A DNA stretch of 64,000 nucleotides from a bacterium (GCA_015075175.1 JABTUV010000004.1:186001-250000); one strand, 5' to 3'. Counted from the stretch's first letter, positions 1-64,000 are shown. Notes: generated from the letters alone by a model not told the origin. Numbers and translations are program-made.

Positions 1-606
1 CTTCTACGCGTCGGGCTCGTCGAGGAGCGGCTGGAACTGCGCCTGGTGTGGTTCGGCTACCATTGGGAGGAAGTACACGACGATACCGGACCCGATAGCC
101 GCCTTTCCGGCGCCGGCGACGCCGAGATCGGCTTCAAGCTTCGGCTGTGGGAGGCGGACGGCCTGCTGCCGCAAGCGGCCTGGGTCACGCACCTCTCCCT
201 GCCCGTCGGTTCCGACGCATACAGCACCGACCATGCGGATCCGAGCACGTTTCTTTTTCTCACCTATCCGTTTTCCGACCGCTGGTCCTGGAACATCAAT
301 CTGGGCGTGGTCTGGTCGACGGAACCCAATTACAACGGCGGCGGCGAGACCGGCGCGACCTTTTTTCACGCGACCAGCTTGGACTGCTGTCTCACCGACC
401 GCCTGATGTTGTATCTGGAGTTTTTCGGCGAGAATCCCCTTCACTGGGTTCACGTGGATCAGGATGACCATCATTTCGTGGACGCCGGTGTGGCCTACAG
501 CCTGCGCGACAATCTCTCCCTCGACCTGGAGGTCGGGGTGGGCGTGGACGACGACACGGAGGATTGGTTCACGGCGCTGGAGTTTGTGTGGCGCCTGCCC
601 CGCTGA
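1..606 (+). CDS. Outer-membrane beta-barrel protein, 3' part (MetA-pathway transporter-like)
   Basis: The frame is open from the first base of the window to TGA at 604-606, so the N-terminus lies outside. The visible 201 codons begin with a run reading RVGLVEERLELRLVWFGY, the alternating pattern seen early in small barrels of the phenol-degradation MetA family (PF13557). The rest consists of amphipathic strands with turns rich in Asp, Gly and Asn and ends in a strand closing WRLPR. A GTG at 46 could be taken as a start, but the reading frame and the strand pattern continue upstream of it. Known members are outer-membrane proteins of unproven substrate. Assignment is by pattern only; another 10-14 stranded barrel family is possible. 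Confidence 0.6.
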   Translation, partial: LLRVGLVEERLELRLVWFGYHWEEVHDDTGPDSRLSGAGDAEIGFKLRLWEADGLLPQAAWVTHLSLPVGSDAYSTDHADPSTFLFLTYPFSDRWSWNINLGVVWSTEPNYNGGGETGATFFHATSLDCCLTDRLMLYLEFFGENPLHWVHVDQDDHHFVDAGVAYSLRDNLSLDLEVGVGVDDDTEDWFTALEFVWRLPR

Positions 607-620
607 GGCGATTTCCGGCG

Positions 621-650
621 CCCCCCTTAACAAGGGGGGTGGGGGGATTC
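621..650. repeat. Short palindromic repeat, family E, copy 1
   Basis: A C-run, the sequence TTAACAA, then a G-run form a small hairpin, followed by GGGGGGATTCC. A near-identical copy lies at 51517-51548. Both sit between genes. Such elements are common intergenic repeats; no function is claimed. Confidence 0.6.
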
Positions 651-729
651 CACGGCGCGAGTTGGGGCCTGGCGGTCGCGTCGAGGAAGTTGACGGTGTA
701 GATGCGGTTTTTCATACTTCGCGGCGTCG

Positions 730-820
730 CTGTCATTTCGACCGAAGGGAGAAACCTTTCTTGCCGTTACCGCGAGTCGCGTGCGAGGCGGGAGATTTCT
801 CCCTTCGGTCGAAATGACAG
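730..820. repeat. REP-like palindrome, family A, copy 1
   Basis: The left arm TGTCATTTCGACCGAAGGGA and its reverse complement at 795-820 enclose a variable core of about 45 bases, so the transcript could fold into a long hairpin. Further copies lie at 19035-19124 and 44406-44496, with a half copy at 63401-63430. The rest of 607-903 holds only this element and the family E repeat, plus the leader of the next gene. Confidence 0.85.
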
Positions 821-903
821 CTCAACTCCGAAGTTGACGGGCGGTTGCGGGGAGCTGGGCGCTTTGCTAAGATGCGCCGACTCTTGATGTCAGGAGGCCG
901 GCC

Positions 904-3900
904 ATGATCTCTCCCGCAATCCTTGCGGCGTTCTGGAGCACGCTGGCGTTGGCGGTGATGGCTTACGCGCGAGCCGAAAGTCCGCTCGAGCAACACGCCG
1001 ACACCCTTGTTGACGTCAAGGCGCACTTTGCCGACCCCCCCGCCGCCTTCCGCCCCGCTCCGCTCTACGTCTGGAATGACGACATGCAGGAAGAAGAGAT
1101 CGCCCGGCAATTGAACGAGTTCAAGGCGCAGGGCATCGGCTCGCTCTTCATCCACCCGCGTCCCGGTTTGATCACTCCCTATCTTTCGCAGCGATGGCTG
1201 GAGTTGTTCCGTTTTACCGCCAAGGAGGCGGAAAAGCGCGGGCTGCTCCTGCACATCTATGACGAGAACAGCTATCCGTCGGGATTTGCGGGCGGACTGG
1301 TGCCGGAGGCGTCGCCCGACTCGCGCCTGCACTACCTGCGCGAGGAGTGGTTTGCCGCTGAACGCTTCGGCGAGTTGACCGCCGACGCGGACACGCTGGC
1401 GCTCTTCCGCGACCGGGGTTCCGTCTCGGAGCCGCCGGAAAGGTTCAAGCTCACGGTTGAACCCGACGGTCGCAGCGGGCGGCTGGAGATCGATGGGCGC
1501 GTGGCGGGCGCGTTCACCTGCCGCGAACCGCTGGTAGGCGGCGTCGGCTTCCGCTCCATCGTGGGGCGAAACGCCAGAATCGACGACGTACGCTTCTATC
1601 AACTGGACTCCGAGGGCCGCGCCAAGGTGTTTGTCGCCGACAACTTCGACCGCTACCAGCTCGGGGATGCCTGGATCGTCGAGAACCTGGCTGTGACCGA
1701 CGCCACCCCACCGGCGCTCACCGCCGGCTGCGAGGGCGGCGTCCTCGATCTCAAGCACTCCGGCGGGATGCGCGACACCTGGATTCGCACCGCGACCGGC
1801 GTCCGATTCGAGGGCATGACGACGGTGTTCGAGTTCCGCCTGATAGAAATTTCGGGGGACCGCTCGCACAATCCCGCCCTGGTCGTGGGAACGCGTCCTT
1901 ATGCGGGACGCGCCAGCCAAGGCGCCATGCTCGTGGACATCCGCGACCGGACCCCGGTGTTCGGCCCCGCCATGGTGGACGGCGAGTGGCGCGACGGACA
2001 GGTGCAAGGCAAGCTGACGCCGCCCGACCTGGAGCCGATCGTGCTGCCGCAGGTTTCGCCGGGAGAAGTGCGGCAGGCCGCCGCCCTTGGGTTGACCCCC
2101 GGCCGCTACGTGCGCTATCGCCGCGTTCCGGTCGGCTCCTCCCCCTGGTACGGCGGCTGGTGGTACGTGGACCTGACCAAACCGGGCGTAGCCGACAAGT
2201 TCCTGGACCTGACCTTCTACGCCTACGACAAGTTCTGCAGCGACCTTTACGGCAAGTCGGTTCTTTCGTCCTTTACGGATGAACCGCATACGGGAACCTG
2301 GAGCGACGCGCTGTTGTCCGAGTTCCAGAAACAGCACGGCTACAGTCTCACGCCGCACCTGCCGGCGCTGTTCGCCGACACGGCCGACTCGATGCGGGTG
2401 CGACACGACTACTTCAAGACCATGCTCTCGCTTTACATCCGCCACTTCGCCGATCGCTATCGAGTTTCTTGTGAGAAGCGGGGAATCGCCTTCACCGGAC
2501 ACGTCTGGGAGCACGAATGGCCGTGGCCGGACATGGGGCCGGATGGGATGCTGTTCGCCTCGCGCCAACACGCGCCGGGGATCGACTGCCTGATGAACCA
2601 ATACAACGAGGGACCGCACGGCCAATTCGGCAACTATCGCGCCAGCCGCGAGGTCTCCTCCGCCGCCCACCAGATGGGCCGCCGCCGCGTTCTCTGTGAA
2701 GCCTACGGCGCCGCCGGATGGGACCTGACGCTGGAGGACATGAAGCGCATCGGCGACTGGCTGCTCGTGGGCGGCGTTAATCTTCTGGACCCGCATCTCT
2801 CGTATTACACCATTCGGGGGGCGCGCAAACGCGACCATCCGCAGTCGTTCTCCTATCACGCGCCGTGGTGGGAGGCGTATCACGTCTCCGCCGACTATTT
2901 CGGTCGCCTGTGCTGGGCGCTCTCCTGCGGGGAGGAGACGAACCGACTCCTCCTGTTGCAGCCCACCACGACGGCGTGGATGTATGCGGGCGTAGGGCGA
3001 CCGGAGCGCGGGCGCGTCGAGGCGCTGGCCGCCGCCTTCCATCGCTTCACCATCGAACTGGGGTCCCGCCAGATCGAGTTCGACCTGGGCAGCGAGTCGC
3101 TCCTTTCCGAGATCGGCCGCGTCGAGGATGGGCGCCTGGTGGCGGGCAAGCGAGCCTACGACTGCCTGGTCCTGCCCGAGGGCCTGGAGAATCTTGAGAG
3201 CTCCACGTTGCGACTACTGGAGGAGTGGATTCCCAAGGGAGGTCGCATCATTTCTTACTGCGGCGTCCCCGCTTATGTCGATGGACGGCCCAGCGAGGCC
3301 GTCCGGGAGCTGCGCCGGCGCGCCGGTTACCAGTGGGTCGAGGACGCGACGACGCGCGAAGCCTGGTTGAACGAGTATGGAACCAACGGCGTCAGGGTGT
3401 CCGCCAGTCAGCCCGCCGGCGGGCGCGTCTTTCACCTTCAGCGCCGGCTGTCGGATGGCCGGCTGATCTTCGTCTCCAATTGCAGCCTCTCCGAGTCGGC
3501 GACGGCCACGATCTCCGGCGTTCTGCCCGGCCTGGAGGTCTGGGACGCGGCGACCGGCAGGGTCTTTTCCTGCGAGACCACTCCCCTTGCGGGAAATAGT
3601 GGCGAGAGCCGAGTGGACTTCGATCTGCCGCCCGCGGGCAGCGTGCTGGCAGCTATTCCTGACACGCCGTCCGCCGGCACGAGCACCCTTTTGAGTACAA
3701 AAGGGTGGCGCCCCGGTAAGGCCATACCTCCCAGCAGCGAGCTGGCGATTCGCATGGAAAGTCCCAATGTCCTTCCGCTCGATTACGTGGACTTGCAGGT
3801 CGGCGGCGAGAGGGCCGAGGGGCTATATTTCTACCAGGCGCAGCAGCGCATCTACCAGGCGCACGGCCTGGACCGCAATCCCTGGGACAGCTCCGCGCAA

Positions 3901-4672
3901 TTCCGCGACAGCATCATCTCGAAGGACAAGTTCCCCGAGAATTCAGGCTTCACGCTGCGCTATCCGTTCACGCTGCGTGATTTCTCCACGCCCCCGGCGC
4001 TGCGGCTGGTCGTCGAGCGCGGGGACCGCTACACGGTCCGGGTCAACGACCACCTCCTGACGCCGGCGGCGGGGGAGTGGTGGTTGGACCGGTCGTTTCG
4101 TGTCTATGAGATCAAGCCCGAGCACCTGGTCGTGGGGCGCAACGTGATCGAGACGCGCGCGCGGCCGTTCAGCCTGTTTCACGAGCCGGAACCGGTCTAC
4201 TTGTTGGGGGACTTTCAGCTGACCTCGGCGACGCGGGGCTGGACGATCGAGCCGGCGCGCCCCATGACGCTGGGTTCCTGGGCGGAGCAGGGGCGGCCCT
4301 GTTATCCGGGGGTGGTCCGCTACAGCCGGCATTTCAGCCTGCCCGCGGCAGCGACAGCGTTCAAGCTGCGGCTCGGCGACTGGAGGGAACGGTCGCTCAG
4401 TGGAAGTCAACGGTCAATCCGCCGGATACCTGGCGTGGCCGCCCTGGGAGTTGGACATCTCAGAGCAGGTCAAACCCGGCGACAATGAAGTTTCGGTACT
4501 GGTCTATGGCAGTCTCAAGAACCTCCTAGGCCCGCACCATGCCGGCAAGGTCCGAGGCAGCGCCTGGCCCAACATGTTCCAGCGCGCTCCCGAAAGCGGG
4601 CAGCCTCCCGGCTCCGCTTACGATGTGTTGGCCTATGGTCTCATGGAAGATTTCAACCTGCTTGCGCCGTGA
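904..4672 (+). CDS. Secreted GH106/GH2-like glycoside hydrolase, frameshifted near the 3' end
   Basis: About 1,255 codons. The ATG follows an AGGAGG-type site, and the first 24 residues form a Sec signal peptide ending AYARA. The N-terminal region has PLYVWNDDMQEEEIARQLNE and YDENSYPSGFAGG, the barrel signature of GH106-like enzymes (known members are alpha-L-rhamnosidases), with a candidate acid in FTDEPHTG near codon 465. A jelly-roll sugar-binding domain ends the protein. Frame 1 closes at 4488, but homologous sequence resumes in another frame from about 4383 (EGTVA) and then from 4400 (VEVNGQSAGYLAWPP) to TGA 4670-4672, which is explained by two missing bases in about 17. It also carries an in-frame palindrome at 3684-3707. 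It probably releases terminal deoxysugars outside the cytoplasm; the exact substrate is unknown. Confidence 0.7.
3684..3707. repeat. In-gene palindrome, family H, copy 1
   Basis: The arms ACCCTTTTG and CAAAAGGGT flank AGTA. A closely related element lies at 23308-23336 inside another gene. Here it is read in frame, adding residues TLLSTKGWRPG between two domains of the glycosidase. Confidence 0.65.
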
Positions 4673-4726
4673 ATGGTTGTTAAAAAATATTTAACGTCAA
4701 ATACATAAAGGACTTGTCAGTCGTTA

Positions 4727-4756
4727 TTGGCGCGACTCGAGTTTTGGAGTTATTAT
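4727..4756 (+). promoter_or_regulatory. Candidate sigma-70 promoter for the HTH-receiver gene
   Basis: TTGGCG at 4727-4732, an 18-base spacer and TATTAT at 4751-4756 lie in a strikingly AT-rich stretch (4675-4800) after the glycosidase stop. The predicted start would be about 4763, giving a leader of roughly 85 bases before the ATG at 4849. Confidence 0.45.
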
Positions 4757-4759
4757 AGA

Positions 4760-4801
4760 GTTGAAAACGGTATGAATTGTTCTCGATTAACCGTTTTCGA
4801 C
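4760..4801 (+). promoter_or_regulatory. Inverted repeat at the predicted transcript start
   Basis: GTTGAAAACGGT (4760-4771) and ACCGTTTTCGAC (4790-4801) match at 11 of 12 positions when folded, with an 18-base spacer. It begins at the predicted transcription start of the downstream regulator gene, so it could be an operator or a 5' mRNA hairpin. Confidence 0.5.
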
Positions 4802-4848
4802 TGCCGGTGAGACTTGCCGGCTCCAAGCGATACCGAGGATGTGCGCCC

Positions 4849-5442
4849 ATGTCCAAAGAACTCACTTCGTCGCCCGCACTTGTGGGCGAAGTCATGATGG
4901 ACGCTCACGAGGCGGCGGAGTATCTCAAGGTCAACGTGCAGACACTGCGGCGGTTGGCCCGCGACAATGAGATTCCGTCTTTCAAAGTGGGAGGCGCCTG
5001 GCGCTTCAAGCGCAGCACGTTGGACGCCTGGGTTTCGCGGCGCCAGGACCGCGGATCAAGCCCGACCATTCTTCTGGTCGACGACGACGAACTGGTGCGA
5101 GGCGTGCTGGAACGCATCCTGCGCGACTGTGGATTTGAAGTCGCGGTGTGCGAGAGCGGTCAGGAAGCGCTCCTGTACCTGGAGCGGCACGCGCCCCAGC
5201 TACTGATCATCGACTTGATGATGCCCGGTATGGACGGCGTCGAGACGCTGCGGGCGGTGCGGGCGCGGTTCGACTTTCTGCCCGTGATTCTCGTCACCGG
5301 CTATCCCGACAGTGACCTGTTGGCGCAAGCGCTGCAATACTCGCCGTTTGCGCTCCTGCCCAAGCCGTTGCGGACCAGCCAGCTCCTGGAGGCGGTCAAG
5401 TGGGCGGTCGGCGGCGAAAAACTGCCGGCGGCCCTGCGCTGA
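4849..5442 (+). CDS. Excisionase-type HTH plus response-regulator receiver protein
   Basis: A 197-residue protein started at ATG 4849 because GAGGA lies 9 bases upstream; the longer frame from 4777 has no such site. Residues 16-65 are an HTH_17/excisionase DNA-binding domain (AAEYLKVNVQTLRRLARDNE, then FKVGGAWRFKRSTLDAWV). Residues 73-190 are a receiver domain with acidic D78-D80, phosphoacceptor D122 in LLIIDLMMPGMDG, T150 and K172. The order, DNA-binding domain first, is the reverse of usual response regulators. No histidine kinase lies nearby, so the partner is unseen. The gene is followed after about 100 bases by an HDOD gene on the same strand. Confidence 0.85.
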   Translation: MSKELTSSPALVGEVMMDAHEAAEYLKVNVQTLRRLARDNEIPSFKVGGAWRFKRSTLDAWVSRRQDRGSSPTILLVDDDELVRGVLERILRDCGFEVAVCESGQEALLYLERHAPQLLIIDLMMPGMDGVETLRAVRARFDFLPVILVTGYPDSDLLAQALQYSPFALLPKPLRTSQLLEAVKWAVGGEKLPAALR

Positions 5443-5548
5443 GAGGGGACGTTTTCCCGTCTTCGCGGTATGATTGTGGAGTGCGGCAGCTTGCTGCCGC
5501 ATGGGAATGTGCTACACGCTGCGACGACGCCAAGGAGGTTGACTGTTT

Positions 5549-6418
5549 GTGAGTGGCCCGCATTGCGAACTACCTTCGCGCCAGGAGATTCTGGACAAAA
5601 TCCGCGACGTAGCGGCCATTCCGGTCGCGTCCATACGCGTGATGCGGTTGCTTCAGAATCCCGACTTTGAAACCGACGCCTTGGTGCAATGCATCGAGTA
5701 CGATCCGGGGCTGACTTCGAGCGTGTTGCGGATGGCCAACTCGGCGCTGTTGGGCGGGGTGCGCAACGTGGCCAGCGTGCGCGAGGCGGTCCTGCGGCTG
5801 GGAGCGCGGCGCATCACGCAAGTGGTGATGACGGCGGCGGTCGGACCGCATCTGCGGCCGGCGGAACGCGGCTACGACCTCTCCGCCGAGGCGCTTTGGC
5901 GACATGCGGTGGCAACCGCCCTGGGCGCGGAGACCCTGGCCGCCCGCGCCGACATGCTGGCGCCGCCCTACACCTTCACCGCCGGCCTCCTGCACAACAT
6001 CGGCAAGACGGTGCTGGCGGGGCAGGTGGGCGTGGACGCCGCGCCCATTGTCGCGCTTGCGGAAGGCGAGAAGATTCCCTTCGAAGCGGCGGAGCGGCGG
6101 CTCTTGGGCATCGATCACGCCGAACTGGGCGGACTTCTCCTGGAGCAGTGGAGCCTGCCGGTTGAAATCGTGGAGGTGGTGCGCGCGCATCATGCGCCGG
6201 GCGCGCTGGGCGAGAGCAACGTCGCCGTAGACCTGGTCCACCTGGCGGACATTCTGGGGACGATGAGCGTCGTGGGGACGGGCAGGAATGGACCAGCTTT
6301 CCGCGCCAGCCGCGAGACGCTGGCGCGCATTCCCCTCACGAAACCGCTGGTCGCGCGCGTCATCGCCGACACTCGCGCGGAGATGGAGGCGCTGGCAAGC
6401 ATGTTTGAGCTGAATTAG
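5549..6418 (+). CDS. HDOD domain protein
   Basis: 289 residues from GTG 5549, chosen because AAGGAGG at 5532-5538 is well placed. The HDOD fold (PF08668) covers nearly the whole protein: IPVASIRVMRLLQNPDFETD, then YDPGLTSSVLRMANSA, then AVLRLGARRI. In HDOD proteins the metal-binding HD pair is lost; here it reads LLHNIGKTVL, with Asn in place of Asp, so phosphohydrolase activity is not expected. HDOD proteins usually work in signal transduction linked to motility, c-di-GMP or stress. The HTH-receiver gene just upstream on the same strand is a likely partner. The specific output is unknown. Confidence 0.85.
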   Translation: MSGPHCELPSRQEILDKIRDVAAIPVASIRVMRLLQNPDFETDALVQCIEYDPGLTSSVLRMANSALLGGVRNVASVREAVLRLGARRITQVVMTAAVGPHLRPAERGYDLSAEALWRHAVATALGAETLAARADMLAPPYTFTAGLLHNIGKTVLAGQVGVDAAPIVALAEGEKIPFEAAERRLLGIDHAELGGLLLEQWSLPVEIVEVVRAHHAPGALGESNVAVDLVHLADILGTMSVVGTGRNGPAFRASRETLARIPLTKPLVARVIADTRAEMEALASMFELN

Positions 6419-6552
6419 CGTAGGGTGCGCAACGCCCACCGACGTGGAGCGCCGTCTCTGCCGGCTCGCCGCCGAGCGGTGCGCGGTGCGCACCGACGTG
6501 CAGCGCCATCGCTGCCTGTTCGCCGCCAGGCGGTGCGCGGTGCGCACCCTAC
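6418..6552. repeat. Repeat cluster, family D (TAGGGTGCGCACC type)
   Basis: TAGGGTGCGC at the left and GTGCGCACCCTA at the right bracket two imperfect tandem units containing GTGCGCACCGACGT. It fills the gap between the convergent HDOD and SDR genes. A single unit recurs inside the symporter gene at 9219-9262. Confidence 0.7.
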
Positions 6553-7316
6553 TTGCCGGCGCTCCAGCCGCCGTCGGTCATGAGGGTGGTGCCGGTGACG
6601 AACTCGGCCTCGTCGCTGGCCAGGTAGAGCGCCGCCGCGGCAATCTCCTTGGGCTTGCCCATGCGTCCCACCGCCTGCGTCGCCGACATCTCCTGGAAGG
6701 CCCGCTCGGGATCAGGATACTCCTTCAAACGTTGCTCCACGAAGTCGGTGTAAACCCGGCCGGGACAGATGCAGTTGACCCGGATGCCCTCGTGCGCGTG
6801 GTCCAACGCCATCGACTTGGTCAGTCCCACGACCGCGAACTTGGTCATACAGTAGGCGACGCGGTCGCGCACACCCACGACTCCGCCGATGGAGGCCATG
6901 TTGATGATGACCCCACATTTCCGCGCCAGCATGGAAGGAAGAAAGGCCCGCGACATGTTGAAGGGTCCTTTCACGTTGACCGCCCATTGGCGCTCCAATT
7001 CGACTTCCGTCGTCGCCAGGATATTGCCGACGGCGCCGATGCCGGCGTTGTTGACCAGGATGTCCAGGCGGCCGGAACGCTGCAACACTTCGGCGGCGAC
7101 TTTTTCACACTCTTGCCGCGAGCTGACGTCCAGGCGGAGAAACTCGCACTTGCCGCCGGCTCCCGTCAGGCTCGCGACGACTTTCCGGCCCTTGTCCTCG
7201 TCGATGTCGGTGACGTACACAAAGGCGCCCGCGCGGCAATAGGTTTCGGCGATGGCGGCGCCGATGCCCGACGCCGCCCCCGTGATCAACGCGATTTTTT
7301 CGGAGAGATCGAACAT
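6549..7316 (-). CDS. SDR-family NAD(P)-dependent dehydrogenase, possibly a deoxysugar-acid dehydrogenase
   Basis: 255 residues, full length for a classical SDR. Residues 13-20 are the dinucleotide-binding TGAASGIG, NNAG is at 89-92, and the catalytic set is S142, Y155 and K159 (YCMTK). The C-terminus DGGWSAGK is the usual substrate loop end. It lies last in a leftward set with a FAH-fold hydrolase and a lipoprotein rhamnose mutarotase. In the non-phosphorylated L-fucose and L-rhamnose routes an SDR oxidises the 2-keto-3-deoxy acid before a FAH-family hydrolase cleaves the diketo acid, so that role is inferred. Without the surrounding genes only a generic SDR call would be justified. Confidence 0.85.
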   Translation of the reverse strand: MFDLSEKIALITGAASGIGAAIAETYCRAGAFVYVTDIDEDKGRKVVASLTGAGGKCEFLRLDVSSRQECEKVAAEVLQRSGRLDILVNNAGIGAVGNILATTEVELERQWAVNVKGPFNMSRAFLPSMLARKCGVIINMASIGGVVGVRDRVAYCMTKFAVVGLTKSMALDHAHEGIRVNCICPGRVYTDFVEQRLKEYPDPERAFQEMSATQAVGRMGKPKEIAAAALYLASDEAEFVTGTTLMTDGGWSAGK

Positions 7317-7336
7317 CTCTCGACTCCTTTCCGTGG

Positions 7337-7426
7337 GGAAAATTAGGGTCAGCGCCTAATTTTCCAGCTCATCCACTCATGTTTCCACCCTCCAACCGAA
7401 AAATTAGGCGCTGACCCTAATTTTCC
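7337..7426. repeat. 90-bp hairpin repeat, family B, copy 1
   Basis: AAAATTAGGGTCAGCGCC and its inverse, GGCGCTGACCCTAATTTT, surround about 40 bases. The second copy, 8280-8370, is almost identical and in the same orientation, so the FAH gene sits between them. This copy supplies the last codons and the TAG stop of the FAH gene. Confidence 0.85.
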
Positions 7427-8265
7427 GAACGGCAGACCTGCCGTTGGCTGCCGAGGCCCTCGATGCCCAGTTCCACCACGTCGCCGGGCGAGAGAAACTG
7501 CGGCGGTTTCATGCCCATCCCCACTCCCGGCGGCGTGCCGGTCGAGATCAGATCGCCCGCCTCCAGCGTCATGAACTGCGAAATGTACCACACGAGGTAA
7601 TGCACGTCGAAAACCATAGTCCGGGTATTTCCGGTCTGGCGTCGCTGTCCGTTGACGGAAAGCCACATGGACAGGTTGCGCACGTCGGTGATTTCGTCCG
7701 GCGTGGCTAGAAACGGTCCCAGGGGATTGAAGGTGTCGCAGGACTTGCCCTTGGTCCACTGGCCGCCGCGCTCGATCTGAAAGGCGCGCTCGGAGACATC
7801 ATGGCCGACGGCGTAACCGGCGATGCAGTCGGGAGCATCCTCGGGGCGATCCAGGTAGCGCGCCTCTTTGCCGATTACCACCGCCAATTCGACTTCCCAG
7901 TCGGTCTTCCGACTGCCGCGCGGGATGAGCAGATCGTCGTAGGGCCCGACCACGGTATTGGGGGCCTTCATGAAGAGAATCGGCTCCTTGGGGACCTCGG
8001 CGCCGGTTTCGCGGGCATGGTCGCTGTAATTAAGCCCGATGCAGATGATCTTGCCGGGCCGCGCGATGGGCGCGCCCCAGCGCGCGTCCTCCGGGACCTC
8101 CGGGAGACGCGCGGCATCCAGTCGACGGAGCCGCTCCAGCCCCCCTCCGGCGAAGAAGTCGCGGTTCCAGTCGAAAAAGTGCGCCGAGCAGTCCCTGCGC
8201 CGTCCGTCGGCGGCCAGAAGGCCCGGCTTCTCGCGTCCATGCGTCCCAAAACGAATCAGTTTCAT
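7417..8265 (-). CDS. FAH-family hydrolase, possibly 2,4-diketo-3-deoxy-L-fuconate hydrolase type
   Basis: 282 residues with the complete fumarylacetoacetate hydrolase fold: ICIGLNYSDHARE (74-86), metal-binding E124 and E126 in DWEVELAVVIG, D156 in GHDVSER, the loop RGGQWTKGKSCDTFNPLGP, and STGTPPGVGMG. These features match the FAHD/ureidoglycolate-lyase-like branch that includes diketo-deoxysugar-acid hydrolases. It lies between two copies of a 90-bp repeat, and its final residues RSEN and TAG stop come from the downstream copy, so the original terminus was probably a few codons different. The neighbouring SDR, about 100 bases further on, would supply its substrate. The exact sugar is inferred. 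Confidence 0.85.
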   Translation of the reverse strand: MKLIRFGTHGREKPGLLAADGRRRDCSAHFFDWNRDFFAGGGLERLRRLDAARLPEVPEDARWGAPIARPGKIICIGLNYSDHARETGAEVPKEPILFMKAPNTVVGPYDDLLIPRGSRKTDWEVELAVVIGKEARYLDRPEDAPDCIAGYAVGHDVSERAFQIERGGQWTKGKSCDTFNPLGPFLATPDEITDVRNLSMWLSVNGQRRQTGNTRTMVFDVHYLVWYISQFMTLEAGDLISTGTPPGVGMGMKPPQFLSPGDVVELGIEGLGSQRQVCRSEN

Positions 8266-8279
8266 TACGAGTCCTCCAC

Positions 8280-8370
8280 GGAAAATTAGGGTCAGCGCCT
8301 AATTTTCCAGCTCATCTACTCATGTTTCCACTTTCCAACCGAAAAATTAGGCGCTGACCCTAATTTTCCC
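8280..8370. repeat. 90-bp hairpin repeat, family B, copy 2
   Basis: Same inverted arms as 7337-7426, differing at only a few bases in the central section (CATCTACTC against CATCCACTC). It lies in the gap between the MaoC and FAH genes, directly upstream of the FAH start codon, so it may interrupt or replace the native leader. Confidence 0.85.
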
Positions 8371-8436
8371 CGGTTCCTGCTTCAAGATTGGCGCCTGTCC
8401 CTGTCTGCATGTGCGCAACCGTTGCCTTTCCCTCGT

Positions 8437-8892
8437 TTATGCAGGTATTCCCTGCCTTCTCCGCACCAAGAGGAGATGCTCACACGCCAGCACGACCTCG
8501 CCTCGCTGGTTTTGCGCCTCCAGCGATTCGACGACCAGTCCGTAATCCGGGCGCTTATGCTCGCGTTTCTCTTTCAGAGTGACCCGCACGCGCAACGTGT
8601 CGCCGATAAACACCGGGCGGACGAAGCGCAGCCGGTCGTAGCCGTAGCTCATCGCCTCGGGGTTGATGTCGCCCGCCGTCATGCCCACGGCGATGGAAAA
8701 GACCAGTGTGCCGTGGGCCATGCGCCGACCGAAGGGTTGCGTCTTGCACCATTCCTCGTCCACGTGGTGGGGGTAGAAGTCTCCCGTCTGGCCGGCGTGG
8801 ATGACGATATCCGCCTCGGTGATGGTTCGCCCAAGCGTTTCGCGGACCGCGCCGAGCTGGTAATCCTCAAAGAAAAGCGACTTGAGTTCCAT
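8437..8892 (-). CDS. MaoC-like hot-dog enoyl-CoA hydratase, catalytic dyad intact
   Basis: 151 residues, one hot-dog domain. The hydratase-2 motif is present as [11 protein letters not shown], keeping Asp38 and His43, the usual catalytic pair, followed by the hydrophobic helix [17 protein letters not shown]. The later strand [18 protein letters not shown] is typical of the family. It most likely hydrates or dehydrates an acyl-CoA thioester in the cytoplasm. It lies between a symporter gene and the FAH/SDR genes on the same strand. A paralogue at 17045 belongs to the right arm of the locus and has lost the His, which makes this copy the likelier active enzyme. Confidence 0.82.
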
Positions 8893-8962
8893 CCCTTGCC
8901 AGGCCTCTCGCTACGCGTACGATTACGATTCGTGATCGTGCCTACCTCTCCCCGACTCCTTC

Positions 8963-10672
8963 TCACCTGAAGACCGTATACAGCACGGCCATGCACGCAA
9001 AAAGCAGCGTCGCCAGGACTCGATAGTCGCCCAGCCCCTTCCAACCCGGAGCCGACAGGCAGGCGGCCGGATGCTCCCAGACGAGGCGCGAGCTCTCCGC
9101 GTTGTGCCGATGCGGCGACACAAGAGAGACTGCGACCATCACCGCGGCGCAGATCACGAACAGGTAGAAGGGAACCATGAGAAAGGGGATATCGAGTCCC
9201 TGGTACCATCGTGCCAGCGCGTAGGGTGCGCACCGCGCACCGACGTCGAGCGCGGCCGCAGCGGAGGCGGCGCCGAACGAGTCGAGTTTGGCCGTCCAAC
9301 TGAGGAGAAACAGAACGAGGCCGAGTCCGAAGCCGGTCCAGAGCGTGAGGATGGCGGCGCGGGCGGAGGCGCGTTTCCAGAAGACTCCGAAAAGAAATAC
9401 GGCGGTAATCGGGGGCGCCACGTAGCCGATCATCTCGTTGATGCCCTGAAAAATGCCCTCGAAACGTCCCACATAGGGCGACCAGGCGATGGCGGCCAGC
9501 ATGGCGACGGCGGTTGCCCAGCGCCCCACGCGCACCAGCGCGCGGTCGCCTGTCGCCGGCCGCCAGCGTTTGACGATGTCGTAACTGAAAAGCGTGGCGA
9601 TGGAGTTGAGCGCACCCGAGACCGTGCTCATTAGTGCGGCCAGGAGCGCCGCCGCGACCAGGCCCCGCAGGCCCGTCGGCAAGAGGTGCGTTATCAGGTG
9701 CGCGTAGGTATTCTCGCTCTTAGCCAACGTATCCGGCAGATTCCCCTGCCGGATCAGCGCCAGGCACAGCACGCCCGGCAGCACGAAGATGAAGACGGGC
9801 AGAATCTTGATGAAGCCGGCGAACAGCGGTCCCAGGCGCGCGTGATGCTCGTCTTTGGCTCCCAAAACCCGCTGCACGATGGTCTGGTCCGCGCACCAGT
9901 ACCAGATGCCGAGCACGGGATAGCCGAGCAGCACGGAATACCACGGCAGGCCCGAGGCGTCGCCCGTCGGACGCAGCAGGGTGAGTTGGACCGGGTCGAC
10001 CGAGGCGGTCAGCCCCGACCATCCGCCCGTCTTGACCAGCGCGAGGGCCGTGATGGTGATCGCCCCCAGGAGCAGCACGACGGTCTGAATCGATTCCGTC
10101 CATACCACGGCCAGCAAACCCCCAATGATGGTGTAAAGGCCCGTCAGGAGGGCGACCACGACGATGCTGTAATTGGCTGGAAATCCAAAGAGTCCCTCCA
10201 GGACGGCAGCGCCGGTATAGAGCGAGAATCCGATGTGGATGACCACGGCGGAGGATGGAGACCATCGCCAACCAGTCGCGGCAGGCGCGGCTGTAGCGCT
10301 TTCCAGGAAGTCCGGCAGGGTAGCCACGCGCGAGCGGATATAGAAGGGAGCAAAGAAGAGCGAGAGCATGATCAGCGTAAACGCCGCCATCCACTCGAAG
10401 TTGCCGAAGGCCAATCCATGCTGGTAGCCGCTCTGCGCCAGGCTGACGAGATGCACGGTGGAAATATTGGTGGAAAAGAGGGCCAGGCCGATGATGGGCC
10501 AGGTGAGCGTGCCGCCGGCCAGGAAGTAACCCTGGCCGGTCGCGCCGCGGCGGCGGCGCAGTCCCGCCCACGAACCCAGCGCCACGATCCCGACCAGGTA
10601 AACCAGGATGATGGCCGCGTCGACGGCGTTGATGCGCAGGCCCGCGGCAGGGGCGGTCAAGTGAGGTTCCAT
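8963..10672 (-). CDS. Sodium:solute symporter (SSS/SGLT family)
   Basis: 569 residues with about 13-14 hydrophobic segments and the family's early motif AGGTLTWPIIGLALFSTNIS and later DQTIVQRVLGAKD. It would import a sugar or acid with Na+ across the inner membrane. Two oddities are visible. Between about 10250 and 10320 the frame gives SATAAPAATGWRW, whereas another frame gives EKRYSRACRDWLAMVS, which fits the family better, so two compensating indels are likely. Near 9219-9262 a family D repeat is read in frame as ALDVGARCAPYALARW, placed in a loop. It stands immediately upstream of the MaoC, FAH and SDR genes and is the best uptake candidate for their substrate. Confidence 0.88.
   Translation of the reverse strand: MEPHLTAPAAGLRINAVDAAIILVYLVGIVALGSWAGLRRRRGATGQGYFLAGGTLTWPIIGLALFSTNISTVHLVSLAQSGYQHGLAFGNFEWMAAFTLIMLSLFFAPFYIRSRVATLPDFLESATAAPAATGWRWSPSSAVVIHIGFSLYTGAAVLEGLFGFPANYSIVVVALLTGLYTIIGGLLAVVWTESIQTVVLLLGAITITALALVKTGGWSGLTASVDPVQLTLLRPTGDASGLPWYSVLLGYPVLGIWYWCADQTIVQRVLGAKDEHHARLGPLFAGFIKILPVFIFVLPGVLCLALIRQGNLPDTLAKSENTYAHLITHLLPTGLRGLVAAALLAALMSTVSGALNSIATLFSYDIVKRWRPATGDRALVRVGRWATAVAMLAAIAWSPYVGRFEGIFQGINEMIGYVAPPITAVFLFGVFWKRASARAAILTLWTGFGLGLVLFLLSWTAKLDSFGAASAAAALDVGARCAPYALARWYQGLDIPFLMVPFYLFVICAAVMVAVSLVSPHRHNAESSRLVWEHPAACLSAPGWKGLGDYRVLATLLFACMAVLYTVFR
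9219..9262. repeat. Family D repeat inside the symporter gene
   Basis: GCGTAGGGTGCGCACCGCGC followed by ACCGACGTCGAGC matches the units at 6418-6552. It is translated in frame within the symporter, between two predicted membrane segments. Confidence 0.6.
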
Positions 10673-10767
10673 CGTCAGCTAACGCCTTCCGGTACATGCA
10701 CCAGGGCGTGCTTTCGGAGTGCAAGCGGGAGCCTGCTCGGCGCGCCCCGGTTGCTCTGCCGGGAGCA

Positions 10768-10910
10768 GCAAACCGAAGTTTGTACTCCGTCGGAGGAGAG
10801 CCTGCGGAGTACAAACTTCGGTTTGCTCTGCGCGTCCACGCAACCATTGCGAAAGGCGCAAAACAAAGTTTGAAATCCGACGGAAGCGCAAACTGAAGTT
10901 TGTACTCCGG
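10768..10910. repeat. Perfect 22-bp inverted repeat and degenerate copy, family C
   Basis: GCAAACCGAAGTTTGTACTCCG at 10768-10789 is exactly inverted at 10805-10826, with a 15-base spacer. A third, related half-unit (CAAACTGAAGTTTGTACTCC) follows at about 10887-10910. The gap between the symporter and mutarotase genes (10673-10928) holds nothing else. Related elements occur at 25898-25932, 44551-44598 and 59691-59735. Confidence 0.85.
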
Positions 10911-10928
10911 ACATCGCCCGTCGCTCCA

Positions 10929-11366
10929 TCAATCCGTATGAAATACTTCTTCCATGATCGACCATTTCTCGCCCGGTTTCGCCGTGGCTATGGGATACTG
11001 GCAGGGGTCGGTCTCCTTCCACCAGCGTTGGGTCTCGGCGTCGGCGGCCATCTTCTGCATGTCCGCATCGAAGTCATCGCCGACATACTCGAAGTAGCCG
11101 AACAGATAGTGTTTGCCCGGTTCCAGTTCGGCCAGGTAAATCGAGTAATTGCGAATCTTACATTCGCGGATCATGGTCAGGACGCCCGGCCAGGGGTGGG
11201 CGTGCAGGCGCCTGTACTCGTCGATTTTTTCGGGCTTGACGCCGATCACCATGCCGTAGCGTTGGACGGGTAGGGACCGGCCGCGGGCGGCGTGATGGAA
11301 GCTGCCGCAGGCCGCCGTGGCAGAGACCAGCAGGCCCGCCAGGAGCAAGCATGAAGTGCGTGACAT
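10929..11366 (-). CDS. Lipoprotein L-rhamnose mutarotase (RhaM/COG3254 family)
   Basis: 145 residues. The first 20 are a lipoprotein signal peptide with the lipobox SATAAC followed by GS, so the protein should be anchored outside the cytoplasm. The remainder is the RhaM fold (PF05336): YGMVIGVKPEKIDEYRRLHA with the conserved His, then CKIRNYSIYL, then LFGYFEYVGDDF, with a C-terminal QRWWKETDPCQ. RhaM interconverts alpha- and beta-anomers of L-rhamnose; related proteins act on L-fucose. Family members are normally cytoplasmic, so export is unusual and suggests conditioning of the sugar before uptake. It sits between the IclR regulator and the symporter, all leftward. Confidence 0.88.
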   Translation of the reverse strand: MSRTSCLLLAGLLVSATAACGSFHHAARGRSLPVQRYGMVIGVKPEKIDEYRRLHAHPWPGVLTMIRECKIRNYSIYLAELEPGKHYLFGYFEYVGDDFDADMQKMAADAETQRWWKETDPCQYPIATAKPGEKWSIMEEVFHTD

Positions 11367-11421
11367 GGTTCGTCTCTCCAGGTGCGAAAATATGATCGGC
11401 GCGGCGGTCGGGAATCCGCGC

Positions 11422-12225
11422 TCAAGGCAACTGATTGTGGTTGAGTCCCAGGTCCTCGGTAATGCGGCGGGCGCAATCCTGCGCCGCTTGCAGGACGACC
11501 GCGCGGTCCAGGGGCCGCACGGACTTCTCCCAGCGGGTAACCGCCAGCGCCGCCACCATGCCCACGTGCGCGTCTCCCACCGGTACGGCCAGGTCGAGAA
11601 TGCCCGGATGCGCCTCGCTGGGCGCCTCCGAGTAACCCCGCTCCCGCACGTCCGCGATGGTGCGCAGAATCTCCTGCTGCTTCCTGCGCCCTGCCTGGCA
11701 AAAGTCCTCGCAGGAGGCCAGAAAGCTCTCCAACTCCTCCGGCGGCATCAGGCTGAGCAGCAGCCGCCCCGAAACCGTGAACACCGGCGACAGCCGCGCT
11801 CCCGCTTCCACCGATACGCGTACTTTCTGCGGCGACGGCGATTCCACCAGAACCAACACCTCCCGATGGCTTAGGACCGACAGATGACAGGACTCGCCCA
11901 GCGAGAGCGCCAACTGCTGCATGGGAACGTTGGCTGCGCGCAACAGCTCCTCGATGGGCGGATGCGCGTGCGCCAACGCGTACAACTTCAGCGTGAGTCG
12001 GTACGTGCCCGAGCGCGGCGACTTGTAGAGATAGCCGCTCTTCTCCAGGCAGTCCACCATGCGGAACATTTCGCTGCTGCTCTTGCCCAGCTGGCGGGAG
12101 ATTTCCATCAGGGACAACGGTTGCGGCGACGCCGCCAACAGCTCCAAAACGGCCAATCCCTTTTCCAGCGCCGGCACGCGGTATTCGGCTCGCTTCTTCA
12201 TCACTTCCGCTTTGGGCACAGCCAT
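11422..12225 (-). CDS. IclR-family transcriptional regulator
   Basis: 267 residues from ATG 12225, where GGAG is correctly spaced; a longer in-frame extension to 12360 would run through the divergent promoter and lacks such a site. Residues 15-75 are the winged helix (ALEKGLAVLELLAAS, LSLMEISRQLGKSSSEMFRMVDCLEKSGYL), followed by the effector-binding GAF-like domain with GESCHLSVL, RLSPVFTVSGRLLLS and a late GILDLAVPVGD. IclR proteins commonly control adjacent catabolic genes in response to a pathway acid. This one lies divergent to the Gfo/Idh-CaiB-MaoC genes and upstream of the mutarotase-symporter-MaoC-FAH-SDR genes, so it probably controls both arms. Confidence 0.9.
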   Translation of the reverse strand: MAVPKAEVMKKRAEYRVPALEKGLAVLELLAASPQPLSLMEISRQLGKSSSEMFRMVDCLEKSGYLYKSPRSGTYRLTLKLYALAHAHPPIEELLRAANVPMQQLALSLGESCHLSVLSHREVLVLVESPSPQKVRVSVEAGARLSPVFTVSGRLLLSLMPPEELESFLASCEDFCQAGRRKQQEILRTIADVRERGYSEAPSEAHPGILDLAVPVGDAHVGMVAALAVTRWEKSVRPLDRAVVLQAAQDCARRITEDLGLNHNQLP

Positions 12226-12301
12226 GACATCTCCGTAACGTCGATCGACGAAAAAACCTTGCAGTGAGGGGGCTTCTTGGTTAGTCTGGCGAAGATTTCC
12301 C

Positions 12302-12330
12302 TTGAAGTCCAGCACACCTCTCACTAGAAT
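12302..12330 (+). promoter_or_regulatory. Candidate sigma-70 promoter of the rightward catabolic genes
   Basis: TTGAAG at 12302-12307, a 17-base spacer and TAGAAT at 12325-12330. The predicted start is about 12337, 54 bases before the GTG at 12391. The following AT-rich stretch 12331-12369 repeats ATGAAAA twice and lies between the divergent genes, so it is a plausible IclR operator. Confidence 0.5.
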
Positions 12331-12390
12331 CCATTTTATATATGAAAACAACTTTTGCAAATGAAAAATGGCTACCTCGGGAGGGTTCGC

Positions 12391-13470
12391 GTGGAAGGCC
12401 GTAACCTATTGCAAAGTCCAGACTTACCTAAAGTCAAGCGACCCATCGTGCTGGTCGGGGCGGGAGGGATCGTGCGCGACGCCCACCTGCCGGCCTATGC
12501 CCAGGTCGGCTTTCCGGTAGCCGGAATTACCGACCTGGACCGGGGCAGGGCGGAGGTGTTGGCGGGGCGTTTCGGCATCCCCAAGGTATTTGCGAGTCTC
12601 GACGAAGCAATCGCCGGCGCGCCCACGGACGTGGTCTATGACGTGGCCGTTCCCGCCGGCGCGATTCTCGACGTGTTGCCCCATCTACCCCGGGGCGCGG
12701 TCGTCCTGATCCAGAAGCCGATGGGCGAGAATCTCGACCAGGCTCGCAGGATTCTCGCCCTGTGTCGCGAGCGCGGCTTCACGGCCGCCGTCAACTTCCA
12801 GTTGCGTTTCGCGCCGTTCATGTTGGCGGCGCGCAACCTCATCGACTCGGGCGCCATCGGCGAGCTGCACGGCATGGAGGTGCGTCTCACCATCAATACG
12901 CCCTGGCAACTGTGGGACTTTCTCTTCGGCATTCCGCGCGTCGAAATCGTGTATCACTCGATTCATTACTTCGATCTGATCCGGTCGTTCTTCGGCGATC
13001 CTTCAGGCGTGTATGCCCGGACGGTCACGCATCCCGAAAAGCGGCAGCTGGCCTCCACGCGTACCGTGGCCGTGGTGGACTACGGCGACGACAGGCTGGT
13101 CGGGGTCTGGGCCAATCACGACCACGCCTTCGGCCGCAAGCACCAGGAGAGTTACGTCAAGTGGGAGGGCACGCGGGGCGCGATCAAGGTCAAGCTGGGG
13201 CTTCTGCTCGATTATCCCAAGGGCGAGCCGGATGAATTCGAATATTGCATCCTGGAAGACGGCCGGGAACCCGTCTGGCAAACGGAAAGGATCACCGGCA
13301 GTTGGTTCCCGGAGGCGTTTGTGGGGACCATGGCCAGCCTGCAGCGGTTCGCGGAGGGAAGCGCGTCGGTTCTGCCCACGTCGGTCGAGGACGCAATTCG
13401 AACCATGGCGCTGGTGGAAGCGGCGTACCAGTCCAGCGCCGCCGGCGCCACGCCCATTCCGGCGACATGA
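12391..13470 (+). CDS. Gfo/Idh/MocA-family oxidoreductase, cytoplasmic
   Basis: About 359 residues. The start is placed at GTG 12391 because GGGAGG at 12379-12384 precedes it by six bases; an ATG at 12361 is the alternative. There is a Rossmann nucleotide-binding site IVLVGAGGIVRDAHLPAY and the family's QKPMGENLDQARRIL, where EKP is replaced by QKP, so the catalytic Lys is kept. The C-terminal half-domain reads NFQLRFAPFMLAAR. No signal peptide is seen. Such enzymes oxidise or reduce sugars or cyclitols with NAD(P). It is first in the rightward operon ahead of a solute-binding-like protein and two CoA-transferases, 22 bases upstream of the former. Confidence 0.88.
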   Translation: MEGRNLLQSPDLPKVKRPIVLVGAGGIVRDAHLPAYAQVGFPVAGITDLDRGRAEVLAGRFGIPKVFASLDEAIAGAPTDVVYDVAVPAGAILDVLPHLPRGAVVLIQKPMGENLDQARRILALCRERGFTAAVNFQLRFAPFMLAARNLIDSGAIGELHGMEVRLTINTPWQLWDFLFGIPRVEIVYHSIHYFDLIRSFFGDPSGVYARTVTHPEKRQLASTRTVAVVDYGDDRLVGVWANHDHAFGRKHQESYVKWEGTRGAIKVKLGLLLDYPKGEPDEFEYCILEDGREPVWQTERITGSWFPEAFVGTMASLQRFAEGSASVLPTSVEDAIRTMALVEAAYQSSAAGATPIPAT

Positions 13471-13492
13471 ACACGCAGGAGAGGCGGGGAAC

Positions 13493-14626
13493 GTGATTCG
13501 GCTGTCGGGAATCACGTGGGATCACGCGCGCGGTTACGATCCCATGATCGCTACCGGCGCGGCCTTCCACCGCGAACATCCTCAGGTCGAGATCGTCTGG
13601 GAAAAGCGCGTGCTCCAGGAATTCGCCTATGAGCCGCTGGATCGGCTGGCGGCGCGCTTCGATCTTCTCATCATGGACCATCCCTGGCTGGGAGGCGCCG
13701 TGAAACACAACTGCCTCCTGCCGCTGGACGCCTATCTGGACGCCGATTATCTGGAAGATCAGGCGGCCAACAGCGTCGGGCCTTCGTATGCGAGTTACAG
13801 CTGGCAGGGACGGCAATACGCGCTGGCAGTGGATACGGCGACGCCGGTCGCGGCCTGGCGGCCCGACCAACTGGCGGCGCCTCCCGCCACGTGGGAGGAA
13901 CTCCTGGACCTTGCGCGCGAGGGGCGGGTGGCCCTTCCCGCCATGCCCGTCGATTGCATGATGCACTTCTACATGCTCTGCTGCGCCTTGGGGCGGGAGC
14001 CTTTTCCCGATGAGGAGACGGTGATCGACGCGAGAATCGGAGCCGAGGCGCTGGAGACGCTGCGCGAGCTGGCCGGCTGGTGCAAGCCGGAAATGTTCGG
14101 ACTCAATCCGTTTCAGGTCTATGAGCGCATGTTGGCGTCGGGGCCTGAGGTCTACTGCCCGTTCGGATACGGTTACAGCAATTACGCGCGGCCGCGGTTG
14201 GGCGGGCCGGTTCTGCGCTTCGGCGAGATGGTGACCTCTAAGGACGGGAAACTGTTGCGCACGACGCTGGGTGGTACGGGCTGGCCGTGTCCACGCTGCC
14301 GGGAGATCGACGCGGCGATGGGTACGTGCGCTACGTTGCGTCGGGGCCGTGCCAGCAGGGCTTTACGTGGAGAGCGGCGGCCAGCCCAGCCCATCGCTCC
14401 GCGTGGCTGGATGGGGCGTCAACGCGCGCTGCGGCGATTTTTCCGCGCTACCCTGCCCGCGTTGGACCGGGCCTGGTTGCGCCCCCGCTATGCCGGCCAT
14501 CTGGCCTTTCAGGACCAGGCCGGCGACCTCGTGCACGCATTCATGCGCGAGGGCGGCGACCCCAAGCGGACGCTCGGCAGGATGCGCGAGATTTATCTGC
14601 ACACACGGGAAGGTACAGAGGCATGA
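13493..14626 (+). CDS. Signal-less solute-binding-protein-like protein, frameshifted in the 3' half
   Basis: The protein starts at GTG 13493 after AGGCGGGGA and begins directly with [19 protein letters not shown]; there is no signal peptide or lipobox. It resembles periplasmic sugar-binding proteins of ABC systems (family 1): [47 protein letters not shown]. Homologous sequence runs in one frame to about 14275, wanders through the other two frames to about 14440 ([13 protein letters not shown], then LYVESGGQP), and returns to the first frame for the C-terminus. Several indels therefore fall within roughly 160 bases. Its stop overlaps the next start as ATGA. No permease or ATPase genes are present nearby. 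The function is unknown: it could be an intracellular binding protein, or export could be missing. Confidence 0.7.
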
Positions 14627-15762
14627 AACCGCTGGAGGGACTTATCGTTCTGGACTTCAGCCAGTTTCTGGCGGGGCCGTCGGCCGCCTTGCGGCTGGCG
14701 GACCTGGGCGCGCGCGTCATCAAGATCGAGCGGCCCGGCGGCGGCGAAGCGGGCCGAAGCCTGGGCATCTCCGATGTCACCATCCAAGGCTCCAGCCTCC
14801 TCTTTCACACCATCAACCGCAACAAGGAGAGCTTCGCCGCCAATCTCAAGGACCCGACCGATCTGGAGACGGTCAAGCGACTGGTGGCAAAGGCCGACGT
14901 GCTGATCGAGAACTTCCGGCCCGGCGTGATGGAAAAACTCGGATTGGGCTATGACGCGGCGCGCCGGCTCAATCCACGTCTTGTCTATGGAACAATCACG
15001 GGCTACGGACCGGAGGGTCCCTGGAAGGACAAGCCGGGCCAGGACCTGTTGGCGCAGTCGGTATCGGGTCTTGTGTGGCTCAACGGAAACGCGGGCGATC
15101 CGCCGCTGCCCTTCGGACTGGCGACCGCCGACGTATTGGCCGGCGCGCATCTCGTGCAGGGCATCCTGGCCTGCCTGGTGCACCGCGGCGTGACGGGAGA
15201 GGGTGGTTACGTGCAGGTGAGCCTCCTGGAGTCCATGCTCGATTTTCAGTTCGAGGTCCTCACCACGCACTTGAATGACGGCGGCAAGCTCCCCCAGCGC
15301 AGCGCAATCAACAACGCCCACGCCTACCTGGGCGCGCCCTACGGCATCTATGCCACCGCCGACGGCTATCTGGCCCTGGCGATGGGTTCCGTTCCGCGCC
15401 TGGGGGAACTGCTCGAATGTCCCGCGCTGCTGCAATACTCCGATCCTCAGACGTGGTTTTCGCAGCGCGACGCGATCAAGCGCATCCTGGTTGAGCACCT
15501 GGCGACGCGCACCACGCGGCAGTGGTTGGACGTCCTGGAGCCCGCCGACGTGTGGTGCTCGGACGTGCTGGACTGGCCGCGGCTGTTGGCGCATGAGGGC
15601 TTTGCGGTTCTGGACATGCTGCAAGACCTCCATTATCGCGACGGCACCACCATCCGGGCGCTGCGTTGCCCCATCCGCGTCGACGGCGCCTTGCTGAAGT
15701 CGGACAGGCCCGCGCCGATCGTCGGCCAGGACAACGCGCGGATCGAAAGGGAACTCGTGTAA
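14623..15762 (+). CDS. CaiB/BaiF class III CoA-transferase, copy 1
   Basis: 379 residues, normal length. The start ATG overlaps the preceding stop by four bases. Family landmarks: [18 protein letters not shown] and [16 protein letters not shown] at the N-terminus, [16 protein letters not shown], and the active-site segment [13 protein letters not shown], in which Asp141 corresponds to the aspartate that carries the acyl group. Class III enzymes move CoA between two carboxylic acids. The next gene but one is MaoC-like; a CaiB/MaoC pairing is used, for example, for mesaconyl- or itaconyl-type acids. The acid handled here is not known, but the neighbours point to one derived from a sugar. Confidence 0.9.
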
Positions 15763-15798
15763 TGTCGTTTGATGAAAAGTTGTGGAGAAAGGCCGTCC

Positions 15799-15867
15799 CC
15801 TCGATACGCGGCCCGAACTCACATATCACGTCGCAGGGACATTCTCGGCGGGCCGCGTATCGAGAGG
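15799..15867. repeat. Intergenic hairpin, CTCGATACGCGGCCC type
   Basis: CCTCGATACGCGGCCC (15799-15814) pairs with GGGCCGCGTATCGAG (15850-15864) across about 35 bases. It occupies the 150-base gap between the two CoA-transferase genes. A related but shorter element with CTCGATACGGCC is near 48045. Confidence 0.65.
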
Positions 15868-15912
15868 ACAGCCGCGCGCTGCCGCTCTGCTTGAAGGGAT
15901 GACATAGGTTCC

Positions 15913-17115
15913 ATGCTGCCGTTGGAAGGTCTCCTGGTGGTCGACTTCAGCATCTTTCTGGCCGGGCCCAGCGCGGGCCTGCGGCTGGCCGACTTGGGCG
16001 CGCGCGTGGTCAAAATCGAGCGGCCCGACGGCGGCGATCTCTGTCGCAAGCTTTACGTGACCAACGTGACGATCGACGGCGAATCGACCATCTTTCATGC
16101 CATCAATCGCAACAAGCTGTCCGTCTCCGCCAATCTGAAGGACGCCGGAGACCGCGCCCGCGTCATGGCCCTGGTCGAGCGCGCCGACGTGCTGCTCACC
16201 AATTTCCGTCCGGGTGTCATGCGCCGGCTCGGACTCGACTATGAAAATGTGCGCGAAAGAAACCCGCGCCTCGTGTATGGCGAAGTCACGGGTTACGGTC
16301 GCCAGGGACCCTGGAAGGACCTGCCCGGCCAGGACCTTTTAGCGCAGTGCCTCTCCGGCCTGGTGTGGTGGAACGGAACAAGCGCGCATCCGCCGCTTCC
16401 CATCGGATTGGCGATTGCGGACATCATGGCCGGAGCCAACCTGGCCCAGGGCGTGTTGGCGTGCCTGGTGCGTCGTGGTCGAACCGGCCGCGGCGCGCGC
16501 GTCGAGGTCAGCCTTCTGGAATCCATGATCGAAATCCAGGCGGAGGGCCTGATGGAATTTTTCTTGACCGGCGGAATGCCGCAACGCGAACCGGCATGGC
16601 CCGGCCATCCTTACCGTCCCGCGCCTTGCGGCATTTATCCGACCGCCGATGGGTACATCGCGCTCGGCGAGTGCGCCGTGCCCGATCTGAGTGCGCCGTT
16701 GGCTCTTCCTGAGCTGTCCGAATATGTCGATCCCGCCGCGTGGATGGCCCGCCGAGCCGAGATCAAGGCCGTCATCGCATCGCGATTGCGCGAGCGCTGC
16801 AACGCCGAGTGGGTCCGCGCCTTGGATGCGGCGGGAATTGCCTGCATGGAAGTATTGTCCTGGGACCGACTGATGGTTCATCCCGCGTTCGCACGACTCG
16901 AGATGCTCCAGGAAGTCCGACTGGCGTCGGGCACCCGCCTGCGCACGACGCGCTGCCCGATTCGAATCGACGGGCGCGTGCTCAAGTCGCCTCTGGGCGC
17001 GCCCGCAGTCGGCGAACACAATCAACTCGTGTTGGAGGAGTACGATGAATCCCAATCCCGATCCGAACAAACACAAGGAGATTCCGCTTTTCAATACCGA
17101 GGACTGGATGTATGA
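15913..17115 (+). CDS. CaiB/BaiF class III CoA-transferase, copy 2
   Basis: 400 residues, clearly paralogous to the copy at 14623: [51 protein letters not shown] and [13 protein letters not shown] with Asp141 in the same position. Conserved sequence ends about [12 protein letters not shown]; the last 25 residues overlap the next gene by 71 bases and look unlike the family, so the original stop may have been lost to a small indel near 17045. Tandem CaiB paralogues can form heteromers or act on different acids. A hairpin repeat separates the two copies. Confidence 0.88.
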
Positions 17116-17845
17116 GGATTTCCAGATGGGCGAGCGCAAGCGTTCGATACGCCGCACCATCTCCGAGGGGGAAGCGATGGCCTTCAATTGCCTGGTGATG
17201 GACCTGCATCCCTACGTGGCGGACGAGATTTTCGCCAGAACCGAGGGTATCTTCGGCCGGCGGCTGGTTGCGGGCGCCATGGTCTTCAGCCTGGGGCTCG
17301 GCCTCATGGCGCACAACAACGTGCACACCTTCAGCTACGGTTATGACAAACTGCGATTCATCAAGCCGGTTTTCATCGGGGACACGATTTATACGATACG
17401 CACGAATCTTGAAAAACGGCCGAAATATAAGGACATGGGACTCGTAAGAGTGAGCTATGAGGTGTTTAAGAATGAGGGCGAGCTGGTACTGTACTGCGAG
17501 CACTTGCAGACGGTGAATACCGCCGTCCTGAGCGGTGGCGGGACCAGGTCGAAAAGAAAAGTTGATATGGAGTGCGGCGGCTGCGGTCGCATCGCACCCC
17601 CTCATTCTAACCCTCTGGCGAGGGACATTCACCTCTCCTCAAGGGAGAGGGACATTCACCTCTCCCTGGGAAGAAAGGTCGGCAGGACGCGCGATTTTTC
17701 ACCTCTCCCTGGGGAGAGGTCGGCGCGAAAACGCCGGGTGAGGAGAGGTCGTTCACGCGCAACCAGGAGGCGCACCATGAGCACGCGCAGCACGTTTCGC
17801 ATCGCCGTTCGCAGAAGTTCCCGCCGTTTGAGCGGCCATTCTTAA
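17045..17845 (+). CDS. MaoC-like hot-dog protein lacking the catalytic His, with a repeat-derived tail
   Basis: ATG 17045 follows GGAGGAG at four bases. Residues 17-160 form one MaoC-like hot-dog domain; [18 protein letters not shown] is almost identical to the paralogue at 8437. The hydratase motif reads [10 protein letters not shown]: Asp53 remains, but the position of the catalytic His is Val58, so ordinary hydratase chemistry is doubtful. Conserved sequence stops near EHLQTVN; the frame then reads through GC-rich repeats (17625-17740) and into the next gene's start region before a TAA at 17843. The true end was probably near 17540. It belongs to the CaiB operon and may act as a thioesterase, a lyase or a structural partner. 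Confidence 0.72.
17625..17740. repeat. Repeat cluster, family F (CTCTCCCTGGGGAGAG type)
   Basis: Three to four units with GGGAGAGGGACATTCACCTC and ACCTCTCCCTGGGGAGAGGT form local hairpins. They lie between the MaoC domain and the second solute-binding-like gene and are read through by the MaoC frame. Confidence 0.65.
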
Positions 17846-18998
17846 ACAGTGGGGCGCTTTCAAAGGCAGCAGGACTGCGACTTGGCGCTGGAGGCGGTTG
17901 CGCTCGACCTGCACCCGCTTCAGCAGACGCTGTTTGCGCAGAAGGGGCATGGCGCGGCGACTGGGACGTGGCTTTCATCAATACCGACTGGGTTACCGAA
18001 GCGCACGAGTCAGGCGCGGCGTTGGACCTGCACCGTCGCGAAATCAAACCCGCCCGAGGGCTTTTCGGACGCCTGGACCGACTCGCTTCTGCGCATGCAG
18101 CAATTCGGCGAAACCGTCATCGGTCTGCCGTACCATGACGGTCCCGAGTGTCTTATTTATCGCAAGGACGCTTTATGAAAAGTCCGACAGAGCAGAGAAA
18201 ATATGAGAAGAAATACGGCGCGCCTTTGGATCTACCGGAGACTTGGGACGATTTCGTGCGCCAGACCGAGTTCTTTCATCGTCTGAGGAGGGCCCTATGG
18301 CACCGTCTTTGCCGCTTATCCCGACGGCCACAACACACGGTGTATGATTACAGCCTGCAAGTGTGGACGCGGGCGGGAATTGATGCAGGATGGCGGTTTA
18401 ATGCTGGACAGCGCCGCCTCGATCGCAGGCCTGGAGTTTATCGCGGGATGCTCAACCATGCGGCGGCGATTCATCCCCACTCGCGCGACATGGATTCGGT
18501 CAAGTCCGGCTTTGCCTTCGCGCGCAGCGAAGCGGCGCTGATGATCAACTGGTTCAGGTTCGCCGCCATGTGCCAGACGCTGCCAGGTCGAAGGTGAAGA
18601 ACAAAGTCGCCGTGGGGGAACTTCCGCACGCGCCCGGCGCCGCCAGCGCCTCGCTCAACGTCTACTGGGTGCTGTGCATCGGCTCCGGCAGTCCGCACAA
18701 GGAGCTTGCATATCGTTTACTTTCGCATTGCGCAAGCGCGGATATGGACAAGCTGTTGACGCTGGAGGGCGGCATCGGCTGCCGCAAATCCACGTGGATG
18801 GACCGCGACGTCAACCGCATCATTCCCTTCTATCGCCGCATGGAGGGCCTGCACGCGCACGCACGGGAGCTGCCGCGCCTCGCGCATTGGTCGAAACTTG
18901 CGGAAGTGATCGATGGGCTGGTGCTCTCGACCATCAACACCGATCAGCCCGTCGCGCAGTTGGCGAGGGAGGCGCAGGCGAGGGCGGACACAGTTTAA
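17777..18998 (+). pseudogene. Second solute-binding-protein-like gene, broken by many frameshifts
   Basis: A strong AGGAGG at 17765-17770 precedes ATG 17777, which opens [12 protein letters not shown] without a signal peptide. From there the expected protein can be followed only by switching frames: KFPPFE, then [89 protein letters not shown], and a long C-terminal piece from about 18596 to the TAA at 18996-18998. At least six indels are needed. The intact parts resemble sugar-binding proteins of ABC transporters, like the gene at 13493. Either the gene is decaying or the sequence is poor here; the flanking CoA-transferase genes read cleanly. Confidence 0.75.
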
Positions 18999-19034
18999 CG
19001 CGCTACCGCCTTCTTGTCTGCGCCGCCGTGCGGT

Positions 19035-19124
19035 CTGTCATTTCGACCGCAGGGAGAAATCCCGGTCAGAGTTGTTGGGCCAAGGCGCTTGGGATCGGGA
19101 TTTCTCCCTTCGGTCGAAATGACA
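19035..19124. repeat. REP-like palindrome, family A, copy 2
   Basis: CTGTCATTTCGACCGCAGGG and the inverted arm CCCTTCGGTCGAAATGACA (19106-19124) flank a variable core. It lies between the convergent solute-binding remnant and the FadL-like gene. Confidence 0.85.
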
Positions 19125-19154
19125 ATGACGGCCGGCAGCCGCTGCCCGCGGTGG

Positions 19155-20468
19155 CTAGAAATACTTGATGATCGACACGAGCAGCTGGTGCTGGTCCACG
19201 TCCATGCGCGCGCCGGGCACGTCCAAGACGTCGCCCCCCACGTTGCGCCCGAACCGCCAGGTGTAGGAGAAGTCCAGCGAGAGGGCCTCAGAGACGTAAC
19301 CGGACCCGACTGACACCCCGGCATAGTCGTCGGGATGGCGATGGCTCGGTTCGGGGTCGTAAAACACGCCGGCCCGCAGAGGAACGATCGCGCGCTCCGT
19401 GAAAATAAGATACTCCATTCCGGCGCGCACGGTGTAGGTCGGATCGATGTCCTCCTCGGAGGCGCGGCGACCGGTCACGGCGGAGAAACGATTGCCGTGA
19501 TCGTCCTCAAGAACAAAATCGTCCCACTCGGTGCGCGTCACATCCAACGAGGTCTTCAATGAACGCGTCCATTGGACCGCGGTTCCCACGCCGACAACCC
19601 AGGGGAAGTCCATCTCCTCCTTGCGCGAGAAGCCGGTGAGGACGGGATCGGCGCCGCCGCCAAAATCCACGGAGGTCGAGCGCTTGCGCTCGTGGCGCAC
19701 GTCGGCGGTGAAGGGCGACTTGAAGACGGCCCCCAGCGCAATCCTGGGCGTCAGCTCGTAGCGCAACCCCAGGTTGAAGTTCTCTCCTGAAAAATCCTTG
19801 TACACGTCGCGCATGAAAATCGTGGCGCCGAAAGCATCGGTCTCCTCGACCAACCCCGTCCCGTCGTATCTGACCGTGGACTTCCAGGCGTAATCCCGTC
19901 CCAGGGGATCGCGCCAGACGTTGAGCGTCGCCCCCACGGACAGCTTGTCGGAAAGACGCATCCCGAACGCGGGCGAAAAAGCATACAAGTCGCCCTCCTG
20001 CTCGAACTCATATTCGCCCTCCTGCGAGAGTAGCGCGTTGCCCGTGTTGAAATCAAAGGACAGCTCGCGATCGAAGCCATAGAGGCGTTGATAATTGAGC
20101 GAGACGACCATGGGGCGGTCGAACAGCACAAAGGGATACGAGGCATTGGCGAAGTTGATCCGGTAAAGGTCGATGCCGCTGTCGCCGTCGCTCTCCGGAT
20201 GGACGTCGGAGAAGAGGTCCTCCAGGCGAAAGAAACCTTCGCCCACGATGGACATCTCGGGCCGTTCCAGCTGCGCCAGGCCGGCGGGATTCCAGGAGGA
20301 GGCGGTCGAATCGTCGGCGATGGCGATGAAGGCGCCGCCCATGGCGGTCGCGCGCGCTCCCGAGCCGATGGGATTGGGCGAGGAGGTGATGCGGATGTCC
20401 GGCGGCTCCACGCTCCACGTCGCGCCAGTGAGCAGGGAAACCGTGAGAGCAACTATGAGCCGTCTCAT
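19155..20468 (-). CDS. FadL/OmpP1-like outer-membrane transport protein
   Basis: 437 residues with a Sec signal peptide ending GATWS. The N-terminal hatch region GSGARATAMGGAFIAIADD is followed by SSWNPAGLAQL, the hallmark of FadL/TodX (PF03349) proteins, then repeated barrel strands to a C-terminal aromatic, IIKYF, as required for BAM insertion. Known members carry long-chain fatty acids or hydrophobic compounds across the outer membrane; many paralogues have unknown ligands. Its ATG overlaps the stop of the upstream CsgG-like gene by four bases, so it is the last gene of the sigma-CHAT operon and is probably the outer-membrane part of that system. Confidence 0.85.
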   Translation of the reverse strand: MRRLIVALTVSLLTGATWSVEPPDIRITSSPNPIGSGARATAMGGAFIAIADDSTASSWNPAGLAQLERPEMSIVGEGFFRLEDLFSDVHPESDGDSGIDLYRINFANASYPFVLFDRPMVVSLNYQRLYGFDRELSFDFNTGNALLSQEGEYEFEQEGDLYAFSPAFGMRLSDKLSVGATLNVWRDPLGRDYAWKSTVRYDGTGLVEETDAFGATIFMRDVYKDFSGENFNLGLRYELTPRIALGAVFKSPFTADVRHERKRSTSVDFGGGADPVLTGFSRKEEMDFPWVVGVGTAVQWTRSLKTSLDVTRTEWDDFVLEDDHGNRFSAVTGRRASEEDIDPTYTVRAGMEYLIFTERAIVPLRAGVFYDPEPSHRHPDDYAGVSVGSGYVSEALSLDFSYTWRFGRNVGGDVLDVPGARMDVDQHQLLVSIIKYF

Positions 20469-22427
20469 CGCGTCATCACCTCCAGTCCGGCGCGAATCGA
20501 AACCGCTTGTGCGGGATCGTCCAGGCGTCCCCGACTCCGACTCTCTCTCACGGCATCGAGCCGTCCGCGACCTCTTATCAGCGTGTCGAACTCCTCTTGT
20601 TCAAAGACGACGACGGGCAGGCCCTCGCGCAGGCCGTCGCGGGCGCCCTTGTCCATGACGAACGCGCCGCCGTCGCGGCTCTCCACGATTCTGCCGCGCA
20701 CGACGGGAAAGCGGTACTCCAGTTCCAGGGCCAGCGCGCGCGCCAGCATGTCCAGCGTGCGCGTGTCGGTACGTTCGGCAAAGACGTCGGCGGCGGCATC
20801 CACCTCGCCGGTGCGCACGTCCACGAGGCGCGTCTCCGCCACGATGCCGTCGCGGCGCACGCGAATGGTGCCGGTGAGGACCTCGTCGGCGACGGCCAAT
20901 CCCGCCAGCCGGGTGGCATAGCGCGGATCGGCGAGACCTGAGAGCGAGAGCTTGCGCTCCAGAAGCACTTTCTCCAGCTCTCTGCGCGCCAGGATGCCGA
21001 AACGCCCACGCTCGGACAACTGGAATTCCAGGCCGCGATTGAACGACTGGCAGAGAGACAGCGGCGTGTCGCTCTCCTCGGCGGGCAAGAGATCGGCGAA
21101 GGCCAGGCGCAACCGCTCGGCGCGCAGCGGTTTCTCCGCGTCGATGCGTTCCAGCGTGACGCTACGCGAGCGACGCGCGCCGCTGGACGTTTCCATGGCA
21201 ATTTCGATGGTGTTCCTGCCTTCCGACAGCTCGACGCTGTGGCTGAACGTGAGCGTGCGCGCGCGCGGCAGGCCCACAATGGGTTCGCCGGCGATGGAGA
21301 CGCGGACGATCTCGCTTTCCGCCGCAAGATCAAGATGCAGCGTGAAGTACTCCGTGCCGACGCGCGCCGGCGGTTGCCGCAGCAGCCGGATGGAGGCTTC
21401 TTCGCCTTCCAGCGCGGCGACTTTGGTACCGAGGGCAGGGAACCGAGCCGCGGCCCGAGGCGCGGCGCGGCGCCGCCGTTCTCCGCCAAAGCTGATCGCC
21501 AACTCAGGTTGCATTGCCGGCACGGTCGCGGGCGCGCAGCACGGCGCGATCCGCGCCCCTCGCCACGGCCGTGAATCGACCCTCCTGCAGCGCCACGCGG
21601 CGATCATCCAACGTGAGTTCCACCGCGCCGAGATTGTCCGTCGCGCGTCCCGAAATTTCCCAACCCTCCACCAGTCGCGTCTTCTTCTCGACGACCAGGA
21701 ACGGCCCAGTCTGGTCCAGGAGTATCGTCGCGTGGTGGATGGTCGTGTTGCCGACCAGGTCGACGGCGGTGATCGTGAGCGGCGTCTGCGCCGCAGCGAG
21801 CGCCATTCTGACTTCCAGCGGAACGGCTTTGCGTGGTTCGCGCACGTAATACGACGTATCGTTGACGGCATAGGCGGCGACGGCGTGGTCGTCCTGCATG
21901 ATTCCCCGCAGCATGAAGTGCGTCGATGAACTGTACCAGGTATCGCCGCCGGGCAGCGTTACCGTTGGGGGACGGGCGTCCCGACCGCCGCGTCGCAGCG
22001 CCTGCCCGCGCACCTGGGCGAGAAAATAATGCGCCTTGGCCGTGTCCTCGTCTTCCAGCGAGCGCAGGAGTTCCCGCTCGGCCTCATCCAGCCGATTCTG
22101 GCGATAATAGACGACACCCAGCTCCCGATGGGGAAAATACTCGATGAAATGCATGCCGTAAGTCTGCGCGCGGCGCTCTTCGCCGTCGTTCTGGGCCAGG
22201 GCGGACAGCAGGTCGCGCTCGGCCTCCTTCCAGAACTCGCCGTCCGCGAAGGAGAGGCCCCGCTCGTAGTAATTCCACCAGCGGGCGTTGAACGTGCCGC
22301 GCGTCACGCCGTAGCGCCGGCCGTCCTTCACGTAGGGAGAGACCTGGGAAGTCTGGCAACCGCAGAGCGGGAGACAGGTGGCGGCGATCACGAAGAGGAG
22401 AGATGGGAGGGCGGACCGGCGCGGCAT
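20465..22427 (-). CDS. TPR lipoprotein with a CsgG-like domain, one frameshift
   Basis: The product starts at ATG 22427 with a lipoprotein signal ending LPLCGC. Residues 45-150 contain tetratricopeptide-like helices (YYRQNRLDEAERELLRSL). Middle segments are beta-rich, with ITAVDLVGNTTIHHATILLD and a similar ARDRAGNAT. The frame ends at 21504, but the protein plainly continues in another frame from 21513 through a CsgG-like domain: RFGILARRELEKVLLERKLS and AVADEVLTGTIRVR. The downstream part has no export signal of its own, so a one-base error or mutation near 21505 is preferred over two genes. CsgG forms outer-membrane secretion pores or signals envelope state. It overlaps the genes on both sides. 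Confidence 0.75.
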
Positions 22428-25096
22428 CAGTCAATCTGCTGGATGCGGGCGCCGACCAGGAGCGAAGCGCCGCCCGCGTCCAGGAGCGCGCGACGCGGTT
22501 CGACCGCCCGAACGCTCAGGGTAACCCCGGCGGCGCCGACCGGCCGGAAGCGCGTCTCCGGGGTAACGCCGTGGTCGCCGCCCACGTTGCACCACCATCC
22601 GTCCGGCGTCTGTTCGAGCAGAAGGCCGCGGATGGGCAGCGCCTCCCGCAACTTGGGCGAAAGTTGCGCCATCATCCCCGCCGCCGTTTCACGCGGATCG
22701 GAGGACAGCTCTTGCCGGAGGATGAAGAGCGTCTCGCTGTTCTCCCAAACGGCCGAGAGCGACAACACGGATTTTCCGCCCTCAACCGTGAGGCTGGGGA
22801 AGAACCACAGGCGAACCAGTTTCAGGCGCGCCGTCCGCTCCGCTTCGGCGGGATCGGACAGCCCCAGCTTGTTGAGGCGAATCTCGTTGAGCAGCCTGTC
22901 CAAGTGGCGCCGTTCCAGGACCGACAGGCGAGGATGGGCCAAGAGCGCCTCTTCCAGGTATTCCATCACGGCGATGTCCATGCCCCCCGCGGTGTTCTCG
23001 GGGGCCGCCTCCAGCGCGTCCAGGACCGCCGTCAGGACGGGCGAGGACCAGTCGTCGAGGTCGGACGGCGGGACGGGCGGGGCTTTCATCAGTTCGGCGA
23101 GATCGGCCAGCAGCACGTCGATGCGGGCGGTGCGTTGCTCTTCGGCGCCGGCCAGGCTGCGGTTGCGCGCGGCGCGCACGAGACCCGCCAAAACCGGATC
23201 GGCCGGCCGCGTCGCCGCCTGTCTCATAAAGATCGCCCAGGCGCCGTCGTAATCGCCCAGCCGATAGAGCTCCAATCCCTCCACATACTCAGATGTCACG
23301 GCGATGGGCGCCACCCCTTTGTACTCAAAGGGGTGTGGAGTCCCGGTCGGGTAGAGAGTCCGGTTCAACCAGAGTCCGGCGGGAATGGCGGCCAAGACGA
23401 GCGCCGCCAGCCCGACGCCTACTAGCCAGGTAGGTGCGGCGGCGCGATGGACGATGGGCGCAGCGGAACGCGTGAGGGCGGGCGAAGCGCCGGCCGTCGC
23501 GGTCTCCGCTGACTCTTCGCCGTAGAGCATCCGGTCTGCCGGGGCCTCCGCCGCGCCGAAGAAAATGCGGCGCGGATCGCCGTACAAGACATACGCCGCC
23601 CAGATCAGGTGCGCCTCTCCGCGGTCGGCGGCCAGCCGCTCCCGCGCTGACAAGAGCGCCTTGCCGACGGATTGTCGGACGCCAACCGGCGATAGAAGAG
23701 TACCGCCATGTCGCCGCTGGGCGCATCCAGCACGTCCCAGAAGGTTCCCACGTAATGCTGCACGCCGGCCAGGAGAAAAGCCTGGGCCAGGCCGTCGGCC
23801 GTCTTTGCCGGCTCCCAGGCGCCCGTCCTCCGGACTGGCAGGCATTGCTGAACACGAGGGCGGAAAGCGCTTCTCCCCGCCCGCCAGCCGCCCGGTAATG
23901 TCGGCGACGCTGAGCATCCGTCGGCGAGGGCCAGCTGGTCTCCTCGGGCTTGCCTTCGACGTAGCGGGCATGGCCGCAGTAGTGCAGGATGTCGTGCTCG
24001 CGCAGGACCTCGACCGCCTCGCGCCGCTCGACCGCGCCGTTGAGCCAATGCACTCCATGCGCGGCGAATGAAGGAATCGTTGCGCACGACCAGGCCCTCC
24101 TGGCTGGCGGAGGCCAGGTCGCCGCGCGGATTGGACAGGACCAGCATCGAGGGCGCAGATGGGCGCCGGTCGCGGTTTGCCCAGCGGCCGCTCGGCCGTG
24201 CGTACCACGCGCGCCCTACGGCAAACCGCCGGCACAGGAAGTCCCGTCCGTCGTACAGGCCCCCGGCACCCCGACGGCGCGCTCATTCAGGTTGAGCACC
24301 AGGTAATCCACCGTCAGCCGCCCCAGGCGCTCCTTGAACTCGCTGTTGAAAAGCAGGTCGGCACAGCCTCGGTCCCGTGGCGGCGCAGTTGCTCCAACGT
24401 CTCGCCGTTGCCGCCGCCGACGGCGTTAGCGGTCCGAAGGTCTGCTGGAAGGCGGCGACCAGATGCGAAAGCCGCTCCGAGTCCAGCGGCAGCCGGGCGT
24501 AGTACGTGAGCGTGCCCGCGATTTCGTCTCCTCGTGAAGCGAAATCTTGAGGCTCTGCTGCTCCATCAGAATGTCGAAGGCGGCTTCCTGTTTTTCGACC
24601 TGCCCGCGGGTCGGCGTGGCGGATTCCACTCCACGCGATTCGCGCGGAGTCGAGGGGCGGGCCGGTTCTCTGGCCCGGTCGTGCGCGCGCGTGGGCGGGT
24701 GCAAAGCCCCAAGGTAGGGATCGAGGAAGCACGGGCCGCGGCGGAGACCAGGATTTCGCCGTCGCGGGCGGATGCGGCGATGCGGCGAGCACGGGCCTGG
24801 CCCGCTTCCGCTGCGCCCACGTCCACGCCCACGGCCAAGCCCACGGCTGCCACCGTTCCGCGCGCTTCGTTGAGCCGCGCGACTACGGTCTGCATCCGGC
24901 GCGCGCACTCGACGGCGGCTATTGGGCCGACGAACTCCGCCTCCAACACACTTTCCGATGCCGCGCGCAGCTCGGAAGCATGGCGTGCCAGGAGGGCCGA
25001 AAGCAGACGTTCCGCCGCCGCGCGCGCCGCGTCGGCGCCGGCGCCGGCGTGGATGTCCGCGTGCAACCAGGTGACCGGGTGAATGGAAACCGCCAT
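22427..25096 (-). CDS. Cyclase-like / CHAT protease / transmembrane / CsgG-like protein, multiply frameshifted
   Basis: About 890 codons from ATG 25096. N-terminal 150 residues: nucleotide-cyclase homology domain (SVLEAEFVGPIAAVECARRMQ; RRIAASARDGEILVSAAA) that appears to lack metal-binding aspartates. Next, near 23830-24000, a CHAT caspase-like domain with His in DILHYCGHARY and Cys in VFSNACQSG, then GVQHYVGTFWDVLDAPSGDMA. One membrane helix (LVGVGLAALVLAAIPAGLWL) lies near 23370-23450, and a CsgG-like domain (SVLERRHLDRLLNEIRLNKL) ends the protein. At least five frame changes fall between about 23,600 and 24,700, so a single protein is inferred rather than read directly. It overlaps the next gene as TGATG. 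A family H palindrome is read in frame at 23308-23336. Likely a membrane-bound effector protease. Confidence 0.7.
23308..23336. repeat. In-gene palindrome, family H, copy 2
   Basis: ACCCCTTTG and CAAAGGGGT flank TACT. On the minus strand it reads CACCCCTTTGAGTACAAAGG and is very close to the element at 3684-3707. It is translated in frame as HPFEYKGVAPI just after the membrane helix. Confidence 0.65.
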
Positions 25097-25124
25097 GGGC
25101 TTGGCTCCGGCAGCAGCCCGCCGG

Positions 25125-25835
25125 CTACTGCACGACGACCTCCAGCATTTCGGACAAACCGAATTGATCCACGACCACGATCCAGAAGGTTCCGGGCGCG
25201 ACCGGCCGAAAACGGCCCTGCCCGCGCCGGATGGGAACCGACTCCAGCGTGCCGCCCGCATGGTCCCTGAGTTCCGCATGGCCGTCGATGGGCGCGCCCG
25301 TCTCGCGGTCGCGCACCGCCAACGCCAGCTGAGTGCGACTCTCCGGCGTGGGAGAAAGGCATACCTCCAAGTCGAAGTGCAGCAGCGACCGGGTTACACA
25401 CAGGGCCTCGGCCGGCGATCCGCTCCCGCGCACCGCGGCCGCCGCCGGTTGCAGAGCCTGCCAGCCCTCTTCCAGGCAGCGGAAGCCGTGCGCCACCCGC
25501 TCGACGACCAGCCGGAACAGGCGTCCAGCGGCGTTCACTCCGGCCATCTGGGACGCCCCGGTCAGGCCGCCGGGCGACAGGCGCCGGGCGCGCAGCTCCG
25601 ACGCCATGCAGCGCGTCAGCTCATGCCGGCAATAGGGACAGGCTTCCAGCTCGCCGATCAGCCGCTCTTCTTCTTCCCACGGCAGCTCGCCCGCGGCGAC
25701 CAGCCACAGGGTATTCTCCCATTCGGGATTCCTGCTGTGTTGGCAGGGTTCAGGCGCCACGGCCCGGGTCCGTTTCATCATCGTATCCTCGATTTTCGCC
25801 CTGAGGGCCTCCAGAATCGGGTCCAGCGGGTCCAC
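25125..25835 (-). CDS. Zinc-finger (anti-sigma-like) protein with a C-terminal beta domain
   Basis: 236 residues from GTG 25835, preceded by AGGAGAAGGA; the open frame upstream runs into a family C repeat and is unlikely to be coding. Residues 30-80 hold PCQH and then ACPYCRHEL, with the frame GELPWEEEERLIGELEACPYC resembling the zinc-binding anti-sigma (ZAS) fold, though the usual His four residues before the first Cys of the pair is absent. The last 90 residues form a small beta domain (VRDRETGAPIDGHAELRD, then FWIVVVDQFGLSEMLEVVV). It sits between a sigma-factor gene and the CHAT gene, 28 bases from the latter, which is where an anti-sigma factor would be expected. No membrane helix is seen. 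Confidence 0.62.
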   Translation of the reverse strand: MDPLDPILEALRAKIEDTMMKRTRAVAPEPCQHSRNPEWENTLWLVAAGELPWEEEERLIGELEACPYCRHELTRCMASELRARRLSPGGLTGASQMAGVNAAGRLFRLVVERVAHGFRCLEEGWQALQPAAAAVRGSGSPAEALCVTRSLLHFDLEVCLSPTPESRTQLALAVRDRETGAPIDGHAELRDHAGGTLESVPIRRGQGRFRPVAPGTFWIVVVDQFGLSEMLEVVVQ

Positions 25836-25897
25836 TACGTCCTTCTCCTCGCCTATAGGAAAATATGCCCCGGTATTCCCACTCCGTGCCGCCGGCT

Positions 25898-25985
25898 CGG
25901 AGTACAGGCCCTTCAGCCTGCTCCCTGCCGGCAAGCGCAGCACGCTGCGCCACTACGCCGCTTGCGCAGCACGCTGCGCCACTAC
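25898..25985. repeat. Family C unit followed by a GCGCAGCACGCTGCGCC tandem repeat
   Basis: A unit GGAGTACAGGCCCTTCAGCC at the left is followed by two direct copies of GCGCAGCACGCTGCGCCACT with an 8-base spacer. The right end supplies the stop codon region of the sigma-factor gene. The gap between that gene and the zinc-finger gene holds nothing else. Confidence 0.7.
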
Positions 25986-27048
25986 TCCAGTGATTTCTTC
26001 AACAAAGTCAATCTGTTACGCAAGGTCTTCTCCGGCGTCTTCAAGAGCTCCGCCAGCTCCGAGAAGGGTAACGCCACGAACACCCGATCGGAATTCAGGC
26101 GCTCCCTCAGTTCCCGGCGCTTCTCCTCCCACTTGTGGGCGCGCCGAAAAAACGCCGCGTATCGATACAGGCATTGCTCCTTCTCCGGCAGGCGATACCC
26201 GCGAGCCTCTCGTACCCGTCGGTCCAGGTCGCCCAAGTTGAGCTGGCGGGCCTGAGCTTCACAAATCTCCAGCTCCTCCCAATTCCCGCCAAGATGAAAG
26301 AACTCTTCCTTGGTCGTTTGTACCAGGTGCTCAAACCACTGGGCACGGTCGGCGGCGACGCCGAGCCGCGCCAGGAGTTCATCGTGGCGGGCGAAGCGGG
26401 GGCTTTCGCGCAGCGCCTGCCGCCGCGCCGCGAGGTCTTTTTGCATCTGGCTCCGGCGGCAGCCGTGCAATTCCGCCAGCCAATCGAGGACCTCCGCCGG
26501 CGGCGGACCGTAAGCCAGGTACAGCAGCGACAGTAGCGCCTGGTCGCGGATCGGCAGGCCGTTCATCCAGGCACGGTCCGGTTCCTCCAAGCCGTCGGGT
26601 TCCGGCGGGTGGGGATCGGGGAGATTCTCAACCCCTTGCTCCCACACGGTCTCGACGTGCTTGCACGCGGTAATCGACTCCAGCCGCGACTGGCGCTCCT
26701 CGGCATCCCGGCATTTCAGCCAGTCCCGCACCGTGTTGACGACCTGAAAGGCCAGGAGCCAGTTGCGCAGGCTGCCGCGCGCCCGGTCGAACTTCTCAGG
26801 GTTCTGCCGGAACGTCTCCCGGTCCCAGAGCCGATCCAGAATGTAGTAGACCTTGTTGTAGTAATCCCGTCCGGGATGGTAGCTGACGCCGTGGTCAGGA
26901 CGGCGCGGATGCGGAACTCGATGGGCAGGCCGTAGCGAATCCAGAGGACCTCCGGACCTCTTGAAACCGGGACTCAAAGTCCTCGCGGAGGTAGAGGGAC
27001 GAGGTCCTCGTCGCTCATCTGGAAGAGTTCGGAAGCAGCTTCGGGCAT
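25982..27048 (-). CDS. ECF-like sigma-70 factor with an unusual C-terminal extension, 5' frameshifts
   Basis: Open from about 26977 in one frame. Upstream, ATG 27048 begins MPEAASELFQMSDEDLV, then LYLREDFESRFQEV and WIRYGLPIEFRIRAVL continue in shifting frames, so two or three indels lie between 26900 and 27020. Region 2 is visible as EKFDRARGSLRNWLLAFQVV then NTVRDWLK. A region-4-like helix pair follows (LLSLLYLAYGPPPAEVLDWL, RRSQMQKDLAARRQAL), then about 130 residues of helical, charged sequence not typical of ECF factors. It heads the leftward operon of zinc-finger, CHAT, CsgG-like and FadL-like genes and is probably their dedicated transcription factor. Confidence 0.65.
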
Positions 27049-27433
27049 GAGGAGCCTGTAATCCCGCAGCCAGGGCGCCCCGCGCGCCGGTTTCCGGCGC
27101 GCCCGGGCCGTCCGCTGATGGCGAAAGCGGCGGCGCTTGCGGCGCCGTATTCCGCCTCCGCCCCCTGTTGCGCCCAAAGATAGCATAACCGGCCGCACAC
27201 TTCCCGTGTGAACTGTAAAAATTTCCTCCAACCCATTTGCTTTAGGAATTTTTCTCCGTTTCTTCCTACCTGAAATCGAGCAGCCAAGTTGAGTGGGATG
27301 TCACTTTTCCCTTGGACGAAGGGGAGGGGCCGCGATACCCTTGCGATGTGCCGTGCGACTTGGATGCGTAACGAAGCCCGCTGGGGACAGCGATAAATCG
27401 AAGGCGAAGGTGGCAAAGCCGCACGGTGCAATC
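27049..27433. promoter_or_regulatory. Divergent intergenic region between the sigma-factor and C13-protease genes
   Basis: The part from 27140 to 27265 contains AT-rich tracts and the inverted repeat CACAC-(TTCC)-GTGTG around 27197-27210, which may be an operator for the leftward operon. The part from 27290 to 27433 precedes the large secreted protein. I found no riboswitch, RNA gene or certain promoter here. Confidence 0.35.
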
Positions 27434-30400
27434 ATGCCCGGAACCAGGCCCGGCGCCCTGTGGGGGGTCGTGTTGTGCCTGTGCTTCGGCGCCGGGCCGG
27501 TCGCCGCGGGTTTCCCGCCCGGCGCCGGCGACCTTTACCAGGAGAACTTCAATTCCGGCCGCGCCGACTTCTGGTCCAATCCGGGCGACGCCTGGCGGGT
27601 CGTGGGCGGCGAACTGCGCCGCACCGATCTTACTCAGATACCGTTCCCCCGCGCCGTGTACGTCGGCCCCGGCGCAACCGACTGGACCCACTACCTCTTC
27701 GAGTGCGATTTCCGCATCCTCAGCGCGACCCGCGGCAATAACGAGGTCGGTTTTTATTTTCGCTTCCGGAATGACAACAACTATTACAAGCTGTATTTCG
27801 AGTGCATCAACGGCGGCTGCGCCCCGCGCGCGCAACTGATTCGCGTCGTCGGCGGGAGCGTGACCTATTTATTGGCCGATCTGGAGTGGGCGTTGGGGCA
27901 CGGCGTCCATCGCGTGGCCGTGGCGATTGCGGGCGCGCGGCTGGACGTGTTTATCGACGGGCTGCCCATCTATAACGGCACGGACGGCGGTCTGACCGCC
28001 GGCACGATCGGGGTCGTGGCCGACAAGATCGACGCAGCCTTCGACAACGTGCGCGTCTCGTCGCTTGTGCCCGGCCCGGAACCGCCGCCGCGTCCCGTGG
28101 TGGACGGCCTGGACCCCTACGAAGGCTCATTTCACCAGCTGATGACCGTCCACGGCGCGGGCTTCGGCCTCTCGCGTGAGACGGCGGAGGGCTGGGTGCT
28201 TTTCGGCAGCGTGCCCGCGCTGGTGGTCTCGTGGAGACCGAATTCGATCGTGTGCCGCGCGCCGGAGGTCGAGAGCGCGGCTGTGCGCGTGGTCGCCTTC
28301 GACCAGATCAGCGTGGGCGACGCGCATCGCTTTCGCATCCTGCCCCCCAGCGTGCTTTCCGCCGAGCCTTCCCCCGCCAGCGTGGGCGACGTGGTGGTCC
28401 TGCAGGGAGAGCACTTCGGCTTTGCCCCCGGCCAGTTTGGCCGCGTGCGCGCCAACGGCCTTCCCGCCGTCATCGTCTCCTGGCAGGACGATGAGGTGCG
28501 TTTTGTCATGCCCGACGTCTCCGGCGACCACGCCACCCTCAAGTTGAACACCGTGGCCGGGGAGGACACGGCCCACGTGACGATATTGCAGCCGATTTAC
28601 ATCACCTGCGAGGTCGCGCCGCCGCGGATCACTCTCGGGGAGGGTCTGACCTTTTCGGGGAGCGTGACGACTCGCGGGGAGGCGCCGCTGGCGGCGCGGA
28701 CCGTGCTCTTGGGACTGGTCTCGCCACGCGGCGAGATGCGCACGGTGGGCGCGACCATGACCGGCTTTGACGGCGGCTACCAGGACACCCATGCCGTCTC
28801 CGCCCAGGAGCTGCCGTATCCCATCTCCGAACCGGGCGTCTGGCAGGCGGCGGCCTTCACGCCGGAGGACGGTCGCTACCGCGCGGCGTCCGTTCTGTCA
28901 CCGTCGTTCATGGTCGATGCGATCGCCTGCCGGCTGGTCCTGGAGACCTCGCCCGCCCGCGTGGTGCACAACGGGCGCGCGGTCGAGTTTGCCGGCCGCC
29001 TGATGCTTACGCCCAACACGCCCGCGGCCCTGACCTTCGTGGAAGGCGCGACCGTCGCCGTGACGGCCCTCGCTCCCGGCGGACAGATACGTGCCTGGGA
29101 AGCGGAAGTCTCCGGCGGTACGTTCATGTGCGCGCCCATGCTCTTGGACCAGCTGGGGCCGTGGCGCCTGTCCGCCCGCTTTCACGGCAACCGCGGCGTC
29201 CTGCCCAGCGCGACGGCCGAGCTCGCGGTGCAGGCGGTCGCCGAATTGGGTTACGCCATCGTGGTCGCGGGACGCGTTCCCTCCGGCGAGGGCCTGGAAG
29301 AACACGCCCGCACGACCGACAACGTGGTGTCCCGGCTTCTGGCAAGTAACTTCGCGCCCGAGAATATTCTTTACCTCAATGGCAAGGGCAAGAACCCCGG
29401 CGGCGTTGCGCAGGCTACGGTAAGTAAAGCGGCGGTGGAACAGGCCATCACCGGTTGGGCGGCGGAGCTGATGGCTCAGGCGCCCGCGCCGCTCTTTCTC
29501 GTCTGGGTCAACCACGGCGACGTGGTCGATGGCACGGGCCGCTTTCACGTCGGCGACCAGTTGGGGCAGGGAGCGGACGGCTATGTCACGCCGGCGGAAT
29601 TGGACGGCTGGCTGGACGGCCTGGAGGCGGAGCTGGCAGCGCGCAATCCGGCCCAGACGGCGGGACTGCCCATCGTATTCGTGTACGGCGCGTGCCACTC
29701 GGGCAGCTTCCTTCCCACCCTATCCGAGCCGGGCAAGCGCCGCATCCTCCTGGCCAGCAGCGACGCTTACGAAGTCTCCTACCGCGGTCCGGCCGACCGC
29801 CTGCCGCGCGACGGCGATTACTTCATCACGCGCTTCTTCGAGTTCGCCGGTGATGGGCACACACTATTGGACAGCTTCCGCATGGCCTCCGAAGAAGTGC
29901 GGCAGTACACCCGCAATCGCGACGGCCGGCCCGTCAACGGACGCGGGCAGAACCGCTACTCGGACGGCTCCGACCAGCATCCGCAGCTGGACGACAACGG
30001 AGACGGCGTCAGCGAGGCGATTCCGCTGGCGCATGACGGCGACTGGGCCGCCCGCCTGCGCCTTTCCGGCCTCTCCCCCGCCGACGCCTCCGACCGTCTG
30101 GCGATTACGTTGCACGCGACCGACTACTTCCTGGCGCCCGGCGGTCCCGACCCCTTGTTGTGGGTCACGGTTTCCGACCTTTCCAGATTGAGGCAGGCCT
30201 GGATCGAAATCCGACTGCCGGGAGCGGCGCCGCCCCCGGCTGCGCTATCCGAGTCCTTTCAACGCGTCGAGGCCATGCCGCGATTCCTGGCCGAGGGCGA
30301 ACTCGGCGCCAGCCTGTGGTGGATGCACTACGAACGCGAGGACTTCCCCGGTTTCACCGAGCCGGGTGAATACCAGGTTTACTACTTCGTCGAGGACGTT

Positions 30401-31213
30401 TCGGGTCGGCTGGCCCCCGTGCGCAGTTCCCGCGTCTTTCGCAATCGAACGGGGAATCTGCCGCCCGAGCCTTTTTCGCTGGTCAAACCGGCGGACAACG
30501 CCGTGGTGGACGTCTTCCCTTGCTTTGAGTGGCAGGACGCCGGCGATCCGGACGGTGACCCGGTTTCCTACGTCATCCTCCTGTCCGAGTCGGCGCAGTT
30601 TCCTTATGGCACCATGGTCGTCGAGACGGGCGGCGAACCGCTGCTTTTCGCGGGTCGGAAGCTGCCGCTGGCGGACGGCCGCGCCTACTACTGGAAAGTG
30701 ATCGCACGCGACGCCTATGGCGCCACACGCGAGAGCCGGCAGGTGTTCCGACTGCGGACCGACACCGTCAACGATGTCTTCGGCTCGCTGCTCGTGCGCA
30801 TCTACGACGGTTCCACCGGCGGGCGGGTCCCCAACGCCTCGGTCCGGGTGCAGCCGGAGGCGCCGCTGTGGCCGTCCTCGACGGGTTCTTTCGTGGGCCT
30901 GGGCCTGCCCATCGACAGCGACTACTGGTTGACGGTCGAGGCGGCCGGATACCGGCGTCCCGAGCCGCGGCGGGTGGTCATTCGAACCCCCGACCAGCCT
31001 GCGGTGGCCGACTATTACCTCTACCGGCCGGGCGACGTGGACGAGGATGGGCGCATGGGGCCGGAAGACCTCTTGTCCTTCTCCCAGCAGTGGCAACGGC
31101 GGCCCGGCGGAACCGCCGACCTCAATCAGGACGGCATCTGCGACGAGGCGGACCTGCTGCTCTGGTTCGTGGACGCGGAACGAATACGCAACGAACCCGG
31201 CGCGAAGAAATAG
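27434..31213 (+). CDS. Secreted multidomain C13-type (caspase-fold) cysteine protease with a dockerin
   Basis: 1,259 residues from ATG 27434; signal peptide LWGVVLCLCFGAGPVAAG. Order: LamG/jelly-roll-like domain (25-215), two IPT/TIG domains (220-385, each with a GxGFG or GEHFG turn), Ig-like domains (390-590), peptidase domain (about 600-850), fibronectin-like domain (NLPPEPFSLVKPADN onward), carboxypeptidase-regulatory-like domain, and a type I dockerin at 1195-1255 with two Ca-binding loops (GDVDEDGRMGPEDLLSF; DLNQDGICDEADLLLWF). The peptidase has the clan CD pair: His694 in LVWVNHGD and Cys754 in VYGACHSGSF, like legumain-type C13 enzymes. It probably cleaves proteins outside the cell or at its surface. 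No cohesin gene lies in the window. Confidence 0.85.
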   Translation: MPGTRPGALWGVVLCLCFGAGPVAAGFPPGAGDLYQENFNSGRADFWSNPGDAWRVVGGELRRTDLTQIPFPRAVYVGPGATDWTHYLFECDFRILSATRGNNEVGFYFRFRNDNNYYKLYFECINGGCAPRAQLIRVVGGSVTYLLADLEWALGHGVHRVAVAIAGARLDVFIDGLPIYNGTDGGLTAGTIGVVADKIDAAFDNVRVSSLVPGPEPPPRPVVDGLDPYEGSFHQLMTVHGAGFGLSRETAEGWVLFGSVPALVVSWRPNSIVCRAPEVESAAVRVVAFDQISVGDAHRFRILPPSVLSAEPSPASVGDVVVLQGEHFGFAPGQFGRVRANGLPAVIVSWQDDEVRFVMPDVSGDHATLKLNTVAGEDTAHVTILQPIYITCEVAPPRITLGEGLTFSGSVTTRGEAPLAARTVLLGLVSPRGEMRTVGATMTGFDGGYQDTHAVSAQELPYPISEPGVWQAAAFTPEDGRYRAASVLSPSFMVDAIACRLVLETSPARVVHNGRAVEFAGRLMLTPNTPAALTFVEGATVAVTALAPGGQIRAWEAEVSGGTFMCAPMLLDQLGPWRLSARFHGNRGVLPSATAELAVQAVAELGYAIVVAGRVPSGEGLEEHARTTDNVVSRLLASNFAPENILYLNGKGKNPGGVAQATVSKAAVEQAITGWAAELMAQAPAPLFLVWVNHGDVVDGTGRFHVGDQLGQGADGYVTPAELDGWLDGLEAELAARNPAQTAGLPIVFVYGACHSGSFLPTLSEPGKRRILLASSDAYEVSYRGPADRLPRDGDYFITRFFEFAGDGHTLLDSFRMASEEVRQYTRNRDGRPVNGRGQNRYSDGSDQHPQLDDNGDGVSEAIPLAHDGDWAARLRLSGLSPADASDRLAITLHATDYFLAPGGPDPLLWVTVSDLSRLRQAWIEIRLPGAAPPPAALSESFQRVEAMPRFLAEGELGASLWWMHYEREDFPGFTEPGEYQVYYFVEDVSGRLAPVRSSRVFRNRTGNLPPEPFSLVKPADNAVVDVFPCFEWQDAGDPDGDPVSYVILLSESAQFPYGTMVVETGGEPLLFAGRKLPLADGRAYYWKVIARDAYGATRESRQVFRLRTDTVNDVFGSLLVRIYDGSTGGRVPNASVRVQPEAPLWPSSTGSFVGLGLPIDSDYWLTVEAAGYRRPEPRRVVIRTPDQPAVADYYLYRPGDVDEDGRMGPEDLLSFSQQWQRRPGGTADLNQDGICDEADLLLWFVDAERIRNEPGAKK

Positions 31214-31312
31214 ATGGGAATAGGAAATTTCGGGAAGGAAATGGCTTTTGTTCGAAAGTATAACGTGACGGGGACACAAGCAGCGTCGCGTCGGATTCGG
31301 AGTAGGATAATC

Positions 31313-33490
31313 ATGGCAGGTGTTGAGGACGTGGGGCGCGAAGATTCTGCGACTCATTCGCAGCTCGTCAGGTACGGCGGTGTCTTGGCCGTTCTCCTGG
31401 CATCGTGGGCATCGCTCACGCCAGCGCGAGGCGAAGTTTACACGCAGCCCAATCTGGAGTGGGAAACCGTCATGGTTCCCGACCAGGAGTGGGAATACGG
31501 CCGGGTCGGCGCGTCGTACATCCTCTTTGAGGACGGCCGGTTTCGCATCTGGTACACGACGGGCAATTCCCAGCCCATCACCATCGGCAGCGCCTGGGGG
31601 GGCATCGGCTACGCGGAGAGCCTGGACGGCAGGACCTGGTTCGGCAAGCGTTTCCTGGTCAAGGCGACCGACGACGGCGGAACCAGCTACGGCATGATCT
31701 ATCCGGTCGTGATGAAGGCGAGCGACACGTACTTTCTCTATTGCGCCAACTACTACAAGCTCTACCAAGGCGACTACTGGACGTACCTGACGGTCCGCGC
31801 CAGTACCGACGGGTACTCGTTCGGACCGCCTACCCAGATTACGACGCCGTCCGACCATGAGCCGTGGGAGGACATGTATTACACGCCGAGGGGGGTATTT
31901 TTCGACCCGCTCACGGCGGGATACCGGTTCTTTTACGAGGCGCGCTATCGCCGCGCGCCGGACACGCCGCGCTACTACCTGGCTTCGATGGTGAGTGCGG
32001 ACGCCGTACACTGGTCGACGAGGACCCGGTCCCTGGGAGAGGAAGGGACGTTCATTCATCCCGACCGACAGATGGTGGTCTACCAGGAAGGTGATCTGTA
32101 TCGAGTGCTCTATGCGGGGACGGACGGGCGCATCCGTCGCGCCGTCAGCGTGGACGGCCTGCAATGGGAGGGCATCGTGAACGGCTGGACGGATGGCGCG
32201 CCGCTGCTCAGCGCACTTGCCGATCCGCCGCCGGACTTGCACCAACCTCAATATGTCAAGGCGCCTGGTGGAGCGGAGTACATCTATTTCTGGTACTCGC
32301 CGGATGGGGAGACGCCGCCGGGGGACGGCGGCCCGCTGACCCACATCGGGCGGGTCATGCTGCGGCCTCCGCTCGACCTCTCGGTGACGGCGCACATCTC
32401 GCCTCCCGAGCCGCGCACGCTGGACGACCTTGTCTGCGTCGTGGACATCGATCCTCCCACCGCCGCGGCCGATCTCTCCATCCTGTATCGCTGGTGGAAA
32501 AACGACCAGGAACTCACTGACCCCGCCGTGGTCGCCGGCGTTCCCTACGCGGTCACCCGCTCGGTCCTTCCGCACGAGATTACGTCCCGCGGCGAGAGCT
32601 ATTATTGCTTCGCCCGCATCACCGACGGGACGTCCTACCTGGACCGGCGCACCAGTACCGTCAACATCCGCAACTCCCCGCCGACCGCGCCGATCGTGAC
32701 CATCGTGCCCGTCAATCCCCAGCCGTGGGACGGATTGGGAGCGGAGTTCGTGGAGTACAGCATCGACCCCGATGGCGATCCGATCAGCTATGAAATCCGC
32801 TGGTATCGTTCGCAGGACGGCGGGCAGACGTTTGTGTATCGCATCGAGGTCTCCGGCGTGGTCCCGGAGGGCAGCTGGGTTCCGCCGGCGTTCCTGCGCG
32901 AGGGGGACATCTGGCGGGTCGAGGCGATTCCGTTCGAGCTGGCGTCCGCCAAGGCGTCGGGCGGCGTGGCGGCGGCGCGGATCGACGGCGACAAGGGCTG
33001 GGACCAGGCCTATGTGGGCGCCAACTATCGCCCCACGGTCGTGGTGCAAGCGCCCGGTCCGGGCAATCTGTGGGCGACGCCGTCGGTGCGAATTGGGTGG
33101 CGTGCCGGGGATCCGGACGGCGGCCCGCTGCGCGTGGACCTTTACTACGACGCGGACGCCTATCCCGGCGGCGAGGTTCTCCTGCAGTCCGGCCTGCCGG
33201 GTACGGGCGTCCTGGAGTGGACGCCGCCGCGCGGCCACGTGGGCGTCCCGTCCCTGGACCTGACCGCCGACGGCAGGCTCCTTTTTGACGATCTCTTCCA
33301 GTTGGCGCTCGCGTGGGGCGTTCCGCTGCGCGGCGGCGCCGCTTATCGCATCTTCGCCCGCGTCTGGGACGACAAGAACGCGGTCGGCACCGACTACAGC
33401 GACGGTTTGGTAATCGTGAGTGAAAAGATCCCGCCCGATGGCGGCGGACTGCTCGAATTGATCGAGAATTGGCGGACTCCGGCCCATTAG
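31313..33490 (+). CDS. Secreted five-bladed beta-propeller-like protein with Ig-like domains
   Basis: 725 residues from ATG 31313, after GGAGTAGGAT. A hydrophobic segment VLAVLLASWASLTPARG serves as signal sequence behind a 30-residue polar start. The first 370 residues repeat the pattern seen in GH43/GH32-like five-bladed propellers (RIWYTTGNSQ, GIGYAESLDGRTW, YRFFYEARYRR, YRVLYAGTDGRIRRAVSVDG), but I see no clear catalytic triad. The remainder consists of Ig or fibronectin-like modules with DPDGDPISYEIRWYRS and DPDGGPLRVDLYYDAD. One loop, DLTADGRLLFDDLFQLALAW, resembles half a dockerin. It follows the C13 protease gene by 100 bases and was probably transcribed with it. Substrate unknown. 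Confidence 0.7.
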   Translation: MAGVEDVGREDSATHSQLVRYGGVLAVLLASWASLTPARGEVYTQPNLEWETVMVPDQEWEYGRVGASYILFEDGRFRIWYTTGNSQPITIGSAWGGIGYAESLDGRTWFGKRFLVKATDDGGTSYGMIYPVVMKASDTYFLYCANYYKLYQGDYWTYLTVRASTDGYSFGPPTQITTPSDHEPWEDMYYTPRGVFFDPLTAGYRFFYEARYRRAPDTPRYYLASMVSADAVHWSTRTRSLGEEGTFIHPDRQMVVYQEGDLYRVLYAGTDGRIRRAVSVDGLQWEGIVNGWTDGAPLLSALADPPPDLHQPQYVKAPGGAEYIYFWYSPDGETPPGDGGPLTHIGRVMLRPPLDLSVTAHISPPEPRTLDDLVCVVDIDPPTAAADLSILYRWWKNDQELTDPAVVAGVPYAVTRSVLPHEITSRGESYYCFARITDGTSYLDRRTSTVNIRNSPPTAPIVTIVPVNPQPWDGLGAEFVEYSIDPDGDPISYEIRWYRSQDGGQTFVYRIEVSGVVPEGSWVPPAFLREGDIWRVEAIPFELASAKASGGVAAARIDGDKGWDQAYVGANYRPTVVVQAPGPGNLWATPSVRIGWRAGDPDGGPLRVDLYYDADAYPGGEVLLQSGLPGTGVLEWTPPRGHVGVPSLDLTADGRLLFDDLFQLALAWGVPLRGGAAYRIFARVWDDKNAVGTDYSDGLVIVSEKIPPDGGGLLELIENWRTPAH

Positions 33491-33595
33491 CTGGGTAGAG
33501 ACGGCAGGAGCTGTGTTGTGTTGCGGCAGGGGCGCATGAAGGTGTGACGATGCACTGAGTCAGTGTTCTTTTTCGAGTGTTGCGCCCAAAATGAC

Positions 33596-33624
33596 GGCTC
33601 CCCGGCAGGGGGAGCCTTTTTTTT
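33596..33624 (+). terminator. Rho-independent terminator after the secreted-protein genes
   Basis: GGCTCCC (33596-33602) pairs with GGGAGCC (33610-33616) and is followed by eight T residues. It lies about 105 bases after the propeller gene stop and closes the rightward unit. Confidence 0.9.
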
Positions 33625-33760
33625 CGTAACGCCGGCGTCCCGCCGGCTTGCGTGGGTGGCGTCCCGCCCCCACGTTTCGCCGTTTGGTTGTCCATGCAAG
33701 CCGAAGCGTGCGGGCAGGATGCCCACACGCGAGCCGGCGAGACGCCGGCGCTACGATCGC
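33625..33760. repeat. Long intergenic inverted repeat
   Basis: GTAACGCCGGCGTCCCGCCG near the left end pairs with CGGCGAGACGCCGGCGCTAC near the right end, and inner segments (GCCCCCACG, CGTGCGGGC) also pair. It fills the gap between the terminator and the leader of the Tat-exported oxidoreductase gene. Confidence 0.7.
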
Positions 33761-33886
33761 GCAACAGCCTTTGACAGCGCGCGCATCATGTCCTACTCTC
33801 TCGCAGTCGGGGGAAATGTCTCCAGGGGCGGACTGTCCCCGGCCGTCCGCGATACCCACTGGCGAAGAGTTCCCGTTCAGGAGGAG

Positions 33887-35344
33887 ATGGTGAAGTCGTT
33901 ATCCCGTCGCAATTTTCTGGCCGCGAGCGTCCTGTCAGGAGCGGCGCTGGCGGTCAAGGCCCATGCACAGGCGCCGCACGCGCGCGTGCGCGGCGCCAAC
34001 GAGGACATCCGCATCGCCGTCATCGGCGTCGGCGGCAAGGGTACGGATCACGCCAAGTCCTTCCCCAAACTCCCCGGCGTCCGCCTGGTCGCCGTCTGCG
34101 ACGCCGACCGGAAGCACACCGACCGCATCGTCGAGTATTTCAAAAAGGAGAATCAGTCCGTCAAGGCGTACACCGACCTGCGGCGCGTTCTGGACGACCC
34201 CGAGATCGACGCGATTACGACCGCAACCCCTAACCATTGGCACGCGCTCATCGGCGTGTGGGCCTGCCAGGCGGGCAAGCACGCCTTCATCGAAAAGCCG
34301 GTCTCGCACAACATCTGGGAGGGGCGTCAACTCGTGGCCGCGGCGCGCAAGTACCGTCGCGTCGTGGCCGCGGGCACGCACAACCGCTCGTCCCAGGGGC
34401 TGCGCGCCGCCCTCCAGTATCTGCGGGAGGGCAACCTGGGCAAGATCAAGCTGGCGCGTGGATTCTGCTACAAGCGCCGTCCCAGCATCGGCAAGGTCGC
34501 CGGCCCCCAGCCTATTCCCGACAGCGTGGATTACAACCTCTGGTGCGGGCCGGCACCCATGGAACCGCTCACGCGCACCGGCTTTCGCACTACGACTGGC
34601 ATTAGTGGCCGCCGACCGGGCAGGGACATCGGCAACCAGGGCATTCACGAGATGGACATGTGCCGTTGGGCGCTGGGCGAAAAGGGACTGGCGCCGCGGG
34701 TGTTCAGCATCGGCGGGCGCTTCGGCTACGACGACGACGGCGACCCCCCAACACGCAGATCGCCACGGCTACCATCCGGCTCGCTGATCTTCGAGGTGCG
34801 GGGCCTGCCGCGCTCTTCGGGCGGGGACGCGATGGATGCCTACCGCGGCGTGCGCATCGGCATCGTGATCGAGTGCGAGGGCGGCTATTTCGCCGGCGGC
34901 GGGGAGGCGGCTGGATTTACGACAACGACGGGCAGCGCGTCCGGCAGTTCACCGCCGACGGCGGCGGCGGCCACTACGCCAACTTCATCAACGCCGTCCG
35001 GAGCGGTAAGCGCGAGGAACTCTCCGCCGAGATCGAGGAGGGACATCTCTCCAGCGCCCTCTGCCACATTGGCCAACATCTCTTATCGACTGGGACGGCA
35101 TTGTCCCAGCCGGGAAGTGGCCGAAAGCGTCAAGGAGGGTGCGGTGGCCGAAGCCTATGAGCGTTTTCTGGCCCATCTGGAGGCCAATGGCGTGGATCCG
35201 GCCAAAGTCAGTGTTCGGCTGGGGACATGGCTGAGTCTGGACACGCGGCGCGAGCGGTTCCAGGACTGCCCCTGGGCGATGGAGGCCAACGCCATGCTCT
35301 CGCGCGTGTATCGCCCGCCGTTTGTCGTTCCCGAGGCGGTGTAG
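33887..35344 (+). CDS. Tat-exported Gfo/Idh/MocA oxidoreductase with several frameshifts
   Basis: Starts at ATG 33887 (or GTG 33890) next to AGGAGGAG. Residues 4-30 are a twin-arginine signal, SRRNFLAASVLSGAALA, ending AHA. The Rossmann domain IRIAVIGVGGKGTDHAKSF and EKPVSHNIWEGRQLV identify the family; WCGPAPMEPLTR and IGNQGIHEMDMCRW are typical of secreted Planctomycete-type members. One frame is open throughout, yet the conserved text changes frame around 34580-34625 (HYDWH is in another frame and is followed by TAG), 34750, 34790, 34910 and 35075, returning each time. The encoded protein as written would be scrambled in its middle. The PmoA-like gene follows after 10 bases. Confidence 0.75.
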   Translation: MVKSLSRRNFLAASVLSGAALAVKAHAQAPHARVRGANEDIRIAVIGVGGKGTDHAKSFPKLPGVRLVAVCDADRKHTDRIVEYFKKENQSVKAYTDLRRVLDDPEIDAITTATPNHWHALIGVWACQAGKHAFIEKPVSHNIWEGRQLVAAARKYRRVVAAGTHNRSSQGLRAALQYLREGNLGKIKLARGFCYKRRPSIGKVAGPQPIPDSVDYNLWCGPAPMEPLTRTGFRTTTGISGRRPGRDIGNQGIHEMDMCRWALGEKGLAPRVFSIGGRFGYDDDGDPPTRRSPRLPSGSLIFEVRGLPRSSGGDAMDAYRGVRIGIVIECEGGYFAGGGEAAGFTTTTGSASGSSPPTAAAATTPTSSTPSGAVSARNSPPRSRRDISPAPSATLANISYRLGRHCPSREVAESVKEGAVAEAYERFLAHLEANGVDPAKVSVRLGTWLSLDTRRERFQDCPWAMEANAMLSRVYRPPFVVPEAV

Positions 35345-35354
35345 GAGCGGCCGG

Positions 35355-36296
35355 ATGCGCGGCCTCTCCCTATTGAGTCTTGGTCTCGCTCTCGTCCTAC
35401 GGGCGACGGGCGCCCCCGCCGGCGACCAGCCGTCGGTCGCGTTGACGCCGCTTCCCGGCAAGGTTCGCGTGGAAATCGGCGGCAGGCTCTTCACGGAGTA
35501 TCTTTATTCCGGTCAACCGCGGCCCGTGCTCTATCCCGTGATGGGACCCTCCGGCATCGCCATGACGCGACGCTTCCCGCTGGAGCGAGGTCCGGCGGGC
35601 GAATCCCGCGACCATTCCCACCATCGCTCCCTGTGGTTCGCTCACGGCTCGATGAACGGCGAGGACTTCTGGACCGAAGGCGGCCATTCGGGCCGGATCG
35701 TGCAGGAGGACTTTCGCATCGTCGCGCCCGACGTGCTGGAAACGAGCAACGTCTGGCGTTGTCCGCACGGCGACGGGGTCTGCCGGGATAGGCGGCGCCT
35801 CCGCTTTCAAGTCTTCCCCGAAGGCTGGCTGATCGACTGCGAGATCGTGCTCCTTGCCGCCGAGAGGGACCTCGTGCTCGGCGATACCAAGGAGGGCGGC
35901 ATGGCGATTCGCGTGGCGGACGGCTTGCGGCTCGGCTCCCAGGGCGCAGGCGGCCGAGGCGTCAACAGCGAGGGGGCGACCGGCCCGGACCTGTGGGGCA
36001 AGCGCGCCCGGTGGGTCGATTATTACGGCGAGATTGAGGGCAGGATGGTCGGCGTGGCCGTGTTCGACCATCCCGCCAGTTTCCGGCATCCCACGTGGTG
36101 GCACGCGCGGGAGTATGGACTTCTGGCCGCCAATCCCTTTGGCATGGCGGATTTCGGAGCCGGTCCCGCCCATGCGGGCGACGCGACCGTCCCCAAGGGG
36201 CAGTCGCTGCGGCTGCGTTACGGGTTCTTCTTTCACAACGGCACGCCCGAGGTGGCGCGCGTGGAGGCAGTCTATCGCCGCTGGGCGGCGCCCTGA
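35355..36296 (+). CDS. Secreted PmoA-like protein (DUF6807 family)
   Basis: 313 residues, ATG 35355 with GGAG at 35344. It has a short signal peptide, LLSLGLALVLRATGAPAG. The body matches the PmoA-like family (PF14100): PRPVLYPVMGPSGIAMTRRF, DHSHHRSLWFAHGSMNGEDF, a middle WLIDCEIVLLAAERDLVLGD, and HPASFRHPTWWHAREYGLLA with FGFFFHN-like ending. Despite the name, no methane oxidation is implied; these proteins are common in polysaccharide-degrading PVC bacteria beside Gfo/Idh genes, as here, and probably act on sugars. The exact reaction is unknown. No frameshift is seen. Confidence 0.85.
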   Translation: MRGLSLLSLGLALVLRATGAPAGDQPSVALTPLPGKVRVEIGGRLFTEYLYSGQPRPVLYPVMGPSGIAMTRRFPLERGPAGESRDHSHHRSLWFAHGSMNGEDFWTEGGHSGRIVQEDFRIVAPDVLETSNVWRCPHGDGVCRDRRRLRFQVFPEGWLIDCEIVLLAAERDLVLGDTKEGGMAIRVADGLRLGSQGAGGRGVNSEGATGPDLWGKRARWVDYYGEIEGRMVGVAVFDHPASFRHPTWWHAREYGLLAANPFGMADFGAGPAHAGDATVPKGQSLRLRYGFFFHNGTPEVARVEAVYRRWAAP

Positions 36297-36306
36297 GGGC
36301 GCGCCT

Positions 36307-36933
36307 TCACGACGACGCCCCGAGAAGCTCTTCCAGCCGTTCCAGGTCCTCCGGTTCGTTCAGGTTGCGAAAGCTGAGTCCCTGTGGATCCAGGTGCAGA
36401 CATTCCGACTCGGAGAGCATCACGACTTTCAAGAGGTAGAGGGCGCGGCGGGGTGAGCGTTCGCCCGCGGAGAGCGCGCGATGGAAGATTTCGCCCACAC
36501 GCGCGCGATAGGCCGCGACCAGGGGTTGCGGGCGGCCGTCCCATTCCGCCACGCAGGCGTCCATGTCCGCGGCAAGCCCCTCCTGTAACTTGGCGAGGAG
36601 CGCAGGAACCAGGCAGGGCGTGTCGCAGGCGACCACGAGGGCGGCGGGATGGCGGCAGGCGGAGAGACCGGCGACCATGCCGCGAAGAGGGCTGGCCTCC
36701 ATTCCGGGGTCGTCTCTGACCACGCGATCCACCGGCCAGCCGTCCGTGGCCTGCTCGTCGCGCGCCACCGCGACGACTTCGCGACAGCACTGGCGAAGGC
36801 GGGCGGCGACGTGCGACAAGAGCGAGGCTCCCCGCCAGACCACGTCCGCCTTGGCGGCGCCGAATCGCGTCGAGCTCCCGCCGGCGAGAATAATGCCCGT
36901 GAATCGCAACGGCTTGGGTTGGGCGGCAAGCAT
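36307..36933 (-). CDS. mobA: Molybdenum cofactor guanylyltransferase
   Basis: 208 residues. The nucleotidyltransferase loop IILAGGSSTRFGAAKA is at residues 13-28, followed by RDDPGMEASPLRGMVAGL and the metal-binding VVACDTPCLVP. The product transfers GMP to molybdopterin to give the guanine dinucleotide cofactor for DMSO-reductase-type enzymes. A second cofactor gene, moeA, lies at 57581; no molybdoenzyme gene is in the window. It points away from the PmoA-like gene and is separated by about 100 bases from the next leftward unit, so it may be the last gene of that unit or separate. Confidence 0.87.
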   Translation of the reverse strand: MLAAQPKPLRFTGIILAGGSSTRFGAAKADVVWRGASLLSHVAARLRQCCREVVAVARDEQATDGWPVDRVVRDDPGMEASPLRGMVAGLSACRHPAALVVACDTPCLVPALLAKLQEGLAADMDACVAEWDGRPQPLVAAYRARVGEIFHRALSAGERSPRRALYLLKVVMLSESECLHLDPQGLSFRNLNEPEDLERLEELLGASS

Positions 36934-37030
36934 CGGGTTGCCTCCGAAGAGACGCGTCGGCTTCTGATCTCGGACGTCTCAGGATAGCGCCGGAGGTCTC
37001 TTTGCGCCAGCAATTTCCCGGCGTCGCGTC

Positions 37031-37378
37031 TCAGCGGAATTCGCCGGAACGCAGATCGTAGGCGAAGCTGGGACCCCCGGCGACCGTCACGTAGACGAGG
37101 GGATGGTAGACGGCGAAGATGGCCCGGGTGCGATTGTCACCGGAGAGGCGGGCGGCGCCTTCCCGCGCCAGGCTGTTGCGCAGCTCAGTCCCGTAATCGA
37201 GAATCTCCCGGTCGCTGAAACCGGCGCGCAGCATGAGCGCGCTCACGTCGTCCGCCGAGAGTTCGGCGGCGTCCCGATTGGGCATGGCGACAACCTCCAG
37301 GCCGCGGCAGCCGGTCGCGGAGAAAACGAACAGCGCGCCGACAAGCGTCGCCGCGATCGCGTAAGCCGTCCGGGTCAT
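37031..37378 (-). CDS. Small lipoprotein of the secretin locus
   Basis: 115 residues. The N-terminal signal LVGALFVFSATGC places a lipidated Cys at residue 24. The rest is a short soluble domain (ALMLRAGFSDREILDYGTEL; RTRAIFAVYHPLVYVTVAGG) that I do not recognise. The start codon overlaps the secretin stop as ATGA, indicating coupled translation. A pilotin, which helps a secretin reach the outer membrane, is a reasonable guess from position and size only. Confidence 0.7.
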   Translation of the reverse strand: MTRTAYAIAATLVGALFVFSATGCRGLEVVAMPNRDAAELSADDVSALMLRAGFSDREILDYGTELRNSLAREGAARLSGDNRTRAIFAVYHPLVYVTVAGGPSFAYDLRSGEFR

Positions 37379-38922
37379 GGCGTGCGTCCTCCCTTGTGTT
37401 TCTTGAGGCTCTCCTGCAATTGACTCCTGAACTCGGGGCCGGCGGGCGGCGGCGCCTCGCGCGTGGGAGCGGGCAGGCCGAGCATGGCCCGGTCGGCCAG
37501 AAGCCGCGGTGTGACGAAAATCGCCACCTGGCGCGCCACCTGGTTGTGCGACTGGTTGCGAAATGCGCGGCCTACCAACGGCACGCGGCCCAGCCCTGGA
37601 ACGCGCTCGTTGCCCAGCCGCGAACGGTTGTCGATGAGTCCCGCGACCGCCGCCGTGCCTCCATCCTCTACGCGAATCGTGCTGCGCGCAGTGCGGCGCG
37701 TGACGACCGGCAGGTTGTTCTCCCCCCGCGCGACCACGTCGCTCACCTCCGCCTCCATCTCCAGCGTAATCTGGGTGGCATCGCCGATCTGAGGCGTGAT
37801 CCTGAGAATCGTGCCCGCTTCGATTTTTTCCAGCTGGGCGTTGGTGTAAAAGCCCTGCGTCAGGATCTGAAAATATTCCTCGGTGCTGACGTTGATCTCG
37901 GCTTCCTTGCCTTCCTGCGCGACCACCTGCGGGCTGGCGAGCACCGTCGCCTCGTCGTTCTGGGCCAGCAGATTGAGAGTCGCCACGAGTGAATTGGTGA
38001 ACTCGCGCCCGGTCGTGTAGCCCACCTGGACGCCCCAGGGCCACTGGGCGCCCTCACGACGGCCCGTACCGTGTTGCCGGTCTTCCGAAAAAATCCCCGC
38101 CGCCGCTTGGGGAAAGTCCCATTGCAGGCCCATGCTGGCCAGCTTGCCCTCCTCCAGGATGACGACCAACACGTCCATCAGCACCTGGCGAGGGGGTCGA
38201 TCCATGTCGGCCAGGACGGCCGCGATCTCGTCCAGGATTTCCGGCGGCGCCGTAACAAGGACCATTTTCGAGGTCGAATCGGCCTTGAGATACTTCTGCA
38301 TCGACTCGGAGAAGAGCGAAATCGCCGCCTTGGCGTCCACGTAGTTGAGCCGCACCAGTCGCACCTGGCTGATGTTGCGGAAGGAGGGCGAATCGGGAGC
38401 GGGGCTGGTGACGAGAATGAAGCCGTCCATTTGTCGGTAGATGAAACCGCCCGGCGTGAGCAGGATGTCCAGCGCAAGCTCCAGCGTCACGTCGGACAGT
38501 TCGGCGCTGACCAGACCCTGCACGGACATGTCGGGGACGATGATTCTGCCGGTTTGCTGCGAGACGTCGGAGAGGGCGCTGCGCAGGTCGGTCTCGTAGA
38601 AGACGTTGGTGACGAGGCCGGTGCGCGGGCCGGTGTAACGCCGATGAGGCTCGGGCGACAGGCTCTGCCATTCCTCCTCATCGGAGGTCTCGCCGGTTGC
38701 GGCCTGGGCGGCACGGGCGGAGACGGCCTGCAGCATGGCTTCGGCGTCGAAGGTTTCCGGGGCCTCGGTCGCGGACGTGGGGGCCGCCTGCGCCACGATG
38801 CAACGCTGAACTTCCAGCGGATCGTAGCGGGCGGCCTCCGCCCGCGCGGCAGGCGGTGGAATCAACCCGAAGCAGAGAATCAGCGCGTGCAGCGTAATCG
38901 GTCCGAGCCGGGGTCTTTGCAT
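37375..38922 (-). CDS. Secretin (GspD/PilQ superfamily)
   Basis: About 515 residues from ATG 38922 (ATG 38931 is also possible), with signal peptide LHALILCFGLIPPPAARA. An STN/N-type domain precedes the gate: FYETDLRSALSDVSQQTGRI and VSAELSDVTLELALDILLTP, then a ring domain with IRLVRLNYVDAKAA-like text. The secretin core carries VASPQVV-type LASPQVVAQEGKEAEINV, and TAAVAGLIDNRSR followed by VPGLGRVPLVGRAFR, which defines the family. It should form an outer-membrane channel. No GspE ATPase or GspF is nearby; its partners are a PapD-like protein, a small secreted protein and a lipoprotein on the same strand. Confidence 0.88.
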   Translation of the reverse strand: MQRPRLGPITLHALILCFGLIPPPAARAEAARYDPLEVQRCIVAQAAPTSATEAPETFDAEAMLQAVSARAAQAATGETSDEEEWQSLSPEPHRRYTGPRTGLVTNVFYETDLRSALSDVSQQTGRIIVPDMSVQGLVSAELSDVTLELALDILLTPGGFIYRQMDGFILVTSPAPDSPSFRNISQVRLVRLNYVDAKAAISLFSESMQKYLKADSTSKMVLVTAPPEILDEIAAVLADMDRPPRQVLMDVLVVILEEGKLASMGLQWDFPQAAAGIFSEDRQHGTGRREGAQWPWGVQVGYTTGREFTNSLVATLNLLAQNDEATVLASPQVVAQEGKEAEINVSTEEYFQILTQGFYTNAQLEKIEAGTILRITPQIGDATQITLEMEAEVSDVVARGENNLPVVTRRTARSTIRVEDGGTAAVAGLIDNRSRLGNERVPGLGRVPLVGRAFRNQSHNQVARQVAIFVTPRLLADRAMLGLPAPTREAPPPAGPEFRSQLQESLKKHKGGRTP

Positions 38923-38968
38923 GTTTCCCATCCTTTGGGTGTTCTTTCGTCCCATTCGTCCGAGACCG

Positions 38969-40621
38969 TCACGGACCCGAAACGGCGGGCGCCGAAAAGC
39001 TCTTGCGCGCGACCAGTGCGGGCAGGCTCGGATCGTAGCGCACAACCGCCTCCAATTGGTATTCGCCTGCGTCCAAGACTTGGTTCCAGTCCATGACGAT
39101 GCGCGCCTCGCCTCCGGCTTGGATGAACGAGACCTTCTCGGTCGCCAGCAGTTTGCCCGTGACGTTAAAGTCCGCGTCGCGAACGTTGAAGGTCACTTCG
39201 GGCACGAAGCCGGCGTTGCCGGAGTTGCGCAGGGAAAGATCGAACTCGAAGGCGCCGCTGGGTTTGCGGCGCACCTGCAGGGCCGTCAGGACGGCGGCGG
39301 GGGCGCGGGTGCCCTGGCCGCCGACGCGCAAAAGGAGACTGTGGCGGGCGCGGCTGCGAGCGGTTTCGGAGGCGTCCAATCCCGCGCGCTGGAAGCAGAC
39401 GGCGGCGTAATACTCTCCGCTGGCCTCCCGCGGCAGGGCCACGGCGATGGGAACGCGCCGCCTGCCCAGCGGCGGCAGCTCGATCTCGCCCAGGCTGCCG
39501 GAGAGGAACGAGGCCGCCGAACGATGGGCCGCGGGCGCGCGCGTCTCCACCAGGTCCTGCGACGCGCCGTCGCGCACCCATTGCATGATGGCGGCCCGCA
39601 CGGTCAACGGGTCGCGGGTCAGGTTGGCTATGTCCACGGACTGCGTGCGACGCGCGCCGGGCGGCGCGGACAATGCCGCTTCGGTCGGCGACAAAAGAAA
39701 ACCCTGTGACTGGGCGCGCAACTCCGCCTTCTGCGCCTCCGTCAATTCCGCCGCGGACGGGTCGCCGTTACGAAGATGGAAGGGGAAATGCGTCTCCATG
39801 GGTTGCGCCTGGCGGCCTTCCGGGATGAGCGAGAGCTTCATCAGGTAGCTGCCGTCGGGTAGCTTGATCCGGCTCTTGCTGCGGTAGAGGCGCTGGTGGG
39901 CGGGCAGGAGCAGGCCGCGCCCCGAGGTGAACTCGAGCGCCTCCACGACGCCGCCCGCCTCGCTTCGAATGTCGGCGCGTCCCTGCATGCGGATGTGCGT
40001 GTTGCCGCGGTTGCGCACGGGCACTTCCAGTACCAGCGAATCGGAATAGGGGTCGCGCAGGAGCCGCGGCTTGGCGGCTTCCACGACGGCGCGAATCTCC
40101 GGCCCCGGCACGGTCAGCATGATGACGATCAGATTGCGATAGCTGAACTCGACGCCGGCGCGAATGCGTTCGCCCGGAACCCGCGGCGTCTGGCCGCGCT
40201 GCGGCGCCCCGTGCACCGCCAGAATCGCGTAATACCCTCCACCCGCCGACTTGGGAGGATTGATGCGGCCGTTGACGCGCACCCCCTGTTTGGGTTTGAG
40301 GGCGAACGTCTCCGGAGTGACCGTGATCCAGTCGCGGCAGCTGCGCGAAGCGTCGCTCACCTCCATCGGCAATCCCACATCCGTCACCTCCATCGCGGAG
40401 AGCGTCAGCTTGCAGTCCAAGTCGCCGGCGCCGCTGTTGCCGACGTTGACGGTGAAGCTCTGCGTGCCTCCCGGGTAGGCCTTGACTTCCACGATGGTGG
40501 GACTGACGAACAGCTGGGCGGACGAAATCGCGGGCACGAGCCAGAAAGCGACGAAACCGGCCGCGCGCATCCAGGCGCGGCCCGATCCGGCGGCGGCGAG
40601 GCGGAGCCGATGAGAACGCAT
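38969..40621 (-). CDS. Periplasmic PapD-like two-domain Ig protein
   Basis: 550 residues from ATG 40621, with signal sequence MRAAGFVAFWLVPAISSA. The first part has FVSPTIVEVKAYPGGTQSFT, RDWITVTPETFALKPKQGVR and GGYYAILAVHG, the strand order of PapD/FimC-like or related Ig-fold chaperones. A second, similar module starts near residue 320 (LLSPTEAALSAPPGARRTQS, then GEYYAAVCFQRAG) and the protein ends in a third beta domain. It lies directly upstream of the secretin gene. It could present subunits to the secretin channel. No usher is present. An Ig-fold adhesin without chaperone function is the alternative. Confidence 0.65.
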   Translation of the reverse strand: MRSHRLRLAAAGSGRAWMRAAGFVAFWLVPAISSAQLFVSPTIVEVKAYPGGTQSFTVNVGNSGAGDLDCKLTLSAMEVTDVGLPMEVSDASRSCRDWITVTPETFALKPKQGVRVNGRINPPKSAGGGYYAILAVHGAPQRGQTPRVPGERIRAGVEFSYRNLIVIMLTVPGPEIRAVVEAAKPRLLRDPYSDSLVLEVPVRNRGNTHIRMQGRADIRSEAGGVVEALEFTSGRGLLLPAHQRLYRSKSRIKLPDGSYLMKLSLIPEGRQAQPMETHFPFHLRNGDPSAAELTEAQKAELRAQSQGFLLSPTEAALSAPPGARRTQSVDIANLTRDPLTVRAAIMQWVRDGASQDLVETRAPAAHRSAASFLSGSLGEIELPPLGRRRVPIAVALPREASGEYYAAVCFQRAGLDASETARSRARHSLLLRVGGQGTRAPAAVLTALQVRRKPSGAFEFDLSLRNSGNAGFVPEVTFNVRDADFNVTGKLLATEKVSFIQAGGEARIVMDWNQVLDAGEYQLEAVVRYDPSLPALVARKSFSAPAVSGP

Positions 40622-40724
40622 GTCGAGCGAGCGAGTCTCCTTCAGGATGCTCCCGGGCAGCCGGGAAAATGGGTGCGGGCCGGAACGGCGGGGCCGTCCG
40701 GCCCGCACCAAGGCACAATACAGA

Positions 40725-41170
40725 TTACAGCACCGGGGCCGCGATAATCGCGGGATCCAGATGGTAGTCGCCGTCGGGTTGCGACGAATCGAAGATCAAC
40801 CGGACGCGCCACTGGTAGTTGTAGGTTCCGGGCGCGCCGCCCCCCACCAACCACCACAGGGTGTCGTGGATGGTGCTGTGGGCGCCGTCGCCGTAGGCCA
40901 CGGGCGCTTCCCAGCCGCTGCCGGCGTTGAGCAGGATTTCCAGGTCGAAGCTGTTGTTCTGCACCCGCCAGGTGTCGCGGTCGCTCACCATGCCGCCGAT
41001 GATGCGGCCGGTCCCTGGCCGGAGGCGTCGATGCCGGCAGGACCGTCCGCAGTCGTGCCTTCCTGCTGGTAGAGGGTTCCGGGCACGGATCCGGGCGCGC
41101 CGGACCACGCCACCCCTGCATACAGGGCCAGCACGGCCAATACCGTAAACAGACCGATCAGATTCTTCAT
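40725..41170 (-). CDS. Small secreted beta protein, one frameshift
   Basis: ATG 41170 follows GGAG by nine bases and begins MKNLIGLFTVLAVLALYAGV, a signal peptide ending AWSGA. That frame ends at 40985, but the likely body continues in another frame from about 41025 (TGRIIGGMVSDRDTWRVQNN, then WWLVGGGAPGTYNYQWRVRL) to the TAG at 40725-40727; one missing base near 41020 accounts for this. The complete product would be about 147 residues. Its abundance of aromatic beta strands and its place before a PapD-like gene and a secretin make it a candidate structural subunit. I do not recognise a family. Confidence 0.6.
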
Positions 41171-41436
41171 GATGCTTTCTCCATGGAATTGGTGTGACTC
41201 ATGGAGTGGATTCGCCATTAGCTCCCCGTCTCCCCGTTGGCGACCAGTTAAAGAGAGGCGGATCTACGCTTCCATTGGGTTGCCCTCGCTACACGTCAGG
41301 GCTGGCGACGCGTGAGGACGTCACGCCGCCGGTCCGGGCCTGGTTACACCGGGTGCACGCTTTTCGGCCCGCCAAAGCGCTCTTCCACCACCTCCCTTCT
41401 CAATTGGGGTGCACCGCGGAGCGGTGGGTTCGCCCT

Positions 41437-42444
41437 TCAAAAGACGGGGACCAGGTTCACAAGAACTTCAAAGGCATAATCGCCCGGAGGCTGGTAGGCC
41501 TCGGGACGCAATCGGCATTCAAGCACGTAGTCGATTTCACCCGGCGTCGATTCCAGGATCCAGCTGACGGACTGGCCGGCGGAACCAAGGGCGTCGGGAC
41601 CACGTAGCGGGGTCGAGGCGCCCACCCGCAGCTGCCAGTCGACCGGGATGCCGGAGGCGGCCGGGTGCGCGCCCGCCATGGGTTTGACTTGGGGAATCGA
41701 GGTGACCCGCCCCGTGGCGGCGGACAGGACCAGAGCCACGGGCATGTCCGCCGACAGCCTGCCATGGATTTGCGCGCTCTGACTCTCGTTGCACTTGCCA
41801 AAGTGGAAGTAGACTTTCTGACCCGTGATGGCATGTTCCACGCGCGCCTTGACGACGACCGTAAACGGAATTCTCAGCATGGTCGCATCCTGTCTGGCGG
41901 GGTTGACGGGTAGAATCCGGATTTCGCCCCGATATTCGCCCGGACGATGAAACTCGCCCGTGACCAGCAGCACATGCATCTCGACGGTGGTCTCACCTTC
42001 CGGGCCGGTTTCGACGATGAAGCTCGGAGTCGCCAGCGGAAAGGGATCGTTCTCACCGCAGCGACCGAAGACTTCCTGCGCTCGGATATGTTCGGCGGGT
42101 TTGACGACCTCGATCTTGAGGTGGGTCGCGTCGGCCCGCAGGCTCCAGCCGGGCTGGGAGGAAATGACTTTCAAGCGCAAGGGCGCGAGGGCGGGATACT
42201 CGCCCGGTCGGCTGCTGATGGAGGCCTCCAGGCTGGGCGTAAGGAGCTGCACGGTGAACTCGCGCGGCAACATGTGGGGCGCAGCCCTTGCGGTGGCGGC
42301 GACCGCCGGCCGCACAGGGGCGCGCGCACGGGCACGCACCGCATCCGACCACGCGACGTTCCACGCCAGGAGCAGGGACAGACCCCCCGATACGGCGCTC
42401 CTCGCCCACCGGCCTGCGGGGATGTACAAACACTGCAGCATCAT
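41437..42444 (-). CDS. Secreted protein with repeated fimbria-like beta domains
   Basis: 335 residues from ATG 42444, with a GGAG 11 bases upstream. Signal sequence SAVSGGLSLLLAWNVAWSDA follows a basic start. Three segments end in similar strands: RPGEYPALAPLRLKVISS, RPGEYRGEIRILPVN and PPGDYAFEVLVNLVPVF, a pattern seen in spore-coat-U-like and other chaperone-usher subunits where a G-x-Y strand closes each domain. It is the first gene of the leftward set that includes the small secreted protein, PapD-like protein and secretin. A structural role at the cell surface is inferred. The gap 41171-41436 before the next gene holds no feature I can name. Confidence 0.55.
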   Translation of the reverse strand: MMLQCLYIPAGRWARSAVSGGLSLLLAWNVAWSDAVRARARAPVRPAVAATARAAPHMLPREFTVQLLTPSLEASISSRPGEYPALAPLRLKVISSQPGWSLRADATHLKIEVVKPAEHIRAQEVFGRCGENDPFPLATPSFIVETGPEGETTVEMHVLLVTGEFHRPGEYRGEIRILPVNPARQDATMLRIPFTVVVKARVEHAITGQKVYFHFGKCNESQSAQIHGRLSADMPVALVLSAATGRVTSIPQVKPMAGAHPAASGIPVDWQLRVGASTPLRGPDALGSAGQSVSWILESTPGEIDYVLECRLRPEAYQPPGDYAFEVLVNLVPVF

Positions 42445-42632
42445 TCGAGGGTGACTCCATGCCAAAGCATCGTGCAAACCATGGTTGCCGGGTACGCCGC
42501 ATGTCGGCGCGCCCCAGGACCTCAAGCGAAACGATCACTTCGCTTCTTGAACGCGTTGCCGTTGGGTAGGTTCTCGCGTTGGGCAGGAATGCACAGCAGA
42601 TTTCGGAGCAGAGATTTTAGCAACGTTGACAG

Positions 42633-42661
42633 AGTGTACGGGTATATTCTCGTTACGTCAA
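42633..42661 (-). promoter_or_regulatory. Candidate sigma-70 promoter of the secretin locus
   Basis: On the minus strand TTGACG (42661-42656), a 17-base spacer and TACACT (42638-42633). The predicted start near 42626 would leave a leader of about 180 bases before ATG 42444. The surrounding 42560-42930 is unusually AT-rich and otherwise empty. Confidence 0.55.
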
Positions 42662-42928
42662 GTCTTTTTCACCCCTTAAGTCTAACGTATGAGCGGGGGA
42701 CGTAAACGCAACTTTGATGCCAATTGTGATTTAATCTTACTTGAGAATAGTTTCTACATCTCACCGCCTAAATAAGAACAAGTTATGATACAATGATTAA
42801 GAAGAAAGAATGTGGAAACTCAGTCGCAACTAACACCGCCGTGGCGATTGCGGTCAAAAGTTGCTCAGCGTGGTCAAGTAGTGACTCATCCTCACGCGTG
42901 GTGGTTGCTGTCGGTGGTTTGATTTCGG

Positions 42929-43492
42929 TCAAATGGTTACTGACGGGGCCGTCCGTTCGACGGCTGAATCGATCTCGAAGAATTCCAGTGGAGTGAACCC
43001 GAACAGGCCCGCCACCAGGTTGGAGGGAAACACTTGGATGCGCGTGTTCAGGTCGCGCACGTTGGCGTTGTAAAAACGCCGCGCCGCCTGGATGCGGTCT
43101 TCGGTGTTGGCCAGTTCCCGCTGCAAATGCAGAAAATGTGCGCTGGCCTTCAAGTCGGGATAGCGTTCCACTACGGCCAAAAGCCCCCGAAGGCTGGCGA
43201 CTAGGGCGTTTTCATCGCGCGCCTGCGATGCCGGGCTGCCCGCCGAGGCGACCGCCCGCGCCCGCGCCGCCGTCACCGCTTCCAAGGTCTCCCGCTCGTA
43301 CTTGGCGTAACCCTTCACCGTCTCGACCAGGTTGGGAATCAGATCATAGCGCCGCTTCAACTCGGTATCGATTCCGCTCCAGGACTCGCGACAGAAGTTG
43401 CGCAGCCTCACGAGAACATTGTACGTGGCCACCAGCCAAATGAGCACGATGAATAGAACCACGGCGACGACGATGAGGGGTGTCGGGTCCAT
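42929..43492 (-). CDS. lemA: LemA family protein
   Basis: 187 residues. One N-terminal membrane helix (LIVVAVVLFIVLIWLVATYN) leads into the four-helix LemA domain (PF04011): NVLVRLRNFCRESWSGIDTE, KRRYDLIPNLVETVKGYAKYE, ETLEAVTAARA, and a late ARRFYNANVRDLNTRIQVFPSNLVAGLFGF ending. The family is widespread and of uncertain function; in some bacteria it takes part in envelope stress. It follows immediately on an uncharacterised membrane protein gene (stop and start three bases apart), so the two form an operon. Confidence 0.92.
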   Translation of the reverse strand: MDPTPLIVVAVVLFIVLIWLVATYNVLVRLRNFCRESWSGIDTELKRRYDLIPNLVETVKGYAKYERETLEAVTAARARAVASAGSPASQARDENALVASLRGLLAVVERYPDLKASAHFLHLQRELANTEDRIQAARRFYNANVRDLNTRIQVFPSNLVAGLFGFTPLEFFEIDSAVERTAPSVTI

Positions 43493-43494
43493 CG

Positions 43495-44187
43495 TCAGTT
43501 TTCCCCTTTCAGTTGGCGGACGAGATAGTCGGGAAAGCGGTCGAGAATTCCGGCGACCAGATCGAGCGCGGTCTCGAATTGCGCGACGTTCCAGGTCCCC
43601 GAACGGGCCGCGTAAACCCAGCGCGTATCGAAGATCACCGTGTGGGGCGGCAGCGACAAGAGAAACTCCATGGTCCGCGCGTGCAGCACGTCATAAGCCC
43701 AGCGCCGGTCGGGACAAGTGACGTGAAACTTGCGCGAGAACTCCGCCGACTCGAAGTCAATGTCGTCCCAACCCACGAACTCGGCGATCTTGTCGAAAAA
43801 CGACTCGGGGCGGAGTTTGAGCGGCTTCAAGGGAAGGTCGCTGCCCACGATCACGGCGGAAAAATGGTGGTGGTGAGTCTGGCGCCGGCCCTTGGAGTCG
43901 GTGGAATGAGTTTCGTAGTGATAGTCAAAGGCGAAGGAGCGGCGATCCCTCCAGGGGCCGGACATGACGTTGTAGGCGTAACGATTGGAGCCTTGCTGAA
44001 GGGGAGGGAAGTTGGGGAAGCGGTTGTCGAAGCCGGCGTCGCGCCCGGAGGAGAAGGTCCACTGATGGGCGGCGGCCCAGGCTGCCAGCTCCTTCTTGCG
44101 CCGTGCCGCCGCAATCGAGGAGTAGACCGCCAGCACGATGACGAGGACGATGAATAGTACGAAGAGGACCGGGCCGAAGTTCTCCAT
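43495..44187 (-). CDS. Uncharacterised single-pass membrane protein upstream of lemA
   Basis: 230 residues. A single N-terminal helix (VLFVLFIVLVIVLAVYSSIA) precedes RRKKELAAWAAAHQWTFSSG and a soluble domain with a histidine run, RRQTHHHHFSAVIV, then FEIS-free acidic and aromatic stretches (FFDKIAEFVGWDDIDFESAE). Proteins of this plan, cytoplasmic after one helix and carrying an AxxxGW/F-type opening, often accompany LemA, but I cannot name the family. The stop lies three bases before the LemA start. Confidence 0.75.
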   Translation of the reverse strand: MENFGPVLFVLFIVLVIVLAVYSSIAAARRKKELAAWAAAHQWTFSSGRDAGFDNRFPNFPPLQQGSNRYAYNVMSGPWRDRRSFAFDYHYETHSTDSKGRRQTHHHHFSAVIVGSDLPLKPLKLRPESFFDKIAEFVGWDDIDFESAEFSRKFHVTCPDRRWAYDVLHARTMEFLLSLPPHTVIFDTRWVYAARSGTWNVAQFETALDLVAGILDRFPDYLVRQLKGEN

Positions 44188-44305
44188 GCAAAGACCCTAA
44201 CACGCGCGGCAGGGCTGAGGCAAGGCGGCAGGGATGCGGGACGCGGCCGTGGAGATTTGAGCCTGCAAACCGTGCGGCGCCGCTGCGGGCGCTTGGCGCA
44301 GTTCC

Positions 44306-44408
44306 GGTGGAGTTGAGCTGTCACTTGGATCAGAACATGCTGGCGCGCGTCGAGGCGGCATACGCCGCATAGGTGGAGTCGAGCTGTCATTTGGACCAGA
44401 ACATGCTG
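44306..44408. repeat. 37-bp direct repeat pair
   Basis: GGTGGAGTTGAGCTGTCACT onward (44306-44342) recurs at 44372-44408 with three differences in 37 bases. The second unit merges into the family A palindrome that follows. With the next two repeats it fills most of the 44188-44600 gap. Confidence 0.7.
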
Positions 44409-44496
44409 TCATTTCGACCGAAGGGAGAAATCTTCCCCGCCGTTGCCGCGGGTCGAGTACCAGGCAGAAGATTTCTCCCTTCGGTCGAAATGACAG
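44406..44496. repeat. REP-like palindrome, family A, copy 3
   Basis: CTGTCATTTCGACCGAAGGG and its inverted arm (44471-44496) flank a GC-rich core that differs from those of the other copies. It lies beyond the 3' end of ispE. Confidence 0.85.
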
Positions 44497-44550
44497 TACG
44501 CCGCCAAGTGAAAAAATCCGCATCTGCCTCCCGAACGCGAAATCCACTCA

Positions 44551-44598
44551 GAGTGCAAACTTCAGTTTGTTCTGCCGACAGGCTGAAGCCTGTACTCC
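44551..44598. repeat. Family C repeat beside ispE
   Basis: GAGTGCAAACTTCAGTTTG, a short linker and CAGGCTGAAGCCTGTACTCC match the element at 59691-59735. It abuts the end of the recognisable ispE sequence, whose frame runs on through it. Confidence 0.75.
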
Positions 44599-44599
44599 G

Positions 44600-45479
44600 A
44601 TGGCCACGCCGCGCGTAGTTCAGAACGTGTGCGGGCCGTAGCACCACCGGGATAGCCAGCTCGGCAGCCTGGCCCGCCAACCGCTCGGCGTCGGCCTCGT
44701 CGCGTGCCAGCGCGATGAGGTTGGAACCCGGCCGGTCATCACCGCGCGCCAGGGCCCCACTCGAGGAGGCGCCGCTTCGACTCCTCCAACACGGGGTACT
44801 GTGAGAACACCAGCGGTTCAAAGGCGTTGAAGAGGTGCGCTCCGAGAACGGCAAGATCGCCGGAGGCCAGCGCGGACAGGAGAGTTGAGACGGGTGGGTG
44901 TGGGCGCTGCTCATGCGCCGGCAGCGCCGCGTAAAGTTCGGCGGTGGGGCAGTGCATGGGCGGCGAGACCAGCGCGTACCAGAAAGGTCGCGCGGGAGTT
45001 CGCAGGGGAAGCACGCGTTCGCCGCGGCCCTCGACCAGTGCGGTTCCGCCCGCCAGCGCAAAGGGCACCTCGCTGCCCAATCGCATCCCCCACTCCAGCA
45101 GTTGCGCGCGGCTCGCCCGTACCCGCAATTGCCGGCACAGCTCGCGCAGCGTGGCGGCCGCATCCGCCGATCCGCCTCCCAGTCCCGCCCCCATCGGAAT
45201 GCGCTTTTCCAGTTTTACATGCCAGTGAGGCGAAATCTTCGCCTCGCTCCTCAAGAGCTCTATGGCCTTGACGACCAGGTTGCTTTCCTCCACGGGCACG
45301 TCGGGACGATTGCAGCTGAGCGAGACGCCTTCTCCACCGGGAGAGAACTCCAGTTCATCGCAGAGGCTGACGGTCTGCATCACCGAACGTAGATTGTGAT
45401 AGCCGTCGGAACGCCGGTCGAGAATGTCCAGAAACAGATTGATCTTGGCGGGCGCAACGGCCGTGATGGGGAAGATCAT
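44600..45479 (-). CDS. ispE: 4-diphosphocytidyl-2-C-methyl-D-erythritol kinase, frameshifted
   Basis: Start ATG 45479 overlaps the ispD stop by four bases. The GHMP-kinase fold is clear: APAKINLFLDILDRRSDGYH and PMGAGLGGGSADAAATLREL, then GSEVPFALAGGTALVEGRGE. The frame ends at 44739 in LLEWGPGAR, but the C-terminal ATP-loop (normally reading like SGSG) and the final domain are in another frame: RPGSNLIALARDEADAERLA to RPAHVLN near 44618. A one-base loss near 44745 explains this. Beyond 44618 no stop occurs; the frame runs through repeats to 44387. IspE makes the fourth step of the non-mevalonate isoprenoid pathway and should be essential, so the break is probably a sequence error. Confidence 0.88.
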
Positions 45480-46207
45480 GCCTGGCCTTCCGGACTTGGA
45501 GGGGAAGCGGGCCGTGTCCGGGCCGCAAGGAGGGCCTCCGCCAGCGCAAAATCGGCGGGATGTGTGATCTTGAGGTTGTCGGTTCCGCTCACGATGCAGC
45601 GCGCGGGGTGGCCGGCGGCGTACATGACCGTAGTCTCGTCGGTGGGAGCGGCAGCGTCGGCGGGCCAGCGGCGATAGGCGTCCACGAGCAGGTCGTAACG
45701 GAAGGCCTGGGGCGTCTGCACGGCCCATAGTCCCTCGCGCGGGACCCGCTCGCAGAGAAGGGCCTGGTCGTTGCTGCGGGAGAGCGTATCCGTAACGGGC
45801 GCGGCGAAGGTGGCGCAGCCGGCTTCCGCGGCCGCCGCCACGACCGCGTCGATGCCGGGCCGGGAAGGGAAGGGACGCGCCGCATCGTGGATGAGGACCA
45901 GCTCGGGCGGCGAGCCGGCCAGCGCGGCCAACAGGTTGCGCACCGAGTGGCTGCGCGTCTCACCGCCCAGAACCAGTGGCGGGCGGAACTTGGTCGCAGG
46001 GAACCGCGCCAGTACCGCGGAGTAACCCGGGCGATCTTCCGCGCGCACGGCGATCAGGATGGCGGAGATGGAGGGGGAGTCCTCCAGCGCCTCCAGGCTC
46101 CACAGAAAGAGGGGCTTGCCCCCGAGCGGCAAGAGCGTCTTGGAGGTATCGCCTCCAAATCTGCGGCTGCTGCCGGCTGCTACCAGAAGGGCCACGGCCG
46201 AGGGCAT
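45476..46207 (-). CDS. ispD: 2-C-methyl-D-erythritol 4-phosphate cytidylyltransferase
   Basis: 243 residues. The nucleotidyltransferase loop ALLVAAGSSRRFGGDTSKTL contains the conserved Arg and Lys; LVLIHDAARPFPS, APVTDTLSRS, WAVQTPQAFRYDLL and APTDETTVMYAAG are further IspD landmarks, as is the late NLKITHPADFALAE. It makes CDP-methylerythritol, the substrate of IspE encoded by the next gene, which it overlaps by four bases. The start faces away from rpsT by about 20 bases, suggesting one transcript. Confidence 0.95.
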   Translation of the reverse strand: MPSAVALLVAAGSSRRFGGDTSKTLLPLGGKPLFLWSLEALEDSPSISAILIAVRAEDRPGYSAVLARFPATKFRPPLVLGGETRSHSVRNLLAALAGSPPELVLIHDAARPFPSRPGIDAVVAAAAEAGCATFAAPVTDTLSRSNDQALLCERVPREGLWAVQTPQAFRYDLLVDAYRRWPADAAAPTDETTVMYAAGHPARCIVSGTDNLKITHPADFALAEALLAARTRPASPPSPEGQA

Positions 46208-46229
46208 GGCGCCGCCTCCGCCGCGTAGA

Positions 46230-46514
46230 TTACGACTCCGAGGCGGTAGAGGCCGAACGCGCGACCATGCGGGCCAGGCGCGACTTCTTGCGGTCGGCCT
46301 TGCGCCGATGAATGACGCCGGACTTGGCGGCGCGATCCAAGAGTGAGATAGTCGCGCGCAGCTCGCCCTCGACTTCCGGCCGGGCCGTCCCCGCCGCCAG
46401 CGCGTTCTTGACCCGGTTGACCTGGGTGCGAATCTGCGACTTGCGCGCGATATTGCGCACGCGACGCACCTTGTCTTGGCGCAACCGCTTCCAGTTGGAT
46501 TTGTGAGTCGGCAT
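46230..46514 (-). CDS. rpsT: 30S ribosomal protein bS20
   Basis: 94 residues, beginning MPTHKSNWKRLRQDKVRRVR and rich in Lys and Arg throughout. The helices NALAAGTARPEVEGELRATI, LLDRAAKSGVIHRRKADRKK and SRLARMVARSA fit the three-helix S20 fold that binds 16S rRNA. The length is normal. It is followed leftward by ispD and preceded by rpsR, an unusual pairing since rpsT is often monocistronic. Confidence 0.95.
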   Translation of the reverse strand: MPTHKSNWKRLRQDKVRRVRNIARKSQIRTQVNRVKNALAAGTARPEVEGELRATISLLDRAAKSGVIHRRKADRKKSRLARMVARSASTASES

Positions 46515-46540
46515 GATGCGGATTTACCTGTTCCTTTCCC

Positions 46541-46869
46541 TTAGCGGTGCGTGAAGCCCAAAAGCGCCATTACGCGCGCGCGCTTGACGGCGGTGGAAAG
46601 CATGCGTTGATGCTTGGCGCAGTTGCCCGAGATGCGGCGGGGAATCATCTTGCCGCGCTCGGTGACGAAGTCGCGCAACATGCGGTAGGCCTTGAAATCG
46701 ATGTAGCGGGTGTGGTCGACGCGGAATCGACACACCCTGCGGCGGGAGAAACGGCGGGCGGGTGGGCGGCGGCGGCGCGCCTCCCCTCGCCGCCGGCCTG
46801 GACCTCGCGGGGCGGCCGCTCCGCCGGCCGCTCTTCGGCCGGGCGCGCGGATTCGGTATGTTCATTCAT
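46541..46869 (-). CDS. rpsR: 30S ribosomal protein bS18, frameshifted
   Basis: ATG 46869 begins a low-complexity Glu/Pro/Arg start ([20 protein letters not shown]). The conserved S18 body, [40 protein letters not shown] and [13 protein letters not shown], is in another frame up to the stop at 46541. The shift lies in a GCC/CCG-rich stretch, about 46745-46790, and needs one base. S18 is required in all bacteria and no second copy is seen here, so a sequencing or assembly error is the simplest explanation. It is in the usual order rpsF-ssb-rpsR. Confidence 0.92.
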
Positions 46870-46884
46870 CCTGATGCTCCTTTG

Positions 46885-47334
46885 TCATTGATAAACTCGC
46901 CAAAACGGCAGATCGTCGTCCTCGTCAGAGCCTTCGCCGCGTCCGGCAAGGCGGAGGGCGTCCTCGACAAGCGGCGGCGTTTCGCCTTCCGCCCGCGCCG
47001 ACGCCACCTGCCGATCACCCTTGTCCAGGAAATTGAACGATTCCGCAACGACTTCGTAAGTCTTGCGGTTGTCGCCCTCCTTGGTCTGCCAGGTTCTGAC
47101 CTGCAGGCGCCCATCGACGGCGATCAAACGGCCCTTGGTCAGATATTGCTTGGCCAATTCCGCCAATTTCTGCCACAGAACAATGTCGATGAAGTCGGTC
47201 TCGCGTTCACCTTGAGCATTCTTGCGGGAACGATCCACCGCGAGGGTGAAGTTCGCTACCGGGATGTTGCTGCTGGTGTACCGCACTTCCGGGTCCCGTG
47301 TCAGTCGGCCGATCAGGATCACGCGGTTGAGCAT
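46885..47334 (-). CDS. ssb: Single-stranded DNA-binding protein with an extended C-terminus
   Basis: 149 residues. The OB fold reads MLNRVILIGRLTRDPEVRYT, IPVANFTLAVDRS, ERETDFIDIVLWQKLAEL and KGRLIAVDGRLQVRTWQTKE. The acidic tail DEDDDLPF is that of a bacterial SSB, but it is followed by WRVYQ before the stop, whereas the terminal Phe is normally the last residue and inserts into partner pockets. Whether the five extra residues are real or due to a one-base change at the end is unclear. Between rpsF and rpsR, as in most bacteria. Confidence 0.96.
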   Translation of the reverse strand: MLNRVILIGRLTRDPEVRYTSSNIPVANFTLAVDRSRKNAQGERETDFIDIVLWQKLAELAKQYLTKGRLIAVDGRLQVRTWQTKEGDNRKTYEVVAESFNFLDKGDRQVASARAEGETPPLVEDALRLAGRGEGSDEDDDLPFWRVYQ

Positions 47335-47348
47335 GGGGCGTCCTCCTC

Positions 47349-47867
47349 TCAGGCGCTGGTTTCGTCATCGGGCGGCGCAGCAGACTCGGCAGCGTCCACG
47401 AGCGTGTCGGTCGCCACAGTGACCGGCTCAGGCTCCGGCTCGGGCTCCGGCTGGGCCGCGGCGGCCGCCTCGGCGGCGGCGGCTTCCGCCGCCGCGCGCT
47501 CCGCGGCTACCCGCTCGCGCGCCGCCTGCTCCTCGTCCTGCAACAGCTTCGCCTTGGGCAGCGCGATCACCACGTAGCGGAGGATGCGCGCCTCGGTGCG
47601 GATCGTACCTTCCAGCGCCCGCGGTACTCGTCCGCTCAGGTCGCGGAAGTACACCCACACGTACACACCCTCCCAGACCTTACGGATTTCATAGGCAAGC
47701 CGCCGCTTGCCCCACACGTCCTCCTTCAGAATCTGGCCGCCGTTCTCGGTGACTACCCGCAACAGCTTCTCCCGGACTTCCTTCTGTTCGTCTTCATCCG
47801 TCGTCGGATGGATCACGTACAGCATCTCATAGAAGCCCTTGTACTTCAGGTCGTCGCTCACTTTCAT
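47349..47867 (-). CDS. rpsF: 30S ribosomal protein bS6
   Basis: 172 residues. After KYKGFYEMLYVIHPTTDEDE come the S6 landmarks GGQILKEDVWGKRRLAYEIR and YVWVYFRDLSGRVPRALEGT, with RTEARILRYVVIALPKAKLL closing the domain near residue 108. The remaining 60 residues are an Ala/Glu/Pro-rich tail, unusually long; such tails vary between phyla. A strong GGGGAGGTG precedes the ATG. Followed by ssb and rpsR. Confidence 0.94.
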   Translation of the reverse strand: MKVSDDLKYKGFYEMLYVIHPTTDEDEQKEVREKLLRVVTENGGQILKEDVWGKRRLAYEIRKVWEGVYVWVYFRDLSGRVPRALEGTIRTEARILRYVVIALPKAKLLQDEEQAARERVAAERAAAEAAAAEAAAAAQPEPEPEPEPVTVATDTLVDAAESAAPPDDETSA

Positions 47868-48033
47868 TCACCTCCCCTCGGACTAATGGCCCCGGACCTA
47901 CCCGGGGCAGGGATGACGGGAAACAGCGATGCTATCCCAATTCCCGACAAAAGGCCAGAGCCAACCGGCCCCGACCGTGTTTCCGATACCGTCCCATGGG
48001 TCCCAGGTCCCCCGCGCAGCACCCGCCGCGGCA

Positions 48034-48094
48034 GGCGCAGCACCCCTCGATACGGCCTGCGGCCTACTCGGGGCAGGGCGCTGCGCGACTACGG
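48034..48094. repeat. Repeat with GCGCAGCACCCCTCGATACGG
   Basis: The sequence runs from GGCAGGCGCAGCACCC to GGCGCTGCGCGACTAC, whose ends GCGCAG and CTGCGC pair. It resembles the tandem unit near 25936. It occupies the rpsF-pth gap (47868-48088), the rest of which is featureless. Confidence 0.5.
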
Positions 48095-48667
48095 GTCGGT
48101 GCGCCGGTTGAAGCGCGCGATCAGCGCCTCAATACCCTCCGCGATCCACGTCGCGCAGCCCTCGACGGCGTACGCAATCAACTCCTCGACCGCCGGGCGG
48201 CAATCGGCCGGAAAATCCTCCAGCACGTAATCCTCCAGCGGTGTCTGTCCCAAACCCGCGTCGGCCACGCCCAATCTCAGGCGGGGGAACGCCTGCGAAC
48301 CCACGCTCTCCTCTATCGAGCGGAGTCCGTTGTGCCCGCCCGAGGAGAATTCCTTGCGCGCGCGGCATGAACCCAGCGGCAGGTTGACATCGTCGCACAC
48401 GACGAGCAGCTCCGTGCCCAAGTCAAACTCGAACCGCCGGGTCAACTCCGCGACCGCCAAGCCGCTGCGGTTCATGTACGTCACCGGCTTGACCGCCAGC
48501 ACCCGATGCCCCGTGCTCTGTCCTTCCCAGACGAGGCTGTGGCGCAGATCCGGTGCGGCCGCCAGCCCCAGGCGCAGCACCAGTCCATCCACCACTCTCC
48601 AACCCAGGTTGTGGCGGGTGTGCGCGTAGCGCCGCTCGGGATTGCCCAACCCCACCACCACGCGCAT
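48089..48667 (-). CDS. pth: Peptidyl-tRNA hydrolase
   Basis: 192 residues, normal length. RVVVGLGNPERRYAHTRHNL holds Asn10 and the catalytic His19; KPVTYMNRSGLAVAEL contains the conserved Asn; VVCDDVNLPLGSCRARK has Asp92/93 that orients the His; SSGGHNGLRSIEES follows with Asn113. It frees tRNA from prematurely released peptides. It lies nine bases after rplY, the common pairing. Confidence 0.95.
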   Translation of the reverse strand: MRVVVGLGNPERRYAHTRHNLGWRVVDGLVLRLGLAAAPDLRHSLVWEGQSTGHRVLAVKPVTYMNRSGLAVAELTRRFEFDLGTELLVVCDDVNLPLGSCRARKEFSSGGHNGLRSIEESVGSQAFPRLRLGVADAGLGQTPLEDYVLEDFPADCRPAVEELIAYAVEGCATWIAEGIEALIARFNRRTDP

Positions 48668-48676
48668 CGAGGAGAC

Positions 48677-49321
48677 TTACGCCGATTCCTTGCCGGCTTC
48701 GGCGGTCGCCGCCGGCGCCGCCTCGCCCTCGACCGGCGCCTCCACCGGCGCCTCGACCTTCTCGACGGTCGGAGCCAACACGCTGGCGAGCGTTGTGTCG
48801 GGGTTGGTGAGGACGTGAATCTTCTCGTCCACGACAAGGTCGTGCACATGCAGCGTCTGCCCCACGCCCAGCGGTTCCACGTTGACCGGGATGAAATCGG
48901 GAATGTCCATGGGCAGGCACTCGATCTCCAACTCTCGCAGGGGCGTCTCCAACACACCGCCGGCGTTGCGCACGCCCTCGGGAGTGCCTACGAAGTGCAG
49001 CGGCACGCTGGTACTGACCTTGTGGTCGAGGGCGATGCGCAGGAGATCGACGTGAATGGGAAGGCCCGTCAGAGGATGGAACTGCACGTCCTTGACGATT
49101 CCCAAGGCGTCCTCGCCGGCGCTCTTGAGGTTCAGGATGGCGTGCCGCCCCTTCTCGCTGCTGATGAGATGATGAAAGGAGTGGCGGTCCACCGACAGCG
49201 AAAGCGGCTTCTGACCCTCGCCGTAAAGTGTGACCGGAAGGCGGCCGGTCGCGCGCAGCTTGCGGCACGCGCCCTTGCCCGTCGCCGGCCGGGCGGCTAT
49301 TTCAACGTCGACTCGATGCAT
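48677..49321 (-). CDS. rplY: 50S ribosomal protein bL25, long CTC type
   Basis: 214 residues. The L25 domain (RATGRLPVTLYGEGQKPLSL, HLISSEKGRHAILNL, VKDVQFHPLTGLPIHVDLLR) is followed by the TL5/CTC C-terminal domain (STSVPLHFVGTPEGVRNAGG, LEIECLPMDIPDFIPVNVEP) and an Ala/Glu/Pro tail. It binds 5S rRNA. AAGGAG precedes the ATG, and the prs stop lies about 30 bases upstream, so prs, rplY and pth are probably one unit. Confidence 0.94.
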   Translation of the reverse strand: MHRVDVEIAARPATGKGACRKLRATGRLPVTLYGEGQKPLSLSVDRHSFHHLISSEKGRHAILNLKSAGEDALGIVKDVQFHPLTGLPIHVDLLRIALDHKVSTSVPLHFVGTPEGVRNAGGVLETPLRELEIECLPMDIPDFIPVNVEPLGVGQTLHVHDLVVDEKIHVLTNPDTTLASVLAPTVEKVEAPVEAPVEGEAAPAATAEAGKESA

Positions 49322-49352
49322 GATGCGTCACTTCTCCTTGTCTGTCTTTTGG

Positions 49353-50323
49353 CTAGTCCACTTCCAGGTCGGTCGGCAGGAACAAGTCGCTCACGGAGGT
49401 TTCGCTGTGAATGCGCGAGATCGCCTACGCCAAAAGCCCGCCCACCGAGACTACGCGGATTTCGGTGTTCCCGCAAGCGCGCCGGGAAGGGATGGTATTG
49501 GTGACGACGACGACGCCGTCGATGGGGCGGCGTCGAGCTTAGCGAGCGCGTCGCCGGAGAAGATGGCGTGGGTGGCGCACGCATAGACGCGTTGCGCCCC
49601 CTCCTTCCTGATCGCCGCCGCCGCCTTGCTGACGGTCCCTGCCGTGTCGATCATGTCGTCCACCAGCACTGCGTCGTGCCCGTCCACCTCGCCGATAATG
49701 TGCATGACCTCCGCCTGGTTGGCGCGCGGGCGCCGCTTGTCTACGATCGCCAGCGGGCAGCCCAGATGGTTGGCGAAGGCCCGCCCCCGCTTGACGCTGC
49801 CTACGTCGGGCGCGACCACGACCGGGTCCCGCAGATGCCACTGTTGCACGGCGTGAAGCAGCACCTTGGAACCGTACAGATGATCCACCGGAATGTCGAA
49901 GAAGCCCTGAATCTGTCCGGCATGGAGGTCGATGGTGAGGATGCGCTGCGCGCCCGCGGTCGTCAAGAGGTTGGCCACCAGCTTGGCGGTGATGGGCACG
50001 CGCGGACGATGCTTGCGATCCTGGCGGGCGTAGCCGTAATAGGGCAAAACGGCCGTGATGCGCCGCGCCGAGGCGCGCTTGGCCGCGTCGATCATGATCA
50101 ACAGCTCCATCAGATGCTCGTTGACGGGCGCGCAGGTGGACTGGACGATGAAGACGTCCCGGCCGCGGATGTTCTCGTCGATCTGAACGAAGGTCTCCGC
50201 ATCCTCGAAGTGGCCCAGTTCGCAATGGCAGACGGGAATGCCGAGCGCGTCGGCGATCTCGCGCGTCAGCTCCGGGTTGGATTGGCCGCCGAGCACGACC
50301 GGCGGGTCGCTGGAATGGGTCAT
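49353..50323 (-). CDS. prs: Ribose-phosphate pyrophosphokinase with frameshift and internal TAG
   Basis: ATG 50323 overlaps the glmU stop by four bases. LGGQSNPELTREIADALGIP, RGRDVFIVQSTCAPVNEHLM, LPYYGYARQDRKHRPR (ATP loop), TIDLHAGQIQGFF and the ribose-5-phosphate loop AVLVDDMIDTAGTV are intact. The frame ends early at 49451, but the family C-terminus, DGVVVVTNTIPS and IRVVSVGGLLA, continues in another frame after one base is missing in a C-run near 49535. It then meets TAG at 49425-49427 where GAG (Glu) is expected, and finally AISRIHSETSVSDLF to the TAG at 49353-49355. PRPP synthesis is essential, so these are probably sequence errors. Confidence 0.93.
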
Positions 50324-51342
50324 AGCGGCTCGGTTCCTTCGGGTTCATCGGCGGACAGAAGCCGGTAGTTGTCCGGCACGCGGCGGTTGCGAAGTACGCA
50401 ATCCTCCAAGCGCGCCACGTTGCCTACCTCCACGTCCACCAGATGCGCGTGGGGCCCCACCCGGCAGTTCTCTCCGATGCGGCAGGCGCCCTGAAGGATC
50501 GTGTGCGGGCGGATGATGGTGTCCCGCCCGATTTCCACGTCCTCGTCGATGTAGGTCGTGTCCGGATCTAGAATGGTGACCCCCGCCAGCATGTGGCGGT
50601 CCAGGATGCGCCGGCGCAGAATCTTCTCCGCCACCGCCAGTTGCAGCCGGCTGTTCACGCCCAGGATTTCCGTGGCGTCGTCGGTCACGACCGCCTCGAC
50701 GCGCCGCCCGGTGTCCACCATGATCTTGATGACGTCGGTCAGGTAATACTCGCCCTGCACGTTGTGCGGCGTCACCGCCGCCAGCGCCTCGCGCAAAGGC
50801 TCCGCATAAAAGCAGTAGAAGCCCGCGTTGACCTCGCGGATCATGCGCTCGTACTTGTTGGCGTCGCGATGCTCGACGATGGAGAGGACCGAGTTGTCGT
50901 CGCGCCGCAGCACGCGCCCGTAACCCTCGGGATTGTCCACTTCGCAGGTCAGCAGGGTCGCGTCGGCTTCGATGTAATTATGGCGGTTGACCAGATGCGC
51001 CAGCGTCTCGTAACGGATCAGGGGCGTGTCGCCGTTGACGACCAGAACGTCCCCGCTCCAGTCGGAAAGGCCCGCCATGCCCAACTGGGTGGCGTGGCCC
51101 GTGCCCCTGCGTTCCGGCTGGCGGCAGAACTCCACGTGGCTGTTGTCGCGCAAGTAGGCGCGGATTTCCTGCTCTTCATAACCCACCACGACGGTGGTGC
51201 GTGCGACCTGCAGGCTGTTGAGCACGCGTAGGATGTGGATCAGCATGGGCTGGCCGCAGACGCGATGCAGGGCTTTGGGAAAGCGGCTTTTCAGCCGCGT
51301 TCCGTCGCCGGCGGCCAGCACGATGGCGGCGAGTTGTCGCAT
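50320..51342 (-). CDS. glmU: GlmU-type UDP-N-acetylglucosamine pyrophosphorylase, short form
   Basis: 340 residues from ATG 51342; GTG 51351 just upstream is an alternative. The pyrophosphorylase loop AAIVLAAGDGTRLKSRFPKA is at the N-terminus, with RRGTGHATQLG, VVNGDTPLIRYETL and NPEGYGRVLRRDD. A few left-handed beta-helix turns follow (IGRDTIIRPHTILQGACRIG, RVGPHAHLVDVEVG), but the protein stops about 120 residues short of full GlmU and lacks the acetyltransferase active site. It should therefore make UDP-GlcNAc from GlcNAc-1-P, with acetylation done by another enzyme, or act on another sugar phosphate. Overlaps prs by four bases. Confidence 0.85.
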   Translation of the reverse strand: MRQLAAIVLAAGDGTRLKSRFPKALHRVCGQPMLIHILRVLNSLQVARTTVVVGYEEQEIRAYLRDNSHVEFCRQPERRGTGHATQLGMAGLSDWSGDVLVVNGDTPLIRYETLAHLVNRHNYIEADATLLTCEVDNPEGYGRVLRRDDNSVLSIVEHRDANKYERMIREVNAGFYCFYAEPLREALAAVTPHNVQGEYYLTDVIKIMVDTGRRVEAVVTDDATEILGVNSRLQLAVAEKILRRRILDRHMLAGVTILDPDTTYIDEDVEIGRDTIIRPHTILQGACRIGENCRVGPHAHLVDVEVGNVARLEDCVLRNRRVPDNYRLLSADEPEGTEPL

Positions 51343-51516
51343 TCGGTCCACGTTTTCCCCAAACCCCTGTCCGCGGCAATCGTTGACGATGGGGTGTGTC
51401 CAACCGGTCGCCGGACACACATTCCCCCCACCCTGGGACGGCGGTAGCCCGAACGGTATAGAGGCTGGGCGGCACGCTGTCAAGCCCTTTTCCTTTAAGC
51501 ACTTGCGTGGCGCCGC

Positions 51517-51548
51517 TTCCCCCCTAACAAGGGGGGTGGGAGGAATTC
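51517..51548. repeat. Short palindromic repeat, family E, copy 2
   Basis: C-run, TAACAA, G-run and GGGAGGAATTC, matching 621-650. It lies between glmU and the tRNA-Val promoter; the remaining 51343-51577 shows nothing else. Confidence 0.6.
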
Positions 51549-51577
51549 TGCCTGCAACGCCACTGTCCACATGGGGG

Positions 51578-51606
51578 TTGTCAGGCCAAAAGTTTTGCAG
51601 TATAAG
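51578..51606 (+). promoter_or_regulatory. Sigma-70 promoter of tRNA-Val
   Basis: TTGTCA (51578-51583), a 17-base spacer and TATAAG (51601-51606). The tRNA begins at 51619, 12 bases after the -10 element, which is the expected arrangement for a short processed leader. Confidence 0.75.
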
Positions 51607-51618
51607 AATCCTGCGGTC

Positions 51619-51695
51619 GGGTGATTAGCTCAGCTGGTTAGAGCGCCAGTCTCACATACTGGAGGCCAGTGGTTCGAATCCACTATCACCCACCA
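51619..51695 (+). tRNA. tRNA-Val (CAC)
   Basis: Acceptor arm GGGTGAT pairs with ATCACCC and CCA is encoded. D-arm GCTC/GAGC, anticodon arm CCAGT-CTCACAT-ACTGG giving anticodon CAC, and T-arm with GGTTCGAATCC. All stems pair fully. Confidence 0.95.
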
Positions 51696-51732
51696 TTCCG
51701 TTATCCCGACAAGACAGCCGGATCGAGCGCCC

Positions 51733-53109
51733 ATGCCGCCCAGTCCATGTTTGCGCGACTACCGGCAGGCGGTCGCGCTCGCCTCATCCCGGGATTTCCC
51801 GAACGCGCGCCAACGCCTGGAGGCGGCCCTCCGGTCCGACCCTCATTTCCACGACGCCTACTTCCTTTTGGCGCGCATCCACCTGGAAGAAAAGCAGTAC
51901 GAGCGGGCGATCGCGCTCTTGTCGGGGCTTTATCGGCGCTTTCCCGCCGACCGGGAGGTGGGGCGGCTCTTGGCGGAGGCATATCGCCAGGCGGGGGAAA
52001 AGCGGCGGGCCGCCATGCTCTTGGAAGAAGTCGCGGCGCGTTATCCTGAAGATGCCGCCCTGACCCTGGATGCAGCCCGTCTTTGGGCCGCCGACGGGAG
52101 GATCGGTCGTGCGCTGCGACGCCTCAAACGCCTTTTGCGCCGGCATCCCGAGCACCTGGAGGCGCTGCTCTTTTTGGGCGATCTCTACTTGGAGCGCAGA
52201 CAGTCGCGGCGCGCCCAGGAGGTCTTCGCGCGCTGCCTGACGTTGTGTCCGGACCATCTGGCCGCCAAACGAGGACTCGGCCTGGGTCTTAACGGGAACG
52301 CCAAGGCGTCCCTGTCCCAGCCGCCGGATGTGCTTGCCCGTGAAGTGGAAACGCTTCGGGAGCGGGCCGCCGAGAGGGCCGCGGCCGGCGACTGGGACGC
52401 CGCCTTGGAGGCGCTGGCCATCGCCTGACGGCTGGCGCCCGAAAACCACCAGATTCTCCTGGACATGGCCCTGCTCTATCGTCACGCTGGCAAGCTGGAT
52501 CGCTGCGGAGAAATCCTGTCTGAACTGGTCCTGCGCGCCCCCGACCATCCGCCCGGCCATTATCAGCTGGGCGCATGGGAGATGCAGCAGGGACGGCTCG
52601 CCCAGGCGCAAGCGCACCTGGCGCGAGCGGTTGAGTTGGACCCGTTTTACGCCGAGGCCATCCACGAGTTGGGGGTGTGCAGCCGCCGACTGGGACGGCT
52701 TGACGAGGCGGAGGCGCTCTTGCGGCGGGCGCTGGAGGTCAGCGGCGGAGCCGCCGAAAGTTACTACGTACTGGCGCAAGTGGAGTATCAGCAGGGCAGG
52801 GGAGAGGAGAGCCTGGGCACGCTTTTCGCCTGCGTGGAGCGCTATCCCGACTTTCACGAGGCGCGCATCGCGTTGGCCAACTTCCTCTGTCTCGCGGGAC
52901 GGCGCGAGGAGGCTCTGGCGCAGTTGGAGATGGTCCTGGCGCGGGCGCCGCTGCATCTGGAGGCGCAGCGCGCGCGCGCCCATGTTCTGGCCGAGCTGGG
53001 GGAGTTGGAGGAGGCGCGTCGCGCCTGGGCGCGTTTGGCCGCCCAAGGCGACGCCGAAGCCGCCCTGCGCCTGGAAACGTTCATTCCCTCCGTTGCCCCG
53101 GGGGCCTGA
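51733..53109 (+). CDS. TPR protein interrupted by an in-frame TGA
   Basis: Two reading frames, 51733-52428 and 52429-53109, are in the same phase and separated only by TGA at 52426-52428. Together they encode about 458 residues of tetratricopeptide repeats with the recurrent A-x3-Y/L and P spacing: AYFLLARIHLEEKQYERAIA, ALLFLGDLYLERRQSRRAQE, MALLYRHAGKLDRCGEILSE, AIHELGVCSRRLGRLDEAEA. The sequence around the stop, ALEALAIA then RLAPENHQILL, is natural TPR text and would read through if TGA were CGA. No signal peptide; a scaffold role is likely. It may share a transcript with tRNA-Val 38 bases upstream. Confidence 0.82.
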
Positions 53110-53112
53110 GCA

Positions 53113-53697
53113 TTGCTGCCTATCAACTATCCGATTCCCGACGCCTACCGCCTTCATGCGCTCGTCCTGGCCCTCTTGCTCGCCTGTACCGGATGGATCC
53201 TCTACCGCTTCGGCGTGCGCATCGCGGGCTTTGCGCTGGGCTTTCTTCTGGGCGGCGTGTTGGGTATCGTCATCCCGGCCGTGTTCGAGAGACCCGGCGC
53301 CCAGCTGTGGACCGTCCCCATTCTGGGAGTGCTGTTGGGTTGGTTCGCTTCCGTTCTGGTCGTCGGTCTTTTCCGGCTGCTCGTCTTTCTTGCCGTCGCG
53401 TTGGCTTCCTTCTTCACGCTCTCCGTTGTGGCGGGAGCACCCCTTACGCTGGAAGCGTTTGGAGAGGAACCCGCTGTATTTCTGACGGCTCTCGGCGTCA
53501 GCCTGCTCTTGGGGCTTTGCGGCGTGCTGCTGCAGCGTTATCTCATAATCGTCTTGACAGTCTGGATAGGCGCGAGTTTAATGCAGGAAATCCTGCCCCA
53601 TCCTGCGACCTTTCCCGCGGTCGTGGCCTTGGGTCTGTTCGTCCAGCTGGGGTTCTACCGGCGCCTGGTAACTCGCGCCCCAAGGGAAGAGTCATAA
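53113..53697 (+). CDS. DUF4203-like multi-pass membrane protein
   Basis: 194 residues starting at TTG 53113, three bases after the TPR stop. Six to seven hydrophobic helices, many Gly and Leu, with glycine-rich turns such as GFLLGGVLGIVIPAVF and LGVSLLLGLCGVLLQRYLII. The layout, a compact bundle in which alternate helices carry small-residue motifs, matches the DUF4203/TMEM198 family; its function is unknown. It lies in an operon with the TPR gene and a pseudopilin-like lipoprotein gene. Confidence 0.7.
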   Translation: MLPINYPIPDAYRLHALVLALLLACTGWILYRFGVRIAGFALGFLLGGVLGIVIPAVFERPGAQLWTVPILGVLLGWFASVLVVGLFRLLVFLAVALASFFTLSVVAGAPLTLEAFGEEPAVFLTALGVSLLLGLCGVLLQRYLIIVLTVWIGASLMQEILPHPATFPAVVALGLFVQLGFYRRLVTRAPREES

Positions 53698-53701
53698 AAA
53701 C

Positions 53702-54470
53702 ATGAAACCCGCACGCTTTACGTGGACGTTGGCCATCCTTCTCAGCCTGACTGGACCGTGGGGATGCGGGCCGCAACCGCAATACAGAGGCCGGCCCGGT
53801 CGACGTGTATCCTCAAAACCGCAAGACGCTGGAGCTGTACTACGATGCGTTGCACGACTACGCGCGCGACGTGGGGCAGTTCCCGGAAACCCTCATGGAC
53901 CTGACGCGACCGCCGGCTGGCCGGGCCGGCTGGAAGGGGCCGTACCTTCCCAGTCTTCCCAACGATGCGTGGAGCCGTCCGTTCGTCTACGAACGCATGG
54001 AGACCGGCCCTTATCCGTATCGCCTCGCCAGCACGGGAGCGAACGGTCAACCCTGGGACGAAGACGACTATCCCATCGACGACGTGCGCCGCAACCGCAT
54101 GGAGCGCGACCTGAAAGCCTATACCCTCGCAGTCGTGCTGTTTCGCACCCACGTGGGCCGGTATCCCACGACCGAGGAGGGGCTTCGGTCGCTTTTTGTC
54201 CAGCCGCAAGGGGCGGGCGGATGGCGCGGCCCCTATGCACCCAAGGTCTTGCGCGACCCTTGGAACCGGGATTTTCACTACAGCCTGGAGTTGCGCGAAG
54301 GGGAACCTTATTTCGACGTCTGGACGCAAGGACCCGACGCCGCCGCCAGCACGGACGACATTCACATCCGGGACATTCCCGGTACCGAACAGTTCTTCAT
54401 TCCCGAGGGCGAAATCGAAAGGGAACTGGCCCGGCTGCGCGGCCAACAGCCCCATGATCAATCTGAATGA
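53702..54470 (+). CDS. Lipoprotein with two GspG-like pseudopilin domains, one frameshift
   Basis: ATG 53702 starts MKPARFTWTLAILLSLTGPW then GCG, a lipoprotein signal. After about 30 codons the frame shifts by one base near 53790; the body reads YPQNRKTLELYYDALHDYAR and ends at 54470. Two tandem modules carry the T2SS GspG C-terminal pattern: FPETLMDLTRPP with GWKGPYLPSLPNDAW and YPYRLASTGANG; then YPTTEEGLRSLFVQP with GGWRGPYAPKVLRDPWNRDF. The usual prepilin helix and cleavage site are absent, replaced by a lipobox, so it is not a pilin subunit in the ordinary sense. It overlaps the ComFB gene by 17 bases. Confidence 0.75.
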
Positions 54471-54714
54471 ACGCTACGTGGCGGAAATACTGGAACAACT
54501 GATCGAAGAGGGCGCCCCCTTTTGCACCTGCGAGAACTGCCTGACTGACATCATGGTCGTCACGCTCAACAGTCTTCCACCCAGGTACGTCGCAGACTGC
54601 TCCACCATGAATTTCTTCTATCCTTCTAAAACCATTGAGATTGAATCACGTGATATGATCTTAAAACAAGTTTTCGAGTCAATAAAACTTGTTTCTTCAA
54701 ATCCACGACATTAA
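54454..54714 (+). CDS. ComFB-family protein
   Basis: 86 residues. NLNERYVAEILEQLIEEGAP leads to CTCENCLTDIMVVTLNSLPP and RYV, the Cys-x2-Cys and N-x-L-P-P-x-Y signature of late competence protein ComFB (PF10719). ComFB-like proteins bind cyclic dinucleotides in some bacteria and regulate type IV pilus-dependent uptake or motility. The gene starts inside the GspG-like gene, supporting a surface-structure role. An 11-bp inverted repeat lies at its 3' end. Confidence 0.88.
   Translation: MINLNERYVAEILEQLIEEGAPFCTCENCLTDIMVVTLNSLPPRYVADCSTMNFFYPSKTIEIESRDMILKQVFESIKLVSSNPRH
54664..54694. promoter_or_regulatory. Perfect 11-bp inverted repeat at the end of the ComFB gene
   Basis: AAACAAGTTTT (54664-54674) is exactly inverted at 54684-54694 with nine bases between. 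It lies inside the last codons of the ComFB gene and upstream of the next gene, so it could be an operator or an attenuating hairpin; no T-run follows at the normal distance. Confidence 0.5.
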
Positions 54715-54734
54715 TCTTTTCATTTCAAGCTATT

Positions 54735-55088
54735 ATGGGCAAACATGCTGTTGGCCGTGTGCTCAGTGCTGAATGGAACGACGAGGAACAGGGAATCGAT
54801 CTGGTACTCGTCTTCGAACCGTCCGGCGTGCGGCTGCGCGGCCAATGCCGAGCCGGAACGGACCCGGAAACCGGCCACACCGTCTCGCCAGCCGGCCTAA
54901 AGGCTCAACTGCCCAAGATCCGCAGCATGAAAGTCTATTGGAACGGCCCCGCATCCGAGGTCGGCTTTGATCCTGCCCGACTGCGAAACCTGGTCATTCA
55001 TCTTGATTTGGCCGGGTCCCAACTGGGCGTGCGGGAAGGTCCAGCCGGCCCGGACGCCAACGCCTTCCTGTCGCGCATCTTGCGCTAA
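54735..55088 (+). CDS. Small uncharacterised protein
   Basis: 117 residues after an AT-rich gap. Beta-rich: GRVLSAEWNDEEQGIDLVLV, EPSGVRLRGQCRAG, MKVYWNGPASEVGFDP and LVIHLDLAGSQLGV. No signal peptide, helix or motif I can name. The base composition is like its neighbours and codon usage is GC-rich, supporting real coding. The following 55089-55214 is AT-rich and empty. Confidence 0.55.
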   Translation: MGKHAVGRVLSAEWNDEEQGIDLVLVFEPSGVRLRGQCRAGTDPETGHTVSPAGLKAQLPKIRSMKVYWNGPASEVGFDPARLRNLVIHLDLAGSQLGVREGPAGPDANAFLSRILR

Positions 55089-55214
55089 GGGGCAGGAAGG
55101 TCGAGCACTTCGATTTATACGCATAAGTTATATTATGTAAACTAATTGGCTCATGCAAGAAGCCCATCATGGAACCTCCAGGCGTCGAACTTGACTAGAT
55201 GCATCGAACTTGAG

Positions 55215-55291
55215 TGGCGCGCCTGGAGGGATTCGAACCCCCGGCCTACGGAACCGGAATCCGGCGCTCTATCCAGCTGAGCTACAGGCGC
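55215..55291 (-). tRNA. tRNA-Arg (CCG)
   Basis: On the minus strand GCGCCTG pairs with CAGGCGC, followed by the discriminator G and encoded CCA. D-arm GCTC/GAGC, anticodon loop TTCCGGT with anticodon CCG, T-arm GGGGG-TTCGAAT-CCCTC. The top pair of the anticodon stem (27-43) is C-T, unpaired; all other stems pair. Confidence 0.9.
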
Positions 55292-55306
55292 GCAAAACGG
55301 AAGGCG

Positions 55307-55810
55307 CTAACTTTCGTAGAACAAGTACTTCTTCCAGACGTCCCGGCTCCGCCCATGGTGCCTGGCGACCTGCAGAAAGGTCGCGGACCGGGGCGCCCCG
55401 GGCCGGCGCAGGAGCATCATCCCCGCCTCGTCGGGCAGCTGGTTGCCCTTCTTGCGGTTGCAGTCCTTGCAGGCGGCGACCACGTTGTTCCATTGATCGG
55501 CGCCTCCCCGGCTGAGCGGGACGACGTGGTCGACCGTCAAATCCTCGAAGCGGAATTCCCGCCCGCAGTACTGACACACCCCCCCGTCGCGCAAGAGCAC
55601 GTTCTTGCGGCAGAAGGAGACCTCCTTGTAAGGGACGCGCACGAAGTTCTTCAGGCGAATCACCTCGGGAACGCGCAGTTCGCACCTGGCCGACCGCAAG
55701 AGGTGGCCGTTGGCCTCAACCTCCAAGGCCTTACCCCCAAGGAGCAGCTTGACCGCCCGCTTCACGTTGCAGATATGGATGGCCTCAAAACTGGCGTTGA
55801 GGACCAGGAC
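55307..55810 (-). CDS. HNH endonuclease-like protein, start uncertain
   Basis: The HNH finger is complete: VCQYCGREFRFEDLTVDHVV with its first Cys pair, PLSRGGADQWNNVVAACKDC and NRKKGN. The usual family start, VLVLNASFEAIHICN, lies upstream of the GTG at 55765 in the same frame, so the gene extends at least to 55810, but no ATG, GTG or TTG lies in the last open stretch, suggesting a small indel or an unusual start. About 170 residues. Widespread single-domain proteins of this kind are nucleases of unclear purpose. It ends 15 bases before tRNA-Arg, which lies on the same strand. Confidence 0.8.
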   Translation of the reverse strand, partial: VLVLNASFEAIHICNVKRAVKLLLGGKALEVEANGHLLRSARCELRVPEVIRLKNFVRVPYKEVSFCRKNVLLRDGGVCQYCGREFRFEDLTVDHVVPLSRGGADQWNNVVAACKDCNRKKGNQLPDEAGMMLLRRPGAPRSATFLQVARHHGRSRDVWKKYLFYES

Positions 55811-55894
55811 GCGTGAAGCAAGCCCGCTGAATGGATCTTTTGCGGGAACCGCCTCCCTTCTCCCTCGAAATATTATAATCTTTTATAAGCCCAG

Positions 55895-56715
55895 TTAATC
55901 CAAGCTGTAGTGCAGCATGTAATCCGCTGCCACGACCCGGAAACCAAACTTACCGTAGATCTGGGCGGCGCGAAAATTCTCCAGCGCCGTCCTCAGCTCC
56001 AAAAGATTACAATCTTTCACCAACTCGCTGAGTGCCGCAGTCAAGAGACGATGACCGTGCCCCCGTCCCTGATGTTCCGGGGCAGCCGCCAGAAAATCGA
56101 TCACCCCAATGGGTCCGACGGCCAGCTCCGGAGCGCGTCAGAACGCAGGAAACTGACAAAGCCGGCGATCGTTCTCGCCTCTTCCAACACCAAAATGGTG
56201 TACGCCGGCGACCCAAGGCACCGGGCGATCCACTCCCGGAAGAGAGTACGCCCCAACTCCCGACCGGGAAAAGTCCCGGCGAAAAAGTGGCTGTGGACGT
56301 GGGAGACCGCGATCAAGTCTTGCAGGTAGAGTCAATTCCCCGCCAGGCCAGGCACGCACTGCTGCGACGCTGCCTTGCGCGCGACTATAGGCTTTGCGGG
56401 TGCGACATGTCAAGGGTCGCCTTGTCGCACGCTCATTTTGAGCGTGCAGCCCACGACTCTGAAATCCCATGGACTGAAGTACATCCAATGCCCGCGCGTC
56501 TTCACAATCCGCTTTGGCCTCGATCAGGTAAGGCGCCTTCAGGTCGGGAAAACCTCCTCCAACGCGGGAGGATCATCCATTCTGTTCAGGACGAGGCAAG
56601 GATGCAGGTTGTAACAGGGGCGGCGAAAGACGTAGGTATGGAACGAGTTCGGCTCAAGGCTCAAAAGTGCTTGAATATCAAGATGTTGTTTCGATCTTAC
56701 GGCGACCAGTCCTGG
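55895..56715 (-). pseudogene. GNAT acetyltransferase gene with several frameshifts
   Basis: Recognisable sequence begins near 56690 with LDIQALLSLEPNSFHTYVFR, shifts frame at about 56550 to APYLIEAKADCEDARALDVL and QSMGFQ, then to LYLQDLIAVSHVHSHFFAGT (with a TGA just before it), then FLRSDALRSWPSDPLG, and after one more missing G at 56104 to IDFLAAAPEHQGRGHGHRLL and YGKFGFRVVAADYML. The Q-x-x-G-x-G/H acetyl-CoA loop and the closing strand are those of GNAT enzymes with a tandem-like N-terminal half. At least three indels and a stop are needed. Either decay or poor sequence. Confidence 0.7.
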
Positions 56716-56954
56716 GCGGCCTTCGCTTTAATAAAGGGCATTCCAATGAAAGCAGTTAAGTTTATTTTTATCAATGCGTTGGAATGCATACTGAAAGGCC
56801 TTGAAGGGCGTCTGGAAGAGTGCGTCTCGGAGGTCGTCGTCTAGTTCATTTAAAACATTAATAACATACATTTGGGAAAATTATAAAAATAAGGTATTTG
56901 TGTAATATAGAATCGCAAAACCAAGCGGGCCGCACCACCGCCGAGGCGGGCGAT
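56716..56954. other. AT-rich spacer with no recognised gene
   Basis: From about 56730 to 56915 the composition drops well below the window average, with TTTATTTTTATCAATGCG and ATTTAAAACATTAATAACAT. A short open frame on the plus strand ends at 56844, but I see no site or homology to support it. Confidence 0.4.
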
Positions 56955-57421
56955 TCAACCGATCGGTACGAACATCAGGCTCGCCCGCAGGTCCTCGGCG
57001 GCCTTGGCGATCCGCTCCTCCAGCAGCTTGAGTTCCTCCTGCATACGGGCGAGCGCCAACTCGGTCTCGGGAATCAGGCGCGCCTTGAAATCTTCTGGCG
57101 GGCGCGCCATTCCATGATCTGGTCGCGCGACTCCTGGCCGCAGGCATTCTCCTCCAGTCGATAGGTATTGGCCCGCGCCCGCAGCTGCTTGCGCTCGGTA
57201 TCCAGAATGCGCAGGTACTTGCGCAGGCGGGCGATTTCATGCTCGCTTTCCCGCAACTGCGCCTGGGCGGCCTCATCGCCCGGCTTCTGAGCCACGTGTT
57301 GGCTCTGACTCTCCGCCTCGCTCTTCAGCGCCTCCAAGCGATCCGTCTCGCGCGATTTCTTCCTCCAGCGCTTGCAGCCCGTCGCTCCAGCAAGCAGGCT
57401 GGCACGTTCGTTGTCTTCCAT
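56955..57421 (-). CDS. Coiled-coil protein, one frameshift
   Basis: From ATG 57421 the product is almost entirely charged helix with heptads: RLEALKSEAESQSQHVAQKP, REAESEHEI-like repeats and EIARLRKYLRILDTERKQLR. The frame ends at 57074, but the helix plainly continues in another frame, ARLIPETELALARMQEELKL then LEERIAKAAEDLRASLM, to TGA at 56955; one base is missing near 57090. The full product would be about 155 residues, cytoplasmic, function unknown. It diverges from moeA. Confidence 0.65.
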
Positions 57422-57545
57422 TCAGCAACCCCAGGGAAATATCTACCACCGCGTGTCTGCAACCGCTTGGGCGGGTCATGCAGAGAGCCTTATCATACGG
57501 GAGGGCGAACAGTCGAGCAAGGGAAAAGGTGGGGCGCAATTGGGG

Positions 57546-57574
57546 TGGGCAAGGCGGCCCCGCGTCCGTATAAT
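57546..57574 (+). promoter_or_regulatory. moeA promoter, predicted leaderless
   Basis: TGGGCA at 57546-57551, 17-base spacer, and a perfect TATAAT at 57569-57574. Only six bases separate the -10 element from the ATG at 57581, so transcription should begin at or beside the start codon. The -10 lies in the palindrome CCGTATAATACGG, which could also be a repressor site. Confidence 0.7.
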
Positions 57575-57580
57575 ACGGCC

Positions 57581-58819
57581 ATGATTCCTTACACAGAGGC
57601 CTTGGAGAGAATTCTGGCGGAAGCGCCGCGGCTTCCAGGTGAGCGGGTTCGCGTCGAACAGGCGCTGGGGCGAGTCCTGCTTTCGACTTTCTGCGCGCCG
57701 CACCCCATGCCGCGTTTCGCCAACTCAGCCATGGACGGCTACGCGGTCAGGAGCGGAGATCTGGCGTCCGCTTCGCGCGAGCATCCCATCCGGTTGCGCG
57801 TGGTGGAGACGGTGCACGCGGGGCAAGAGGCCGGCCGGATGGTTGAGTCGGGAACGACCATCGGCGTCATGACCGGCGGATGCATTCCTCCCGGCGCGGA
57901 CGCAGTAGTCGTCAAAGAGGCGGTCGCGCGCGACGGGGAGTGGATCGAGGCGCGAGCGCCCGCGCGCGCCGGCCAGCACGTGCGTCCGGTCGGCGGCGAT
58001 TTCCCCGCCGGCGCTTCCCTGCTCTTCTCCGGCACCCGCCTGGGGTCGGCGGAGATCGGCCTTCTAGCCTACGTTGGACTGGAAGAGGTCGAGGTCGTAG
58101 AGCGTCCGCGCGTCGCCATCCTGTCCACCGGAGATGAGCTCATCCCGCCGGGACGGCCTCCGCACGGGGTGGAGGTGCACGACAGCAACGCAGCCACGTT
58201 GTCCAGCATGGCGCTCTTGGCCGGAGGCGATCCGGTGCGACTGGGACTCTGCCGGGACAATCCCGAGGAGCTCACGGCGCGGCTGGCCCGCGGCCTCTCC
58301 TGCCACCTGATCGTCACCACGGGGGGTGCATCGGTGGGCGAGCGCGACTACCAGCGCGAGGTCCTCCACGAGATGGGGTTTCAGGAGATCTTCTACCGGG
58401 TCGCCATCAAACCGGGAAAGCCTGTCCTCTTCGGACGTTGTGGGGAGACGCTGGTGCTGGCCCTGCCTGGAAACCCGGTGTCGGCAGCGGTGTGTTTCTC
58501 ACTGTTCGCTTGGCCGCTCCTGCGGGCGATGCGGCGGCGGTTTCCCAGCGTGCCTGCGGGCTGGCGCGCGGTAGCGGGTCAGGACCTGCCGGGCGCGGAA
58601 GACCGCGAGTCGTTCTTGCGCGTGCATCTGCGACAGGATGAATCGCTGCGGCTGGTGGCACAGCTGACTTCGCTGGACCAGGGATCGGGCATCTTCGGGT
58701 CCATGACCGGCGCGGTCGGCCTGGCGCGCGTGCGGGCGGGAGTGCGGCGCGTGCCGGAGGGCGATACCATCGAGGTCCTGCCCCTCCTGGGCGGACCCAT
58801 GCAGGAGGCGGTACTCTAA
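57581..58819 (+). CDS. moeA: Molybdopterin molybdenumtransferase
   Basis: 412 residues from ATG 57581, the only start consistent with the family N-terminus (YTEALERILAEAPRLPGERV). PRFANSAMDGYAVRSGD, VMTGGCIPPGADAVVVKEAV, RPRVAILSTGDELIPPG, VHDSNAATLSSM, VTTGGASVGERDYQREVL and LPGNPVSAAVCFSLF are all canonical MoeA elements. It inserts molybdate into adenylated molybdopterin. mobA lies 20 kb away and a NifX-like gene follows closely. No Shine-Dalgarno site is seen, in line with the leaderless promoter. The stop overlaps the next start as TAATG. Confidence 0.94.
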   Translation: MIPYTEALERILAEAPRLPGERVRVEQALGRVLLSTFCAPHPMPRFANSAMDGYAVRSGDLASASREHPIRLRVVETVHAGQEAGRMVESGTTIGVMTGGCIPPGADAVVVKEAVARDGEWIEARAPARAGQHVRPVGGDFPAGASLLFSGTRLGSAEIGLLAYVGLEEVEVVERPRVAILSTGDELIPPGRPPHGVEVHDSNAATLSSMALLAGGDPVRLGLCRDNPEELTARLARGLSCHLIVTTGGASVGERDYQREVLHEMGFQEIFYRVAIKPGKPVLFGRCGETLVLALPGNPVSAAVCFSLFAWPLLRAMRRRFPSVPAGWRAVAGQDLPGAEDRESFLRVHLRQDESLRLVAQLTSLDQGSGIFGSMTGAVGLARVRAGVRRVPEGDTIEVLPLLGGPMQEAVL

Positions 58820-59217
58820 TGTCGGCGGAGACCCCCATCGAGGTCAGCAAGGAAGCACTGGAGGAGATTGCGCGCGGGTTGTTGCGAGTGCTGGAGCTCA
58901 ATCCGCAGATCTTGGAACACGCGGCGGCGGAGATCCGCAACCTGGCGGAGCGTCTCCGTCAATTGGCGGGGGAAGCAGCGGCCAAGAAAGCCGCCCAACA
59001 GGAGGTCTCGGAGCGCGATCGCTACTTGGCCTGGCGCGCGCAGCATCTGTCCGAGCTGGCGCGCCAGCACGCCGGCCAGTACGTGGCGTTAGTCTACGAT
59101 GCGGAGCGCGGGGGCTTTACGCCCGCGGGTTTCGGCCGGCATCCCGACGAGGCTGTGGCCGCCGCTGCCGCCGCCCATCCCGGCCGCCAGCTTCTGCCCG
59201 TCATCGAGCGCCTTTGA
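58819..59217 (+). CDS. Uncharacterised small helical protein after moeA
   Basis: 132 residues, starting inside the moeA stop (TAATG). The first 75 residues are charged helix (EALEEIARGLLRVLELNPQI, then ERLRQLAGEAAAKKAAQQEV), the rest a small domain with YVALVYDAERGGFTPAGFGR and a C-terminal helix. No membrane segment. Translational coupling suggests a role with MoeA or the following NifX-like protein. Not recognised. Confidence 0.65.
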   Translation: MSAETPIEVSKEALEEIARGLLRVLELNPQILEHAAAEIRNLAERLRQLAGEAAAKKAAQQEVSERDRYLAWRAQHLSELARQHAGQYVALVYDAERGGFTPAGFGRHPDEAVAAAAAAHPGRQLLPVIERL

Positions 59218-59282
59218 GCCGCGTTGATTTTGATCGCAGCTCATGGCAACATGGAGTCAATCTGGGACAAGGAGAGTTCGGT

Positions 59283-59678
59283 ATGCGAATCGCCGTAGCC
59301 GCCGACGACGCCAATTGCGTCTCCACCCACACGGGGCGCTGCCAGGGGTTCGTGATCTTTGACGTCGTCAACGGCGTCGCCAGCCGCCGCGAGTATCGTG
59401 AGAACGCCTTCCGCGAAGAGGGCGCCTGCCCCAACCACTCGCGCTGCCACAACGCGGAGGGCGAGCGACCGCACCTGCACGATACGCTGATGAAGCTGTT
59501 GTCCGACTGTGACGTGCTGGTGGCGCGCGGGGTGGGGCAGCGGTTGATCTACGACCTGCAGTGCCAGGGGATCGAGACGTTCCTTTGCGACAACGCCAAC
59601 ATCGCCGAAACGGCGCGGCTGTTCGCGGCCGGGCGGCTGGCTCCCCTGTCGGGGGCGGGTCCCTGCCGCGAGGAATGA
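59283..59678 (+). CDS. NifX/NifB-like iron-molybdenum cofactor-binding protein
   Basis: 131 residues from ATG 59283, with AAGGAGA well placed upstream; an open frame extends further but lacks a site. MRIAVAADDANCVSTHTGRC, FVIFDVVNGVASRREY, NHSRCHN and CDVLVARGVGQRLIYDL, then GIETFLCDN, are the features of the dinitrogenase cofactor family (PF02579). In non-diazotrophs such proteins are thought to bind metal clusters. The moeA operon location suggests a role in molybdenum handling. A family C repeat follows its stop. Confidence 0.85.
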   Translation: MRIAVAADDANCVSTHTGRCQGFVIFDVVNGVASRREYRENAFREEGACPNHSRCHNAEGERPHLHDTLMKLLSDCDVLVARGVGQRLIYDLQCQGIETFLCDNANIAETARLFAAGRLAPLSGAGPCREE

Positions 59679-59690
59679 CGAGGATTGAGC

Positions 59691-59735
59691 GGAGTGCAAA
59701 CTTCAGTTTGCCGGCAGGCTGAAGCCTGGACTCCA
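59691..59735. repeat. Family C repeat after the NifX-like gene
   Basis: GGAGTGCAAACTTCAGTTTG then CAGGCTGAAGCCTGGACTCC, nearly the same as 44551-44598. Intergenic, between convergent genes. Confidence 0.75.
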
Positions 59736-59738
59736 GCC

Positions 59739-59933
59739 CTAATGTTCGCCGGGACGACGCGTCCCCAGCCAGAGTAAGAGTCCCAGCCCTCCCACGATGA
59801 CGGCGACGCCGAGAATACCGACCACGAGCAGCGTCGGCTCGGTCGGCGCGAGTCGGGGCGGCAAGAATTCGCCACTGGCCGGCAAAGGCCCCATCGCCGC
59901 CGTCACGTGCATCATGCCTGCCAGCGTTTTCAT
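59739..59933 (-). CDS. Small single-helix membrane protein
   Basis: 64 residues: a short start (MKTLAGMMHVTAAMGPLPAS), a Pro-rich linker and one strong helix, TLLVVGILGVAVIVGGLGLL followed by a basic RR tail. It resembles a C-terminal anchor or a tiny tail-anchored protein. Supported by the clear helix and a GGAGG upstream, although that is somewhat far from the start. Function unknown. Confidence 0.5.
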   Translation of the reverse strand: MKTLAGMMHVTAAMGPLPASGEFLPPRLAPTEPTLLVVGILGVAVIVGGLGLLLWLGTRRPGEH

Positions 59934-59969
59934 TTCGGTGTTGCGCCCTCCGGCATTCTGGACCCCATC

Positions 59970-60866
59970 CTACTCCGCCCGGCCTGCCGGCTCAATCGCG
60001 CGTTGCCTCGGGCGGCGAAGACAGGCCCGCAAGCGCGCCAGGTTGCGGTCCACGTCGCCCGGATCGTCCTGAGGCGTTTCCAGAATGGCGGGGAGACGGC
60101 GAAAGACAGGATGGACCAGTACCCGCCGAAAGCCCGCCTCGCCGATGCAGCCTTCGCCGATATGGGCGTGGCGATCCACGCGGCTGCCGCAGGGCTTCTT
60201 GCTGTCGTTCACGTGCAGGACGTGCACTCGCGTGCAGCCGAACGAGGTTTCAATCTCATCCACGAGCTGTTTCAGACCGGTTGCCTCGGTCAGGTCGTAA
60301 CCCGCCGCGAAGAGATGGCAGGTATCCAGGCACACGCCCACGCGGGGGTCGTCAAGCCGCCGCAGGAGCTGGCCGATTTCCTCCATGGTACGACCGGTTT
60401 CGGTTCCCTGCCCCGCCGTATTCTCCAAGAGCAGCATGGTACCGCCCGAGTATGCCCGCAAGACCTTCCCGATGGCGCGGGCCATGCGCTCCAGGGCTTG
60501 CGGGATCGATCGGCCCTCGTGCTTGCCCATGTGAACGACGAGATACTCAAGACCCAGGCGGGCGCAGCGATCCAGTTGATCGGCCAGCGCCTGCCGCGAG
60601 AGGCGGTACACGTCGCGTCGGCACGAGGCGAGATTGGGCAGGTAAGGCATGTGCGCGACCACAGGCTCGATACGGGTGCTGGTCTTCAGGGCCAGTTGAG
60701 CACGACGACGCCGAAAAGCCTCGACCGCCTCGTCGGGCAGTGGAGCGGTTTTCCAGGAGCGGGGGTTGCCGACGAAGACTTGCAGGCACTGGCACTGATG
60801 TTTGAGGGCGAGATCGAGCGCGGACGGAAGGCCCTTGGCGATGCTGAGATGGGCGCCCAGGCGCAT
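59970..60866 (-). CDS. nfo: Endonuclease IV
   Basis: 298 residues from ATG 60866, which overlaps the preceding stop. GAHLSIAKGLPSALDLALKH, CQCLQVFVGNPRSW, VVAHMPYLPNL, GLEYLVVHMGKHEGRS, MLLLENTAGQGTETG, VGVCLDTCHLFAAGYDLT and VHVLHVNDSKKPCGSRVDRH, then HAHIGEGCIG, supply the nine zinc ligands of the AP endonuclease 2 barrel. It cuts DNA at abasic sites in base-excision repair. It follows a zinc-ribbon gene with a one-base overlap. Confidence 0.94.
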   Translation of the reverse strand: MRLGAHLSIAKGLPSALDLALKHQCQCLQVFVGNPRSWKTAPLPDEAVEAFRRRRAQLALKTSTRIEPVVAHMPYLPNLASCRRDVYRLSRQALADQLDRCARLGLEYLVVHMGKHEGRSIPQALERMARAIGKVLRAYSGGTMLLLENTAGQGTETGRTMEEIGQLLRRLDDPRVGVCLDTCHLFAAGYDLTEATGLKQLVDEIETSFGCTRVHVLHVNDSKKPCGSRVDRHAHIGEGCIGEAGFRRVLVHPVFRRLPAILETPQDDPGDVDRNLARLRACLRRPRQRAIEPAGRAE

Positions 60867-61204
60867 CAACGCACGGCGGGGCGGTCGCCGACGATGCGCA
60901 GCGCCGCGGGTTTTTCCTGCGGTTTGACGACCGCCGCCTTGCGCTCTCGCGCGTACGCCGCAATCGCCAGGCTGTACACTTCGGTATAGCCGCACAGCCC
61001 GCAGGTCACGTACAGATACTTGTCCCCCGGATCAGGCGGGTTTTCCGAGTTGGCCTCGTGGTTGGAAACGCGCCGGCCTCCACGTCCCAGGATTTCATTG
61101 AGCAGCCCGCCCTTGGAAACGGAGACCTCGCGCGTGACGCAGGTGCGGTTGCGGCACTTGCTGCACTGGAAGTTCTCAATCAGCGCATCCACGACTGAGG
61201 CCAT
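60866..61204 (-). CDS. Zinc-ribbon protein (PF09855-like)
   Basis: 112 residues. Two CxxC knuckles, FQCSKCRNRTC and VTCGLCGYTEVYS, separated by a glycine-rich turn with SVSKGGLLNEILGRGGRR, fit the small nucleic-acid-binding zinc-ribbon family. The C-terminus is basic and disordered. Its stop codon overlaps the nfo start, so the two are co-expressed; a link to DNA repair is only inferred. Confidence 0.8.
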   Translation of the reverse strand: MASVVDALIENFQCSKCRNRTCVTREVSVSKGGLLNEILGRGGRRVSNHEANSENPPDPGDKYLYVTCGLCGYTEVYSLAIAAYARERKAAVVKPQEKPAALRIVGDRPAVR

Positions 61205-61255
61205 CGAGTCGGTCTCCTGACAGGATTTGCAGGTCCGTCGGTTGTCCGGCGTTAA

Positions 61256-63388
61256 TTATTCACGGCGGGCAGCCAGCGTCAACACAATTTTGCCGCTCCA
61301 GGCTTCGCCCGCCGCCAGGTTGAGACGCCACAATGGCAGCACCACGCTGCTCTGATAGACGCGCTCGAAGCCGTCCTCCGAGTTGGAGACGGTCTCTACC
61401 GGGCAACGCCAGAGGCGCGCCGGATGTTCCAGCTCGACCTCAACCGCCAACCCCAACCAATCCTCGCGCAGGGAAAAGCGGCGGACGTCCGGGGTCTCGC
61501 CCACGCTGCCGAGTCGGTTGTCGTCGCCCAGGTCGGCCCCCTCGATCACGTAATACCTGTCGGGTGTGTTTCCGGCCTGAAGCGAGAAGCCCCACTCGCT
61601 GCCGAAGAGGGCATCCAGGCGGGTCGGGGACTCGTTGATGATGCGATACTCGACAAGCAGTTCGGCGCCGCGCGAGGGCAGGCGCAATCGCTTTTCGACC
61701 CGCACGGGGAGGCCCTGTCCGTCCGCCTCGACCGCACCCAGGCGCGAGAGGAGCACTCCCCGCATCCCCTCGCGCACCGGTCCCGCTTCCCACTTCCAGG
61801 CGCCGGTCGCAAAATCCCCCAGCTCGCGATAGGTGAGACCCACCCAGTCGTCGAGCGCGCACTCGGACGGCAGAAAGTGCTCGATCAGCGAGACGCGGCG
61901 ATAGCGATCGTAGATAAGTTTCTCCGCCAGGCCGGCCTCCTTCACTTTGACGATGTCGTGAATGGAGGCGACGCCGGACGCCGGCGGTTGTTGCGGCAGG
62001 GCGCGCAACTTGTCGTGATAGGCTTCGGGGCGGCGGGTCATGGTATTGCAGAGATTGAACTGGAGGCGCTTGTCGGAGAGTTCCAGGAGCGAGCCGCCCG
62101 CGGACAGGTTGAGGACGAGCGAGAGGTCCCGACTGCGTACGCGCAACCGGGCGTCGCCCGAAGCCGAGAGAGGCTCGTGCTCGATCTCGATGCCGTCGGC
62201 CGGTCCGCCCTCCGCCGCATCCAGCGCGCACTCCGCCGACAGGAGGTTGCGCCAGGTCTCCACGCGCAGATGGTTGAGATAGGTTCCCCCGAAGAGGCCG
62301 TGCCAGTAGGCGCAGTTGCACTGTCCGCGCCAGATCCAGTCCAGGATGGGTTTCTGCTGCGCCGCCTTCAACTTGGCGGTGCGTTCCGAGAGCCACAGCA
62401 TCTTTTTGTGCATGTCGTTGGCCTCGGGATACTTGGCCAGGAAGTTGCGCCAGAAACCGCCGCGCAGGAAGCGTTGATACTCGGCGTCGGGACATTCGTG
62501 TTGGACGTTTTCCAGGGCGCGCGACGCCTCCGCCGGCAGCGCCCACGTCATCATCTCGGCGTAGCTGGCCGTCGGCAGGTACACAACGCCCAGCGGTCGC
62601 AGCCGCGCCAGGGCCTCGCTGAAGGTCGTGGTATGCAACCATTCGCGTTCTTCCGTAAGCCGGGAGAGGAAGCGCCGCAGCCAGCCCTCCTCGTAAACCC
62701 ACTGGTGGGTCCCCGGCCAGATGCCGAACTTCTCTCCGTCGTCCACCATCACGACCAGCCGCTCGCCGGATTCGTCCGCCAGATTGCGCAGGTAGGCGAT
62801 GGTCTCGTCCGGCTCTCGAAAGGGGATGGTGTAGCGTAACTGCTTGTCGATGGGGAACGCCGCCAGCCCCAGTCCCACGTCCTCGGTGATGTAATATCCG
62901 AGCAGGTCCGCGTCCGACAGGCCGGAGAGCTTGAAGTGCGTATCGTCCATCAATACGGCGCGGATGCCGGCGCGCACCAGGCTGGAGGGCAGATGCGGCT
63001 CCCAGACGCGCTCCGTCATCCACAGCGTCTCCGGCGCCCGGCCGAACAGCTCCTTCACGCGCTGCGACAGCTTCTTGATCTGTCCCAAACGATGCGTTTC
63101 GGGAATGACCGGCAGAATCGGCTCATAATATCCGCCCGCCAGAACTTCCACCTGGCCGCGCCCCGCAAGGTCGGACAGGCGCGCCAGATAGTCCGGATGG
63201 CGCTCCTCGTACCAGTCATACAGAATACCCGTGTTGTGCACGCAGAACTTGATCTCGGGAAACTCCGAAAGCACCGACAGAAACGGCGCGTATCCCTTCG
63301 GGTAGGAGCGCTCGAACACCGACTGGAAATTGCCCAGCGGTTGGTGGTTGTGCACGCCCAGAATCAGCGAGATCGATTTACTGCTCAT
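61256..63388 (-). CDS. GH57 4-alpha-glucanotransferase / alpha-amylase
   Basis: 710 residues. The GH57 barrel opens LILGVHNHQPLGNFQSVFER (motif 1) and contains GGYYEPILPVIPE, WMTERVWEP with nucleophile Glu126, and VVMVDDGEKFGIWPG with acid/base Asp217; TASYAEMMTWALP is motif 5. It continues through the C-terminal domains typical of Thermococcus-type 4-alpha-glucanotransferase (PF09094 and PF09095), with HKKMLWLSERTAKLK and CAYWHGLFGGTYLNHLR. Likely cytoplasmic, since no signal is present, acting on maltodextrins or glycogen. Clean single frame. Its start lies beside a repeat array. Confidence 0.93.
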   Translation of the reverse strand: MSSKSISLILGVHNHQPLGNFQSVFERSYPKGYAPFLSVLSEFPEIKFCVHNTGILYDWYEERHPDYLARLSDLAGRGQVEVLAGGYYEPILPVIPETHRLGQIKKLSQRVKELFGRAPETLWMTERVWEPHLPSSLVRAGIRAVLMDDTHFKLSGLSDADLLGYYITEDVGLGLAAFPIDKQLRYTIPFREPDETIAYLRNLADESGERLVVMVDDGEKFGIWPGTHQWVYEEGWLRRFLSRLTEEREWLHTTTFSEALARLRPLGVVYLPTASYAEMMTWALPAEASRALENVQHECPDAEYQRFLRGGFWRNFLAKYPEANDMHKKMLWLSERTAKLKAAQQKPILDWIWRGQCNCAYWHGLFGGTYLNHLRVETWRNLLSAECALDAAEGGPADGIEIEHEPLSASGDARLRVRSRDLSLVLNLSAGGSLLELSDKRLQFNLCNTMTRRPEAYHDKLRALPQQPPASGVASIHDIVKVKEAGLAEKLIYDRYRRVSLIEHFLPSECALDDWVGLTYRELGDFATGAWKWEAGPVREGMRGVLLSRLGAVEADGQGLPVRVEKRLRLPSRGAELLVEYRIINESPTRLDALFGSEWGFSLQAGNTPDRYYVIEGADLGDDNRLGSVGETPDVRRFSLREDWLGLAVEVELEHPARLWRCPVETVSNSEDGFERVYQSSVVLPLWRLNLAAGEAWSGKIVLTLAARRE

Positions 63389-63400
63389 GGATGGCCCGGT

Positions 63401-63577
63401 GAAGATTTCTCCCTTCGGTCGAAATGACAGATACGGTCGAAATGACAGATAAGGTCGAAAGGACAGATACGGTCGAAAGGACAGGTACGGTCGAAAGGAC
63501 AGATACGGTCGAAAGGACGTCTGCGGTGGAATTGACAGCCGAGGTCGAAGGGACTTGGCTCGCGGTCGAAATGACAG
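63401..63577. repeat. Half family A palindrome expanded into an 18-bp tandem array
   Basis: The right arm of family A (63401-63430, GATTTCTCCCTTCGGTCGAA onward) runs into nine units of about 18 bases from 63417 to 63577, consensus GGTCGAAAGGACAGATAC, the last three degenerate and one 21 bases long. The unit equals the arm's end. It encodes a six-residue repeat in the minus frame, probably not translated. Confidence 0.85.
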
Positions 63578-63594
63578 GGTAGTTCATCATGCGC

Positions 63595-64000
63595 TCAGTA
63601 GGGAACGGCCTGGCGCTCAGCCAGTTCGCGCAGGGAATGGTCCTCGTCGTCGGGGAACTTGAGCCGCACGCGGGTGGAAATCTCGAACTCGCTGTCGCGG
63701 TTCTCGCGGTCGTCCTGCCGCAGCAGGATGTCCCACCACCAGTCGTGCAGGTCGCGGGTCAGGCGCACGCTGGTCTTGCGGCTGGTGCCCTCGTCCAGGT
63801 CGAAGCGGTTGTCCAAAGCCAGCGTCCACTTGTCGCTGACGGGATGAAAGAGGGAGAGGTTCAGATGCTCCTGGCCCTGGCCCTCGATGGGATCGTATTC
63901 GGACCACCCGAGCGTAAGCATGGTCGCCGGCAGCGCGGGCAGGCGAAGGAAGGTGACACCGGCGTAGTTGGCGCGCGATTCGTCTCGGTTGATGTCGTAC
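63595..64000 (-). CDS. Outer-membrane beta-barrel protein, C-terminal part (LptD-like)
   Basis: The frame is open from the window's end, reading INRDESRANYAGVTFLRLPA, to TGA at 63595; the start is beyond 64000. Alternating strands such as HLNLSLFHPVSDKWTLALDN, RKTSVRLTRDLHDWWWDILL and SEFEISTRVRLKFPDD have the two-stranded rhythm and W/D-rich turns of LptD C-terminal barrels, where a late strand precedes the terminal short helix. LptD inserts lipopolysaccharide into the outer membrane. Another large barrel is possible; only 135 residues are seen. Confidence 0.5.
   Translation of the reverse strand, partial: YDINRDESRANYAGVTFLRLPALPATMLTLGWSEYDPIEGQGQEHLNLSLFHPVSDKWTLALDNRFDLDEGTSRKTSVRLTRDLHDWWWDILLRQDDRENRDSEFEISTRVRLKFPDDEDHSLRELAERQAVPY

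Follow-up and report, generated by a model that had tools for sequence, protein, structure and literature searches.

The leftward operon at positions 19155-27048 of the window (i.e. the whole 64,000 nucleotide stretch of DNA that was analysed) contains five genes that make up one system conserved across phyla. It is a real, conserved and apparently undescribed variant of the protease-controlled anti-sigma systems. The genes, all on the minus strand, are of the kinds and in the place given by the initial annotation, i.e. a sigma-like gene in the position of an ECF factor, a zinc-finger anti-sigma gene, a gene for a membrane CHAT protease, a TPR-CsgG lipoprotein gene and an outer-membrane barrel gene. 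The gap of 28 bases and the small overlaps of 1-4 bases between them are also as described there. Dozens of genomes have these gene families side by side, so the operon is not a product of chance, and since related genomes carry these families the kind of operon can be regarded as settled. On balance we think it probable that this is an envelope-to-gene signalling operon, in which a signal from the envelope leads the CHAT protease to cut the soluble anti-sigma and so release the sigma factor. We infer the direction of the signalling, the cleavage of the anti-sigma, the site of the cut and the sensing at the outer membrane from sequence and predicted structure.

The window comes from an uncultured lineage, with 14 genomes of its class in the collection; its relatives are deposited as 'Omnitrophota' or simply 'bacterium'. 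Conserved runs of all five families are found in Nitrospirota and 'Deltaproteobacteria', and partial ones in the class to which the window belongs. The class-mates have, in intact frames, a sigma gene, an anti-sigma of about 430 aa that is longer than that of the window and related to it only distantly, a cyclase- or kinase-CHAT-TM-TPR-CsgG protein, a TPR-CsgG protein and a barrel. With the TPR-CsgG lipoprotein as query, 84,980 genomes yielded 70 loci, most of them in 'Deltaproteobacteria', Nitrospirota and Hydrogenedentota. Outside the window's class 65 loci have a strong match, and 36 of these have enough flanking sequence; a barrel is present in 33 of the 36, a CHAT gene in 14 and a sigma gene in 13. 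Three orders are common: sigma-antisigma-CHAT-barrel-lipoprotein, sigma-antisigma-CHAT-lipoprotein-barrel (the order of the window, found also in L066, L067 and L182), and one in which the lipoprotein comes first. Co-occurrence of the genes in a conserved order, which the initial annotation had put forward as a test, is thus observed across phyla.

A search led by the anti-sigma, covering about 395 genomes in each of two phyla together with extra copies in genomes already examined, gave 21 new loci. A sigma gene adjoins the anti-sigma in all 21 and a CHAT gene in 19, and one of the two loci lacking CHAT stops at a contig end. The CsgG tail of the CHAT protein goes together with the envelope genes. 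Where the new CHAT proteins have a detectable tail a TPR-CsgG gene is nearby in 9 of 10 cases (the tenth stops at a contig end), while four of the five apparently untruncated tail-less CHAT loci have neither a barrel nor a full lipoprotein. In the fifth, L172, a barrel is accompanied by a short CsgG-like gene. When all genes of about 41 CHAT loci were clustered, no sixth widespread family emerged; only the five recur widely. We note that several loci of one class-mate (G005, L018-L021) have a sigma gene and an anti-sigma of about 430 aa with very long CHAT proteins of 1570-2080 aa. A barrel was not seen at these loci, which apparently form a second branch lacking the envelope parts.

The zinc-finger gene (25125-25781, starting at ATG; a GTG at 25943 is a possible start) was aligned with 35 relatives, nearly all of which adjoin sigma and CHAT genes. 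The profile of the family matches the solved ZAS factors RslA (1.7e-4), RsiW, ChrR, DdvA and RsrA, and the relatives match zf-HC2 at 2.9e-7. Their N-terminal domain is helical, is akin to those of the solved anti-sigma factors and holds a zinc site of the HxxxCxxC type. The zinc-finger protein that had been noticed in the anti-sigma position is thus a ZAS-type anti-sigma, with an added Ig-like domain. Some members have lost part of the zinc ligands, including that of the window, where the cysteine residues are kept (CxxC at 25629-25643) and Glu replaces His. No transmembrane helix is predicted in any of the 36 anti-sigmas, a few of which have borderline hydropathy, and a membrane-bound anti-sigma of the RIP type was rejected on these grounds. 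In the model of one relative the helical N-terminal domain is followed by a low-confidence linker (residues 102-118) and a C-terminal Ig-like sandwich, for which the fold matches are to generic Ig and FN3 domains only. Csx30 was not among the matches listed for the anti-sigma profile or the Ig-like domain, which excludes nothing.

The linker, variable as a whole, contains an arginine conserved in 35 of the 36 sequences, followed by G, S, N or A in every one. It is the most conserved of the 85 linker columns, the runner-up scoring 0.78. In the modelled relative it is residue 113, lying within a stretch with pLDDT below 50, although the model was built with 15 sequences so that the low score is no proof of disorder in the linker. 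The corresponding VRGS of the window (25422-25433) is the predicted cut motif. From the sequences, the conserved arginine with its small neighbour looks like a protease site; it could instead serve in binding the sigma factor.

The CHAT gene occupies 22427-25096, with a Pfam CHAT match of 1.6e-7 on one piece. The protease domain (23480-24543, placed by that match and by frame-aware alignment to relatives) has its histidine in HYCGH at 23970-23984 and its cysteine in SNACQSG at 23829-23849, in the same frame. The His-Cys pair, on whose presence the initial annotation had staked its reading, is therefore there, and almost every one of 47 CHAT relatives retains it; across 28 aligned domains it is invariant. 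The family matches CHAT (PF12770) in Pfam above the cut-off, and the domain was modelled with a pLDDT of 91; its closest folds are Csx29 (8eey, 1.4e-10), separase (1.5e-9), SAVED-CHAT, DdvA (5.4e-7) and gingipain R (RgpB, Z 20.7). Separase and gingipain R cut after arginine, and the conserved arginine of the anti-sigma linker is consistent with this. A single transmembrane helix at 23366-23428 is indicated by hydropathy, lying in the same place in most relatives (41 of 47 have such a helix), and is followed by a CsgG-like periplasmic tail (22427-23050). The tail scores 0.015 against CsgG in Pfam, and aligns with tails of relatives that pass the cut-off.

In the mechanism we propose, the soluble zinc-finger anti-sigma would hold the ECF-type sigma in the resting state. 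The barrel and the TPR-CsgG lipoprotein would sense a change at the outer membrane, and the periplasmic CsgG tail and the one helix in the membrane would carry the signal to the CHAT protease in the cytoplasm. This would then cut the linker between the sigma-binding zinc-finger domain and the Ig-like domain, probably after the conserved arginine of [VLI]R|[GSNA], and the sigma factor would be freed. The likely output is transcription, not bulk proteolysis, because the likeliest substrate of CHAT is the anti-sigma, although the protease could have some other substrate. Against the proposal stand the lack of a shared promoter motif before the sigma genes, the presence of CHAT or sigma at just a part of the lipoprotein loci, the occurrence of the two envelope proteins apart from CHAT, the distant anti-sigma of the class-mates and the possibly broken copy of the window. 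The initial annotation had suggested that the genes sense envelope damage or an invader and trigger proteolysis; the genes do form one conserved system, but transcription is the likelier result, and a tie to invaders is so far unsupported, with only weak domain matches in PADLOC (to the cyclase and CHAT); a defence role was ranked lower.

It is unlikely, in our view, that CHAT is rather an executioner, with the sigma/anti-sigma pair switching on the operon under stress and the protease then attacking other proteins of the cell. On that reading the anti-sigma would itself sense the stress through its zinc site, and the attack would serve suicide, envelope remodelling or conflict with phages or neighbours. 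ZAS anti-sigmas are able to act as direct sensors of oxidation (PMC8999054), CHAT domains are present in conflict systems (PMC10907252) and the weak PADLOC matches point the same way. Yet there are no recurrent phage-defence neighbours in about 41 CHAT loci, the partial loss of zinc ligands in some members (the window included) argues against sensing at that site, and both the conservation of the linker arginine and the presence of a transmembrane CHAT beside a soluble anti-sigma are better suited to cleavage of the latter.

The start of the CHAT gene (24730-25096) encodes a domain related to class III nucleotide cyclases, aligned with 29 relatives in which each of the catalytic residues (two metal-binding Asp, Asn and Arg) is kept in 28-29. 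In the window the first metal-binding Asp and the Arg are kept while the second Asp and the catalytic Asn are lost, so assignment of this copy as a class III nucleotide cyclase was rejected. The cyclase-like domain noted initially is thus real and is catalytically complete in relatives, but degenerate in the window. In most relatives the CHAT-borne cyclase may provide a second output or act as a regulator. A broader reading, in which the barrel and CsgG proteins drive the membrane CHAT, frequently joined to a working nucleotide cyclase, in a cross-phylum pathway outside CRISPR, with the soluble anti-sigma cut at the conserved arginine and with cyclic nucleotide and sigma release as linked outputs, is quite possible, and we put it forward tentatively. 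A gene for a cNMP-binding protein lies immediately upstream of the sigma gene in two loci (L051, 2175-3263; L179, 7973-8836); this is a hint, from few cases, of a second messenger fitting the cyclase domain.

The sigma-like gene (25982-27048) has a conserved position. The window gene has a region-2-like sequence, FDRARGSLRNWLL, at 26753-26791 and a C-terminal region-4-like HTH at 26009-26062, separated by an insertion of about 130 aa. Its match to TIGR02937 is weak (E=0.024), and against the profile of the relatives' sigma factors only the C-terminal HTH rises above controls (17.8 nats, compared with 12.3 or less). Direct searches of Pfam and PDB with the window gene gave nothing useful, and as a query across the window's class it matched itself alone. 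The relatives match TIGR02937 at 5.7e-20 and also match solved sigma factors, with ECF regions 2 and 4 by profile. The relatives are therefore ECF sigma factors by profile, while the gene of the window is recognizable as a sigma factor only weakly. When the regions preceding the sigma genes were searched for promoter dyads, no shared motif rose above shuffled sequences.

The barrel (19155-20468) belongs to the FadL/Toluene_X superfamily, matching Toluene_X at 9e-15 in Pfam. Matches to PorV_fam (NCBIfam, 1.3e-15) and BamG (4e-13) both fall below their cut-offs, and identity as PorV/PorQ of type IX secretion was rejected (57.9 bits, where the cut-off is 90). The lipoprotein gene (20465-22427; CsgG 1.8e-7 in Pfam) has a lipobox at 22356-22373, a YxKDGxxYGV..WWNYYxRG signature, TPR, Ig-like domains and a CsgG domain. 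In the lipoprotein tree the window is a long branch without placement, so the tree says nothing about gene transfer. The two envelope proteins also occur apart from CHAT. In five Hydrogenedentota loci (L069, L070, L072, L081 and L097) a Ser/Thr kinase gene lies directly before the lipoprotein and barrel, taking the place of CHAT and sigma, and these two proteins therefore have a role of their own; in Calditrichota a barrel and short lipoprotein are found alone. This replacement by a kinase, and the barrel beside 33 of the 36 adequately flanked lipoprotein genes, would agree with the barrel and lipoprotein being the main machine (for export, or for lipid or surface assembly), with CHAT-sigma or the kinase as interchangeable regulators of its expression. 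We consider that decidedly improbable; it does not by itself account for the CsgG tail on CHAT, and it does not contradict the envelope-signalling reading, with which it is compatible. A different part of the contig that holds the window encodes another protein, of 474 aa (L184, 7898-9319; G000 C34), with a CsgG domain (Pfam, 4e-36) and a carboxypeptidase-regulatory-like domain.

The copy in the window is divergent and possibly broken. Frame-aware alignment shows that the CHAT gene is not a single open frame, with at least seven frame changes over about 0.9 kb (from about 24440 to 23675). One frame change is needed in the lipoprotein gene near 21503, and there are frame changes near 26970 in the N-terminal part of the sigma-like gene. 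The barrel gene is intact, without a change of frame. The rpoB gene of the same genome is also intact, so the damage is local; either a dead copy or an error of assembly may account for it, the two looking alike. Decay into a pseudo-operon that does not work in this organism, a matter separate from the function of the family, is possible though not the reading we would choose. The shifted frames, the degenerate cyclase and the undamaged rpoB are as such decay would leave them. However, the frame changes are concentrated in the most GC-rich part, the flanking stretches, barrel and anti-sigma are all still open, the catalytic motifs are retained, and a local fault of assembly would give an identical picture.

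One of the closest known systems is the type III-E Craspase (Csx29 TPR-CHAT, Csx30 and CASP-sigma), which likewise has a CHAT protease, a sigma inhibitor and an ECF-like sigma in one locus, and in which Csx29, the closest solved fold to the operon CHAT, cuts the sigma inhibitor Csx30 (PMC10028731). Craspase is activated by Cas7-11 and target RNA, whereas no Cas family recurs in the operon loci; membership of type III-E was rejected on the lack of Cas7-11 in the locus, no family beyond the five recurring widely. Unlike Csx29, the operon CHAT carries cyclase, transmembrane and CsgG parts on the same protein, with envelope genes in the locus. In the CalpL/CalpT/CalpS system of type III CRISPR a protease also cuts an anti-sigma that holds an ECF sigma (PMC11417357), but CalpL is a Lon-type protease with a SAVED domain and responds to cyclic oligoadenylate. 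CHAT and subtilase genes lie near ECF54 sigma factors, for which proteolytic control has been proposed (PMC8999054); as described, those loci resemble the operon in having CHAT adjoining an ECF sigma, and differ in having no anti-sigma.

DdvA (PDB 8rot, 8rw5, 8rlz) similarly ties a ZAS domain and a CHAT-fold domain to a sigma factor. The two are joined there in one transmembrane protein, whereas in the operon they are separate proteins and the anti-sigma is soluble; a DdvA-type anti-sigma was rejected because ZAS and CHAT are separate genes in all loci having both. We know of no barrel or CsgG protein associated with DdvA. RseA/DegS and RsiW share with the proposed mechanism an envelope signal and proteolysis of an anti-sigma, but there the anti-sigma spans the membrane, where in the operon the protease does. 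No description of the five-gene set was found in the open-access full-text literature (CHAT with CsgG; CHAT with ECF sigma), in agreement with the initial annotation.

For most bacterial caspase-like CHAT proteins we know of no cut target, while here a likely substrate, cut site and outcome can be named from sequence. If the proposal is true, caspase-like proteases would be linked to ordinary envelope signalling outside CRISPR. Signalling from the outer membrane to the genes would gain a layout unlike the usual cascades of membrane anti-sigmas, with envelope-stress proteolysis reversed so that the protease rather than the anti-sigma crosses the membrane.

Two further features of the window may be noted. 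The frame of ispE (44754-45484, minus strand) has an apparent early C-terminal stop, possibly a further frame change in the assembly. The divergent neighbour of the operon (27293-31213, plus strand) encodes a secreted-looking protein of 1306 aa with a TIG domain, the only part confirmed by Pfam, and a dockerin-like end. It contains caspase-fold-like motifs (WVNHGD ... YGACHSG), and is a possible second clan CD protease beside the operon.
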